64,000 bases of DNA, taken from the NCBI GenBank assembly GCA_964036195.1, contig OZ038459.1, positions 3,407,206 to 3,471,205 of the forward strand. The letters run 5' to 3'. The notes below the pieces were generated by a model. That model searched no databases and had not been told where the DNA came from. It saw only the letters and a list, made by a program, of their open reading frames with translations. Below, piece by piece: positions 1-64,000 of this stretch; the first letter of the stretch is position 1; every line of letters begins with the position of its first letter. The DNA is from Sphaerolaimus hirsutus. Its lineage: Eukaryota; Nematoda; Chromadorea; Monhysterida; Sphaerolaimidae. Position numbers and translations under genes: made by a program.

Positions 1-162
1 CTTTATACAGTATTTTACATGACATTTGACACATACCAGGACTTTTTACATGACATGACGTTTTACAGGGTGTTTTACATGGCACATGACATTTTACAGG
101 GTCTTTTACATGACACATGACATTTTTCAGCATCTTTTTTACTTTACAGTGTCTGAGACTGG
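1..162. mobile_element. Family A copy, cut by the left edge
   Basis: Repeated GACATTT.ACAGGGTCTTTTACATG units end in TTTACAGTGTCTGAGACTGG, the family A terminus. The copy lies inside the last visible intron of the adenylate kinase gene, about 80 bp past the donor at 243. Confidence 0.65.
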
Positions 163-243
163 GTCCAAGGGTCCCTAGGGACCATGCACCATGCAAATAA
201 GTGCAGTGGCGCGCCTGCTCAACCCACGCAAGGGTGCGCTCAC

Positions 244-3200
244 CTTTGGCTTTGCACGTACCACAACGAGTTTTTTGGCGTCCTCGAAACGTTTGAGCAT
301 CAGCAACGTGTGCTGTTTGAAATTGGCCAAACGTTTCGTCGTTGCCGTTAACGTATCGTCCGACCGCTTTGATGACGTCTGGATTGTCGATGGTGAAAAA
401 TGTGAATTGGCGGGGATTAATATTCAATTTTATTGTTTATTTTATAATTATAAATTTTTAGACATAGATTTGCCATATTACACATTTTCCTGATGTGGGG
501 AGCTTTCTGTAAACTTATTAGAAACGTACTGTATTAGAAACGTAAAAACACAGCACAATTTATCATTTTACGGGGGGTGTTCAGTCGAGTCGAAACACAA
601 GTTAATGCGGTGAAAAATGTTACTCAAAAAATTTATGTACTAAATTAATGTAGTGATATTGGAGATTTCGCAACATCCGGACAAAATGGCATAGTTTCCG
701 TACCGCAAAATTGTTATGTTTACCGTACCGGTGCACGCTAAACCGGAACCGATAAAACGCAAACCTTATTCCTTCTAGCTTCCAACTGTTTAGCGCAGTA
801 AGCCTCGGTTCCGTCTATCAGCAAAACAATATCTAATCTGCCGACAGTTTGCTCAAAATCTATCGCCTGGTCCACGGTTCTTGGGTAGCCGTCGATAAAA
901 TAACCCCACGCCTTGCTATGTGAAGATTTGTGAATACCTTCGTGCACTAATTTTCGCACCAGTTTCTGCGGTGTTTTTGGGGGTTCATTTTGGAGTGGAA
1001 TGAAATTTCGAATGTTTTTTTTCAGCGTGTAAATTTTAATGGGTATTTGAATGGGGGCTTATTTGAGGGGGGTTATTATTTCTCCAGATGTTGTTGTGAA
1101 GGATCGTAGTAACGGATATGCTATTACATACACAGAAGTGGTAATCAATGGACCAAATATTGGCCCTAATTAATACATTATGTACATTGCATACATGATG
1201 TACTTCATTCCAGACGGGGGTATTTCAAGGGGGTTTACTTTTTCCTCAGCTCGCTCAGACCTGAGGTAGTTCGAGGGGGGGGGGTAATTCAAGTGGGAGT
1301 ATTTCGAGGAAGTACGGTAGCAGTAATAAGGAGCACAGCAAAATACAAACTTCACCGACCGACTGAACTAAATCGCCCGCGTCAATAGCCGTCTGCGCCA
1401 GTCTCCATTTGTCGCTCAACGTGCCATTTTTGGGCAATTTTTCTTTGTGTTTACGCAATTCGCGCCGCAACATCGCCCCGGCGGACACGTGCACGAAGCC
1501 GTCGTACTTTTTCACCAGCCGCTTGCAGTACTCCGACTTGGACATGCCGGGGGCGCCTGAGTGGAAGTTGGGCATCGTGTTGGACGATGATTATTGCTGA
1601 ATGACGAGTTTCAGTTAACTTCAGTTGTCACTTGACGAGGCAGTTGCAAATTTTGGCTGGAATTGATTACTCGTCCCTAGGGTGTCAAATTTCCGTTTTT
1701 CTTTTCCGTTTTCCGCAGGCAATTTTTTTCCATTTTCCGTTCCGTTTTCCGGCTGCTGAAATTTTTTTCTCCATTTTCCATTCCGTTTTCCAGCAACTTT
1801 TTTTCCGTTTCCGTTTTTCCGGCTCATTTTCCGTTTTCCGGCTAAACTTTCAGTTTTTCCGCTTTTTTCCATTTTCCGCCTCAATTTACAGTTTTTCCAC
1901 TTTTTTCCATTTTTTGCCTCAATTTTCCATTTTCCGCCTCATTTTACCTTTTTCTGGCTCATCTTTCTGTTTTCTGATCAGCCAAACTGGTAAAAAATTC
2001 ATGCAGATTGTCAATGATGTAAACAAATTTCTGTTTCCAGCAAAATTACTGCAAATTTTTTCCACTTCCAGCAAAATTTCAGCAAATTTTATCCGTTTTC
2101 CGGCAAATTTTCAGCAAGTTTTTACATTTCCGTGGAAATTTGATTTTTCCGTTTCCATTTTTCCAGCCTCTTTTTCCGTTTTCCGGCCGCTGAAATTTAT
2201 TTTCCATTTCCATTTTCCGCCAAGTGCAAATTTTTTTCCGTTTTCCGTTCCGTTTTCCGGCCGCTGAAAAAACTTATCCGTTTCCGTAAAAAAACCGTGT
2301 TTTTTTTGACACCCTACTCGTCCCTAATGGCAGTCCCGCATCCTGTATATTTCCATGTCAATTATGAAATGGTACACAAAGTGTCAATCAAAAAAAGAAA
2401 CGAATTATCTTTTTACTTAAATTTTGACATTTGGAACAACACTTGACAAAGTTTTGTGATATTTTGCATGACATTTGACACTTTACACTTTATAAGGCGC
2501 GGGATTGCCCCCTAGAGAGATGAGACACTTGCGGCGCCTATGGGGACGCATAGACCCTGTAAACCGAACTTAAGAAAACTGATAAATATTTGAACTATGT
2601 AGGTACTCTGCGCTCGCAGTTTTTATGTCTCAAGTTGGAAGCGTTCCAATGATAAATTAAGCTTATGATTTTAGTAAAAACGTGAAAGAATTTATTGTTG
2701 CGAGTATGTGAACCTATAACGTTGTAACAACAATGACTTTTTCATCATTTTTCCTCAGAAAATCACATGCTTTAATTATCATTGGCATGCTTCCAGCGTG
2801 AACCACGCGTGCAAGGTGTAAAGTCACTGGATTATACGACATACCAACGACTAAAACGACAGGTGCATTGTTCGGCAATCCATGCGGCACGTCCGTAGCG
2901 CTTCCCTTCTTTTTGTCCTTGTGCTCGTGTTTTTCTGCGTTAAATTAAAAACACTCAGATTTACAAAACACACTTTTTAGTACACAGTTAAGCAAAGTTT
3001 CACTAATTTTGTGACAAACCGGGCTCCCTGTGTAATGGCGGAATTGAAGCGGCGATAGATTGGTTGTCCAAGTTCGGTCCCAGGCCTAAAACCTGTAAAC
3101 AGATACAGTGTTACACTTTTCAAAATTGCTACCGTATATCCTTGAATAAAACACCCCTCTTGAATAACGCCCCCCTGGGTATTTGATATTTGTATCCACT

Positions 3201-6200
3201 ATGTGTATTTGAATGGCTTTGATGCCAATGAACACGAATTTTGGTTTGTTTTGGTTGTTGATGAACTGTAAAAAATACCTGGATGTTGTGGCGAAAAATA
3301 ACTCCGATTGAATAAATCCCCCTCCAAAAGTCCTCACGAAATAATAACTCCCCTGCGGTCTAGTTCGGGGATATACACCGTGAATAACCACCATCAAAAT
3401 ATTCTGAAAAAGAGACTTTTCAAAGTAAAGATATTACTTTTTTTTGTGACACATCCCTGTTTATTTCCCTGTTCGTGCTTGAACGGGATGAAACAGAGGC
3501 TTCAATGCCAGGAAGAACATCTTAAATACAGAAAATAGGTATACTCCACAGACAGCACAATATTTATGCATCCGCAGACACTTACGCGCTTACACTTGTG
3601 TCTTACCAATGTGATACTTATGCACGCACTTTCAAAAAAGAAAAATATTTTAAACAGAAAAAAACGCAGTCCAGTATAACCAACATGTTTCATGCCTAAA
3701 ATATGTATTTGAGGCGTCTAATTCTAAAAGTCGACAAGTCCACAAAATGCGATTTTGAGCAAATAGCATTTTAAGTTTCAGACCCAATTCCAGGCCCGTG
3801 ATGCGTGTCCAATTTGGCTCTCTCATGCTTTCCATTAAGTTCCATATGTTGACAATAAAGTGTCAAATTTTCAGCCCCTAATCTCAACGGATATGTGAAA
3901 AATGGGGTGTCCATAAAATTCCATTCGGTCAGAGCAAAACTGTTTTGGGGAGGGAAATGGACTTGTCGCCTTCTTGCACGCGAGAAAATTTTTGTTCCCG
4001 CCCGCGTTGGTCCTGCCTTATGGGAAATTGATGCACTTGTCGCCTTTTAGAAATCGGTTTCCACAGTGGACTTATCACATTTCTTGCGTTTTTTCCCATA
4101 AAAAAAGTATGCGGAGGATGGACTTGTCAACTTTTAGCCCAAAACTAAGTGGACTTGTCGACTTCTTGTCCATTTTTTTTGCATTTTTCCCCAAAAATGT
4201 CAAATTTGGCACTATGCCATATGGGAATGTGAGGTCAAAAAATTGGTGAAAAATGTGCGGAAGTAGCCCCAGATGACGTTTCCGGGCCTAACTCGAAATT
4301 TTCATATTTTGGACTTGTCGACTTTTAGAATTGGACGCCTCATTTTTATTTTTAGAACACCTTTTAACGATGACGCCATAATAGTGTTTCGTTCAGAAAA
4401 TGCATAGCGTACAGTCCGCTGGATCCACGTGAATGTAGCCTAAAACACCAATCGCAGCCCTTGGGATCGGGATCGGGGTTTCGGGATCGGGACTGCTAAA
4501 TCCCGTAAATTCACGCGATCCGGGATCGGGATCCCGTTTGAACCCTACCCCCAACAAACCTGATCAAGTAACAACTTAATCTGCTCGCCGACAATCGCAT
4601 TATTCTGCTCGCCAGCGATCAAATGCAGCAACATTTGATCGTCGAAATATTTCGCCGCCGGCAGCGTTTTCTGTTTGTATTCAGACAGCCGTTGAGTTAT
4701 CACTGAATCCGTTAAATCTCGCTGGCGCATATGCGATTTTAGCGTCGCTTCGTCGTAATCGAGGATTAAGGCTAGATTTATAGGCTTCACCTGTGGGGGG
4801 GGGGTAATTGAGGGGGGAGTTAATTGAGGGGGGAGTTAATTGAGGGGGAGTTAATTGAGGGGGGTTGGGTGATTGGTGTGTGCTTACTTTTTGGTTGATG
4901 TTGATTTTCGGTGTGATTTGTATCAACGTTTCTGATGTCAATATAATTGGGGTGGAATATGCCATATCATATATAGAATTCCACACATTTTTACAGTCGA
5001 AAAAAAATAAAATAAATCTAAATAATAACGTACTTCTCGCTCAAAATCCTTGACTTGTTGCAAATCTCTGGGAAAGCCTTCTAGCAAAAAAGCCCTAGCG
5101 GTGCCAACGTGTTTTTTCATCTCGGCTTTGACCACGGCCAATGCCAAATTGTTCGGTATGAGTTCACCTGCGCTTATATTTACGTGTATACTCGGCGGAA
5201 TTAAGACTCTGCACTCGCCCTTAGTTATGTCTCACGTTGGAGGCGTGCCAATTATAATTGAAGCATGCGATTATTGTAAACATGAATATGAAGAAAAAAT
5301 TCATTGTTGTGAATACGTTATCACGTTATAACAGTAAATTTTTTAAAACTTTTTATGAAAATCGCTTGCGTCAAATATCGTTGGCACGCTTCCAGCGTGA
5401 AATACAAGGTGTAAAGTCACTGGAGTATATTGAAGCTTAGGGTTACAATTAGCAACATAACATTAAAAATTACATATGCGCGACAGGATTTTATAATTTT
5501 GACCCACACGGGTTTTCAGATAGATGTTCTGGAGGTTTGGTGGGGGTTTGTCGGGTTTCGTCGGGCTTTTTAGAGTTGTAGAAGACAAAAACTGAGAACA
5601 ATTTTTGAAAATGGCTAAAAAACTACTCAACCAAAAAAACTCTGACCATCATCAATACACCCCACACCCCAAAAAACCCCCCTTACCAGCTTCATACATC
5701 TCGGCGGCCTTTTTCCACTGGGGGTACCTGTCCTTGTATCTAGCGATGGCCCCCTTCACCAAGTCCGGCGCGCACACGTGCACCAAATTCTGTGCCGTGT
5801 AGTCGGCGGCCACGCGCGCCGCGTGTTTCGTCTTGCCCACGCCCGGCCCGCCTGAGTACAACAGGTGGTGGACGGTACGGTTTGATGGGGAACGGTACCG
5901 GTAAATGTGTCATTTTGCGGAAGACGGTGTGGTGGACGGTACGTTTTGCGGTAAATGGTATGGTAGATGTTCCATGTTGCGGTAAACGATACGGTTAATC
6001 TTCAATTTTTCAATAAATGTTATGGTAAAAACAGTAGATTTTAGAAAATTGCGCCGCACGGTACGGTAAAGTTTGAAATTTCGCGGTACGGTACAGTACA
6101 GCAAATTCTGGCATGACAGCTGAGTGTAAATACGGTTGGATTGCGCGCTATAAATTCAGAGTGTTACCGTCTTTAACGACGTGACTTTTAGACGACGTCA

Positions 6201-8444
6201 CGGGCACTAGATTGAACGAAAATGATAAAACGTCAATTGAGACACTCAATTTGGAACAGTGCCAAAAACGAATTAGCATTTGCAATTCACAAAGGCCCGA
6301 AACCTACCCATGAAGAGAACAACTGGCACGTCATTTTTGATGTCAACTTGTCCCTCCGAACTAGTCACAACCGAGGCGGGGCGTTCTTCAGTTGACGCTG
6401 CGACTTCTCCATTTGCGGCGCTAGTTTCCGGCGGCGCCGTTTCTGCAACTGTTTATTGACTCGTTTGTCACTTTTGTAAATTGAAAACGCAGAAAGCTGC
6501 CCTTGCGATTCAGGGTCGAAAATGAAAAAATTGTAATCTATTGGCTCGCTGCCAATTATTTCGCAATGAAGTAATCAAGAAACGTCAATCAAACCGCAAC
6601 TCGACAAAAAAAATTACTGGCGGCGTGTCCATTTGGCAGCGCGGCGACAGGATTTGGCTGCACCTCTGGCTGCACAACTGGCTGCGCCTCCTGTTGGCTC
6701 TCGTCCAAATCTGCGTCGCCCGGCGGCCGGCCATTTTGTTGCGGCGCCGCCAGCGGACTGTTTCTACTCGGGCCGGCGTCAACTGTGCGAGTTATTTTTG
6801 TGGTTTTTGTTTGTTTGTTTGTGTGTGTTTTTTTTGGGTTAAGTAAATTTGGTCGTGTTTTCTGCCATAGCTGTATATGGTGCACGATATACTGGAAGTT
6901 TGAGCTATGCGTTCGATCTACCAATGCGGAAATTACATGTCTATGGAATGGAAACTTATAAGAGACAAAGTTATTTACGTAGAAATGCTTGAAAACCAGA
7001 GATTCCGTTAAATTTGAACAAAAATGAGAATGTTTGATAATTCCAATGTACCGAAAATAACACTGTTTGAGTTCCGCTTCCGCATCGAAAAACGCAAAAC
7101 TCAAATTGTCAAACCTTCCGATCCTTATCCCACCCATCCCGTATGAAAAGGTGACTTGACTTGTTGATCATTTTAGCGATATCCCGCCGCACCTCTCTCG
7201 AGATGAAACGTTCCCATTTTACAAAATGCTTTAAAACCACAGCCTAGCTTACCTAATTTCCTTCATAGAAACTTCACGTACTGCGCGCAGCATATTTATT
7301 AAAATAATTAGCTGAAAATAGGTGCTTAGTTTAACTACGTATTTATATATTTCAAAAAAGCGATTTCGTAGGCGTAAATTGACCAGGAGGTGCAAAAATT
7401 AGCGATCTTGAATGAAAATCGGTGAAAAATCACTCCAAATTTGTGCCAGATAAAGGATCGAGCTATTTGTGGGGGTATATTTTAACCCCCCCCCCCACAA
7501 CCCCCTACTCAACCCCTCGCCCCAACCCCCTCACCCCACTAACCCCCATTCCCATTAGCCAACACGACTCTGGGCGGGGGCGAGGGCGTGTGATGCACGA
7601 ACGTGTCCCACTGGAGGCGGGCGCGCATGGCCGGGTCGGCGCGCAGTTCGGCCAGGGCAGCTTCCATGAAGCCCACCGGGTCGGCCGGTCGGTTGTGGAT
7701 TAGACCCGTCATTAGACCCTGGGGGTGGGGGGTTGGGCACCTTGAGAAAAACATATATCGAACCCCCGTACCCCCCGCAACCCCCCCCCCCTATTTTTTC
7801 CGGGTGTGTCCCTCCAGGGAGCACTCCCAGACCCTGTAAAGTGTCAAAATCTTATTTTATCGTATCCAAATATTATGTTTTTGTATCCAAATCTTATTTC
7901 AAAAAGTAAGGGTTGGATACGAAAGAATAAGATTTGACACACATGACATATTACAGGGTCTTTTAAATGACATTTGACACTTTACAGGGTCTTTTACATG
8001 ACATATTACAGGGTCTTTTAAATGACATTTGACACTTTACAGGGTCTCTTACATGACATTATACAGGGTCTTTGACACTTTACAGGGTCTGGGAGTGGCA
8101 CCAAAGGAGCGATTTGAAATCTATCCAATCCCGGGAGCGTCAAAAACTAGAATATCCTTGCGTTACGCACTGGTTGACATCGGGTGTCGGCCCCCCTGAT
8201 TTCTCGCGCGATGGTAGTCGCAAGCTTTTGAGTAACAATAACTTTTTTTCACTTTCTTTAACTGAATTTCTACTTAATTCGCCAATTTAGCATACATGCG
8301 AGCGCTGATAAGTTGCCAAAATGCATATACCCAAAAATTTGCAACGAAAAAATAGTCAACTGTTTATTAATCGCTTACCTCGAATATTTTCGGTATTTCA
8401 TTGACTTGCAGGTATCTTTTTGCCTCGTGCACCGCGTGGCCCAT
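244..8444 (-). CDS. AK5: Adenylate kinase isoenzyme 5-like, two AK domains, 3' end beyond window
   Basis: Exons in coding order: 8444-8379, 7718-7544, 6782-6618, 6442-6308, 5851-5687, 5167-5034, 4790-4560, 3092-3020, 2934-2845, 1556-1360, 965-765, 378-244. All have GT/AG ends and matching phases, giving 589 codons. The ATG at 8444 has good context (CAAAATGG). Residues 1-60 match the RIIa/DPY-30-like start of AK5 (AKRYL..NEIPKIFEGL, then WDTFV). A Pro/Gln/Ala-rich linker follows. AK domain 1 (about 174-357) has Walker A GGPGVGKTK at 181-189 and EGFPR at 265-269. A Lys-rich linker (383-391) follows. AK domain 2 (about 406 onward) has GAPGMSKSE at 412-420, AGAMLR, DGYPR at 502-506, and a lid segment KRSDDT before TTKRL. 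The family transfers phosphate between nucleoside mono-, di- and triphosphates. Exon 378-244 ends at AAG|GTGAGC, so a final exon of perhaps 25-30 residues lies off the left edge. Family assignment is firm. Whether both domains are active is uncertain, because several nucleotide-binding motifs are altered. Confidence 0.92.
1678..2316. mobile_element. Family K hAT-type MITE with 8-bp duplication
   Basis: Starts TAGGGTGTCAAATTTCCG and ends TTTTTTTTGACACCCTA. CTCGTCCC is directly repeated at 1670-1677 and 2317-2324. The interior is many TTTTCCGTTTTCCG units. It lies in the adenylate kinase intron 1557-2844. The 8-bp duplication and TAGGG terminus fit the hAT superfamily; no transposase is present. 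Confidence 0.8.
2325..2513. mobile_element. Family A copy (short subtype) in adenylate kinase intron
   Basis: Starts GGCAGTCCCGCATCCTG and ends AAGGCGCGGGATTGCCCCC. The interior has the AATCAAAAAAAGAAA core of the short A subtype. It directly abuts the K element target duplication. Confidence 0.6.
2618..2838. mobile_element. Family H element in adenylate kinase intron
   Basis: TTTTTATGTCTCAAGTTGGA, AGCGTTCCAATGATAA to GCTTCCAGCGTGAACC, GTGCAAGGTGTAAAGTCACT. Seven related copies are in the window. Confidence 0.65.
3130..3382. mobile_element. Family B palindromic element (ATATCCTTGAATAA variant)
   Basis: ACCGTATATCCTTGAATAAA on the left and an inverted GGGGATATACACCGTG on the right, with CCTC/CCCC modules inside. 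In an adenylate kinase intron. Confidence 0.65.
3711..4345. mobile_element. Family I element in adenylate kinase intron
   Basis: TGAGGCGTCTAATTCTAAAA to TTTTAGAATTGGACGCCTCA, exact inverse apart from one base. Interior has repeated GGACTTGTCGACTTTTAG. It is the intact sister of the copy split by J. Confidence 0.8.
4447..4550. repeat. Family M, GGGATCGGGATC block
   Basis: GGGATCGGGATCGGGGTTTC units ending CCCGTTTGAACCCTA. Lies immediately next to the exon end at 4560. Confidence 0.6.
5223..5432. mobile_element. Family H element in adenylate kinase intron
   Basis: TTATGTCTCACGTTGGAGGC to GTGCAAGGT-type end (here ACAAGGTGTAAAGTCACTGG). Confidence 0.65.
5866..6112. repeat. Family S, ACGGTACGGT-rich block in adenylate kinase intron
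   Basis: Many GGTGGACGGTACGGTTT / GCGGTAAACGGTACGG variants. A shorter relative lies at 665-745 in another intron of the same gene. Confidence 0.6.
7819..8102. mobile_element. Family A copy in first adenylate kinase intron
   Basis: Ends are GCACTCCCAGACCCTGTAAA and TTTACAGGGTCTGGGAGTGG. The centre has inverted TATCCAAATCTTATTT motifs. It is inside the intron (7719-8378) but does not reach its splice sites. Confidence 0.75.
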
Positions 8445-8924
8445 TTTGACGATAATTATAAGTAATAGAAAATTATGTCAACTCGTTAAATGTCAAAATG
8501 TGTTTTTACTGAAGAATTAGTTAACAGCTGAGAAGTGTTTTAAGCTTGTTGAAGCGGCCGCTGCAGCGTCATTACTTTAATGAGGGCAGATAATCCATGC
8601 GCCCGACGCGGAAATAAACCGGCCCGACACATTTTTTCGGGCTGCCCGATTTATTGGATCGGAAATTAGTATCCTTATGGTTTTGACTGTAGAATTCCCT
8701 GTTAAATGTCAAATGTTATGCGTCAGAAGTAATGTAAAATGTAAAATGCCTGCAAAATGACACATGTTATGTAAAGTATCAGAAGTCATGTAAACTCCCC
8801 TGGGAAATGTCAAAAGTCACGCAAAGTGTCAGATGTCATGTATAATGTTTTGTAAAATGTCAAATGATATGAAAAGTGCCAGAAGTCGCGTAAAATTCTC
8901 TCTAAAATGTCAACATGTCATGGG

Positions 8925-9075
8925 GAAGAAATTGCGCGCTTGCGCGCAAAATTTTTAAGAAACATCGGAACATATAAAGGAAACTATGCATTTTCCGGGA
9001 CTTTTTGGGTCTCACCCCGGGAAGGGGGGGGGGGGGCTGCAGCCCCCCCCCGCCCCCCCCCCCCTGGATAAGTCG
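8925..9075. mobile_element. Family P right part
   Basis: GAAATTGCGCGCTTGCGCGC, CATTTTCCGGGACTTTTTGG and CCCCCCTGGATAAGTCG match the right part of 12962-13813. Confidence 0.6.
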
Positions 9076-10404
9076 TTGGGGTAATGTACTTGTCCACTCG
9101 CGGGACTCGCTCCAGAGGCTAGCCAAGGCTGATTAAGTCTAATTGGGTCAACAGCTTAGAAACCTCAATTTCCCTACAAAAATCGGGCAGCCCGACAAAA
9201 TACCTGTCGGGCAAATAAAATCCCAGCCCCGAAATTCCATCGCATGCTCAGTTCGAATTTGTGGGAGTGCTAACGCACCTGTGCTAAATGCGTTCGCTGC
9301 GGCTTATGTAAAGCCCGTTTTCTAATCCAAATGGGCACGCTGATTTTATATTTAAGAGGCCGTGGGTTGAACTTGGGACTTTGTATCAGTGGGTGTTGTA
9401 GGCGCTGCAATGGATGTTACCGTATTTTGATGAATAAAGTGACGTGTATAATCTTTGGCCGTATTCATGCATGGTGATAACGATGTAGTGTGACTAGGGT
9501 TGGCCAAAAATGTTGTTTTAATGACCCTGTTTGTTTTTAAAAAAACTTTTTTTTAAACATGTTTGTTTGTTTTTAAATAAAACGTTTTTTTTCTTCAAAT
9601 CTCCCAAATATGGTTATGGGTCAACATATACATTTATATCAGACAATTGCCAGTACTTTGTGATATAGCCATAGAATGGCTGTGGAGCCATGGGATAGCA
9701 TTATAAGTGGTGATTTTTGTCAAAAATATCCATTTTTTGCCGACTCGTTACGTACATCGCCTTTTGTTGAATGTTCGTGACTTCAAGTCAAGTTTTGCAT
9801 GAAACAGTGCTTAAAATAAGGTTATAAGAGAAGGCTAATACATCTGTTGTGTTTTGTTTTGTTTTAAAGATTTTTTTAACACCGGCTACCCCTAAGTGTG
9901 ACCAGAAGAAACTCTTATCTTTTTTATTTCAATTCAGCTGGAATACGGTAGCTTCAATTGTAACCCTCGCTGTCACTGTACTACATCCTCACATACATAC
10001 ACATGTATACATACATACACCCGCATGTATTGCAAGTGGTGTGTCGCGCTCGAGTGTCGCCATGGCAACGTTGCGGTGCAACGCAACGTTTGCACCGCAC
10101 TACGTAACCCCCCCCCCCCCACGCAACCCCCGGCGGATGCGAGTGATAATGAGTTGGATATGGATTTGACTGGTCGGTGGGAAAAAGTTGTTTTTTAAAC
10201 GTTGCTACTTTTTCCAGAGTGTTTTTTTTAGAATTTGATGTTTGTGCGGTAAATTTACCTACATGAGGTATTTATGTAGAATGTGCGTTGTTATGTTCTG
10301 TGCTTTTGCTGCTTATAGTGATTGAAAATACACCAACAGCAGTGAGTAGTGGACACATCAGCAGTGATGTAAATATGTAACTTCAGAAGTAAATAGTTCT
10401 GGTG

Positions 10405-10613
10405 CCAGTTCCGCAAATTGAGAAGTGAGAAGTAAAATGGCAAATGCGTAATGAAATGAGAAGTGAGAAGTGAATTGAGAACGAAATTGGCAAAAGCGAA
10501 GTAAATAAAAAGAAAAAGAAAAAGAAACTTCCCTTCGCTTTTGCCAATTTCCTTCTCATTTCACTTCGCATTTGCCATTTTACTTCTCACTTCTCAATTT
10601 GCGTAACTGGCCC
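10405..10613. mobile_element. Family N MITE with CTGGTG duplication
   Basis: Ends CCAGTTCCGCAAATTGAG and CTCAATTTGCGTAACTGG. The interior is purine-rich GAGAAGTGAGAAGTAAAATGG with its inverse. CTGGTG flanks both sides (10399-10404 and 10614-10619). Confidence 0.7.
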
Positions 10614-10647
10614 CTGGTGGTAGCACAGGGCACTGATTTAGCCTTCG

Positions 10648-11375
10648 GCCCACACACTCTAGTTGACAAGGACACCAAATGTCAACTGTTTCCCATCCCG
10701 ATTCAAAGCTGGCTCACGAGTAACACTACGCATTATTGTTAAGCCGGAATTACAGCTCAAGGCGTTTGACGTGAAATGATGACGTCGTAAAATTGATTAC
10801 ATCAAAATAGACAAAGGTACAGCATTGGAATTTCAGAATTTGATAGTTCTAGTAATTGTGTGTAATGTCCAAAAAAAATCAAGAAAATAATTATGATTTA
10901 ATAAGTTATTAATTTTACGTCAAAATTTACACATTCTACATCAACATTTCACGTCAAACATTTTACGTCACCAAAATATTTAGACGTTAAATTAATAACT
11001 ACTTAAGTAATGATTATTTGATAAAAAATTTTTTTGGGACATTGCACACAATTACTTGAACTATCTAATTCTGAAATTTCAATGCTGTACCTTTGTCTAT
11101 TTTGATGTAATCAATTTTACGACGTCATCATTTCACGTCAAATGCCGCTTAGCTGTAATTCCGGCTTTACGCACATAAATTAATATCATTTCATACCGGA
11201 CTTTGTAGTTTAATTACATTGGACTTACCGCAAAATTGTTTCAACACTAGAGCTTCATTTGCATTATTCAGCACTTTTGCATTTGAATGACGTTCGTCGG
11301 CTCGGCAGCAATCTTTGAATTGGGATGTGAACCAGTTGACATTTGGTGTCTTTGTCAACTGGTGTGTGCAGGGCC
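10648..11375. mobile_element. Family D MITE split by a family E foldback
   Basis: CACACTCTAGTTGACAAGGA at the left; GACATTTGGTGTCTTTGTCA at the right with GGGCC. E occupies 10739-11169. Confidence 0.7.
10739..11169. mobile_element. Family E foldback, near-perfect palindrome
   Basis: TAAGCCGGAATTACAGCTCA to AGCTGTAATTCCGGCTTTA. The arms (about 190 bp) carry GTGAAATGATGACGTCGTAA and its inverse. Confidence 0.8.
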
Positions 11376-11917
11376 GATGGTTGGATAATTTCCTTACCGT
11401 AATTTTGAAAATCGTGAATAATTTTAAACTGCTAAAGAAAGCCTTTACCAACTATAATGTCGAGTAAATATAGAATTCGGTGCCATTTTTGTCTGCGTGT
11501 GTGTTTATGTATTTATGTGCACTGTGCCACCATGACTTTTGTTCCATTTTTATGGTGTCCGGAAATGTGACAATTGCCATTGGTTTGATTCGTCGGCATT
11601 ATTTATGACGTGTAACGATGACAAACCCTCTGGAAAAGTGTTTTAATTTTTGAGTGTTTTTTTAAAACGACGTAAAATTTGGATTTTTTCCCGAAAATAG
11701 TCTTTGAACTTTATTTTCCAATTTTCTGATAGTTTTGATTACTTTTCGAATTTTGCTGGAGAATTCTACTACTTTGAATAAATTTCATGTTTTACAACCT
11801 TCCATCCAAGCTGTAACTGCAGATAAATCTGCTCATTTTTGTTCTACCGCTATGCATAACACCCATTTAATTTCACCAGCTATTTATATCTATGGGAAAT
11901 TGACGTGATGGCGCTGC

Positions 11918-12108
11918 GCACACTAGTTTACCGCCAGATTTTGGTAAACTCATAAATCGACTTTGAACGCATTTGAGTTTACCAGAATGAGATGTCTGTC
12001 AACTGCAGTCGATTGAGATCACGAATAACTAATTTCAGTAAACTCAAATTCGTTCAAAGCCGATTTATGAGTTTACCAAGATCAGACAGTAAACTAGTGT
12101 GTGCACGC
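11918..12108. mobile_element. Family G MITE, nested in J
   Basis: CGCACACTAGTTTACCGCCA to CAGTAAACTAGTGTGTGC. TAAACTCATAAATCGACTTT is inverted at the right. Confidence 0.7.
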
Positions 12109-12125
12109 GCAATAATCACCTGAAA

Positions 12126-12533
12126 TACCGTATTACCCCGAATTATCCCCCCCTCGAATTAACCCCCCCCCCTCAAAATGGGCTGGGGAAAGAATAACCC
12201 CCCCCCTCAAAATACCCCCCCTCCGGAATGATGTACATCATGTATGCAATGTACATGATGTATTGATTACTACTTATTTGCATCGCAGCTACACTTATAC
12301 GCTCATTTGTGTACAGATGTACATCTATAGCCCCAATATGACCTATTTTCTCACATTTATTACCGTTTTTGTGTGAGAAAAGGCGTATTCTTTAGTATGA
12401 ATGTCACGAAAATTTCTGGCGAAATAATCAAACCCCCCCTCGAATAACCCCCCCTCGAATTAATCCCCCCCCCCTCAAATTTTGCTGGCGAAAAAATAAA
12501 CCCCCATGGGGGTATTTCGAGGTAATACGGTAT
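12126..12533. mobile_element. Family B palindromic element
   Basis: TACCGTATTACCCCGAATTA at the left, GGGGGTATTTCGAGGTAATA at the right. Several TCGAATTAACCCCCC modules and a central unique part. Confidence 0.75.
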
Positions 12534-12961
12534 GCATTTTCAACCAAAAATACAAACAAAAATTAGAAAACACTTTTCAAAATTTCGAATTTTTGTTTGC
12601 CATCGTTAAAGGCATGCCTTTGAATTAAATTGGTCTACATTATGTTTCACATTTATTCAATGCATTTTGCTATCCAACTCTAATGACGATTTGTATCCAA
12701 ATGAAAGCGAAAAAGTTTCCTTTCTGGTGTATAGTTCAGTGTTCTTAACTTCCGCAGTTTTCACTGGGTTTGGGTTTAATGGGTTTGATTTCGCGTGTCA
12801 ACTTCATTAGTATCAAGACATTTTTCACGTTCACTAAAATAGGACAGAGTGGCTGGTCACGCTACTTTGTCGTAAAAAAGCTTATTACCTATTCATGCCA
12901 TCGGAAGGGGGTAGACGAACAGTTTTGTTTACCGCGTGTGTGACAGGTATTGGGTAGGGGG

Positions 12962-13813
12962 CAGGGACGTATCCAGGATTTTTGAGCGGGGGGCTGCTTG
13001 TTTGCGGAAGCCGGCGAGCGGGGAGGCTCAGCCCCCCCTACAAATTTTTCCCTATATTTGGACGGGAAGGCGTTTTGGCGCTAGCGCCATACAAAGGCGC
13101 CACGCCATGGCGCTATTGGCGTTGGCGCCAGCGCCAGGAACCGCTTTGTATGTATGTAAATATGCATACATACCGTATATCCTTGAATAATACCCCCCCG
13201 TGCATAATACCCCCCCCCTTGAATAACACCCCCCTGTTGGCCAGGTGAGGAAAAAAAACGCCCCCCCCCCCTTGAATAACTCCCCCTCTTGAATAAGTCC
13301 CCCCTCTGGGTAAAACGACAATGTGTATTTGAATGATTCAGACGCCGATGAACACGAATTTTAGGATGGATACGTTGTTTTTGCTCTTGTTGAACTGGTC
13401 ATTTTCTGCATTATATGTGTTGACGGAATGCATACAAACAATGAATAAAGTGAAAGTTTTCCTGGAAGTTCTGAGGAAAAAATAACTCCCCCCCCTTGAA
13501 TAGTACCCCCCCTTGAATAACTCCCCCCCAAAACCTCTGACGAAATAATAACGCCCCTGGGGTCTTATTCAAGGATATACGGTATACAGCTAAATTTGGA
13601 AAATCTGTTCATTTCCAAGGAAATTGGTTTTCAGGGGCCGATCCGCTGTAAATACAATGCATGAGCAAGAAATTGCGCGCTTGCGCGCAAAAATTTTTAA
13701 GAAACATCGAAAAATATATCGGAAAAGTGCCATTTTCCGGGACTTTTTAGGTTTTACCCCGGGAAGGGGGGGGGCTGCAGCCCCCCGCCTCCCCCCTGGA
13801 TACGTCCTTGGGT
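12962..13813. mobile_element. Family P element split by a B element
   Basis: CAGGGACGTATCCAGGATTT at the left and CCCCCCTGGATACGTCCTTG at the right; B (13171-13584) inside. Contains GCGCGCTTGCGCGC and a run of CATTTTCCGGGACTTTTTAG. Confidence 0.65.
13171..13584. mobile_element. Family B palindromic element (ATATCC variant), nested in P
   Basis: TACCGTATATCCTTGAATAA and TTATTCAAGGATATACGGTA are exact inverted ends. CTTGAATAACTCCCCC modules repeat inside. It splits a family P element. Confidence 0.8.
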
Positions 13814-14652
13814 ATTGGGTAGGGGGTCTAGTGAATATTGACTCGCGGGGGTACTGATAGATAGGAAATCGCTCCTCCCGAGGGATAGATAGCTGAACAG
13901 ATTTTTGCCGGGGGGCGTTCAATATGTAGGTGTTTTCAAACTGTAGAATGTAAAAGTGACAAAAATCGCTACAAAATAGGTGTAAATAATTAAAAATAAG
14001 TATATGAGAACATGGTTGATTGAAAATAGGCAAAAATGCACCTGAACGATAATGATTCTGAAGGTGAAAATGCGAAAAAGGTATGAAAATGAGTAATCTG
14101 AGCAAAATTTCCCAAAAATCACTCCAGATATATATCTACCTTGACAGCTGGCCGATTTTCGGTAGTTGGGGATTCAGGAGATTGTAGCAAAATTTTCCGC
14201 CTCGTCATAGATAGATAGATAGCTGGAACGTTTGGGGAGGGGGTAAACCACCTATAAATCTACTCACTGAACCCTTGTTATTGGGTGCTGCTGGGTTGGA
14301 GTTCATTTAACTAAATAATATTTATTTAGAATAAGTTATTTTCCCTTACATAACATATTTACAGGAATGTACATTACAGGAATGTACATTAGATTACATT
14401 TACAGGAATGTACAGGAATGACATAAAAAGCAATTGAATATTTTTCACAAGTTCATTTGCCACTGTAGGAGATCAATAAAATTTCAAATAAAAGTTCACT
14501 GCAACAACTAAAGCCCGTGGTCACATCGCGCACTCTGTCAAATGACTTGTGAAGTAAGAATTTTTGGTTCAAAGTGTGAGTTCCGATTGAGAAGATTAAC
14601 ATGGCACTTGACATTTTTTGTCACTTTATAATGCATTCCATCGAGGACGTTA

Positions 14653-14889
14653 CCAGGTGCCAGTTCCGCAAATTGAGAAGTGAGAAGTAAAACGGCAAAA
14701 GCGAAGTGAAATGGCAAAAGCAAAGTTAATTGAGAAATAAAATGGCAAAGTATAGAGATATATTACTTTTCTTCTTTTTTTAAACTTCGCTTTTGCCAAT
14801 TTACTTGCCATTTCACTTTGCTTTTGCCAATTTATATCACTTTTTCCATTTCACTTCTCATTTCTGAATTTGCGGAACTGGCCCCAGGG
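14653..14889. mobile_element. Family N MITE
   Basis: CCAGGTGCCAGTTCCGCAAA on the left and TTTGCGGAACTGGCCCCAGG on the right, with an AGAAGTGAGAAGTAAA foldback between. CCAGGTG and CCAGGGG flank the element. Confidence 0.7.
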
Positions 14890-14983
14890 GGCAGGGGAGG
14901 ACGCCAGGAGAACATCTGGCTATGTCTCTGAAATCTGAATGCATTTGATGACAATTCACTTGACAGGGTGCGTCATTGGCCCT

Positions 14984-15225
14984 ACACACACTAGTTTTCA
15001 CCGTGACTGATGTGAAAACTGAAATGGCCACATGGCCACATCCAGCCTACACTTATTGTATGCTATGTGTTTTAGTTTTCAAATTTTCAAATTTTAACTT
15101 TCATAAAGTTAAATTCCAATTTAAATAAAATAAAATCATTCAACCGTGTTCATTAATTTGCATTTGAACAAATTTCAGTTTTCACACGAAGCTACGGTGA
15201 AAACTAGTGTGTGTAGGCACATTGA
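14984..15225. mobile_element. Family F MITE
   Basis: CCCTACACACACTAGTTTTC to GAAAACTAGTGTGTGTAGG, with CACCGTGACT inverted at the right. Confidence 0.75.
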
Positions 15226-15245
15226 TTCCCCAACATATTTATTCT

Positions 15246-15557
15246 GGCATTGGCGCTACACACACTAGTTGACAAGGACACCAAATGTCAACTGGTTCTC
15301 ATACCGATTCAAAGCTTGCTCACGAGTAACACTACATGCGCATCATTATATATTACCTTTCCACACATAATTTTTTTAATTCCCCCCTTGTAGATTGCAC
15401 ATACTGCACAATTTTTTCAACAAAACAGATTCATTTGCAACAAATTCAACACGTTTGAATTTGAACGTCATTCGTCGGCTTGTGAGCAAGCTTTGAATTG
15501 GGATGGGAACCAGTTGACATTTGGTCGTCTTGTCAACTACCGTGTATAGGGCCATTG
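15246..15557. mobile_element. Family D MITE
   Basis: CACACACTAGTTGACAAGGA, then ACCAAATGTCAACTGGTTC, with inverse GTTGACATTTGGTCGTCTTG at the right. The GATTCAAAGCTTGCTCACGA arm is also inverted. Confidence 0.75.
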
Positions 15558-15867
15558 TCAACTATCCCGAAATGTAAACGCCGCAGACACGCAACCCAAA
15601 ACTGCTGTACACAACATCGCAACTTTGAATACTGAAATGAAACCCATCCAATGCATTTTTGTGCACATTTGCAGACAAAAAATAAATAGAGTGGAACACC
15701 AAATGAACAACTGAAACAAATAACAGCGATAATTGAGTCTAATAACTAATTTAGTTATCAGGTGGTGTTCACGCGTTTTTTTTGTGACGACAAAATATTT
15801 GGAGTTTTCAACAATCTTTTGGCATAAAATTTGAAAATTTGATTAGTATGATGTCGCAAAGGCCCTG

Positions 15868-16123
15868 CACACGCTAGTTTACACACGAAATTTTGAAAAC
15901 TCATAAATGAACTTTAAACGTGTTTGAGTTTTCCACAATGAGGTGGCCGTCAACTACAGTTGACGGAGATAAAAATGACTCATCGTCAGTCATTTTTATG
16001 AGTCATTTTTAATGTCCGTCAACTGTAGTTGACAGCCACCTCATTGTAGAAAACTCAAATGCGTTCTAAGCTGATTTGTGAGTTTTCGAAATTTCGTGTG
16101 AAAACTAGTGTGCGCGGGCACAA
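15868..16123. mobile_element. Family G MITE just downstream of the GPCR stop
   Basis: CACACGCTAGTTTACACACG to GTGTGAAAACTAGTGTGCGC. GTCAACTACAGTTGACGG is central. It begins about 150 bp past the stop codon, so it may lie in the 3' UTR. Confidence 0.75.
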
Positions 16124-16275
16124 AGCGACAAGCCGTTCGAGGTGTCAAACGCATCAAAAATTTCATGTTCATTCCAAAAAATGGTTTAAAAAAATCGACA
16201 CGTAAATTTTTTGTCGTCACACAAAAAAAACCCCGTCGCAAACAGCGCCTTAAGTGAAGGGAAAGTATTCATTTC

Positions 16276-19200
16276 TCACGTAATCTCGAGCATCAGGCAA
16301 ATGTCGTCGGTTTCTGACTCGAACCTGACCAACTTGGCGAAGTCGGGCGTGCCTTTCTCCCCGTCGCTTTGGTACAACATCTATAGTGTGTGGGGGGTGT
16401 TTGCTTGGCGGTTACTGGGTACTATTGGGTCCACACACGCTAGTTGACATAGACAACAAATGTCAACTGGTTCCCATCCCGATTCAAAGCTTGCGGACGA
16501 GTGGACGAACAACGTTCTCACGCATTCTTCGAATTAGGAACGGAATCAGTTGACATTTGGTGTCGATGTCAACTAGCGTGTGGGGGGCCATTATACCAGC
16601 TAGGGGCAGATGGGATCCTGATCCTGAATCTTGTGAATTTTTGGGATTTTGTGGTTCTGATTCCGATCCTGAAAATTTGAAAAACCAAAACTGATACCAA
16701 AACATTTTAGATACCGATCTCGATACTGATAAAATTTACCTAACCCCAATCCTGGAAAATTTGCCAAATGACTTTTGCGCTGAGAAATTGCATTTTAAAC
16801 AGAAACATCCAGTGTGCATTTTATGCCACTACTGGATACTTCTGGAGTGTGTTTTTTTGGTGAAAAATTAGAGAATCCAAAATCCGGATTTCAGAACCTT
16901 ATCCTGAAAATTGAAAAGAACAATCCTTATCCTGATCCCAAAAATTCAAATATATTATCCTGATCCCGATCTATCATATTCCAAAAACAATGCTGATCTC
17001 AAAAATTAAAAAAACCAATCCCGATCCCAAAAGTCAATTCCCATTTGAACTCTAACAGTCCCTACAGAACCTGGAGCCAAATACGTCGCTTTGTCAAGGG
17101 ACAAGAAAAGTGAAGAGAATTAGGAAATATTGCTAATAATTAACTTGCGTAAATGTCTAATGGCAAATTTTTTTACACATGCTTTGGCTTCACTTCTCTT
17201 TTACTTGACAAAAATTTGAATTTGGATTCAGGTTCCAGGCTCCAGATTTAATTAGGAAGGCAGGCGCGCCCGACAAAAATGGAAATGTATTGATATAAAG
17301 GTCGATTTTAAAACAGATTTGATGGACTAGGCAGGTAAAATTGGAAAAATTATTTGTCACGATGTTTTCCATATACCTAATTGCGATACTGTCCTTTGTA
17401 AAAAAGCGTCAAAAATCGCAAGGCAAAATTTATTGGCCAAATTAGCGATTTTTCACACTTTTTACAGAAGAGAATGTCGCAACGATATCGAAAACATGAA
17501 TCGTTTTTTTTTGTGTCAATTTTATCGATCGAGTCCGTCAAATTTGTATGAAAATGGATCATTATATTCACACCTGCCTGCCTAATTAAATCTGGGTCCT
17601 GATATTGATAATTTGCTCACGTGAAACAACACTGTGCATATAATAAGTGAAGGGGCACACGTGAATTTCTAAAAATATGCTAAACTGAAAACCATATTTC
17701 ATCGAAAAGTGCACATACTCGAGGAAAAAGGTAGAAAACACCAACGGGCAGTTCCACAATTAATTTTTTAATGTTATTTTTATTAACTTGACATTTAGAG
17801 TTCTTTTCGTGACCCAACATTTAGTTGAGAAAATTTTCCAAAAATAGACTACATAATTACAAATGATCATCCGTATACGCATATTTTTATGGGTATGCGT
17901 CTAGGGTTTTTTAAATTTAAATTTAAATTTAGAAATTTAAAACAAGAGTTTTTGAACAGTAAATTTTCCATTCATTTTGAAGAAAATCACAATATTTTTC
18001 TGAATTTTCCATTCACAAAACGGCATAGAAAAATGCCATTCCCACAAACCAATAAGTAATGCCACTTTATTCGACGAAATACGGTCATTTGCTAATTGCG
18101 AGCGACTACTCCCTTCACTGTTGTGCTAAGAGCAGAAATAACATGCGCATAGTTAAACATAAGTCTCTGAGTTTCGAGTGAATTTCGCTTCATGTAAAAG
18201 ATCGGCTTCAATTAAGTGTCGATTTGATATGGATAAACTCGGCGGCGTTGTCATACTGTGCATTCGCACGTATTTATGTCTCACGTTGGAAGCATGCCAA
18301 TAATGGTTAAGCATGATTTTTTTGTCAAAAGGTGAAAAAAATTCATTGTTGTGATAATACGTTAACGTATAACGTTATAACAGTAATGAATTTTTTACTC
18401 GTTTATGAAAATCGCGTGCGTCAAAAATAGTTGGCACGCCTCCAACGTTAACCACTCGTGCAAGGTGTAAAGTCACTGAAATATACGCGACTTTGTGAAA
18501 GTAAATAGGTATGTAAATATAATTTACTTGGGCTGTTTGGAAAATATTGCTAGAAGTAAAAAAATTAGCGATGCATGTGCAAAACGGTGATTTGATGTTT
18601 TTGATTTTGATGCTATTCATAATTTATTGGATTTTTGAGCTCAAACTGGGTGCGATGTCCATTATGCTCCAGTACAAAACACTTGTTGACTGCCACCGTT
18701 TTGTCAACTGTATGCAGTAATTCAAATTTGGTTATGTATGTACAACACGAAAATACCTTATTTTGTCGTAACTTCACGATGGGCAACTCCATGTACCGTA
18801 TTTCCTCGAAAAACCTCCGGCGGTTTATTATTTCGTCAGCTAATTTTGTAGGGGAGTATGGCCCTACACACGCTAGTTGACATTGACACCAAATGTCAAC
18901 TGGTTCCATTCCAAATTCAAAGCTTGCGTTTGAATGTCGTTCGTCGGCTCGTCAGCGAGCCTTGCATAGGGATCGGAACCAGTTGACATTTGGTGTCGAT
19001 GTCAACTAGCGTGTGTGGGCCCTATTTCAAGTGGGTCATTTTCGATGGGTTTCTTTATCACGCCGTAAATTTTATGAAATTCCTCCTACTCAAACGTAGA
19101 ACAATCCAAGAATAACAGAAGTGTAAAATATCTACGCATCTATTGATAAATATGTTAAAGTGTATTTTTGTACACTGTGGAGTGGTACCATACAATACCT

Positions 19201-22200
19201 GTCCTAACGCAACTCACTCATTGTATTTTACATGTGCTTCATTAACCACAAAATGTATAATTGTGTCGTTTACATTCTCTTTATACTCAATTCGAGTGGG
19301 ACTGTTTCTAAGAGGTATTATTTCCACAGCTCGCTCAGACCTAAGGTATTTCGAGGGGGGGGTTAATTCGAGAAAATACGGTATTCTTAACCCAATGTAC
19401 ACTATTTTCCAAACAGCCCAGTCACATTTCACCACCAGCACCTCAAACATTTCATATTTGGCACTTCCACACTTCTATTAGCCCTACCAATTGGTCTCTC
19501 GACTTGCAACTGTTAACATCATTACTAATCCTTACGCAACTCTGAAACATCGTACGTTTGCCATATGTCGAACGCACAGTAGTGTCAACTGGCGGAGTGT
19601 TATCATCGGCGCGACATATTTTGTCGCGCGGCTGCGTTTGAATGTTGTTAATTAGTCTGGGATCGCTGAATTCGGTCGCTTTGATGTCGTTGTTCATCAG
19701 CGGCACCGTGGTGCAGTTGTAGTTGCCGATGACGATGTCGTTCTGCGGGGTAGTCACAGACTCTGTGAAATGCCCTGGCAAATGGCTAATGTAGTGCAAA
19801 GTGTCTGAAGTCATGGAAAATGTCAAATGTCATGTAAAGTGTCTAAAGTAGGGTGTCAACTTTCCGTTTTCCGCTTTCCGCTTTCCGGAGGATGTTTTTA
19901 CCCTTTCCGTTTTCCGTTTTCCCGCAGCTAAAATTTTTTACCCTTTCCGTTTCCGGCAGGTGAAAAATTTTAACTTTTCCGTTTTCCGTAAATTTTTTTG
20001 ACACAAATTTTTCCGTGTTTAAAGTCATGGTAATGTCAAATGTCGTTCAAAGTGTCAACGTATTTACGTTTGCCATTTTCCAGCACATTTTTCGCATGAA
20101 ATTTGACATTTTACAGGACATTTTACAGTGTCTGGGAGTGGCACCTGGCTGGACATTTTCGGACCGGGCGTTGTCTTGCAGCAGAATCGGTCTCGGAACA
20201 TGTCGCTGCGCGTTTTTGGGGAAGTTTTAGTTTTTTATTTGTAGGTACACCTTAGTTTTGTTCAATGGCTCGATTCCGCCAGATTAAAAAGTGTATCAAA
20301 ATGCCAATTTGGATACCGATCCGGAAAACAAGTCTGGTTTGAACCCTAATTAGGTGTGGTATCCCAAAATTCTATACCAGAGGTGTTTCAAGGGTGGATG
20401 TTCGAAACAGATTTATCAATTTTGAAAATTTCAATTGTCAACTGGTGTGCTTAATCGGGCACACTACGGAATATTCCAAAAAAGTTATCCAAAACCCTCC
20501 TTTATCTCACCAGAAAATCGAATAAAAATCTGTGCTGAAGATCATATAAATGACGAAATTGACGGAGGAATTGAGTATGACGAGAAAATTGCTGGCGTCG
20601 GTGAGGAAGTTGAGCACGAGCGGGTCGGGGCTGCCGAACGTCTCCACGATGTTGATCACCAGCGCCAACGTGTTGCACAGCAGAAACAGCAGCACCACCT
20701 GGGAGGGGCGAGTTAGATTACAAGTGGGATCCCGATCCCGAATCCCGATATTTGCCCGGTTTAGTGGTCCCGATCCCGAAGCCCCAAACCAAACCCGATC
20801 CCGATCGTGAAATCTGAAAATCACAATTCCGATCCCGAAAGGTCAATCCCGTTTGAACCCTAATGTTCGTGTATTGGCGTGTTAGCCTGTAAATGTTAAA
20901 ATGTCGTTAATTGTCATGCAAGTGGCAAAAGTTGTGATTCCATGAAATAACCAGTCAGAATGAAACTTTGACATGACACTTTGTGAAACGTTAATTGTCA
21001 CGCAATGTCTCCGACTAGCACCGAGTAAAGTTGAACGCGAGTAATTATCTCGCAATCACCCCCATCAACCCACCCAAAAATCCGTCAACCGTCTTTCAAC
21101 TAATTCCGTCAACTTTCCGTCAACTGCTTCCGTCAACTGTCAACTGACCATGATCATAGTGACGGTGTCGTCGCTGTCGGCCTCGCCGGCGCCGGGGCGC
21201 ACCTTCATCATTTGCAGCGGCGCCGCGGCCGCAATGCCCGCTATGCCGTGGTAGCGCGGCTGCGAAATGCTCGAAGGGGGTGCATTGGGGATTTTTTTTT
21301 TTTTGGGGGGGGGGTGATGACTGAATTCTAAACGTAAAAGTATTTTCGTGTAATTTTGACACACTTTAATTTTGATGTGAGAAGTGAAATTAGAAGTGAG
21401 AAGTGAAATGAGAAGTGAAATAAGTGAGAATTAAAATGCGAAGAAAAACGATAAGTTTTAAGTTTATTTTGATTTAAATATTTTACTTCTTAGTTTTAAA
21501 ACGTTTTTTTACTATCTTCTTGCGGAATCTGCACCAGGTGCAATCCCACCCCTGTAAAGTGTTAAGTAAAGTGTCAAATGTCATGTAAAATGTGAATCAA
21601 AACAAAGAAAAACTTTTTTCCTGAACTTTGCGTGACATTTGACACTTTACTTTTCACTTTACAGAACCGTCCCCAAAGGCCAAAGCCAACTCTCCATGTA
21701 TAATAGCAAGCAACCGCCCCCCCCCAAACTCACGCTCACAGTATCAATCCCATAACTGCTATTTTCCCTCCTAGTCCGGTCCCTCACGCTCTTCCTGCCA
21801 CCATTATCCCTGGGACACTGCATTTCGGTGTGCCGCCGCGGCAGGGCGTAGGGCGGCACGTTGCCCACCATGGTGTGCCGGTTCACGGTGACGCTGGTGG
21901 GCAGCGCCGCCCGCAGGAGGGGGCTGGGGCTTTGAGAGAGTCTGGGGGGTTGGGGGTTGGGGGTTGGGGTGGTAGTGGGGTTATGTTGGCGCTGCACAGA
22001 CTAGTTTAGTTTTATTGATAGGTGCCGGTTCCAGAGCCTGTTAAGGACCCTGTAAAGTGTGAAACACCCTATAAAATACAGGTGTTGTGTGTAAGACCAT
22101 GTAAAATGTAAAATGTCATGTAAAATACCCTGTAAAGTGTTTATCTAAATCTCATGTTTTTGTATCCAAATCTTACTTTTGGACATAAGAGACAGTGGCA

Positions 22201-25200
22201 AAAGCATAAGATTAGGATACAATGCAATAAGATTTGGATACGCATGGCACTTTACTGTGTCTTTTACATGAGTTTTGACACTTTACATGGTCTTTTTCAT
22301 GACACCTGACTTTTCATACGCTTTCTACATGACACTTTACACACGGTCCTTTACATGACAACTTTGAATGCGATTTGAATTTACTGGAATTAGGTGTTCG
22401 TCAACTAGGTACACTTGATCGAGGGTAGAAATTACTTTTTCCAGCAACTCAAATCTGTTCAACGCTGATCAATGTGTTCACTAAATTTCTTAATATTCGT
22501 TTGTAAGCTAATGTGTGCAGCGACATGTATTCTTGGCACCCCCGCCACACGCTGTGACAAAATTTCAGGCAAGATATTCGTAAACTGTCCTCCTATAGTA
22601 TCCTATTTTTATTAAGAAAGAGACAGTTGGCCAGATAGGTATTTTTTAACAAGCGTGAAAAGTGACAACTAACAGGTATAGGTGATGTAAAAACGCCATG
22701 GCGCTGGCGACAAGCAAAAAGCGCTATGGTGCTTGGCCTCATTTTGCTGTGGCACCATTTGTGCTTGGCGCTAAGGGTTAGAAAAGTGCCATGGCGCTTT
22801 TGGTGTTAGGCGCAAAGTCATGGGTTTTTTACATGTCTAAATACTGACAAGTATGATGTAGTGCCAAGACTTTGGCGCCAAATGCGCCTTGGCACTTTTC
22901 CAATCCCCAGCATCAAGAATCAATAGAACCACGGCAGATGGCGCCAAGTGCCAAGATTTCCATGATGATTATGCTGGCGCCGTGGCGCTTTTACATCACT
23001 AGACGTGTAACAAATATTACATTTATATGAATACCGGGAAATGAACTGATTTTACGCTTTTTTCTTCACATTGTGCCGTGTGTCGTGTACGTTACAAACT
23101 AATAATTTGTGAACTGTGTTGTTGAATTCTCATGCGATGTTATGTACAGTGTTGTTAAAAGTACCGAACTTTTTTCAAAGTATACATAAAGTATTCCCTT
23201 TTTATCAGCCCACTGAGTACCGAAAAGGTAAAGTAAGAATATTATACTTTTACTCATGAATAAACTTGGGTGAAAAATTTTCCCCTGGAAAACGTAAAAG
23301 TGAGTATTTTTGCGAACGTTTTCTAAATTTTTCTGTCAAATTTGTTAGTTCATGTGCTTTTTGGTTATTCTCAGCTTTTTTATTATGTTTGTGCTTATAA
23401 ACATTTTTGGCCATTCTTCGCGTTTTTATTTTTGGATCTTCTTGGAAAAGCTTATAAAAAGCCTATCTGAAATATGTTTTCTGTACTCAAGTAGTTTCAA
23501 AAAGTAGATGTAACAACGAGTACAAGTACTTTTGAGTAAAAGTCCTCATTACTAAAAGTGAAAAAAATTCTGTACGTTTTCTGTACCTACTCAGGGCATG
23601 AGTGAAAATAGATACTTTAATTTTTCTTTTACTTTGAAAAAGTTCAGTACTGTTAACAACTCTGATCAGCATGTTAACCGCAGTACTTACATTCACGTCA
23701 CACCATAAAAAATGCATCAAATATTTTTGGTGTTAGATAATAATTGACGGACATTCATATTTACATACACTACATCGCAACAAACGCATCTTTTTTTCAA
23801 AATTATCATTCCGAAGAATGAAAACGTATACCCTAATTACAGAGACTGGCATGCTTTTTGTTAGCTCAAGTGTGAGGAAAAATTTACTAAGCGCGAGTGC
23901 ATAAAATGAATTTACGACACACACACACACATTTTTTTCTGTAGTAAAATGAAATAATTCAAATGAGGCGTCCAATTGTAAAAGTCGACTAGTCCGCCAA
24001 ATGCGATTTTGAGTTAATCGCTTTTTAAGTCTCAGACACAATTCCAGGCCCGTGGTGCGTGTAACGATGGCAAACCTTCCAGAAAAAAGTATTTAAATTT
24101 TTAAGTGTTTTTTCTAAAGTGAATTTTCGAATTTTCGAATTTTTCCCCAATTTAATTTTCGAATTTCGAATTTAATTTTCGAATTTTCGAATTTTCGAAT
24201 CTTTTTTGGGAATTTTTGAATTTTTTTAGAAAAATATTGAATTTGTAGCTTAAAACACAGTATTTGGACTGTCTTCATGTTTGGAGCACCTTTTAACCTT
24301 AATTTCACTGTAAGTGAAGCATGACATGACAATTTCACTTCACTTTAACATGACAAATGGTAGAAACACTTATGTGGATCAGTTTTCACTATTTTCGCTG
24401 GGGCTGAATGCCTTTCAAAAACGTATTGTGACTGCCCCTAGGAAAACCCGCAAGAGATTTTTTTGATGGACCGGAGTCTGCATCCGCGGAAGTAGAGGGC
24501 CGCGGTTCTAATTGTTTGGGCAGCTCCGTGCATTCCTAAATGGATGTGATTGAGTCCGCCGCTGCTGCCGCGGATGCCATTTCAATGTTTTTCTAATGTT
24601 TGTTATTTCATTACATGAGACATTTTCAGACCCACTGCATAGCAATTGTCACTTTATTTAGCACTCTGAACTTAAAACTGCGTTTTGTCACCTTGAATTC
24701 CCTGAAAAATTCGAAAACTATTTTCGAATTTTTGAATTTTTGAATTTTCGAATTTTTTTAAAAATAAATCGATTTTTAAGTGTTTTTTCCAGGGGTGAAA
24801 TAAAAATTCGAAAATTATGAAAAAATTCGAAAATTCGAAAATATTTTCGAATTTTCGAATCTTTTTTTGCCATCGTTAGGTGCGTGTCCAATTTGGCTCT
24901 CTCGTGTTTTCCATTAAGTTCCATATGTTGACAATAAAGTGTCAAATTTTCAGCCCCTAATCTCAACCTATATGTGAAAAATGGGGTGTCCATAAAATTC
25001 CATTTGGTGAGAGCAAAACTGTTTCGGGGAGGGAAATGGACTTGTCGGCTTCTTGCACGCGAGCACATTTTTGTTCCCGGCGAGGACGAGGCTGCCTTAT
25101 GGGAAAATTATGGACTTGTCGACTTTTAGAAATCGGTGTCCACAGTGGACTTATCACATTTCTTGCGTTTTTTTCCCATAAAAGTGGATGCGGAGGATGG

Positions 25201-28200
25201 ACTTGTCGACTTCTTGCCCAAACTTTTTGCATTTTTCCCAAAAAATGTCAAATGTGGTACTATGCCATATGGGCATGTGAGGTCAAAAAATTGATGGAAG
25301 ATGGTGAAAAATCTGCAGACGTAGGTAGCCCCAGATGACGTTTCCGGGCTTAACTCGAAATTTTCATATTTCGGACTTGTCGACTTTTAGAATTGGACGC
25401 CTCAAATGTTTTATGGTGTGACAGGGGTTTCCAAAATTTAGATTTCATGAGGGTTCATCATGTTAATCCCTCTACGTAGCAAATTTCATACACCGTATTT
25501 GCTCGAAATAACCGCATGGGTTTCTTATTTTGCCACAAAATTGAGGGGGCTAATTGTAGGGGGGGGGCTTATTCCAGGAGCGTTTTATTATTTCTCGAGA
25601 AACTTTGTGAAATTCCACATAATCAGACGTAGAAAAATTCGACAATAACAGTTATGTATAAGTGCCTATATACATACCAATTTTGCTTGAATAATTCTCC
25701 CTGGAATAATTACTCGGGGGTTAAATCGAGGAAATACGGTATAAGAATTGACATGAAAGAATGGACCCAGTCCGTTGAAGGTGCGGATTTTCCCCACTGC
25801 AGATTTCTTTTGTTGTCGAGTATACTACCGTATTTCCTCGAAATACCCCCAGGGGGTCGATTTTTTCAGGGTGGAAATTTGGGGGGGGGGCTTCTTCGAG
25901 GGGGCGGTTAATTATTTCGCCAGAAATTTTCGTAAATATCGTAGTAAATAATGGGCTTTACATACCCAAAACTAGTAATAAACGTCACCAAATGGGACGT
26001 ATTAGAACGTACAAACGTAGATAGCTATACAAACTACACTACCGTGCATAATAGTGCGGAATGTGGTACCACGCATTGTTTTGGTGACACCCCAACACAG
26101 AAAAGCATGGCTGCCGAGTAAATAGGCATTCGTTTGATGCACATGAGTGCTGACAACACGCGTACAAAAACTTAATTTTCTATCTTACTCATGAGCCATT
26201 ATATAACAAAAAAATTGCACACACCTCACTTTGTTCATCGTGCATAATAGTCCGGAAAACGTCACTGAAGCTATTCTAAGTTGAAATTTTTCCATTCAAA
26301 CGCAGATGTTTTGATGGAGCGAATGATTCACAATATAAATGCCAGAAAATATCACCCCTTTTTACTTCCAGGTGATGACTTTTAAGAAAAATGTTCACAA
26401 TCGAGTACCAACATCTGGTAGCAATTGCTACCACATAGATCATGAATAAGGCACTATTATTTGCTCATAAGCAGCTTTATAATGAACATAATATGTGGTA
26501 CAGAATGTAGGTCTTATCGAAAAGACTTGAACTTTAATGTAAGGGGGCTAATAAGTGATTTGTTTTTTATAAGTAAGCACCCACACAAAACTGCACTTAC
26601 AAGGCACTGCATTACAACATGAAAACTGACATACAGACACTGTACAACCACACATAGCTAAGATTGGACTGGCACACAACTTAAGGCATTCTTGAAGTAC
26701 TTGACCATATAACTCACAAAGTACATATGAGTCTAGTTTAATAATGTTCTTAAGCCAAATGAATATGTATAAATTATTTACATTTTCAGGAACAAATTTG
26801 ATGAATCGCATCATCAAAATTTTTGGCCTAAGAACAAATACTTACTGGTCATCAAGGTTCACTGTAGGTACTGTATCTAGGTACCTACAAGTGTCTTCTA
26901 AATGATAAACAATTCAAAACACCAATGTGCAGTTTGAAGATGCAATCCAGCTAGCATATTACTGACCCATGCCATGGGAAACAGACTAAGCTAAGCATAG
27001 ACACATTCATTTTGCTTTATCCTTTAAGATTAGATAAAAACATAAAAATGGGCATGTTTACTGAAATTTTATGTTGCAAATCATTCCCTCCATCACACCA
27101 TTAGCTTTTTAACGAAAAAATTTTAACTTAGAATAGCTTGAGTGACGTTTTCCGGACTATTATGCACGATGAACAAAGTGAGGTGTGTGCAATTTTTTTG
27201 TTATATAATGGCTCATGAGTAAGATAGAAAATTAAGTTTTTGTACGCGTGTTGTCAGCACTCATGTGCATCAAACGAATGCCTATTTACTCGGCAGCCAT
27301 TCTTTTCTGTGTTGGGGTGTCACCAAAACAATGCGTGGTACCACATTCCGCACTATTATGCACGGTAGTGTACTACGTATATTTATGTAAAAGCTGCGAT
27401 GAGATTTGACCCCAATAAATCAATCATGTATTCATCATTGTATACATGATGTACATCATTCAAGACGGGGTATTTCGAGTTGGGATTATTTTTTCTCAGC
27501 TCGAAAACACCTGCGGGTATTTCGAGGGGGGGGGGGTTAATTCAAGGGGGGGATTTCGAGGAAATACGGTAGTCTAAAATTTCTTTCCCAAGAATAGGGG
27601 GCTTACTAACAGGTTTGAATTAATTAGATGTTTGATTAAAATTATTAAGATTAAAAAAGATGTTTGATTAGACAAAATAGCGGGCGTGTTTAAGGGGTGA
27701 CATTTGTCTAAACCGCATTTACCCACCCCCGCGATTTTGGAGACCCCTGTCGTTGAAACAGACATTATTTGCACATTGCGATTACTCCGGTTTCTGTATG
27801 TTTTATATTTTCATTTGATATTTTCATACGGTGCAAGTCGAGTGAACGTTTAGAAGTATAAAATTTAAATACGGATTTGTTTACAATTTTTGAGAAATCG
27901 CAGTGCGCTGAAATTTTTTACGATCGATGAAACAAACGTTATTTGATTATCCTCAATTTCGAGCGCATCGTCACTGTCAATCCTAAAGGAAAAAGTGGCG
28001 GAATTTGGGTTGCAAAGAAGGTGGGGCGTTTCCGGAATTTTTTTTTTTTTTTTTTGGGTGGGGGGGGGGGTCATCGCATACACAGTTAAATTTCAAATTT
28101 GAGGGATCTGCGGGTGTTATTAGTGGGAGCTAACTAGTTTTGAATGGAGCACATTGCTGCCGGTTAACATAATTACATCACATACCTGTAATATTTAGTC

Positions 28201-31200
28201 CAGTAATATAGAGTTTGTATTTACAGTTTACAGGAAAACCGTTGTACATAAAAATATGTCTAGATTAGTAAATGCTTCTCTAAACTTTTCTAGTATTATA
28301 TTTAGTTGCCAATTGCTCTAAAAATTCCATCCAATAACGTTAAATACACTACCGTGCATAATAGTTGAGACTTTCTATGTTTGGGAATTTCGTAGTGTCC
28401 ATAATGGCCCTACACTCACTAGTTTTCACCGTGACTTGTGTGAAAACTGAAATGGCGACATGGCGACATTCAGCCTACTCTTATAGTATGCTATAAATAT
28501 GTGTTTTAGTTTTCAAATTTTCAAATTTAAGCCTTTATTTATTTAAATTCAAATAAGATCTGAATTAAATCATTCAACCGTGTTCATTTATTCACATTTT
28601 TAAAATTTTCAGTTTTCACACGAGGTCACGGTGAAAACTAGTGTGTGTAGGCACAATATTTCAGAATGGGAATGAACCAAACATTGGCAGACACTTTTGG
28701 TGCTTGGCACCAAAGTGTTGGGTCTCTTTACATGACTACTGATAAGTATAGTGATGTAAAAGGGCCAAGACTGTAAGGGGGGTTTATATGTGTAATGGGT
28801 CTAGATGTGTAATGGGTAGAATTAGATGGGTGGCGGGTCTATGTACATGTGTAATGGGTTTCCATGTGACTCGCCCTCAGTCCCTAAAACGTCATCCCTC
28901 AATATCCAAACATAGAAAGTCTCAACTATTCTGCACAGTAGTGTAAATCCACTACTACATGCACCCCGCACCCCCTGTTACCCCACATTTACCCCACCCC
29001 CTCAACGAACTTCAATCTCGCCTCGGCGGCGGCGGCGCGCCTCTGCATGCGCCTGGCGATGAGCGCGTTGAGCACGCTGAGCAGGAAGAAGGGCACGAAC
29101 GTCATGAGGATCATGTACATGTACACGTTGTACACCACGTTGATCTTGAAGAACAGCTCCGTGGGGCAGATCTCCACCATGGTCGCGTGCCGGTGCGGTC
29201 TGGGAAAACACGTTTTTTTCAACCACCACGTTTTCACCACGTTTTTGAAGAAAAAAAAAGTTTTGAGAAGTCCCGAAATATGGTTGTAGGTATTTTTATC
29301 GGTCTGCAATTGGGAGGGGGGTTGGTTTCTACCTAACTATCTATGCCGATGCATTTCTTGGCTCCTATCCTATTATACCCCCCAAAGCGCAAGTGAAGCC
29401 AATTTCGTATTATTCTGCCTCAATTTTCACTCGAATCACAAACCTGCACATTCTCAGTCTGAATTGTCCAAATCTGAGGGAATTATAACCGGCGGACACC
29501 AGAAAGACCACGGCTAAAAGTTGAACCGCTCTTTTTGGGGTGCAATAGTTTGGAAACGTTTCGGTCCAATAGACCTGTGTGTTATAGAGGATTATGACGT
29601 CATGTTAAGTGACACGTTTTGCTCAAAGTTTCAAATTCCAGGCAGGGTGTGAATTTGATACCTTCTCATTGGCGCGAAATACTGGATTGTAATTGACAAC
29701 TTACAAAAAAAATTAATAGGTATATGTAATATATGTAATATAAATTATTTATGTCTTGGTCGATAACGCCCGAGTCGGATACTTATGTATGCACTATCAC
29801 AAAAAGAAAAATATTTTAAAAAAGAAAAAATCGGGGTCGCATACAAATGAGGAATGTTTTTCCCGAAATGTTTTTTCTTTTTTGCTGGAATTATTTTAAT
29901 TTTATTAATGATGACATCATAATGGAGTGTTTCCTTCAGAAAAATGCATGGCATGCGGTCCGCCGAATATACTGTATTTTATTTGTTCAAAATGTTCTCC
30001 GCTTATCACGACTTCCCTTGATCTCCCACCCCCTAAAATATCACAAAAATTTCTCCAATTTCATGCAAAGTATAAATCGTCAGATGAAATCCCTTTAACA
30101 TTCAACGTGACATTTCACTGTCCCACCCAACCCCATCAAACAACCCCCCCCCGCAACACCTTGACATAGCAATCGATAGCCGCGGCGACAATAATGTACA
30201 CACTGCAAGTCTGCGCCAGGTACCCAAAAGGCAGCGTGTACACCACCAAGTAGGGGCTGTGGTGCAGCGCGGGCAGGTACGCCCTGGCCGAGTCGATCCA
30301 GAACATCACCACGCCCGTTATCACCTGGGGGCAGTCCCAGACACTGTAAAATGCACTGTGAAGTGCAGAAGACTCTGTGAAATGTCATGTAAATAACCGT
30401 GTAAGTGTCATGTGTATCCAAATAGTATTGTAGCATATCCAAATCGTACGTTTTTGTGTCCAAAGCTTTTGTAGAAAAGTAAGAATTGGATACAAAAACA
30501 TAAGATTTGTATACGATACAATAAGATTTGGATACACATGACACGTTACAGATTATTTTACATGACATTTGACACTTTACAGTATCTTTTACATGACACC
30601 TGACATTTTACATTTTACAAGGCATTTTACAGAGTCTGGGACTGGCACCAGGAAGAAGTCGCTGACTGATAGCGCCGCCAGGTAGATGTTCGCTGAACTG
30701 GAGCGCATTCTGAGCGGGGTTGGCTTGAGGTTGCGAGTAGTGATGGAAAAGTGCCAGGAAAAATGGCGCCAGTGCAAGGGGGTATTTCAAGGGTTGAGTA
30801 TTTCCCCAGATCGCTCAGACCTGGGGGGTATTTCGAGGGACGAGGGGGTTTCATTCCAGGGGACTGTAAATCCCACGGTTTCGCATCAAATCAACACAAT
30901 GCAGTATTTAAATACTTTAAAAATTACAAAGTTTCTGGATCTCGATAAGTGAATGCAAAATCATATAACTGCAACATCCAAATTCAAAAGAAACACGATT
31001 ACTGATGTAAAAGCGCCGTGGCGCTGGCTCCAAGGCAAAAAGTGTCATGGCGCTTGGCGCCATTTTGCTGTGATTTCGTCCGCTTGGTGCTATGTTTTAG
31101 TTGCGCTAAGAACAAAAGCGTCTGGCGCTGGGTCTTGGCGCTTGACGCCAAAATGTTGCCGCCTTTCACAGTTCTAAACGTGACACTTCAAAAGGAAAAA

Positions 31201-31405
31201 AAACAACTCACTTTGGTCTGGTGTAAATATACAGGTTGAAAACGTTGCCCACCAAGCCGAACAGAGACACCAGTGGCATAGCGAATATAACAACCAGAAA
31301 GTTGAACATAGCATATGACAGCGTGTATTCTTTGGATGTCAAATCAGAACAATTGCACTTCTCCCCTGCCGGCGGTTGCCACGATGAATCGTTTGTTTCC
31401 GGCAT
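16276..31405 (-). CDS. FMRFamide-receptor-like class A GPCR, complete, 11 exons, 545 aa
   Basis: Exons in coding order: 31405-31212, 30709-30649, 30324-30160, 29574-29444, 29199-28993, 21941-21734, 21259-21149, 20698-20511, 20205-20145, 19742-19536, 16380-16276. They sum to 1638 nt and all phases agree. The start is the first in-frame ATG; the stop is TGA at 16278-16276. The short extracellular N-terminus has N-glycosylation sites NDS (5) and NCS (18). TM1 is 36-61 (GN at 53-54), TM2 starts at 72 (SVSD, Asp82), TM3 ends in DCY at 136-138, TM4 is about 155-172 followed by YNSLRF, TM5 is about 204-230 (Pro220, then LNALI), TM6 is about 352-379 (LLCNTLAL) and TM7 is about 388-413 (NSSVNFVIY). 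Helix 8 is FRDRFCC, a likely palmitoylation site. The third intracellular loop is about 115 residues and the cytoplasmic tail about 115. YN.LRF, P..LL..LN and NSSVNFVIY are typical of invertebrate FMRFamide receptors. The ligand is not known. Exon order and phases are well supported; for exon 21941-21734 a nearby alternative acceptor is possible. Confidence 0.88.
16427..16594. mobile_element. Family D MITE in the GPCR intron 16381-19535
   Basis: CACACACGCTAGTTGACATA at the left and GATGTCAACTAGCGTGTGGG at the right; 168 bp, almost no loop. Its left end lies about 47 bp from the acceptor of the last GPCR exon. Confidence 0.8.
16607..17055. repeat. Family M, CCTGATCCCGAT block
   Basis: Degraded CCTGATCCTGA and CCGATCCCAAAA units, ending CATTTGAACTCTAAC. 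In GPCR intron. Confidence 0.5.
18268..18483. mobile_element. Family H element in GPCR intron
   Basis: TTTATGTCTCACGTTGGAAG to CGTGCAAGGTGTAAAGTCAC. Confidence 0.65.
18794..19384. mobile_element. Family B element interrupted by a D element
   Basis: TACCGTATTTCCTCGAAAAA on the left; GAGAAAATACGGTA on the right. A complete D element (18860-19022) is inserted near the left end. All of it lies in the GPCR intron 16381-19535. Confidence 0.65.
18860..19022. mobile_element. Family D MITE, nested in B
   Basis: GGCCCTACACACGCTAGTTG and GTCAACTAGCGTGTGTGGGC are near-perfect inverted ends around a GTTCGTCGGCTCG core. Confidence 0.85.
19743..20144 (-). mobile_element. Family A introner-like element forming GPCR intron 9, with nested K
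   Basis: The intron starts right after CCAG with GTGCCACTCCCAGACACTG, the family A terminus. It ends CATTTCACAGAGTCTGTGACTACCCCGCAG (split here as CATTTCACAGAGTC and TGTGACTACCCCGCAG), a degraded version of the opposite terminus. A family K element (19849-20016) sits inside it. The right-hand target copy is not preserved: the next exon begins AACGAC rather than GTG. This is therefore an older or altered case than intron 2. Confidence 0.6.
19849..20016. mobile_element. Family K MITE nested in GPCR intron 9
   Basis: Starts TAGGGTGTCAACTTTCCG, interior TTCCGTTTTCCG units. The right end is degraded. GTCTAAAG (19841-19848) and GTTTAAAG (20017-20024) match at 7 of 8 positions as a target duplication. 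Confidence 0.65.
20714..20863. repeat. Family M element in GPCR intron
   Basis: AAGTGGGATCCCGATCCCGA to AATCCCGTTTGAACCCTAAT, 16 bp from the acceptor of the TM6-TM7 exon. Confidence 0.6.
21374..21540. mobile_element. Family N MITE, degraded, in GPCR intron
   Basis: GAAGTGAAATTAGAAGTGAG repeats on the left and CTTGCGGAATCTGCACCAGG on the right. The right end joins a family A copy. Confidence 0.5.
21536..21680. mobile_element. Family A copy abutting a family N copy
   Basis: Begins AGGTGCAATCCCACCCCTG directly after a family N terminus and ends CTTTACAGAACCGTCCCC. It carries the AATCAAAACAAAGAAAA core of the short subtype and lies in the GPCR intron 21260-21733. Confidence 0.6.
22021..22345. 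mobile_element. Family A copy (long subtype) in the 7-kb GPCR intron
   Basis: Starts GGTGCCGGTTCCAGAGCCTG, carries the ATCCAAATCTTACTTT inverted core near 22150-22250, and ends in ACATGACACTTTACACACGG. The right end is degraded. Confidence 0.5.
22679..23004. mobile_element. Family C MITE with hexamer-palindrome interior
   Basis: AGGTGATGTAAAAACGCCAT to GTGGCGCTTTTACATCACTA. The interior has GGCGCC, GCGCCA and GCTTGGCGC units. In the 7-kb GPCR intron. Confidence 0.7.
23152..23668. mobile_element. Family L element
   Basis: GTTGTTAAAAGTACCGAACT to AGTTCAGTACTGTTAACAAC inverted ends; TACTCATGA-type interior. Confidence 0.65.
23963..25407. mobile_element. Family I element split by J
   Basis: TGAGGCGTCCAATTGTAAAA to TTTTAGAATTGGACGCCTCA. 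J (24062-24878) interrupts it at GGTGCGTG. In the 7-kb GPCR intron. Confidence 0.85.
24062..24878. mobile_element. Family J MITE with 8-bp duplication GGTGCGTG
   Basis: TAACGATGGCAAA and TTTTGCCATCGTTA ends. GGTGCGTG at 24054-24061 and 24879-24886; the empty site GATGCGTG is seen in the intact I copy near 3799. Interior is mostly ATTTTCGAATTTTCGAAT. The 8-bp duplication fits hAT. Confidence 0.85.
25492..25741. mobile_element. Family B element
   Basis: ACCGTATTTGCTCGAAATAA and TTAAATCGAGGAAATACGGT form the ends. In the 7-kb GPCR intron. Confidence 0.65.
25826..27571. mobile_element. Family B element split by a Tc1/mariner-like element
   Basis: Left end ACCGTATTTCCTCGAAATAC, right end ATTTCGAGGAAATACGGTA. 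Element O (26035-27372) sits between the two halves. Confidence 0.7.
26035..27372. mobile_element. Tc1/mariner-like element O with about 257-bp inverted arms
   Basis: TACACTACCGTGCATAATAG at the left and its inverse at the right, bounded by TA. Arms 26035-26292 and 27117-27372 are nearly perfect inverses. The 820-bp interior shows no frame I recognise as a transposase, so this looks like a non-autonomous derivative. Confidence 0.7.
28345..28945. mobile_element. O-type element with an F element inside
   Basis: TACACTACCGTGCATAATAG, then TTGAGACTTTCTATG, at the left; inverse CATAGAAAGTCTCAACTATT at the right. Shares its first 20 bp with element O. The middle contains a complete family F copy (28399-28655) and a C fragment. 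Confidence 0.6.
28399..28655. mobile_element. Family F MITE
   Basis: GGCCCTACACTCACTAGTTT to AAACTAGTGTGTGTAGGC; ATGGCGACATGGCGACATT in the left arm. Confidence 0.75.
30325..30648 (-). mobile_element. Family A introner-like MITE forming GPCR intron 2 exactly
   Basis: The 324-bp intron is wholly one foldback element. In coding orientation the upstream exon ends TTCCTG and the intron begins GTGCCAGTCCCAGACTCTG. The intron ends GTCTGGGACTGCCCCCAG and the next exon begins GTGATAAC. CCTGGTG at the left and CCAGGTG at the right fit a 7-bp target duplication (6 of 7 identical). The element proper is 317 bp and the intron is 324 bp. The interior carries inverted copies of the TATCCAAATCTTA-like motif seen in other A copies. 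Splicing removes the element plus one duplication and leaves TTC CTG GTG ATA in frame within TM2. Confidence 0.85.
30738..31110. mobile_element. Family C fragments around a B right end in GPCR intron 1
   Basis: AGTGATGGAAAAGTGCCAGG at 30738 and CTGATGTAAAAGCGCCGTGG at 30994 are C left ends; GGGGTATTTCGAGG near 30822 is B. Confidence 0.45.
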
Positions 31406-31529
31406 CTGGCTGGCGCCGATCTCTCACCCCGTCAACAGTCAAGTTTCGTGTCAAGTTTCAAATTTCCGACGCACTTTCAAGTTTCAAATCGCGATTAAAG
31501 TTTACTAGATTTCGTCTGCCCATACATGT

Positions 31530-31692
31530 CATAAAAACTTGTCAATTGTCATGCAAAGTGTTAAAATTTCAATAAAAATCCTTTTCTTTTTGTTTTGATG
31601 GACATTTTACATGACGTTTGGCACTTTACATTACATTTTACATGACGTTTGGCACTTTACATTACACTTTACAGGGCGCGGGACAGGCACCT
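31530..31692. mobile_element. Family A right-hand part upstream of the GPCR start
   Basis: TTACATGACGTTTGGCACTTTACA is present twice (as TTACATGACGTTTGG and CACTTTACA), followed by the terminus GGGCGCGGGACAGGCACCTGG. It lies about 130-290 bp upstream of the GPCR ATG, so it could be in the 5' UTR or a 5' intron. Confidence 0.5.
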
Positions 31693-31710
31693 GGTCATAA
31701 CCAGGTAAGC

Positions 31711-32042
31711 TACCGTATTTCCTCGAAATATCCCCCTTGAATTAACCTTGAATTCACATGGATCATCAAACGCGGGGTATTTCAAGGGGGGTTCATTATT
31801 TCCCCAGGTAGCTCAAACCTGGGGGCAGTCCCAAGCCCTGTAAAGTGTCAAATGTCAAGTCAAATGCAAAGTCAAGTGTCAATCAAAACAAAAAGAAAAG
31901 ATTTTATTACTGAACTTTGCATGACAATTGACACTTTACTTTGCATTTGACTTTACATTTGACACTTTACTTTACAATTTACAGGGCTTGGGATTGGCAC
32001 CTGGGGGTATTCCGCGGGACGTCAATTCGAGGAAATACGGTA
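31711..32042. mobile_element. Family B element hosting a family A insertion
   Basis: TACCGTATTTCCTCGAAATA and TTCGAGGAAATACGGTAA ends. It lies 300-640 bp upstream of the GPCR ATG and is split by the A copy at 31826-31998. Confidence 0.75.
31817..32007. mobile_element. Family A copy nested in a B element, with ACCTGGGGG duplication
   Basis: The element (about 31826-31998) has ends CAGTCCCAAGCCCTGTAAA and TTTACAGGGCTTGGGATTGG and a central A/T-rich foldback. It is flanked by the 9-bp direct repeat ACCTGGGGG (31817-31825 and 31999-32007). The host is a B element whose sister copies read GACCTGGGGGGTATTTCGAG without interruption (for example near 30820), which gives an empty-site comparison. Confidence 0.8.
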
Positions 32043-32416
32043 ATTTTGGATTTGAAACTTTGTCTCAAATTTAACACTTAACAAAGCAACTGACAGGGTG
32101 TGAGAGTGGTACCTGGTCATGCTATTCACACATAGATTTGATAGCCCTGGCACGCAGCCAAACTGTCTTCATAATATGACTACCTATCTAAATTTCTTCA
32201 ACCAATTTTTGTTAAATTCCCTTAGCATAGAATGAATGTTAGCTGTGCGTCAAATAATGACTAGGTATTTAGAAATTCAATTAAAATATAGGTAGTTAAA
32301 TAAAAGTATTATAAAACGTAATTGTATGGAAATATATTCCTTATCCTGAAACGTTGGCGAGAAATAATTGAGCATTGTTTTTCATGCGAATTTGTCTGTT
32401 ACATTTTTTTACTTTT

Positions 32417-32868
32417 TCGCGCTACGCACACTGGGTATCAACTGTTTTTCATGTCAATTCAGATTTTAGTTGACGGGACGCGGCACGATTTTCACGTGCA
32501 CTTGCGCCATTGTGGAAAAGCAATTAATGTTGTCATGTGCATTTGAGCAGGGACGTACGCAGAATTTATGAGCGGGGGGGGGGGGCGGATTGTATACGGA
32601 GCCCAGCGAACGGGGGGGGGGGGGGGGGGGGGCGGCGCCAAAAATTTTTATTAAAGTGCCCACAAGTTCGCCTCAGAAAAGTGACATTTCTGGCAAATTT
32701 TTCTGCCCGACCCGGGAACGGGGGGGGGGCAAATTTTTCTGCCCGCCCCCCCCTGCGTACGTCCTTGCATTTAGCATAATTCCGCGCCCCATCAACTAAA
32801 ATCTGAATGGGAACCACTCGACCCAGTTGACACCCGATTTCAATTGTCAACTGGTGTATGTGTACGTC
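32417..32868. mobile_element. Family D-like MITE split by a P element
   Basis: TTCAGATTTTAGTTGACGGG on the left and CATCAACTAAAATCTGAATG on the right are inverted. The P element 32550-32768 is inserted. Confidence 0.55.
32550..32768. mobile_element. Family P-like element with long G runs
   Basis: CAGGGACGTACGCAGAATTT to CCCCTGCGTACGTCCTTG; GAGCGGGGGGG and a 22-base G run follow. Confidence 0.65.
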
Positions 32869-33634
32869 CTTTCACCCGGCACTGCCACCTTGATAGTCTG
32901 GGGGGGGGGGTTCTATCGAACTGAACAAATGGCACGCAGCAAAAAAAAGCCGCTTAGAAACGGAAATTGCTATCGCTAACGCGTTTGCCTCCAGCGCCAT
33001 CTGCGCTGATTTGTTAGCAAAACGCACCAGCGATGCGATGCCGTAGCGCCTCTCGCTATAGAATACCTACGTGGGTTTTTAAAAAAGATTCTAAAAAAGT
33101 GATATTTTTAAAACATGAAGGGGTAAGATGATGCCTACCTACTCTTGAGGAGGTTTGGATGGAATTACCAGAGTTGTTAAAAGTACTGAGCTTTTTTAAA
33201 GTAAATGTATCTTATATAAAGTACTCTTTCTTCTCATTTAAGAGTGTGGTTCTATTTTTCATCAACTTTTTTTTACCCAGCGTTCTATCGGAGGCTGCCG
33301 TTCTATTTTCCACTACTTTTTCACACATCTTTATTTGAAATTTTTTTGAACAACCGTTTTTTAAACTTGATTTTTTCTCAAGCACTAGTGTTGTAGAATA
33401 TAATGGTGTGGAAAGAGGAACACCAGTAAAGGTATGTATTTACAATAATATGCGTACTGTATTTCTTGAAATAGAATGAATTACCCCCAATTGAACGGTT
33501 TTACGTAGGTATTGGCACGTTTTTGCGCTCACGAACACAATAGTACGGCACACTCAAATAGAACGGCAGTCTCCAATAGAACGGACGGCTTCCAATATAA
33601 TGGCAGGTCGAAATTACGTTGGAAAGGCGTATGA

Positions 33635-33800
33635 TACAAACGGGATTGACTTTTCGGGATCGGGATTAGGGTTTCGGGATTGGGATCGGGATTGGGATTT
33701 AAAAATTTTGGGATGGGGATCGGAATCGGGATTTCGATTTTGAGAGTTCAGGATCGGGATCGCGATTCAGGTTTCGGGATCGGGATCCCGCTTGGACCTT
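33635..33800. repeat. Family M, GGGATCGGGAT block
   Basis: ACGGGATTGACTTTTCGGGA, then repeated GGGATCGGGATT, ending CGGGATCCCGCTTGG. Confidence 0.5.
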
Positions 33801-34284
33801 TCAATGGTGCCAACTCAAAAATATAAAAAAATGGATAGCGAGTATGTTCGTAGCATTCGAATAGATATTAGGTAAGTTTCAAATTTATGCCGTGATATTC
33901 AAATATTACTCAAGCTTCATTTAAAAAAAACAAAGTTCAAATGAAAAATGTATGAAAAATTTTGTGAAATAAGTAGAACCAGAGCCTCCAATAGAACGGC
34001 AGATAAAAAAGTTTACGAAAAAATAGAACCTCACCGTTCTATTAGAAGAATTACAGTAGTAGACAGTGGGTGGTGATTGTTTGTTCAGCATGGATACCTT
34101 TTGTGGTTGGATGACACTGGGCGGCCCCGGGAAATGTTTGATTTTCATATTCCATCGCAATGTGTCCTCTAGACACCGACATGTTCACATGCTGTAGTTT
34201 TCGATGTGGAACGCATATTATTTAATCGACAGTTGTTGGAATGACACGTCTTATAAATAAAATTCAAATAAAGATACCTATATT

Positions 34285-35464
34285 GTATTAGGTTGTAAAC
34301 TAATGAAGTGTCTTTTTTCGCCATCTCATACAAATATACATTTGTGCTTTCCATTGTGTTGTACGTTGACCGATTTTGATGCCATTTGAGTATGTTGGGG
34401 TTCGGGGTCTGGGCTATGATGAAATGTTTTTGTTTGCTCAAATAATCCCCCAGTCCCGAGATAAGGGGGGGTCTATAAAAAGGCGGTCATTTTACGTGGC
34501 CAATATGCACATTGACTTTGAAGCTTAATAACTCAGCCATTTCTGGGCCGATTCGAATCGTTCAACACTTAAAATAACCAGGACAATCCGCATATTCAAT
34601 TTTTGTGGTCGAGTTAGTGATGTCTTAATCCCGTATGCCGATTTGACCCGGTTTGTGAACATGAAAAATAATCGTAATTATAATTTTTCAAGACGATTTT
34701 TTTGAAGTTGCTATCATATACTATAGACAAAAAGAATAAATCTGGCCCAAAAATTATTTCAATATCTCTCTCCAGTCAAAAGTTATATCCCTTTAAACAT
34801 TCGCCTCCCAACAATAAATAGAAAAATCTGCATGACGAGCAAATGCATGTGACTTCAGAAATCCATATCTCGGCCATTTCTCAGCCAATTTCCACCAATG
34901 AACACTTAAAATGATCAGAAAAACCTGTAAGTTTCATTTTTATGCTCAGGTTATCTGTATTCATCGTTCTTGATTAGTTATTCACATGTATGGGAGGCGG
35001 AAGTTTAAAGTTCTATTACTTTTGATTGGAAAGAGATATTGAAATAATTTTTGTGGTATATGAATCCCCATTGTCTAAAGTATATGATAGCATATTTAGA
35101 AAAATTTATTTTTGGTGTTTAAAAACTGGGTCAAATCGGCATACGTTATTTAGACATCACTAATCCGACCACAAAAATGGAATCTACTGGTTGTGCTGAT
35201 CATTTTAAGTGTCGAACAATCCAAATTGGCACAGAAATGGCTGAGTGAGTAAGGTTCAAAGTGAACGTGTAGATCGGCCATGCAAAATGACCACCTTTTT
35301 ATAGACCCCCCCTTATCTCGGGAATGGGGGATTATTCGAGGACCCCAAACCCCAACATACTCAAATGGCATCAAAATCGGTCAACGTACAAAAGAATGTG
35401 GGATGCACAAATGTATATTTGTATGAAATCGAAAAAAGACACTTCATTAGTTTACAACCTAATA
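34285..35464. mobile_element. Large foldback T1
   Basis: TATTAGGTTGTAAACTAATG to CATTAGTTTACAACCTAATA. Both arms (about 500 bp) carry the TTATAGACCCCCCCTTATCTC segment (in parts TTATAGACCCC and CCTTATCTC) in inverse. No gene seen. Confidence 0.75.
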
Positions 35465-35540
35465 TTTGTGTGGCTTTTCTGAAAACCGGGTACTGTATTT
35501 TTCATAAGGTTGTCAAACTACTCTAAAAATACGTCCTGAC

Positions 35541-35690
35541 TAGGGTGTCAAATTTCCGTTTTCCGTTTTCCGTTTCCGCAGGCAATTTTTTCCCGTTTTC
35601 CGTTCCGTTTTCCGGCAAGTGCAAATATTTGTCCGTTTTCTGGCAAGTGCAAATTTTTTTTCCGTATTCGTTTTCCTCAGAGGTGAGTAA
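35541..35690. mobile_element. Family K MITE, right end lost
   Basis: TAGGGTGTCAAATTTCCG followed by TTTTCCGTTCCG units; no matching right terminus. It lies within an L element. Confidence 0.55.
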
Positions 35691-35970
35691 AATAATACTT
35701 TATGTTTACATTTATTTTGAAAAAACTTCAGTACTTTTAACAACTCTGTCACACAATGGCACTCAATTCAAGCATGACACTAAAATCGAGCATGGTACAC
35801 TGTATTATATCATACATATTACTAGCAAAGAAAATGTAGGGTATAAACATGCTTTTGGCTATGTTACTTACATGCGAATGCAGCCCGTATGTGCAAAATG
35901 AACTGTCAGAACAAGTTAGCTACCATAATACCATGTTTTAAGTGCCATGCCTGAATATAGTGCCATGCTT

Positions 35971-36122
35971 TTTGGCTTATGAAACAATACAGTGTCATTC
36001 TAACTGGCTTATGAAACAATACAGTGTCATTCTAACTGGCTTATGAAACAATACAGTGTCATGCTAACTGGCTTATGAAACAATACAGTGTCATGCTAAC
36101 TGGCTTATGAAACAATACAGTG
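35971..36122. repeat. Tandem repeat, 32-bp unit
   Basis: GGCTTATGAAACAATACAGT followed by GTCATGCTAACT, about 4.5 near-identical copies, inside a larger inverted repeat whose other side is near 36180-36330. Confidence 0.85.
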
Positions 36123-36768
36123 CTTGAATTAAGTGACCCTCCCCACACAAAAATGCAAGGAAACATATGTAACTTCTGTTGTTTAAGGTTACTAATTGAC
36201 TATAGGCGATATTTTTGTGTGGGGAAGGAGTGCTTAATTCAAGCATGACTCTGTATTGTTTTTTCATAAGCCAGTTAACATGGCGATGGCACTGTATTCA
36301 AGCATGGCACTCTATTTGGGCATAAGCTCAAAAAAGCCAATACGGTAGCTAAGTGCTGTAAATTTGACAGTTTTCATCAGCATCATTTCTGAATGAATTT
36401 GGGTTCATTTTGGTTTACTATCCAATGGTCTAGCAAATCAATTATGTAGAATGCTCGAAAAACTTGTCCACATAAACAGGGATTTTATGCTAATCCAATG
36501 TAAATAAAGCGACATTATGCATAAATATTGACAAGATAGTACGACATTTTGCATGATTTTGGACACTTTGCACGGCTCGGGCTGGCGCCTGGTTGTGCTT
36601 TACTTACCTATTTCAGATTTTAATCCAGTGGCTATCAGACCACTGTCTGGCAAATTCTATTAATATGCTAGGTATTTATATTTGACTAATTCAATAATAT
36701 TCCGCGTTATCTACTAAGAGAAGACATAGAATTTAGGGCGCATACTTTTCGGTCCGTGTGTCCGTGTA

Positions 36769-37240
36769 TACCGTATTTCCTCGAAATACCCCCCCTCGAA
36801 ATACCCCCCCCCCCCCCTCGAAATACCCCCCCCCCTCGAAATACCCCCCTCAAAATGGACACTATGAACTTATAACGCCCCCTCGAAATACCCCCCCCCC
36901 CAAATTTAGTGTATAGAGAATGTAAATGACAAAGGCTGCGGTTTGTCATCTGGGTAATGCAAAACACACGTTAAGAACGATGACTCTGTTATGTGAGAAC
37001 AGTGATTATACGTCTACACACTTTTACAAGTCTTTAGAGTCTCATAAATGGCGATTTTTGTTGCATTTTCGACGTCTGCGTACGTTTCAGACGACAATTT
37101 AGTACTTGGTTTTCAAAAAATTTCTGGCGAAATAATAAACCCCCCACTCGAAATACCCCCCCCCCCCTTGTTTAACCCCCCCTCAAAATTCTCACTCTGA
37201 AAAAATAAACCCCCCGGGGGTATTTCGAGGAAATACGGTA
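36769..37240. mobile_element. Family B element, full length
   Basis: TACCGTATTTCCTCGAAATA and TATTTCGAGGAAATACGGTA are exact inverted ends. TCGAAATACCCCCCC modules flank a unique core with GTTTGTCATCTGGGTAATGC and AAATTTCTGGCGAAATAATA. Confidence 0.8.
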
Positions 37241-37364
37241 CACTGTATGTGCACATAAACTCGGGCAGGTGTTTCGCAGAAATATTTTGTAATTAAGATA
37301 TTTGATCATTGTGAGTACTGAGTAGTATTGATCATTGAATATGGGCGATTTGAGAAGATCTAGT

Positions 37365-37812
37365 TACCGTATTTCCTCGCAATACCCCCCCCCCCCCCGG
37401 GGGTGATTGTTTCAGAGTGAGAATTTTTAGGGAGGGTTAAACGAGGGGGAGGGGGCTTTTTTTCGCCAGAATTTTTTTGAACCCGCGGTATTAAAATGTT
37501 GTTTGTTACGTACGCTGATGCAAATGCAACAAAAAGCTCCATGTACAGACTACAGACTGTCTATAGACTTAAGCATGTAGATGGTGTAAAATAGGTTCTA
37601 ACGTAACACAGTCATTGTTTTAACGTCTGTTCTACATCGTCCGGATCACAAACAGTAGCTTTTGTCATGTACGTTCTGTTTACAGTCAATTTGGGGGGGG
37701 GGTATTTTGAGGGGGGGGGCTAATAAATTCATAGTGTCCATTTTGAGGGGGAGGGGTATTTCGAGACGGGGGTATTTCGAAGGGGGGAGGGGTATTTCGA
37801 GGAAATACGGTA
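37365..37812. mobile_element. Family B element, opposite orientation, full length
   Basis: ACCGTATTTCCTCGCAATAC and GTATTTCGAGGAAATACGGT ends. The core is the reverse of the 36769-37240 core, only 125 bp away, so the pair forms a large inverted repeat. Confidence 0.8.
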
Positions 37813-38145
37813 AATATGTAAATAGTTACATAAATACAGAAAATATGGACAAACCACAGTTTATTTTAGAACTTCTATTCTTTTGCGAAATAATGGAAAT
37901 AAATATACGACTGTGAACAGGTGTGTGTACTTCTTGTCGTTGTGAGTCCATTCTATTTTTATGCTTATTTGATCTCAGTGTTGTTGCATCCATCCGTGGA
38001 CCAAACAAAGATCTTTCTGCAAATTACATTTTTACGATTTCAATTTAAAATGACATTCTAAGAAAGTAAGAAACATCTCTGTGTACCGGGTCTAATTAAA
38101 CCGCGCACTAAATGTTAAGGCGCTGGCGCTGGGACCATAGTTGTT

Positions 38146-39443
38146 AAAATGTATTTACTTTTACTCAATAAATACGTATACTCGAGTATTTACAGAGTAA
38201 AAACGTTTACATTTCCTACAAATAAGGTTCCTGCACACCCTTTAACATATACATTTTGAAAGTACTTGAATGCACAAAACGTTTTTTAGATAGGCTTTTT
38301 CAAGGCATAAAAGAGAGAAAAAGCTAAGAATAGGGAAATATATACCACCTACCTATATAAAGGTACAAAACTGTAGCATCGCCTAGCCAGGATTTACCTT
38401 CACGTTCCGTTTGAATGCTCTAACTGACTGAGCTATTTACTAGGAGGCCACATTTTTGCACTGAGATAGGGCATAGGGGCTTATATGCGGCTAACAATGG
38501 CCTAACAATATAGACAGAATAGCTGAAAGTAAGCAAAAAGCATTTGAACTAATGATTCTGAAGGTGAAAACGTGCAAAAAAGTATGAAAAATTATGTGTA
38601 ACACATATACACATATAGACAGAATAGCTGAAAAAAGGCAAAAAAAGCATTTGAACTTATGAATTTGAAGCTGAAAAGGTGCAAAAAAGTATGAAAATAA
38701 TTGATTCGAGTGAAAATTAGGGCAATGTAAATATATAAAAATACCCACTTTTACATTTTCCAGGGAAAAAGTATGTCTAGTCACATTTACTCATGAGTAA
38801 AAGAAAAAAATTTACTCTACATTCTCTGTACTCAGGGGTCAGTAAAAATACATACTTTATGTTTATGTCTACTTCAAAAACTTCAGTACTTTCAACCAGA
38901 GTTGTTTAAAGTAATGGATTTTTTTCAAAGTATACGTAAACGTAAAGTATTTTTTTACTCACCCCTGAGTACAGAAAAAGAGTAAAGTAATTTCTTTTAC
39001 TTTTACTCATGAGTAAACATGAGTAAACGTACTTTTCCCCAACAGAAAACGTAAACGTGAGTACTTTTGTGTCATGTGGCCAAAATTTTCACTTCAAATA
39101 ACTCAATTTCATTTTTTGCCTATTTTAAGCAATTTTAGGCTGTGATATTTCCTTATATACACATTTTCAACTAGTTTCCCCTTTTTTAAGCATATTTCCT
39201 CCTTTGTTCCTTTCTATGCCTTTCAAAAATCTATACAAATCTATACAAGATCTTTATATAGATAAAACCTATGTAGGTAATCTGAAATACGTTTTCTGTA
39301 TACGAGTACTTTCAAAAAGTATACGTAAAAGCGAGTACAGGAACTTTTTCAGAGGAAATGTAAACGTATTTACTCTGTACTTGAGTATACGTATTTATTG
39401 AGTGAAAGTAAATACGTTTTAACAACTTTGCTTCAACAACTCT
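38146..39443. mobile_element. Two adjacent family L elements
   Basis: TTGTTAAAATGTATTTACTT to AACTTCAGTACTTTCAACC (to 38897), then AGAGTTGTTTAAAGTAATGG to TACGTTTTAACAACTTTG (about 38900-39430). A tRNA-like fragment lies in the first. Confidence 0.55.
38377..38450 (-). pseudogene. tRNA-like fragment, possible SINE head
   Basis: On the minus strand TAGCTCAGTCAGTTAGAGC (38435-38417) is a good A box of a tRNA gene. Downstream GGTAAATCC resembles a B box lacking two bases (GGTTCAAATCC). The acceptor ends do not pair convincingly. A degraded tRNA gene or a tRNA-derived SINE are both possible. Confidence 0.4.
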
Positions 39444-39756
39444 GGCTGGGACCGAAGCACCGGTTTTGGCCGCCGAAGTGCGTCAGCACCGGCGCCCCTC
39501 TTGAAAGAACCCCCCTCCTGTTGAGAAATTTTTAGAAAATATAATTAAATATAATCTCAGAAAATCTCTCAAGAAAAAAAAAATCAAATCTCTCTCAAAA
39601 AACCTGGAAAAAATATATAAATAAATATAAATATCATAAATATAAATTTGAGAGATTTTCTGATATTTTTAAAAATCTCAGAAAATCTCTCAACAAGAAA
39701 ATATAATTAAATCTCTCTAGAAGATCGTGAAAAAAATATAAATGTCAGAAAATCTT

Positions 39757-41234
39757 ATAAACACCTTCCCGATCAAGTCCGGCCGCCTATTTTTTTTTTC
39801 ACTTCGCAGGCCATATCTCCGGTTGCGGGAGGGGTGGAAAACTAAAACTTGGGTGGTATATAGGCGCAACCCCCCCACTACCCCGCATGAATAAATGGGA
39901 CAGCGGCGACTCACTATAGAAGGGGTCGCCATATATGTGAAAAAAATTTGCAGCGTTTTCGCTGTCCCACACAGGTCCGGCCCCCGGTTGATTTCTTACA
40001 CTGCGGGTCCCGTATCTCCAGCTGTGGGAGGGGTATAGATGTAAAATTTTTGGGGATGTGTTGCCAACACCCCTCCCCTACTATACACTGGCCAGGCGGT
40101 TTTTGGCAACTCACCACAGTGTGGGGTGCAAAGTTTAAAATTTATTAAAATGTTACTGTCCCACACAAGTCCAGCATCCAATTGAATTTTAAAAAATAGA
40201 CACTTTTGTGTTGTTTTCACACTAATGTGGTTGACAATGTGAAATAAGCATGAAATATCCTCTAAAAAATATCTTATATGACCCAAAACTGGCCACCACA
40301 TGAACCCCTTCCCCCAAGTGGGTGACAAAAAAATCACTTTTTACAACTTTTTTATTAGACACTTGAACGGCTGGTTTACAATAATTTATAGGGGATGGTT
40401 AAAGGTCTCAAGTTGTGTAAAAAACCTTACCTCAAAAATGCCTTCATAAGAAAATTTGCTGGGGGTGAATTTCAAATTGTAAAAATGACATCATTGCAGG
40501 AACAAATATAGGCAAAATTCACAATTTTAAATTTACCCCCAGCAAATTTTCTTATGAAGGCATTTTTGAGGTAAGGTTTTTTACACAATTTGAAACCTTC
40601 AACCCTACTCTATAAATCATTGTAAACCAGCAGTTCAAGTGTCTGATGAAAAAGTTGTAAAAAGTGATTTTTTTGTCACCCACTTGGGGGGAGGGGTTCA
40701 TGTGGTGGGCAGTTTTAGGTCGGATAAGATATTTTTAGAGGATATTTCATGCTTATTTCACATTGTCAACAACATTAGTGTTAAAACAACACAAGTGTCC
40801 ATTTTTTGAAATTCAATTGGATGCTGTACTTGTGTGGGACAGTAACATTTTAATAAATTTTAAACTTTGCACCCCACACTGTGGTGAGTTGCCAAAGACC
40901 GCCTGGCCAGTGTATGGTAGGGGAGGGGTGTTGGCGACACATCCCCAAAATTTTAGATTTATACCCCTCCCACAGGTGGAGGTACGGCACCCGCAGTGAA
41001 AGAAATCAGTGGGGGCCGGACCTGTGTGGGACACTAAAAAAGCTGCAAATTTTTTTTGCACTCGGCGACCCACCCTGTAGGGGGTCGCCGCGACCCCTTC
41101 AATTCATGCGAAGTAGAGGGGGGTTGCGCCAATATCTACCCCAAGTTTCAGCTTCTGGCGCGTCCTAGAACAGGAGATAGGACGTCAGAAGTAAAATAAA
41201 AAATGGGGGGCCGGACTTGATCGGGAAGGTGTTT
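39757..41234. mobile_element. Large foldback T2, about 720-bp arms
   Basis: TAAACACCTTCCCGATCAAG to CTTGATCGGGAAGGTGTTTA. Arms meet near 40490-40520 (TTTGCTGGGGGTGAATTTCA and its inverse). Arms diverge by a few percent to tens of percent by eye. Open frames inside are mirrored on both arms, so they are not genes. Confidence 0.85.
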
Positions 41235-41829
41235 ATTTTCTGAGATTTTTTAAATATAAATCTCCCAGAGATTTTTTCAATGCTAGTCGCAGAAAAAAGA
41301 TTCGTTGCTTGAACGATATATTGCACCTTTTTCTATCAATATTTTTCGATACTTTTTTGTGAAAGTGCTTGCGTAAATACGGCGATCGCGCCTTATCGAC
41401 TAACACAAAAGTAATTTTGGGCGTATATATTGCGGTTTGCCGAGTATACAATTAGGTAATTAATATTGGACATGTAAACTAACAAATTGCTCAACCAAAT
41501 GGACAGATAGTACATTTTTTGGATAAAAAGTGAAACTTGTAGGGTGGCATTCGTTTTCCAATAATGTTCTGTCTCGAAAAAAACAAATCGGTGTCACGTG
41601 ATGTGTTGTGACACATTTCCATGTAATTTAAGTGCTTTATTTCATATCACATTTAGGTATATATAATTGAAGTGCTTGTAAGCCAAATACATGTAATTGT
41701 GATTAGGGTTCAAATGGGATACCGATCCAAATTCCAAAACTTTTTGTGATTTTGCGGTTCCGATCCCAATCCCGATCCCGATCCTGAAACACCAAGCCCA
41801 TTTCCCATTTCCTATCGCCCAAAAACATC

Positions 41830-43657
41830 TACATGGTCGGGCTGAAAAGTCCCCGGGCAGTGCTTGCCATTCGCGCTAGGGGTAAGCTACGGTCATAAAA
41901 TTATGGCAGGTTAAGATATCAGATGTTTTGAGTTACCGCCCAAAATTTCGCCCCTCTAGCTACACCCACTGCGGAACTGTGGGGGTTACAATTTCGGTCA
42001 TTTTGTACTGATGTAGACATGGTGCTCTAGCTCAATGCTGCATTAAGTTGTGATCATAAAACTTTGGCTAGTGCAAGCCACCAGTGTTGGCAATGTGCCA
42101 GCACTAACAAACATTAGCTATGATATCATAAGCCTAGTTCATATTGTCATTACTGTCACTACCGAATACATCATTCTGCCTCTCCTTCACAAAGTGGTTA
42201 ATACAGGATGCATCTTGCATGCACACTGCTGTTGAACACAGGTACATAGGGAAATTTAAAACACATAACTCATTTACTGCACATTTCAAACAACTAGTGA
42301 TGTAAAGGCACCGGGGCACCGGTGCCCCGGTGCTGGGCACCGAAGGGCACCAGCACCGGTGCTGGTGCGGTGCCATTGCAATCTTCAGGGGTGCCATGCC
42401 GGTGCCGGTGCAATTTTTTTCAGAATAGCACCGGTGCCGGTGCGGTGCGGTGCCATTTTTTTGCCGGTGCCAAAGGTGCTAGCACCAGGGCAAAGTAAAA
42501 GGCACCGGGAAAGGCACCGGCCAAGGCTTTATGTGCTGTGCAATTTTGTCCATAGTATGTGGTTATTCATATTTCAAAAAACAGCGATATATTTACCCAA
42601 CCGTTTTTGCCTATTTTTTAAACCTCCCATCAAATAAATATACCTACTGTGAAATCCATTATACCCGATACGTGATCTGATGAGCGAATCTAAAATTTTG
42701 TTGAATTTTAAATGATTTTTATTTTTTATATTTATCTTACTTTTTTGTTCAAAATTTGTTGTCAGTTTATGACAGAGATAGTTCCATTCTCTGTACAGCA
42801 ACGACTCCGATCAGTAGACAATAGTGGCTATGGACATTGTAATGAATTAAATATTTTGTCTTTCATGTGTAATCATTATAATTGCTTCATAAAAGTGATT
42901 GCCACATCATTCTGATCATTTTAAGTGCTCAACCATCAAAATCGGTTGAAAATTCATAGAAATATGCGCTTCCAAAGGTGAGACCACTGAGAAACTGCCC
43001 GATATTTACTTGAGAAAATTCAGCCCGGTGCGGTGCCTTTCGGTGCTAGCACCGGCAACCCGCCGGTGCCCTTCGGTGCCGGTGCCATTTTTTCCAAAAG
43101 GCACCGGTGCCGGTGCGGTGCGGTGCCATTTTCTGGCCGGTGCCCCAGGGTGCCAGGTGCCCTTTTCATGCGTTGGCAAAGGTGCCGGTGCGGTGCGGTG
43201 CCATTTTTCCCGGTGCCTTTAACATCACTACAAACAACATTAAAATCACTGCATTACAACATGATCTCAGATGATCACCAAAAACATTCATCACAGTTCC
43301 CACGTTTCATGCACATCACCCTGATCTGCATATTAATTTTACCTTAATAGCAATGATGTTGATAAAAGTGTTGAATATTATCAGCACATTACCAACACTG
43401 GTGGCTTACACTAGCCAAAGTTTCATGATCACAACTTAAAGCAGCGTTGAGCTAGAGCACCAGGTGTACATCAGTACAAAAAGACCGAAATTGTAACCCC
43501 CACAGTTCCACAGTGGGTGGAGCTAGAGTGGTGAAATTTTGGGTGAAAACTCAAAACACCTGATATCTTAATCTGTCAAAATTATATGACCGTAGCTTAC
43601 CCCTAGCCTAGCACGAATGGCGAGCACTGCCCGGGGACTTTTCAGCCCGACCATGTA
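41830..43657. mobile_element. Foldback T3 with family C insert
   Basis: ACATGGTCGGGCTGAAAAGT to ACTTTTCAGCCCGACCATGT. Arms of about 450 bp (41830-42290 and 43205-43657); the C element lies between them. Confidence 0.8.
42297..43232. mobile_element. Family C variant with GGCACCGGTGCC interior
   Basis: TAGTGATGTAAAGGCACCGG at the left and GGTGCCTTTAACATCACTA at the right. CACCGGTGCCGGTGCGGTGC units at both ends and unrelated AT-rich sequence between. Nested in foldback T3. Confidence 0.7.
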
Positions 43658-43714
43658 TATAGGCAATCCCGATCTCAAAAAAATTTGCCAACACAATCAA
43701 ATGGCATTTTTGGA

Positions 43715-44150
43715 CTAATAAATGTGAACGGAAACCACAAGGTTCCACTTAATGCCATTTTTTGCCACTTTTCTGGCATCCAGATGAGTTTTTAGACCAT
43801 GGTTATGGCACCGGCACCTCTGCCATTCCTCAGAAAAAGCACCTGACACTTTGGGCGCCGGCAAAAAAATGACATCGCACCGCACCGGCACCCGTGTCAT
43901 TTCCAAAAAATGGCACCGGAACCGAAGGGCATTTTGGCGCCATTTTGGCAAACCTGCTGGCGCCATTTTGGCGCCCTTTTAGGAGCCAAAGGAGCCACGA
44001 AAAAGGGCGACAAGCGCCAAGGGCGCCATGGCGCCTCTCAGAAAGTGGGCGCCAGGCGCCAAGGGCGCCACACAAAAAGGGCGCCATGGCGCGGCGCCCT
44101 TTGGCGCCCTCAAATGGAGCCAGCGCCATGGCGCCATTCCATCACTACAC
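43715..44150. mobile_element. Family C element, GGCGCC and GGCACC units together
   Basis: GGCACCGGCACC units on the left grade into GGCGCCATGGCGCC units on the right; ends ATGGCGCCATTCCATCACTA. Confidence 0.6.
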
Positions 44151-44984
44151 AGGGCTGAAGGTTCCAAAGTTATATTTCTTAAGTAAAGATTAGTTTCTTA
44201 GTGGTCACACATTCGCAACTACACTACACATTTCCATGAATTCTCTACTGATTTTGATGGTTGAGCACAAAAAATGATCAGATTTATCTGGCGATCTCTT
44301 TAATGAATCGATTGGAATGATTAGAAATTATAGTTCAAACATTTAATATGCTTCAATACACATAGTAACTGTTGCCCACTGACCATCGTCGTTCATGCAC
44401 AGTGAATTTAACTATATCTTGTCATAAACTGACAACAAAATATGAAAAATGGTGAAATCAATATATTTAATATTTATGATAAAAAATACAACCCAACATT
44501 TTGTTCCCTATTCATATGGTGATGGTAAATTTAACAGTGTATTTGATAGTATATGGAAGGTTTTTCATAAACAGACTAAAAACAGTTTGGTATATTGCTG
44601 ATTTTAAATATGAAAAGGCAAATGATGTGAGCAAATTTTTTACAGCCCATGAAGACATGGCTGAAGCCTTTCCCGGTGCCTCTTACTTTGGCCCTGGTGA
44701 TAGCACCTAAAGGCACCCTCGAAAAAGGCCACCACCAGGGTTGGCAAAATCTCAGAAAATAAAAAAAATAAAATAAAAATAAAATGGAAAATTTAAGAAT
44801 AAAATAAAATAAAATAAAATGGAAAATTTCAAAATAAAAATAAAAATTGTATAAAAATTCGAATTTTTGTAATTTTTTTGTAAAATTGTATAAAAAATCG
44901 AATTTTTGTAAAATTGTATAAAAATTCATATTTTTTGTAAAAATTTTATTGTGTTGCTCGAGTTTCTACCTATCTATTTTGGGA

Positions 44985-45412
44985 ACTGGGTGCTGTACTA
45001 AGCCTTTGAAGTGTTAAATGTCATGTAAAATGTCATGCAAAGTGTCAATTGTCATGACAAATGTAAAGTAAAAGTGTGAATTGTCATGATAAATATAAGT
45101 TTAAGTGTCAAGTGTTAAGCATGTTGTATCTTTGTATCAAGCACAAATTTATTGTTTTGTATCCAAATCTTGTTGTTGTTTTTGTATCCAAATCATATGC
45201 GAACATCAGATTTTGATACAAAATGATTTGGATACAAAAACATAAAATTTGGATACAGAAATATTTGATGATTTGAATAAACAATTTATACTTTGCATGG
45301 CATTTATAATGACAATTGACGCTTTGCTTGACATTTGACATGACATTTGACACTTTACTTTACATTTGTCATGATAATTGACACTTTGCATGACATTTTA
45401 CACCCTGCACAC
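44985..45412. mobile_element. Family A copy, long subtype
   Basis: Arrays of GTCATGTAAAATGTCATG and the inverted counterpart surround a TATCCAAATCTTG core (45155-45260). Termini are degraded (GGTGCTGTACTAAGCCTTTG and TTACACCCTGCACAC). Confidence 0.45.
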
Positions 45413-45954
45413 TTCAGTAGTTGTTTTACCAAAAATGCAAACCATCGTTATCAATAATTGTAACCTTACACTTTTAACTAGCTAACAATACCTACTGCAT
45501 GCAACGTTTTGCAAAGTAATGAAAAAAATTTCACTTGAAAGTTTTTCATGTTTAGGTCTAATCATAACATTTTGTTGGCCTTGCATGCAAGATTCGATTT
45601 TTTGTAAAATTTTTGTAAAATTTTTGTAAAATGGTTCCATTTTATTAGTTTATTTACATTTTGGAATAAAATAAAATAAAATAAAATGAAACAAGAATAA
45701 AATTAAAATAAAATACATTTTTATACAATTTTTATACAATTTGTATACAAATGATTGTTATAAAACCAACCCTGGCCACCACACAGCACCGGCACCGGTT
45801 TTATTCTGAAAAACTGGCACCGACACCGGCAGGGCACCTCTGAAAATTGTTAGAACGCCGTTCCACAACCCGGTACCCCACTCCCCGGTACCTTTGACAT
45901 CAGTAATCCCGGTGCCATACTTAACGCGGTTCTTTATGTTTTACCTTTACCGTA

Positions 45955-46875
45955 TACCGTATATCCTCAAATAAGAGCCCCACTCGAATAACCTCTCCCC
46001 TTGAATAACATCCCCTCAAAAACTCTGACGAAGAAATAACTCGCCCCCATCGAATAACTCCCCCTCTTGAAAAACTCCCCCTCTGGGTGAAAAATTTGCC
46101 ACAAAGTTTACAAAAATGAACGATAAAAAAGAATGTTAATGAAGCCTCCCGAGACCACTATGAAACAATCACCCCCCCCCCTCGAAATACCACCCCCCCC
46201 CAGATTGAGTGTAAAGAGAACGTACATGACAAATGCTGCAGTTTGTGTTCTGCGTAGTGCAGAACACACGTTAAAACAATGTCGGAATCACGTGAGAGCA
46301 GTGTTTATACCATCTACGTACTAATATTAGTATACAGGAGTGTATACATGTCAGTTATTGATGCATTTTTCTACCCAGCGCACATCACAAACAACGATTC
46401 TGTACTACCATTTCAAAAAATTTCTGGCGAAATAATAACCCCCCTCGAAATACCCCCCCCTCGTTTAACCCCCCCCTCTCAGGAGCACTATGAAACAATC
46501 ACCCCCCGGGGGGTATTTCGAGGAAATACGGTACCTAGTTTTCTCAGGAAAAAATAACTCTACGGTTGAATAATTCCCTCCTTAAATAACTCCTCCCCCT
46601 CGAATAACTCCCCACTTTAATAACTCCTCCACTTGAATAACTCCTCCCTCAAAAACGAATAACTCAAAATAACTCACCTGGTGCCGGTTCCGCAAGCGGA
46701 AAAGTTAAGAGTTAAAACTTAAGAGTTGAGTAAAATCATTTGTCGTTTTACTCAACTCTTAACTCTTAACTTTACTCATAACTTGTCATTTGTCATTTTA
46801 CTCAACTCTTAAGTTTTAACTCTTAACTTTTCCACTTGCGGAACTGGCCCCTGGTGTATTATTCGAGGATATAGC
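45955..46875. mobile_element. Composite B element with nested B and N
   Basis: TACCGTATATCCTCAAATAA on the left and TATTATTCGAGGATATAGCG on the right. A left-truncated B copy (about 46145-46533) and an N copy (46684-46849) are inserted. Confidence 0.6.
46677..46856. mobile_element. Family N MITE with CCTGGTG duplication, nested in B
   Basis: CCGGTTCCGCAAGCGGAAAAG on the left (CCGGTTCCGCAAGCGG) and CCACTTGCGGAACTGG on the right enclose an AAGAGTTAAAACTTAAGAG foldback. CCTGGTG is directly repeated at 46677-46683 and 46850-46856, inside a B element. Confidence 0.75.
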
Positions 46876-47616
46876 GCAGGCTGCAGGACTATTTTTAAAT
46901 ACGTGTGCCACCAGAAAGAAATTATTTCGCGTGTGTGAACATCCAAAATAGTTTCTAGTGTTTACTTAAGACAGGCTAACCAGGTTTGGTTGTCGGTTGA
47001 AAAATAAGTTATCTACCTATTTCAATATTATTTCGATAAAAAAAATCATAGTGTGTGTTTTATATTTTAGTCAAAGTTTTTTATCTTGTTTTACTATGAA
47101 ATCCACCCATTTTCGTAATACTTACATTTATGAATACAATTTAAAAAATACAATAAAATACACTGTTGTTGACAGAAAAATCACTCTTTAGTAATTAGTT
47201 GATGATACTTAGAAGTTTTACTTTTACCATCCACAGAAATTAAGTATTTGTTTGTAATAATGCAAAATTACTTATGTACATGTCAATTGCTTGGTATTTA
47301 TGAGATATTTTACACTCGAGCCCTAAAGACGTAAATGCATCAATAAAATGATTGATTTTCATACGAATTTTATTACATATCAATACAAACAAACATTCAA
47401 TTAAAGTCACTACGGCAAAATTCGGCATATGGCATGTGGCCAAATTTTGTGAATTTTCGAAAAATTCGTGAACAAGCGTTTTTTTGAAATTTTATGGATC
47501 AACATCAATAAAATTTGTTTGAAAATCGATCATTTTGTTGATTCACTTAATTAAATAATAATATAATCTTATATAATATAATATGTATATATTATTATAT
47601 GAATTATTATGATATA

Positions 47617-47949
47617 TACCGTATTTGCTTGAATAATCCCCCTGGGGGATTATTATTTCGTCAGACTTTTTTGATGGGGGATTATTCAAGGGGGGGAATT
47701 ATTCAAGGGGAGGAATTATTATTTCGTCAGAATTCTCAAGCATGTTTCCATCGACTCATTCGACAAAGCATGCTTTATTTACACAAAAACATGCTATTCT
47801 TGTTCAAATTAGACATAAAAAATTGATCGTATGCCTTGAGGGGAGGATTATTCGAGGGGGGAATTATTTTTTCCTCGCTCATTTTACAGGGGGGATTATT
47901 CGAGGGGGGGAATTATTCAAGGGGGGGAATTATTCAAGCAAATACGGTA
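47617..47949. mobile_element. Family B variant (TTTGCTTGAATAAT ends)
   Basis: ACCGTATTTGCTTGAATAAT and ATTATTCAAGCAAATACGGT are exact inverses; GGGGGGAATTATTC modules inside. Confidence 0.75.
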
Positions 47950-47968
47950 TATTTAATAATAATATATC

Positions 47969-48247
47969 TACCGTATTTCCTCGAATTACCCCCCGGGTTT
48001 TTTTTCAGAGTGAAAATTTTGAGAGAAAAACGTGAAAAATGCAACAATAACCACCATTTATAAGTTTTTACAGCCTTATATAAGGATGTAGATGGTATAA
48101 ACGATGTTCTTTCATAACACAGTAAGTGTTTTGAACATCTGTTATGCATTTCCCGGACCACAATTTCATAGCGCCCATTTCGAGGGGGGTATTTCGAGGG
48201 GGGGGGGGGTATTTCGAGGGGGGGGGGTATTTCGAGGAAACACGGTA
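47969..48247. mobile_element. Family B element
   Basis: TACCGTATTTCCTCGAATTA and TATTTCGAGGAAACACGGTA ends, with the ATGTAGATGGTATAAACGAT core. Confidence 0.7.
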
Positions 48248-48416
48248 TATCAAATTCTAAATATAAATAATAATTAATAACTCAATCTGGGCCAGGTGCC
48301 ACCACACACAGACACACAGTCACATATCCACAGCGTGATAACCTTCGGAATGAAACAAAACAATACCCAGCGGTGCATAAATAATGTCTAAGCTTGTCGG
48401 CTGTCGTATTTAGGTC

Positions 48417-48755
48417 TACCGTATTTCTTCTAATATAAGGGCGGGTCTCCAATAGAAGGGCGTCTCTAACACTATAATTTTTAGACACTTTAGCCACGAA
48501 ATCAATAGAAGGGCGGTCTTAAATAGAAGGGTCATATTTACTCATAGCAAAACAGATGGATACCATTTTGAATCAATTCTATGCTGAATCGTTGTTTGTC
48601 TTCAATAAAAACTGTGAAGTAACGCTGTAAAACGTAGGCAGAACTTGACAAAATGGCGTAAAATACAAGGGCGGCTTCCAATAGAAGGGCATCTGCAATA
48701 GAAGGGCGGGTAAAAAAGTTGACGAAAAAATACTACGGCACCGTTCTAATGTGCC
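48417..48755. mobile_element. Family Q element
   Basis: CTACCGTATTTCTTCTAATA and AATAGAAGGGCGG units; right end GGCACCGTTCTAATG is degraded and followed by an F element. Confidence 0.55.
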
Positions 48756-48998
48756 TACACACACTAGTTTTCACCATGACTTCGTGTGAAAACTGAAATT
48801 TTTTCAAATGCAAATTAATGAACACGGTTGCATGACTTTTTTTAAAATTAAATTAAAATTAAAATTAATGGAAGTTGAAATTTTAGAATTTTAAAACTAA
48901 AACACATAAAGCTTACAAAAGAGTAGGCTGGATGTGGCCATGTGGCCATTTCAGTTTTCACATCGTTCACGGTGAAAACTAGTGTGTGTAGGGTCATT
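48752..48998. mobile_element. Family F MITE
   Basis: CCTACACACACTAGTTTTCA to TGAAAACTAGTGTGTGTAGG, nearly perfect ends. Confidence 0.75.
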
Positions 48999-49403
48999 AG
49001 AACAAATACAGTATTATTCGCGTCTTGTGCGAGCTTCTGTGCAGGTAACGATAAAGGACATTTACCGTATCTGCTCGAATAATTCCCCTGGGGGAATGTT
49101 TTTGCTTGTGATGAAATGGCGTTATGATTTTTGTTTATGATGGAGTGTTTCGAACGGAAAAATGTATAGCACGTGGTCTGTGGAGTATTATTAGCATTAC
49201 CTATCGATGGGCACGTCAAAATTCAAACTTTTGAAAGATTGGTTTTCTGTTTTATATTATAAATAAATCCAAATGTGTCATTTCCGTCAATAAAAACTTC
49301 TGAAAGATTCCCTTAACTGCCCACTTAGACTCAGCGCACCAGTACATAATGAATGAAATTATTTGTGTCCAGAACTGATCAGTCCCCGAATTACTACTGT
49401 TTA

Positions 49404-49826
49404 TCCTGCGATTACAGCTCGGGAGTAAAATAGACTGGGCGTAAAATTGATTTTGGGCGTAAAATTAATTACAGAAAAATGGATAAAGATACAACATTGT
49501 TATTTCAGTCAAAGAAAGCGTAGATGCAGACGTTTCTTGTGCCCAAAGCTCATGAGTTTATTTTAATCGTACTGGGAGTTATTAATTTTTTCACAATTTT
49601 TTCAATTATGCGCTGTAAGTTGCGTAAAATTAGGGCTTAAAATTAAAAAAATTTGTGCCAAAATTCATAACTTCTAGTACAATTGAAATCAACTCATGAG
49701 CTTTGGACACAAGCAACATCTGCATGTGCGCTTTCTTTGACTGAAATTACAACGCCATATCTTTATCCATTCACCTGTAATTAATTTTACGCCCGTCAAT
49801 TTTACGCCCGAGCTGTAATCGCAGCA
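49404..49826. mobile_element. Family E-related foldback
   Basis: CTGCGATTACAGCTCGGGAG to CGAGCTGTAATCGCAG. GGGCGTAAAATTAATTACAG is inverted at the right. Same plan as 10739-11169 but diverged. Confidence 0.7.
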
Positions 49827-50434
49827 TTAAGGAGGTCGACAAGATTTCGGTCGAGTTTTCAAATTGGAACCGTGAAAACTAGCTTGTGTAGTGGAATCTA
49901 TTGTTGAAAAAAATCGAAATTTAAAAAAGTCATTTTTGAACACTTAAAATTTTCTTCACACTTTTTTGAGAAGGTTTGTCATCGTTGAACAAAACACATC
50001 AACAGGTGCTATGGTCTGTTCACAGGCGCTATTTTACGGCATTTGATAAACGAGTTTTTAAAGTGCAACGAAACGTAATGATGGAAAAATGCGGGAAAAT
50101 GGTGTCACGAAAAGAAGAGTTTACACGCCTTTCTCTGTCGATAATAAAAGTGTGAGAAAGTTTCATAAGTAACGTGAAAAGTTCCATATTTTTGAGAAAA
50201 GCAGTGATGTGTATGTACGCACCACCGCTCAGATGTACTTACCCACATATTTACCAAATTCCATATAATCAGTAGCTCTCGCTGGAGAGTTATAGACATC
50301 CGCTGACAACGAGAATTTTTTTCATATGTCAATAACTCCCCAGACTTCTACATATAACTGTCCGTAACTTCAAATATTAAATGCCACGCATCAAAATGTC
50401 GAAAGTTCAGCAATACAAACTTTTCTTTATTAGG

Positions 50435-50930
50435 TACTTTAATTGTCATTTTCCACGACATTTGACACTTTAAGCGGCGTTTACACCGTCACGTGTGCCA
50501 ACAAACTTTTTTGCCTTTCATGTCATGAAAATTGAATATTTGTTGTGTCGAACACTTAAATATAAATCACTAGTTTTGCCTAGGACAAACAAAAATTTTC
50601 ATATATCACGTAATTATACACAATAAGATGATTTTTTTTCTTCTCGTCACAGTTGTCGTCTGCGTTTCTTCTATGCAGCCTCGTTAACGAGGCCTCATGG
50701 AGATGGAACCGACAACTGTAAAGACAAGAAAAATGTCATCTTATTGTGTAGTATCTTAATGTCATATATGAAAATTTACGTTTGTCCTAGGCAAAAGTGA
50801 TTGAGATCTAGGTGTCCGACACAACAAATATTCAATTTTTATGACATGCAAGCCAAACATTTTTGTCGGCACACCTGACAGTGTAAACGCCGCTTAACAC
50901 TTTACATGGTGCGGCACTGCCCCAATAGTG
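50435..50930. mobile_element. Family A copy interrupted by foldback R
   Basis: CATTTTCCACGACATTTGACAC on the left (CATTTTCCACGACAT, TTGACAC) and CACTTTACATGGTGCGGCACTG on the right (CACTTTACATGG, TGCGGCACTG) are the right half of an A element split by R at a TTAA. Confidence 0.5.
50470..50897. mobile_element. Foldback R with TTAA duplication, piggyBac-like
   Basis: TTAAGCGGCGTTTACACCG to GTGTAAACGCCGCTTAA with arms of about 190 bp. TTAA at both ends fits piggyBac-type insertion. Inserted within a family A copy. Confidence 0.75.
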
Positions 50931-51750
50931 CAGCACTTTTGGCACACTTAAATGCACCACGCATTTAACAACACTAGGTAGAATGGAATGCGCACATTTC
51001 ATTTAGCATGATAAAAGGTTCTCATGAAAATGTGCTAAAGAAGACAGTACTATCGCACTGAAGGATTTTTGTCAATTTCAAATGAGTGTGCAAAACTACA
51101 CGGCGAGTATTTCGCGCTAGGGACTGGGTAACGATGGCAAATAAAACTTTGAAAACGTTTTTTCGAAATTATATTTTAGCAGCGTTTTTGAATTTTGTGG
51201 CCACACAAGCTAGTTTTCATGGTTCTGATTTGAAAACTCAATTTGAAACTGAATGGCGATGCATCGCTGTACAGTTTTCAAACATTGTAAATTTGCATTT
51301 TCAGTTTTCAAAACATGTAAACATATGCACATTATGGTTTCGGCCAGTCACAGTTGTTGTCCAAATTAGATTTGCTGAACATTTTTGAAAACTGTATGGC
51401 GACACGTCGCCGCGACAGAGACGACACCTCGCCAACGTCGCTGCACACGTCGCCATTCAATTTTCAAACATGTTTATTTTGGTTTTCATTTTGTTTTTTT
51501 CAAAGGTGAAAACTGGCAATGCATGGCGACACGTCGCCCATGTCGCTAGTTTTCAAAACTGTTTACCAATATTGAATAGTGCCAGTGTCGCCAAAACGTT
51601 GCCAAATGTGTTGCGGCGATGTGCTGGCGACGTGGCGGCTACGTGAGTTTTCAACAACTCACCAAAATTCTAAAAATAACTTAAAAATACTGTATAATTT
51701 TCTTCATCACATGCCATTTACTGCATGTCCTACAAATGCATATTTATAAA

Positions 51751-52015
51751 GCCGGAATTACAGCTCAGCGACATTTGACGTGAAATGATGACGTTGTGAT
51801 ATTGATTACATCAAAATAGACATAGGTACAGCGTTGAAATTTCAGAATTTGATAGTTCTAGTAATTGTGTGTAATGTCCTAAAAAAATTAAGAAAATAAT
51901 CATTATTTAATAAGTTATTAATTTTACATCAAAATTTACACATGTTACGTCACCAAAAAATTTTGAGGTTAAATTAATAACTACTTAAATAATGATTATT
52001 TGGTAAAAAAATTTA
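51751..52015. mobile_element. Family E left part
   Basis: AAGCCGGAATTACAGCTCAG followed by GTGAAATGATGACGTTGTGA matches the left arm of 10739-11169. The right arm is missing. Confidence 0.6.
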
Positions 52016-52144
52016 CTTTGCACAGTTTGTGAAGTGCTGCGAAGCATCTGGGATGTAGTGAAGTGTCTTCACACCGACATTGCGCGTCTGCATGAAGACA
52101 CTTCAGGACACTTCACCAAGCATCACACACCCATTTTTTGCTGT

Positions 52145-52374
52145 GAGTGACTTTGTGGGAAAACTGGAATTTTTTCAAATGCAGATTTATCAACACGGTT
52201 GAATGATTTTATTTTATTTTAATGAGAATTTTAATTAATGAAAGTTTAAATTTGAAAATTTGAAAAGTAAAACACATATAGCATACAGGATACAATAATA
52301 GTAGGCTGAGTGTCGTTATGTCGCCATTTCAGTTTTCACAGAAGTCACGGTGAAAACTAGTGTGTGTAGGGCCA
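52145..52374. mobile_element. Family F MITE, left end lost
   Basis: Right end TCACGGTGAAAACTAGTGTG with TAGGGCC; the left starts at GTGACTTTGTGGGAAAACTG without the CACACACTAG terminus. Confidence 0.6.
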
Positions 52375-52906
52375 TAGTAGTTCATCAGAAAAATTTCTTA
52401 AAATGCAAAAAAATTGTTCCAAAAATTCAAAAACTATTTTTGAAAAAACATATTAAATTTTTGTTTTTAAACTTTAAAACTAACTTCAAAAATTCGAAAA
52501 CTATTTTTGGAAAAGTCGAAATTCAAAACGAAATTTAAGAAAAAAACAACAACTTTTTTTGCCAAAAAGTTTGCCATCCTTACCGCAGCCGAGATTGGCC
52601 ACGCGGTACGGCGGAAGCTGTTAAAAGTAAACTGTCTGAGCCCCGATTTTTTATATCCGTCCGGTCCATATGAACCTTACTGAAAATTTTAAAGCGCAGA
52701 ATAATTAGCTCGTGATTACATTGATGTTTTAGAATAAAAATGTCACTGTTCTGATTTTTTTGCAGCAACTTGGGATGGGATGTAAAATGTTCAAACTGAA
52801 AGAATGTATCAAGTCAAATCAAATCAAATCAAATCAAATTTTATATTAGCTGTGATGTGGGATTATCCTAACTCAATTAGGTGATTTGTTCATGTCATAT
52901 CAGGGC

Positions 52907-53160
52907 CAGGGGCCAGTCCATCAAGTGGACAAGCACTTTACTCTTGATTCTTGACTTAACTCATCATCACTTTGTTCTTGACTTTTCACTTTACTCTTGA
53001 GTTTGCCACTTGCACCATAAGAATATAAGATTTGGATACAAAAACATAAGATTTAGGATACACAACTAACACCTTGGGACTGCCCTCTGGTGTTGGTACG
53101 CAAGTGGCAAAATCAAGAGTAAAGTAAAAAGTCAAGGGTAGGTAAAGTCAAGAGTCAAGG
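52907..53160. mobile_element. Family N-related MITE
   Basis: Left CCAGGGGCCAGTCCATCAAG and right GGTACGCAAGTGGCAAAATC with inverted CTTTACTCTTGA motifs. The interior also has the TTTGGATACAAAAACATAAG core of family A, suggesting an A/N composite. Confidence 0.5.
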
Positions 53161-53162
53161 GC

Positions 53163-53345
53163 AGAGTTGTTTGAATTACTGAACTTTTTTAAAAGTATGT
53201 GTAAACGTAAAGTTGTTTTTTTTTACTCACCACAAAGTATCAAAAACGTAAAATACTTTTTTTTACTCGTTTGTACGCGTAAATTTGGGTACTTTTCTTG
53301 CGAGTATAGAAACGACTACTTTTCGTCATTCCTGACGCTACACCT
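53163..53345. mobile_element. Family L left end
   Basis: AGAGTTGTTTGAATTACTGA followed by AAAGTATGTGTAAACGTAAA; no right terminus. Confidence 0.5.
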
Positions 53346-53436
53346 TTTGTGAGGCGTCAATACTTTTTCAAGTGGGTGTCAAGGTTTCATACGTGTACAG
53401 CACAACGTATGTTTTTGTTTAAGAAAATGAAAGAAA

Positions 53437-53852
53437 CCGCATTTCCTTGATTTACCCCCCCTTGAATTAACCCCCCCTCGAAATACCCCCATGTGTTTTT
53501 GAGCTGGGGAAATAATAAACCCCCCTCGAAATACCCCCGTCTGGAATTATGTACATGATGTATGCAATGTACATGATGTATATATTGGTCGCAGTTTGCA
53601 TCGTAGCTACACATGTACTACCTAGTTTGTGTAGCGATGGACGTTGATATGTCCAGATATACCCTACTTGGACACGTTGAATACCTGTTTTGGGTATATA
53701 AAAGCGTACTCATTACTACGAATTTCGTGAAAATTTCTGACGAAATGATAAACCCCCACTAGAATAAGCCCCCCTCGAAATACCCCCCCCCCCCTCAAAA
53801 TTTCCACTTTGAAAATATAAACCCCCTGGGGATATTTCGAGGAAATACGGTA
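53437..53852. mobile_element. Family B element, left end degraded
   Basis: ACCGCATTTCCTTGATTTAC on the left and ATATTTCGAGGAAATACGGT on the right. The core contains TGTACATGATGTATGCAATG, as in the 12126-12533 copy. Confidence 0.7.
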
Positions 53853-54549
53853 AAGTCGGCAGACGTATCGCCCTACAATAATTTGCGTCAGTCTCTCCAG
53901 TGGAGGGTGCATGGCGGCATTAGGTATTGTGACGCAATATTTTAACCATTGGAATAGATCGGGTCACGTATGAAAACTTGGCCCTTATCCCAGTTACCAG
54001 TTGCGTTTTATACAAATGAGAGTGAAAACTCAAAGTTAGCTAAAAATTGTTAAAATTTGCTTCGCTTTACCAATTTCCACCTTCATAATCGCTATTTTTG
54101 TTAATATACATGGTTATATAGCTATTGTGAGCCTATTTTATTCATATTAATAGCCGATTTCGAAATTTTGGCCAGCTGCCAAGTTCTCTTCTGTTGGAAC
54201 GGAGCCAACAAATGAAAAATAAAATAAAAACAAAAACGGTAGTTTGAACGGTAAAACGGTAGTTTGAACAGTCAAATTCTTTACGAGCAACGTTGAAAAT
54301 GTAGATAACTAGGGCGTGGCACGCACGGACGCAGCGAAACGTCTATTTTTCTTTTAATATTATTTTCTTTTTCAATTTCTAGCGTCCGCCTGGGACACAA
54401 GTTTCGTTGTTCGCTCTATTCACAAGCGAATTTTAACTCTCCAATTTTGTAGGGTGAAATGTCCGCCGACTTTAACATATATCATTCCAGGGTCTCTTTA
54501 TTCATGGAGATAAAAATAGCAAGAATAGTGGCAACAAAAATACAACACT

Positions 54550-54735
54550 AATTCATCCAAATCCGTTAAATCTCTAGAATTCTGAAATACATTTTCCGTA
54601 CGCGTATGCTTTGAAAATGTACGCGTACGAGTGCGTACGGTATTTTTATAAAAAGTATATGTAAATGTATTTACCGCGTACGCGCGTACGCGTATTTTTC
54701 GAGTAAACGTACGTACCTTTTAACAACTTTGGTCA
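54550..54735. mobile_element. Family L right part
   Basis: TACGCGTATGCTTTGAAAAT with TACCTTTTAACAACTTTGG at the end. Confidence 0.45.
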
Positions 54736-54786
54736 AAGGTAAAGTACTTGTCCACTTGCGGGACTGGCCCCAGGTGATGCATGCTG

Positions 54787-54906
54787 CTACCGTATTTCTT
54801 CTAATAGAACGGCCTACCTCCAATAGAACGGCACCTCTAAAAGAACAGCAGGTAAAAAAGTTGACGAAAAAATAGAACGGCACTCTTCTATTAGAAGAAA
54901 TACGGT
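54787..54906. mobile_element. Family Q short palindrome
   Basis: TACCGTATTTCTTCTAATAG to CTATTAGAAGAAATACGGT with TAGAACGGC units; 120 bp. Confidence 0.75.
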
Positions 54907-55194
54907 GAGTGCTGATATCGCAGTAAAAAATGTGTTCCTGAGTAGGGTGTCAACAAAAACTTTACAAATGTTTTTCAAATTTCAGCCCTGCGATGGCGCA
55001 CGGGGGGCGTTTTGAAAATTGGTAGATATTTTTTCTGGTTTCGGTATTTAGAAAAGTAGGTATTTAGCAACACATAACTTATATTAAGCGGGCTGATAAA
55101 TATGATTGGTTCATTTTGCAATTTCTTCTAAAACTAGCAAAACTGTATAAAGACAAGTAAAAGTATACTTCGGTGACACGACACTCTGCACGCG

Positions 55195-55820
55195 CACTGA
55201 TTTATGTCCCACGTTGGAAGCGTGCCAACGATAATTAAAGCACGCGATTTCTTTGAAAATGTGAAATCGCATGCTATTCACGTCGTTGGGACGCTTCCAA
55301 CGTGAACACGCGTGCAAGGTGTAAAGTCACTGGACTGGAGTACACGCCCTGGCAGTCATTTATGTCTCACGTTGGAAGCGTGCCAATGTTATAAATAAAG
55401 CATGCGTTTTTGTATAGAAGATAAACAATAAAATCATTGTTGTGAATAAGTTAACGTATAGCGTTATAATACAGCGATGGCTTTTTTCAACTTAATAAAT
55501 AAAAATCGCATGGGTAAAAAATGGTTGGCACGTTTCCAACGTGAACACGCGTGCAAGGTGTAAAGTCACTGGACTGGAGTACACGCCCTGGCAGTCATTT
55601 ATGTCTCACGTTGGAAGCGTGCCAATGTTATAAATAAAGCATGCGTTTTTGTATAAAAGATAAACAATAAAATCATTGTTGTGAATAAGTTAACGTATAG
55701 CGTTATAATACAGCGATGGCTTTTTTCAACTTAATAAATATAAATCGCATGGGTAAAAAATGGTTGGCACGTTTCCAGCGGGAACCGCGTGTGCAGGGTG
55801 TAAAGTGACTGGAGTAAAAC
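55195..55820. repeat. Family H cluster with a tandem duplication of period 239 bp
   Basis: One short H copy (55195-55335) is followed by two nearly identical units beginning CACTGGACTGGAGTACACGC at 55328 and 55567. Each contains a full H element (TTTATGTCTCACGTTGGAAG to GTGTAAAGT). The two units differ at only a few bases. Confidence 0.8.
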
Positions 55821-56088
55821 ATTGATGTAAACTAGGTTACAGGGATGTTCTATTGGAGACACCCTTTTATTGGAAGCACTGCTATTGGAAGCTTTTATTA
55901 GCACTGTACATTAGTATTAGGCATAGGCTTAGCAAAAAACTACACTGTCCCTTAGGCTTAGGCATATGTAGGCTTAGCAAAAAAATAATAATTTGATTTC
56001 AATGTGTATTTGTATACGTGTGTGTAATTGTTGTTTTACATCGTGTTGATGATATACTCGGCGTACGTGATACTCTGCCCTCGCACTG

Positions 56089-56300
56089 ATTTATGCGTCG
56101 TGTTGGAAGCGTGCCAATGATTATTAAATCATGCGATTTCCGTTAAAATATGAAGAAAATTCATCGATGTGAATATGTTAATGAATAACATTATAACATC
56201 AATCAATTTTGTCATCTTTTTTATGAAACTCGGACGCGTTAACCATCGTTGGCACACTTCCAGCGGGAACCACGCGTGCAGGGTGTAAAGTAACCGGCGT
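56089..56300. mobile_element. Family H element
   Basis: TTATGCGTCGTGTTGGAAGC to ACGCGTGCAGGGTGTAAAGT. Confidence 0.65.
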
Positions 56301-56774
56301 ATACCAATGTATAATAATGCATGGAATGATTTTCAAATTAATCTAAAAGTGAAAAATTGTGTTTTCTGATGTCCAAATGAGCACTTGTTGAATTTTTTAT
56401 GATCATGCTTTTTTCATAAGCTCGCTCCGACCTGGGGTATTTCGAGGGGGGGGGGGGTATATCTGAATGGAGAAATATGGTAGGTATTTATATCTGAATG
56501 GAGTCTACCGAGCATGACTCTTCTCAATAATTACAAAGGATAAAGCTATTTTCAATTTGTGGCTTATTATCTGGTGAACTTTTGATATAATGAATTGAGA
56601 GACAGGCTAATGAACAACAAGATCACGATTCTATTATTAGTGTTCACCCACGCTCACGCTGTTGACATTGGAAAACACTGTTGCTTTCAACTTTAATTAA
56701 TAAATCATTTTACTTTTCACATTCTAAACACAATCATCATATTAAAAAACACTAACACACACACACACATACAC

Positions 56775-56934
56775 AAATACACAAATTTCAGCCACAGCAT
56801 CACACAAGTCTGGCGTTTCTTCATATTTTAGCTCGGGCATTGTGTTGTTGATGGCGGTGCCATTGTCATCAGAATCAATTTCACATACCCCAACCAAAAT
56901 TTGACAATAATACTTTGCCATATACTTTTTGAAA
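56775..56934 (-). CDS. Possible isolated exon, unknown product
   Basis: A minus-strand frame from an ATG at about 56922 reads an acidic segment (EIDSDDNGTAINNT, then PELKYEETPDLCDAVAE) with two N-glycosylation sites. It lies outside identified repeats but next to an (AC)n run. I could not find convincing splice partners. It may be a fragment of an extracellular N-terminal region or chance. Confidence 0.22.
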
Positions 56935-57188
56935 GTACTCGAGTACACAAAACGTATTTCAGATAGGTTTTGTCATAGGCTTTCTCAAGGGAAGGGGTAA
57001 AAATGAGAAAAAGGTGAAAAAAAGGGAAAAATTCTAAAAATAGCTTAAAATGGCAAATAACAGTTGAGCTAGTGAATTTGAAGGTTAAAATGGCCCACAA
57101 ATTACGAAAATGAGTAATTTTGAGTGAAAATTGGAGCAAAATTCCTCAAAAACACTCACTTTTACGTTTTATAGGCGGAAAAGTATTT

Positions 57189-57506
57189 TACCGTATTACC
57201 TCGAATTATCGCCCCCCTCGAATAAACCCCCCTCGAATTATCCCCCCCCTNNNNNNNNNNNNNNNNNNNNNNNNNNNNNNNNNNNNNNNNNNNNNNNNNN
57301 NNNNNNNNNNNNNNNNNNNNNNNNNNNNNNNNNNNNNNNNNNNNNNNNNNNNNNNNNNNNNNNNNNNNNNNNNNNNNNNNNNNNNNNNNNNNNNNNNNNN
57401 NNNNNNNNNNNNNNNNNNNNNNNNNNNNNNNNNNNNNNNNNNNNNNNNNNCAAATTTTGCTGGCGAAATAATAAACCCCCTGGGGGTATTTCGAGGTAAT
57501 ACGGTA
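57189..57506. mobile_element. Family B element containing the assembly gap
   Basis: ACCGTATTACCTCGAATTAT and TATTTCGAGGTAATACGGTA ends with 200 N between, within an L element. Confidence 0.6.
57251..57450. other. Assembly gap, 200 N
   Basis: Exactly 200 undetermined bases, in the middle of a C/G-rich palindromic B element. Confidence 0.99.
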
Positions 57507-58727
57507 CTCATGTTTACTCATGAGTAAAAGTTAAAAAAATTACTTCACTTTTGCTGTACTCAGGGTGTGAGTAAAAAATAAATACTTCACATTTACGCCT
57601 ACTTTGAAAAAAGTTCAGTAATTTTAGCAACTCTGCCTGGCACTAGTGCTAAAATAAATGGAACCATGGCACTCTTGGCACTATTTTGCTTTGGCACTGG
57701 GGGTCACAAAAACTCAATAACTCTTTTGGCACTTGACACAGAAGTGTTGACACTTTTTTACATCATTATTGCATGCATGCACACAGTTTTTTTTTCTACC
57801 CTGTTTCACACTTTCCGCAAATTGCCTAAAACAGGGCCGTGTTGTGCGCAAAAAAAAACATATACTTTCCATAGTACCCGTGTATTTCAGTCAGGAAAGC
57901 GTAACAAAGCCTAAAGCGTGAGCATCACCATAAATAAGAATACCCAAATACCCACGCATTTTGTGTAAGAAAAAAATACGCTTTTGCAACTCACAAAATA
58001 CACTCACAAAACACGCTGTCTAAGTAATTTCGGAACAGACAAAGCACTATAGTTCTGAGTAGCCGAGCGCGTGCATCGGGAAATTGTATTTTGATTAATC
58101 CATTCGTTGGTTCAAAGGTATTATATATCAAATGTCAATGATGGGATGCTGTGTTGTTGTGTGCGTGCGCTGGTATTTTGTACTAGTATATAGCTCGCAC
58201 GGAGCTTAGAGCAGAGTTGTGAAAATGTGCAAGTTGTTAAAAACTAGCAGGATTCTCTCCGACCTTCGGTCGGGTTTTGTGGGACTCTACAATTAATACC
58301 ATTGGAGAAAATATGATACTTTAGTTAAGTTTGCCCACATGCTAGGCATGTGTTTTGAAATGTGGTATGTAATGTACCAACAATAACAAGACCAATACCA
58401 AAGATGCAATGTTTTGGAATGGATTTTTGTAAACTTCTGTAAAATGGTTGGGCATGAAACTTGGTAGTAAAATGTGGACAGTTTGCGATTTGGTATGATG
58501 GTGTGCAGTGTGCATTCTGTGTGGTATAGGTTTTGTGATATGATAGTGTGGTTTTTGCAAGGTGTCAAACTTTGTTGTAATCTTCAATTGGTTACATTTG
58601 TGCTTTGCTGTTCTTTTTGTGTTTGTAAATCCTTGTGGTATTAATTGTAGAGAACCACAAAACCCAACTGAAGGTTGGAGAGAATCCGGCTATAGGTACC
58701 CACTACTCAGAGGCTTGCAAAAACTGA

Positions 58728-59262
58728 CACCCCAATGGGGACCCCCCTCCAAATGGCACCCCCCGGGGAAAGCCCCCAAAAGTGGCACCCCCCGGGGAAC
58801 CACCCAAAAATGGGACCCCCTAGGGCCCCACAAATATGGCACCCCCTGAGGACCACCAAAAAATTGCACCCCTTAGGGACCCCCCAAAAATGGCACCCAT
58901 TGGGACCCCCCAAAAATAGCACCCCCTGGGGACCCCCAAACATGGCACCCCCTAGGAACCCCCACAAAAATGGCACCCCCTGGGGACCCACCCAAAGTTG
59001 GCTCCCCCTGGGGACTCTCCAAAAATGGCACCCCCCTGGGGACCCCCCAAAATGGCACCCCCTATGGACCTCCCCCACAAAAAAAAATATAGCACCCCCC
59101 TGAGGACCACCAAAAAATTGCACCCCTGGGGACCACCCAAAAAAATGGCATACCATGTGGACCCCCTTGAAATGGCACCCCCATATGTACCTCCAGAAAA
59201 TGGAACCCCCTTGAGACCCCCCAAAAATGGCACCCCATGGGGACCCCCTCTAAATCCTGTAA
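58728..59262. repeat. Minisatellite 1, GGCACCCCCTGGGGACC units
   Basis: About 18 units of CCCCCAAAAATGGCACCCCC with TGGGGACC, 27-31 bp each. Unit lengths close to a multiple of three leave long open frames on both strands, which I do not regard as genes. Confidence 0.9.
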
Positions 59263-59697
59263 ACACAGCCCCTAGTTTGGAAACTCCTGTAAACTCAGCC
59301 CCTAATTTGGAAACTCCTATAAACTCAGCCCCTAACTTGCAAACTCTCGTAAACTCAGCCCCTAACTTGCAAACTCCCATAAACTCAGCCCCTTATTTGT
59401 AAGCTCCCATAAACTCAGCCTCTAATTTGAAAACTCCCATAAACTCAGCCCCCAATTTTGGAAACTCCTGTAAACTCAACCCATAATTTGGAAACTGCTG
59501 TAAACTCAGCCCTAATTTGGATACTCAAATAAACTCAGCCCCTAATTTAGAAACTCCCATAAACTCAGCCCCTAATTTGGAAACTCCCTTAAAATCAGCC
59601 CCTAATTTGGAAACTCCCATTAACTCAGCCCCTAATTTGGAAACTCCCATAAACTCAGTCCCTAATTTGGAAACTCCAGTAAACTCATTTTCAGGTT
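59263..59697. repeat. Minisatellite 2, 30-bp unit
   Basis: About 14 units of AAACTCCCATAAACTCAGCC with CCTAATTTGG. The same unit reappears at 62127-62330 beyond minisatellite 3. Confidence 0.9.
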
Positions 59698-62120
59698 GAT
59701 GGTAATGTAGTGTGAACATGGTATGAATATTTCAAAAAATCACTATCATCAATCCACAAATGCATCAATTCACAATTTTCAATTTTTTAGCCCCAGGGGT
59801 TAGACTTAAAAGGTTATGGTAATGTACAGTAGAAATGGAGTGCACATCTCAAATCACTGCAATAAAAAACCCACAAACGCATCATTTCACAAATTGAAAG
59901 TTTTTGTGCCCAGGGGTTCATTATCAGGGTTTTAGTAACGTGGTGTCAAGATGGAGTGCATATTTGAAATTGCTACAATCAGAAACCCACAAACACATCA
60001 TTTTATGATTTGAAAATTTTTGGTCCTGGGGGTTCATTTTCAGGGTTATGGTAATGTAGTGTCAAAATGAAGTGCATATTTCAAATCAAGGCAATCAAAA
60101 AGCCACAAATGCATCATTTCACAATTTCTTATTTATTAGCCCCATGGGTTCAATTTAAGGCTTACAGTAATGTAGAGTTGAAATTGAGTCATTTCAAATC
60201 AGTGCAATTAGAAACCTGCAAAATGCATCATTTCACAATTAGAAATTTTTGGGTCTAGGGGTTCAATTTCAGGGTTTTAGTAATGTAGTGTCAAAATGGA
60301 GTGCATATTTGAAATTGCTACAATCAGAAACCCACAAATGCATCATTTTATGATTTGAAAGTTTTTGGCTTAGGGGGTTCATTTTTATGGTTATGGTAAT
60401 GTAGTGTCAAAATGAAGTGCATATTTCAAATGAGTGCAATCAGAAACCTGAAAATGAATGATTTCACAAATTGAAAGTTTTTGGCTCCAGAGGTTCATTT
60501 TCAGGGTTATGGTTATGTAGTTTTCAGGGTTATGTAGTGTCAAAATGGATTGCATATTTCAAATCAGTGCAATTAGAAACCCACATCGAATCATTTCACA
60601 ATTTCTAATTTTTTAAGCCCTGGGCATATTTGAAATGGCTACACTCAGAAACCCACAAATCCATCATTTTATCGTTTGAAAGTTTTTGGCCCAGGGGGTT
60701 CATTTTTAGGGTTATGGTAATGTAGTGTCAAAATGAAGTGCATATTTCAAATGAGTGCAATCAGAAACATGAAAATGAATGATTTCACAAATTGAAAGTT
60801 TTTGGCTCCAGAGGTTCATTTTCAGGGTTATGGTTATGTAGTTTTCAGGGTTATGTAGTGTCAAAAAGGATTGCATATTTCAAATCAGTGCAATTAGAAA
60901 CCCACATCGAATCATTTCACAATTTCTAATTTTTTAAGCCCTGGGCATATTTGAAATTGCTACACTCAGAAACCCACAAATCCATCATTTTATGGTTTGA
61001 AAGTTTTTGGCCCAGGGGGTTCATTTTTAGGGTTATGGTAATGTAGTGTCAAAATGAAGTGCATATTTCAAATGAGTGCTATCAGAAACCCGAAAATGCA
61101 TCATTTCTCAAATTGAAAGTATTTGGCCCCATGGGTTCATTTTTAGGGTTATGGTAGTGTAGTGTCAAAATGGAGTGCATATATCAAATTGGTGCAATCA
61201 TAGACCCAAATTTGAAATCAGTGCAATCAGAAACCCAAAAATGAATGATTTCACAAATTGAAAGTTTTGGGCTCCAGAGGTTCATTTTCAGGGTTATGGT
61301 TATGTAGTTTGCAGGGTTATGTAGTGTCAAAACGGAGTGCATATTTCAAATCAGTGCAATTAGAAACCCACATTGAATCATTTCACAATTTCTGATTTTT
61401 TAAGCCCTGGGCATATTTGAAATCACTACACTCAGAAACCCACAAATCCATCATTTTATGATTTGAAAGTTTTTGACCCAGGGGGTTCATTTTAGGGTGA
61501 TGGTAATGTAGTGTCAAAATGAAGTGCATATTTCAAATCAGTGCAATCAGAAACCCGAAAATGCATCATTTCTCAAATTGAAAGGATTTAACCCCATGGG
61601 TCCATTTTGAGGGTTATGGTAATGTAGTGTCAAAATGGAGTGCATATATCAAATCAGTGCAATCAGAAACCCAAATTTGAAATCAGTGCAATCAGAAACC
61701 AAAAAATGCATCATTTCACAAATTGAAAGTTTTTGGCCCCAGTGGTTCATTTTCAGGGTTATGGTAATGTAGTGTCAAAATGAAGTGCATATTTCAAATG
61801 AGTGCAATCAGAAACCCGAAAATGCATCATTTCTCAAATTGAAAGTATTTGGCCCCATGGGTTCATTTTTCGGGTTATGATAATGTAGTGTCAATGGAGT
61901 GCATATATCAAATCAGTGCAATTAGAAACCCACAATGCATCATTTCACAATTTGAAAGTTTTGGCCCCATTTTGGGTTCAATTTCAGGGTTATCGTAATG
62001 TACTGTCAGAATGGAGTGCATATTTCTAATCATTGTAATCAGTAACCCACAAATGCATTATATCACAATTTATATTGTTTAGCCCCGGGGGCCTCACTTA
62101 AGGATTATGGTAATGTTATT
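59698..62120. repeat. Minisatellite 3, unit of about 116 bp
   Basis: About 20 diverged units containing GGTAATGTAGTGTCAAAATG, GTGCATATTTCAAATCAGTG and CACAAATGCATCATTTCACA. Higher-order duplication: a block near 60400-60650 recurs near 60720-60970 and 61190-61440. Confidence 0.9.
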
Positions 62121-62330
62121 GTTAACTCCCATAAACTCAGCCCCTAATTTGGCAAACACCCATCAACTCAACTCCCATAAACTCAGCCTCTAATTTGTAA
62201 ACTTGTGTCAACAGCCCCTTATCTTTAAACTTCTGTCAACTCAACCCTAATTTATTAACACCCATCAACTCAACCCTGAATTGTAAACTCAGCCCCTAAA
62301 AACTCAGGTCAACCCCCTATACATGTGCAA
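62121..62330. repeat. Degraded units of minisatellite 2
   Basis: AACTCCCATAAACTCAGCCC and CATCAACTCAACCCT variants flank the right of the 116-bp array. Confidence 0.8.
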
Positions 62331-62724
62331 TTGCATTCTTGGGAAGCAACTTTGCCATCTACTAACCCTGTTTGTCAAGATTGTGGATCGTGTTTGTAAA
62401 GGGCATTTGTACTAATAAATAGTGACTGCATTGTGTGCAAAAACACACACGAATCGGGCACAATGAGGCCTGTGATTGTGCCTCCTATCTTTTGCATTGA
62501 AGCATCCTTAGCGTGCAGTTCTCTCGAAATTGTATAGGTGTTGATAAGGTGTGAGGCAAATAAGGCAAATAAGACGCGGTGAAATTTCCGTTTTTCTTTT
62601 AATATGGTATTTTCTTTTTCAATTCCGAGCGTCCGGGTCGAACACAAGTTTCGTGTTCACTCTATTCACGAGCGAATTCTAACTCTCCGATTTTGTAGGA
62701 TGAAATGTCCGCCGACTTTACTCC

Positions 62725-63122
62725 AGTATATGTATTTTTGAAAAAATGTACATACATTTTAACAACTGTGCTGCTGTCACTTCCTTGTAAATAACGATGA
62801 CAAAAAAGATTCCAAAATTCGAAAACGTTCTAGGATTTTCAATCTTTTTTGGACTTTTCGAATTTTTGAGCACGTGGTAAAAAATACATAAAAATTGATT
62901 TTTTTAAAAAAGATTCGAAAATATGTGATTTGAACGAAAATTGGGGTGAAATTTCTCAAAAAGTTACGTTTTCCAGGGGGAATAGTTTGTTTACTCACGT
63001 TTACTCAGGAGTAAAAGTAAAAAATATTTGCTTTACGTTTTTTGTACTCAGGGGCTGAGTAAAAAAAATACATTGCGTTTACGTGTACTTTGAAAAAATT
63101 CGGCACTTTTAACATCTCTGGT
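62725..63122. mobile_element. Family L and J fragments
   Basis: TAACGATGACAAAAAAGATT (62790) is a J end; TTTGAAAAAATTCGGCACTT, TTAACATCTCTGG at the right is an L end. Confidence 0.45.
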
Positions 63123-63136
63123 ACAGTCCTGACTAA

Positions 63137-63231
63137 TGATGGAAAAAGCGCCAGGAGTTTGGCGCCAAAAGCGCCAAGGCGCTTTTTCCTTTCGTGCTAG
63201 CGCCAGCGCCATGGCGCTTTTCCATCACTAG
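63137..63231. mobile_element. Family C MITE, short and complete
   Basis: TAATGATGGAAAAAGCGCCA to TGGCGCTTTTCCATCACTA, 95 bp, nearly all GCGCCA/TGGCGC units. Confidence 0.75.
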
Positions 63232-63324
63232 GCCTGGCACTATAGCCATCAGGCATTCAACAATGGTCAAACACATTTCAGTTGTCTAATAAATATTGTA
63301 TGAATTTCATCTAACCGGACAGCC

Positions 63325-63555
63325 ATGCTCGAACTTGGACAAAATGAAACAAATTTCCCCGATCTATTGGGTCAAATCTCGACTGGCGTAGCTGAAGAAA
63401 TGAATTTTAATGGACTGAACGATTCACTGGTTCCGGTGCCGGGCATTTTAACGAATACTTTGGAAAAGATGCATACACGTTTGTTGGGAAGGGAATTTGT
63501 CTGGATTTTGTTGACGTTATTATTTTTTTGTATAATTGTGGAGGCATGTCATTAA
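63325..63555 (+). CDS. Small possible single-pass membrane protein, or first exon of a gene off the right edge
   Basis: An ATG at 63325 opens 76 codons to TAA at 63553. It has N-glycosylation sites NET (7-9) and NDS (32-34), an acidic/polar first half, and a strongly hydrophobic stretch at 58-73 (FVWILLTLLFFCIIV). GGACAG just before the ATG could be a splice acceptor. It is not made of any repeat family seen here and its codon use looks protein-like. No family is recognised. An N-terminal exon of a receptor, spliced at GCAT|GTCATT, is an alternative. Confidence 0.45.
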   Translation: MLELGQNETNFPDLLGQISTGVAEEMNFNGLNDSLVPVPGILTNTLEKMHTRLLGREFVWILLTLLFFCIIVEACH

Positions 63556-63617
63556 GTATACCTAGATAATTAAAGATGTTGTTGCAAGGTTTCATGCTCT
63601 CTTACCAGCCAATAACT

Positions 63618-64000
63618 TACCGTATTACCTCGAATTACCCCCCCCCCCCTTGAATTAACCCCCCCCCCCTCGAAATACCCCCCCCCCCCTAAAATTCGGC
63701 TGAGGAAATAATAAACCCCCCCTCGAAATACCCCCCTAAAGTTGAGTGTAAAGATCACGTGCATGACAAATACCGCAGTTTGTGATCTGTACAATGCAGA
63801 ACACACGTTAAAACTGATGATAAAGTGACGTTAGAGAAGGGTTACTGTGTATATACAGTTATAAATGCCTGTAAACACATATATATCCATGTAATTGTGT
63901 TTTTTCTACGTCTGAGTATGGGGAATTCCCGAAATTTTCTGACGAAACAATAGACCCCCTCCTCGAATAAACCCCCCCTCGAATTATCCCCCCCCCCCTA
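63618..64000. mobile_element. Family B element, cut by the right edge
   Basis: TACCGTATTACCTCGAATTA, then C-rich modules and the GTTTGTGATCTGTACAATGC core; the right end is outside. Confidence 0.7.

Follow-up and report, generated by a model that had tools for sequence, protein, structure and literature searches.

Many of the introners described by Gozashti et al. (2022) are non-autonomous TIR elements with target duplications of 3–9 bp, whose insertion into exons creates introns. Passages of that survey report that in some introners the element carries one splice site while the duplication supplies the second, and that among animals and land plants introners occur in two groups only, both of them animals and one of them the copepods (PMC9860276). 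A second described system is NuwaI, a Harbinger-like group of the PHIS superfamily. The account available in PMC4482050 gives it a 3-bp CWG duplication, a TIR usually starting with GGG and a distribution in animals only, and describes elements that bear a transposase and have a mean length of ~4.5 kb; their hosts are 12 bony fish, a beetle, a crustacean, a mollusc and an anthozoan.

We analysed a receptor (GPCR) gene in a stretch of 64,000 nucleotides (hereafter the window) from the nematode Sphaerolaimus hirsutus. It is very probable that intron 2 of this gene was gained when a non-autonomous NuwaI-like (Harbinger-related) TIR element entered a CWG site of an existing exon, and that its family is an introner. 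As far as the passages cited above allow comparison, the elements share with the introners of Gozashti et al. the TIR structure, the target duplication, a GT on the element and an AG from the duplication, but differ in the nematode host, the NuwaI-like family and some copies apparently ending in TG (PMC9860276). With NuwaI, as described in that account, they share the CWG duplication and GGG at the 3' TIR; however, one end reads GTGC here, and the family is assigned by its ends and duplication rather than by a transposase (PMC4482050). No report of nematode introners was found by title or abstract opening (introner literature from 2023; introner plus nematode) or in the accessible part of PMC9169325, and an earlier report is possible.

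The receptor gene model lies on the minus strand from 31405 to 19452 and has 10 exons encoding 514 aa, with nine predicted introns that are all GT-AG. The features are as follows.

31212..31405, minus strand: GPCR exon 1, with the start codon
30649..30709, minus strand: GPCR exon 2, start of TM2
30649..30651, minus strand: 5' target copy CTG at the end of exon 2, its middle base unlike that of the 3' copy CAG
30325..30648, minus strand: GPCR intron 2, phase 0, made up of the element (30648-30328) and the 3' target copy CAG (30327-30325)
30160..30324, minus strand: GPCR exon 3, remainder of TM2 and TM3
29444..29574, minus strand: GPCR exon 4, TM4
28993..29199, minus strand: GPCR exon 5, TM5
21788..21923, minus strand: GPCR exon 6, third cytoplasmic loop, placed by frame and splice sites alone
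21149..21259, minus strand: GPCR exon 7, start of TM6
20511..20698, minus strand: GPCR exon 8, TM6-TM7
20145..20205, minus strand: GPCR exon 9, start of the tail
19743..20144, minus strand: GPCR intron 9, phase 0, second whole-intron element copy, target copies CAG/CAG
19452..19742, minus strand: GPCR exon 10, tail and stop
31822..32000, minus strand: complete family copy upstream of the GPCR gene, target copies CAG/CAG, in no definable exon

In Pfam, a first 209-residue model of the receptor matched Srw above the cut-off and 7tm_1 below it. The full protein gave 38 matches when scoring was confined to the 7,996 candidates sharing most words, and every one of the 32 that carry names is from a nematode, the other six being unnamed. 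A diverged relative of the element (GTGCCTGTCCC...GGCGCCAG) occupies 31408-31690 on the minus strand, ending a few bases before the GPCR start codon, and could be a 5'UTR intron.

Intron 2 (30648-30325) starts with GTGCCAGTCCCAGACTCTG and ends with GTGTCTGGGACTGCCCCCAG (also given as CTGGGACTGCCCCCAG), and the element within it has the termini GTGCCAGTCCC...GGGACTGCCCC. The sequence-only reading had held that intron and element coincide to the base, and indeed the intron is exactly one element copy plus one copy of the target site. The 7-bp target duplication proposed there (CCTGGTG/CCAGGTG) shrinks to 3 bp, CWG. It had also drawn both splice dinucleotides from the duplication, which holds for the AG, found in the 3' target copy (CAG); the GT consists of the element's own first two bases and so does not come from target DNA in the 5' copy. 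As it had predicted, splicing would restore TTC CTG/GTG ATA, since the exons joined at 30649/30324 read ...SDFFL/VITGVVMFW... in frame, and the intron splits TM2, which begins in exon 2 and continues in exon 3. That the same termini recur at about a dozen other places in the window is right if ends are counted, but not if elements are: a scan allowing up to four substitutions gave 10 forward and 10 reverse termini, and 10 of the 20 had no more than two, one of these being intron 2. Absent from that reading was intron 9 (20144-19743; termini GTGCCACTCCC...GACTACCCCGCAG), a second whole-intron copy in the same gene, whose interior includes a stretch of another window repeat. Introns 2 and 9, as modelled, have GT...AG ends like U2-type GT-AG introns, whereas copies between two CTG triplets (CTG/CTG) lack such ends.

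Elsewhere in the window, the list of open reading frames shows, by eye, parts of an adenylate-kinase-like gene, among them several exons of kinase-like type (175-7790, minus strand). A decayed terminus at 1-163 (CCCAGTCTCAGACACTG) lies, by eye, within an intron of this gene, ~80 nt from the donor and off the splice site, and two-ended copies at 7820-8099 and 2329-2509, near or in the gene, match no definable intron. Further repeats occur at 59210-62212 and in C-rich stretches, 36772-37216 for example: these are long tandem arrays whose units are spaced by 30 and about 116 bases, together with (CCCCCCTCGAATAA)n-like repeats scattered over many places.

One relative of the receptor bears on the age of intron 2. 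This is P0004, a metagenome protein from JGI whose contig measures 977 bases. It is a single fragmentary sequence that is 80% identical over the aligned part and runs unbroken across the intron-2 site (LAVSDWFLVITG; also given as LAVSDWFLVITGLVMFW). An intron conserved at this position in distant relatives had been named as evidence against the insertion reading, and the one relative compared has none; on its own it may reflect intron loss there as well as gain here. In 14 aligned relatives the residue at the site is L, V, I or C and never Q, suggesting that CTG is probably the older state. The exon carries CTG and the 3' target copy CAG, so that a single T-to-A change would create the AG, and the AG of intron 2 probably arose in this way. 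P0004 also argues against an old intron whose content was later replaced by the element, by chance or gene conversion. Copies do lie within or at the edge of existing introns, as in the adenylate-kinase-like gene and at an intron boundary in a SMYD-like gene described below. Nevertheless, both GPCR introns and some other joined copies consist, to the base, of the element plus one target copy, and the flanks bear the 3-bp duplication, which makes replacement of an old intron extremely unlikely.

We then searched the 348 Mb assembly (762 contigs) with a 5' terminus pattern, GGTGCCANTCCCRN{3,5}CTGTAAA, using the reversed pattern as a control. There were 5,508 matches and none for the control, indicating that the termini are not due to chance. 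The triplet before the terminus was CAG at 2,572 places and CTG at 2,218, an excess of 354 (p=3e-7 for 1:1). The family terminus had no match in IMG/VR and GTDB contigs. The copies read form a local sample: they come from contig C1, where the first 50 CAG and 37 CTG places were taken in the order listed. Nearest-neighbour identity had a median of 87%, quartiles of 81 and 91 and a maximum of 97.6 for the 77 copies with a neighbour in a set of 78 (75 fetched and three from the window). Two of the copies, L066 and L067, have nearly identical joined flanks, indicating a duplicated segment carrying one and the same copy; they count twice among the 31 CAG/CAG copies below, and neither was called coding.

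The two ends were compared in the 60 copies for which each could be recognised, the right end being accepted within two substitutions of its pattern; this set predates the addition of the last 20 CTG places. Both ends share the inverted repeat CANTCCCAGACCCTGTAA and agree from position 5 inward. Positions 1-4 are GTGC at the 5' end, as fixed by the search pattern itself, and at the 3' end G occurs in 49-56 of the 60 at each position, the recognition pattern leaning the same way. Thus the last four bases alone differ, and the element carries its own GT; GGGG is presumably the older end. The target copies were equal over 3 bp in 44 of the 60, all of them CAG (31) or CTG (13), and the fourth base outward was equal in only 36, so the duplication is CWG.

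These features suggest how insertion may produce an intron. The 5' inverted repeat, reading GTGC where its mirror end has GGGG, would supply the 5' splice site; the 3' end of the element would provide a CCCC tract, and the duplicated CWG the 3' splice site. Upon insertion at CAG, a seamless GT-AG intron would result immediately, as may have happened for intron 9. Unlike GGGG, GTGC is unable to pair fully with the CCCC end, which may leave the splice sites open in folded RNA.

Exact-end splicing has a point against it, as GTGCCA is a weak 5' splice site and a GTAAAA 18 nt inside the element, present in 65 of the 78 copies, looks a better intron start. Splicing from the latter would keep the frame and add six codons, giving TM2 the residues VPVPDS. 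However, GTAA sits in the repeat common to both ends and would serve either orientation, whereas the copies called coding (see below) are in sense by 18:1, which points to the GT of the GTGC end. Moreover, TM2 carries no insertion in any of the 13 homologues aligned with P0004. Use of the inner donor is therefore unlikely.

To call copies coding, we applied a GC-corrected score to 75 copies, with the threshold set by the best-scoring 1% of places drawn at random from 33500-63500 of the window. Eighteen copies were called coding in sense and one in antisense (p=8e-5), with no call on either strand for the other 56. The sense calls comprised 7/31 CAG/CAG, 9/22 CTG/CTG and 2/6 CTG/CAG copies; none of the six CAG/CTG copies was, one being antisense, and the remaining 10 had no call. 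Orientation matters, and the middle base of the target hardly does. The score errs too, as it missed the EF-hand and LRR copies described below. An earlier version without GC correction had called 7 of 31 CAG/CAG and 1 of 13 CTG/CTG copies antisense; these included L034 and L037, which are sense by Pfam or gene context, and that version was dropped.

The flanks were also joined and the sense readings were compared with Pfam. Among 20 of the 31 CAG/CAG copies (the first ten picked by eye), five readings were above the curated cut-off (EF-hand, LRR, cadherin, Oscp1 and 7tm_2). The junction was clearly spanned by the Oscp1 match (residues 25-74 to profile positions 1-50) and the 7tm_2 match and only just by cadherin, but not by the LRR and above-cut-off EF-hand stretches. 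Of 20 copies with a 5' CTG, four were above the cut-off (2/16 CTG/CTG and 2/4 CTG/CAG), with the junction spanned in all: L111 and L112 (CHGN; 1 kb apart), L114 (7tm_2) and L118 (CBS), of which L111 and L114 have a 3' CAG. No family was above the cut-off for the other 31 of the 40 sense readings (15/20 CAG/CAG and 16/20 CTG-5') or for any of ten antisense readings of eight CTG/CTG copies. Judged by eye, L035 and L033 resemble coding sequence, yet neither has a Pfam family, and a PDB search with L093 and L033 gave no match. Three CTG/CTG cases are backed by homology. L118 matched AMPK gamma-1 (6c9j; E=1e-39) with the junction ungapped, L105 matched VIP receptor 2 (7wbj; E=4e-7) with an ungapped junction in TM7, and L112, joined to L111 by X, matched chondroitin sulfate synthase 2 (9q8z; E=2e-23). 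Among the 120 listed of 2,007 matches to AMPK gamma, Plectus sambesii had the highest identity (78%); two vertebrate entries were higher in bits but lower in identity (72 and 68%). Together with the receptor matches, this would place the host among nematodes beyond the well-sampled groups.

Judged from these readings, exact excision would restore OSCP1, AMPK-gamma and other conserved proteins, and the similarity of many introns appears to extend to both splice sites (GPCR introns 2 and 9, and several other genes). The sequence-only reading's central proposal, intron gain by transposon insertion, thus finds support in the TIR anatomy, the second copy in the gene and the thousands of genomic copies, and further in the conserved proteins restored at some other copies and the 18:1 sense bias.

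Insertion at CTG leaves GT...TG ends, and CTG copies should be missing from exons if only AG worked as an acceptor. In our sample, CTG copies were no rarer in coding sequence than CAG copies, pointing to TG acceptors: CTG/CTG copies were called coding in sense in 9/22 cases against 7/31 for CAG/CAG (p=0.23), and per place read the figures were 9/37 and 7/50 respectively, although CAG is commoner genome-wide. Scaling 9/37 to 2,218 gives, very roughly, about 540 GT-TG introns; the sample behind this figure is a single local one, and the score is imperfect. Introns with TG in place of AG at the 3' end may thus number in the hundreds in this genome, a tentative proposal that we rate at somewhat less than an even chance. 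In the CTG/CTG cases, as their sequences read, exact excision would restore the protein only as a GT...TG intron. One SMYD-like gene, recognised by eye and without a Pfam match, has a CAG/CAG copy within an exon. At a distance of 352 bases, a CTG copy (L037; C1, near 3191460) falls precisely on the boundary between an exon and an intron, and a MYND-like motif resumes past a separate acceptor. At such a boundary a CTG site is no puzzle.

Canonical splicing inside the CTG/CTG copies was considered using donors GT or GC plus a purine in the first 60 nt and AG acceptors in the last 70. An in-frame choice existed in 6 of 11 copies and in none of the other five (L112, L105, L107, L033 and L106), so this explanation was set aside as a general one. 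L112 and L107 gain a +17-codon choice if a weak donor, GTCATG at +32, is allowed; in L118, a 3' end one base shorter puts ACAG in frame (+6 codons); and for L105, which lies in TM7 of a secretin-type receptor, the scanned stretches offer no GT-AG pair that keeps the frame. Read-through translation was likewise rejected, as all nine CTG/CTG copies called coding have in-frame stops and only three of the nine have a length divisible by three, a count in which L118 was measured one base too long. Finally, exon copies might be removed from somatic DNA, in which case splice sites would be irrelevant; CTG/CTG copies without a terminal AG in exons of the AMPK-gamma gene, a chondroitin synthase-like gene and a secretin-type receptor are what such excision would allow. 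However, fitness would then be independent of orientation, against the observed 18:1 in sense, and we regard DNA excision as very unlikely.

If splicing does use the terminal TG, a nearby AG may assist. The repeat contains TTACAG, whose closing CAG stands at precisely 19 nt from the end in 25/31 CAG/CAG and 20/21 CTG/CTG copies, and this ACAG might act as the first-step AG, with ligation at the terminal CWG. Human TG acceptors, in the part of the work available (PMC2374985), need an AG within 28 nt, a feature shared here; there, TG is never the sole acceptor of an intron, whereas here it would have to be for the correct protein to be made. In Fritillaria borealis, according to the available text of PMC13326754, non-AG 3' ends are abundant, often in introns whose two splice sites share a triplet class (YAY), and a possible origin considered there is introner transposons whose splice sites are weak. 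The main non-canonical classes there are AG/AC and AG/AT, in contrast with GT/AG and, by inference, GT/TG here; U2AF genes are duplicated in that species (PMC13326754). Some elements may later acquire an AG when the T of their 3' target copy changes to A, as proposed for GPCR intron 2. Coding calls in mismatched duplications (2/6 CTG/CAG against 0/6 CAG/CTG, p=0.45) are no more than suggestive of selection for AG.

As to the source of transposase, which we infer to be of a Harbinger-related class, a DDE_Tnp_4 family has at least 163 matches in the genome, about 100 of them nearly equal in score, and looks recently spread. Most, as illustrated by L119 (C1:2186255-2186878), contain four in-frame TGA codons within the matching stretch, which may mark an intron. 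A NuwaI element would carry a DDE transposase and a Myb/SANT protein between one pair of TIRs; the single DDE_Tnp_4 copy read, across 3.5 kb, showed no ends of the element family, which are of the GGGGCANTCCC type.

How introns are gained has long been a puzzle, and few animals have been reported to carry introners; here, a large introner family very probably exists in a nematode. Its adaptation can be read directly, as one transposon end, a few bases off its mirror end, appears to have become a splice donor. The thousands of copies at CAG and CTG sites would constitute a natural experiment on which acceptors the spliceosome accepts.
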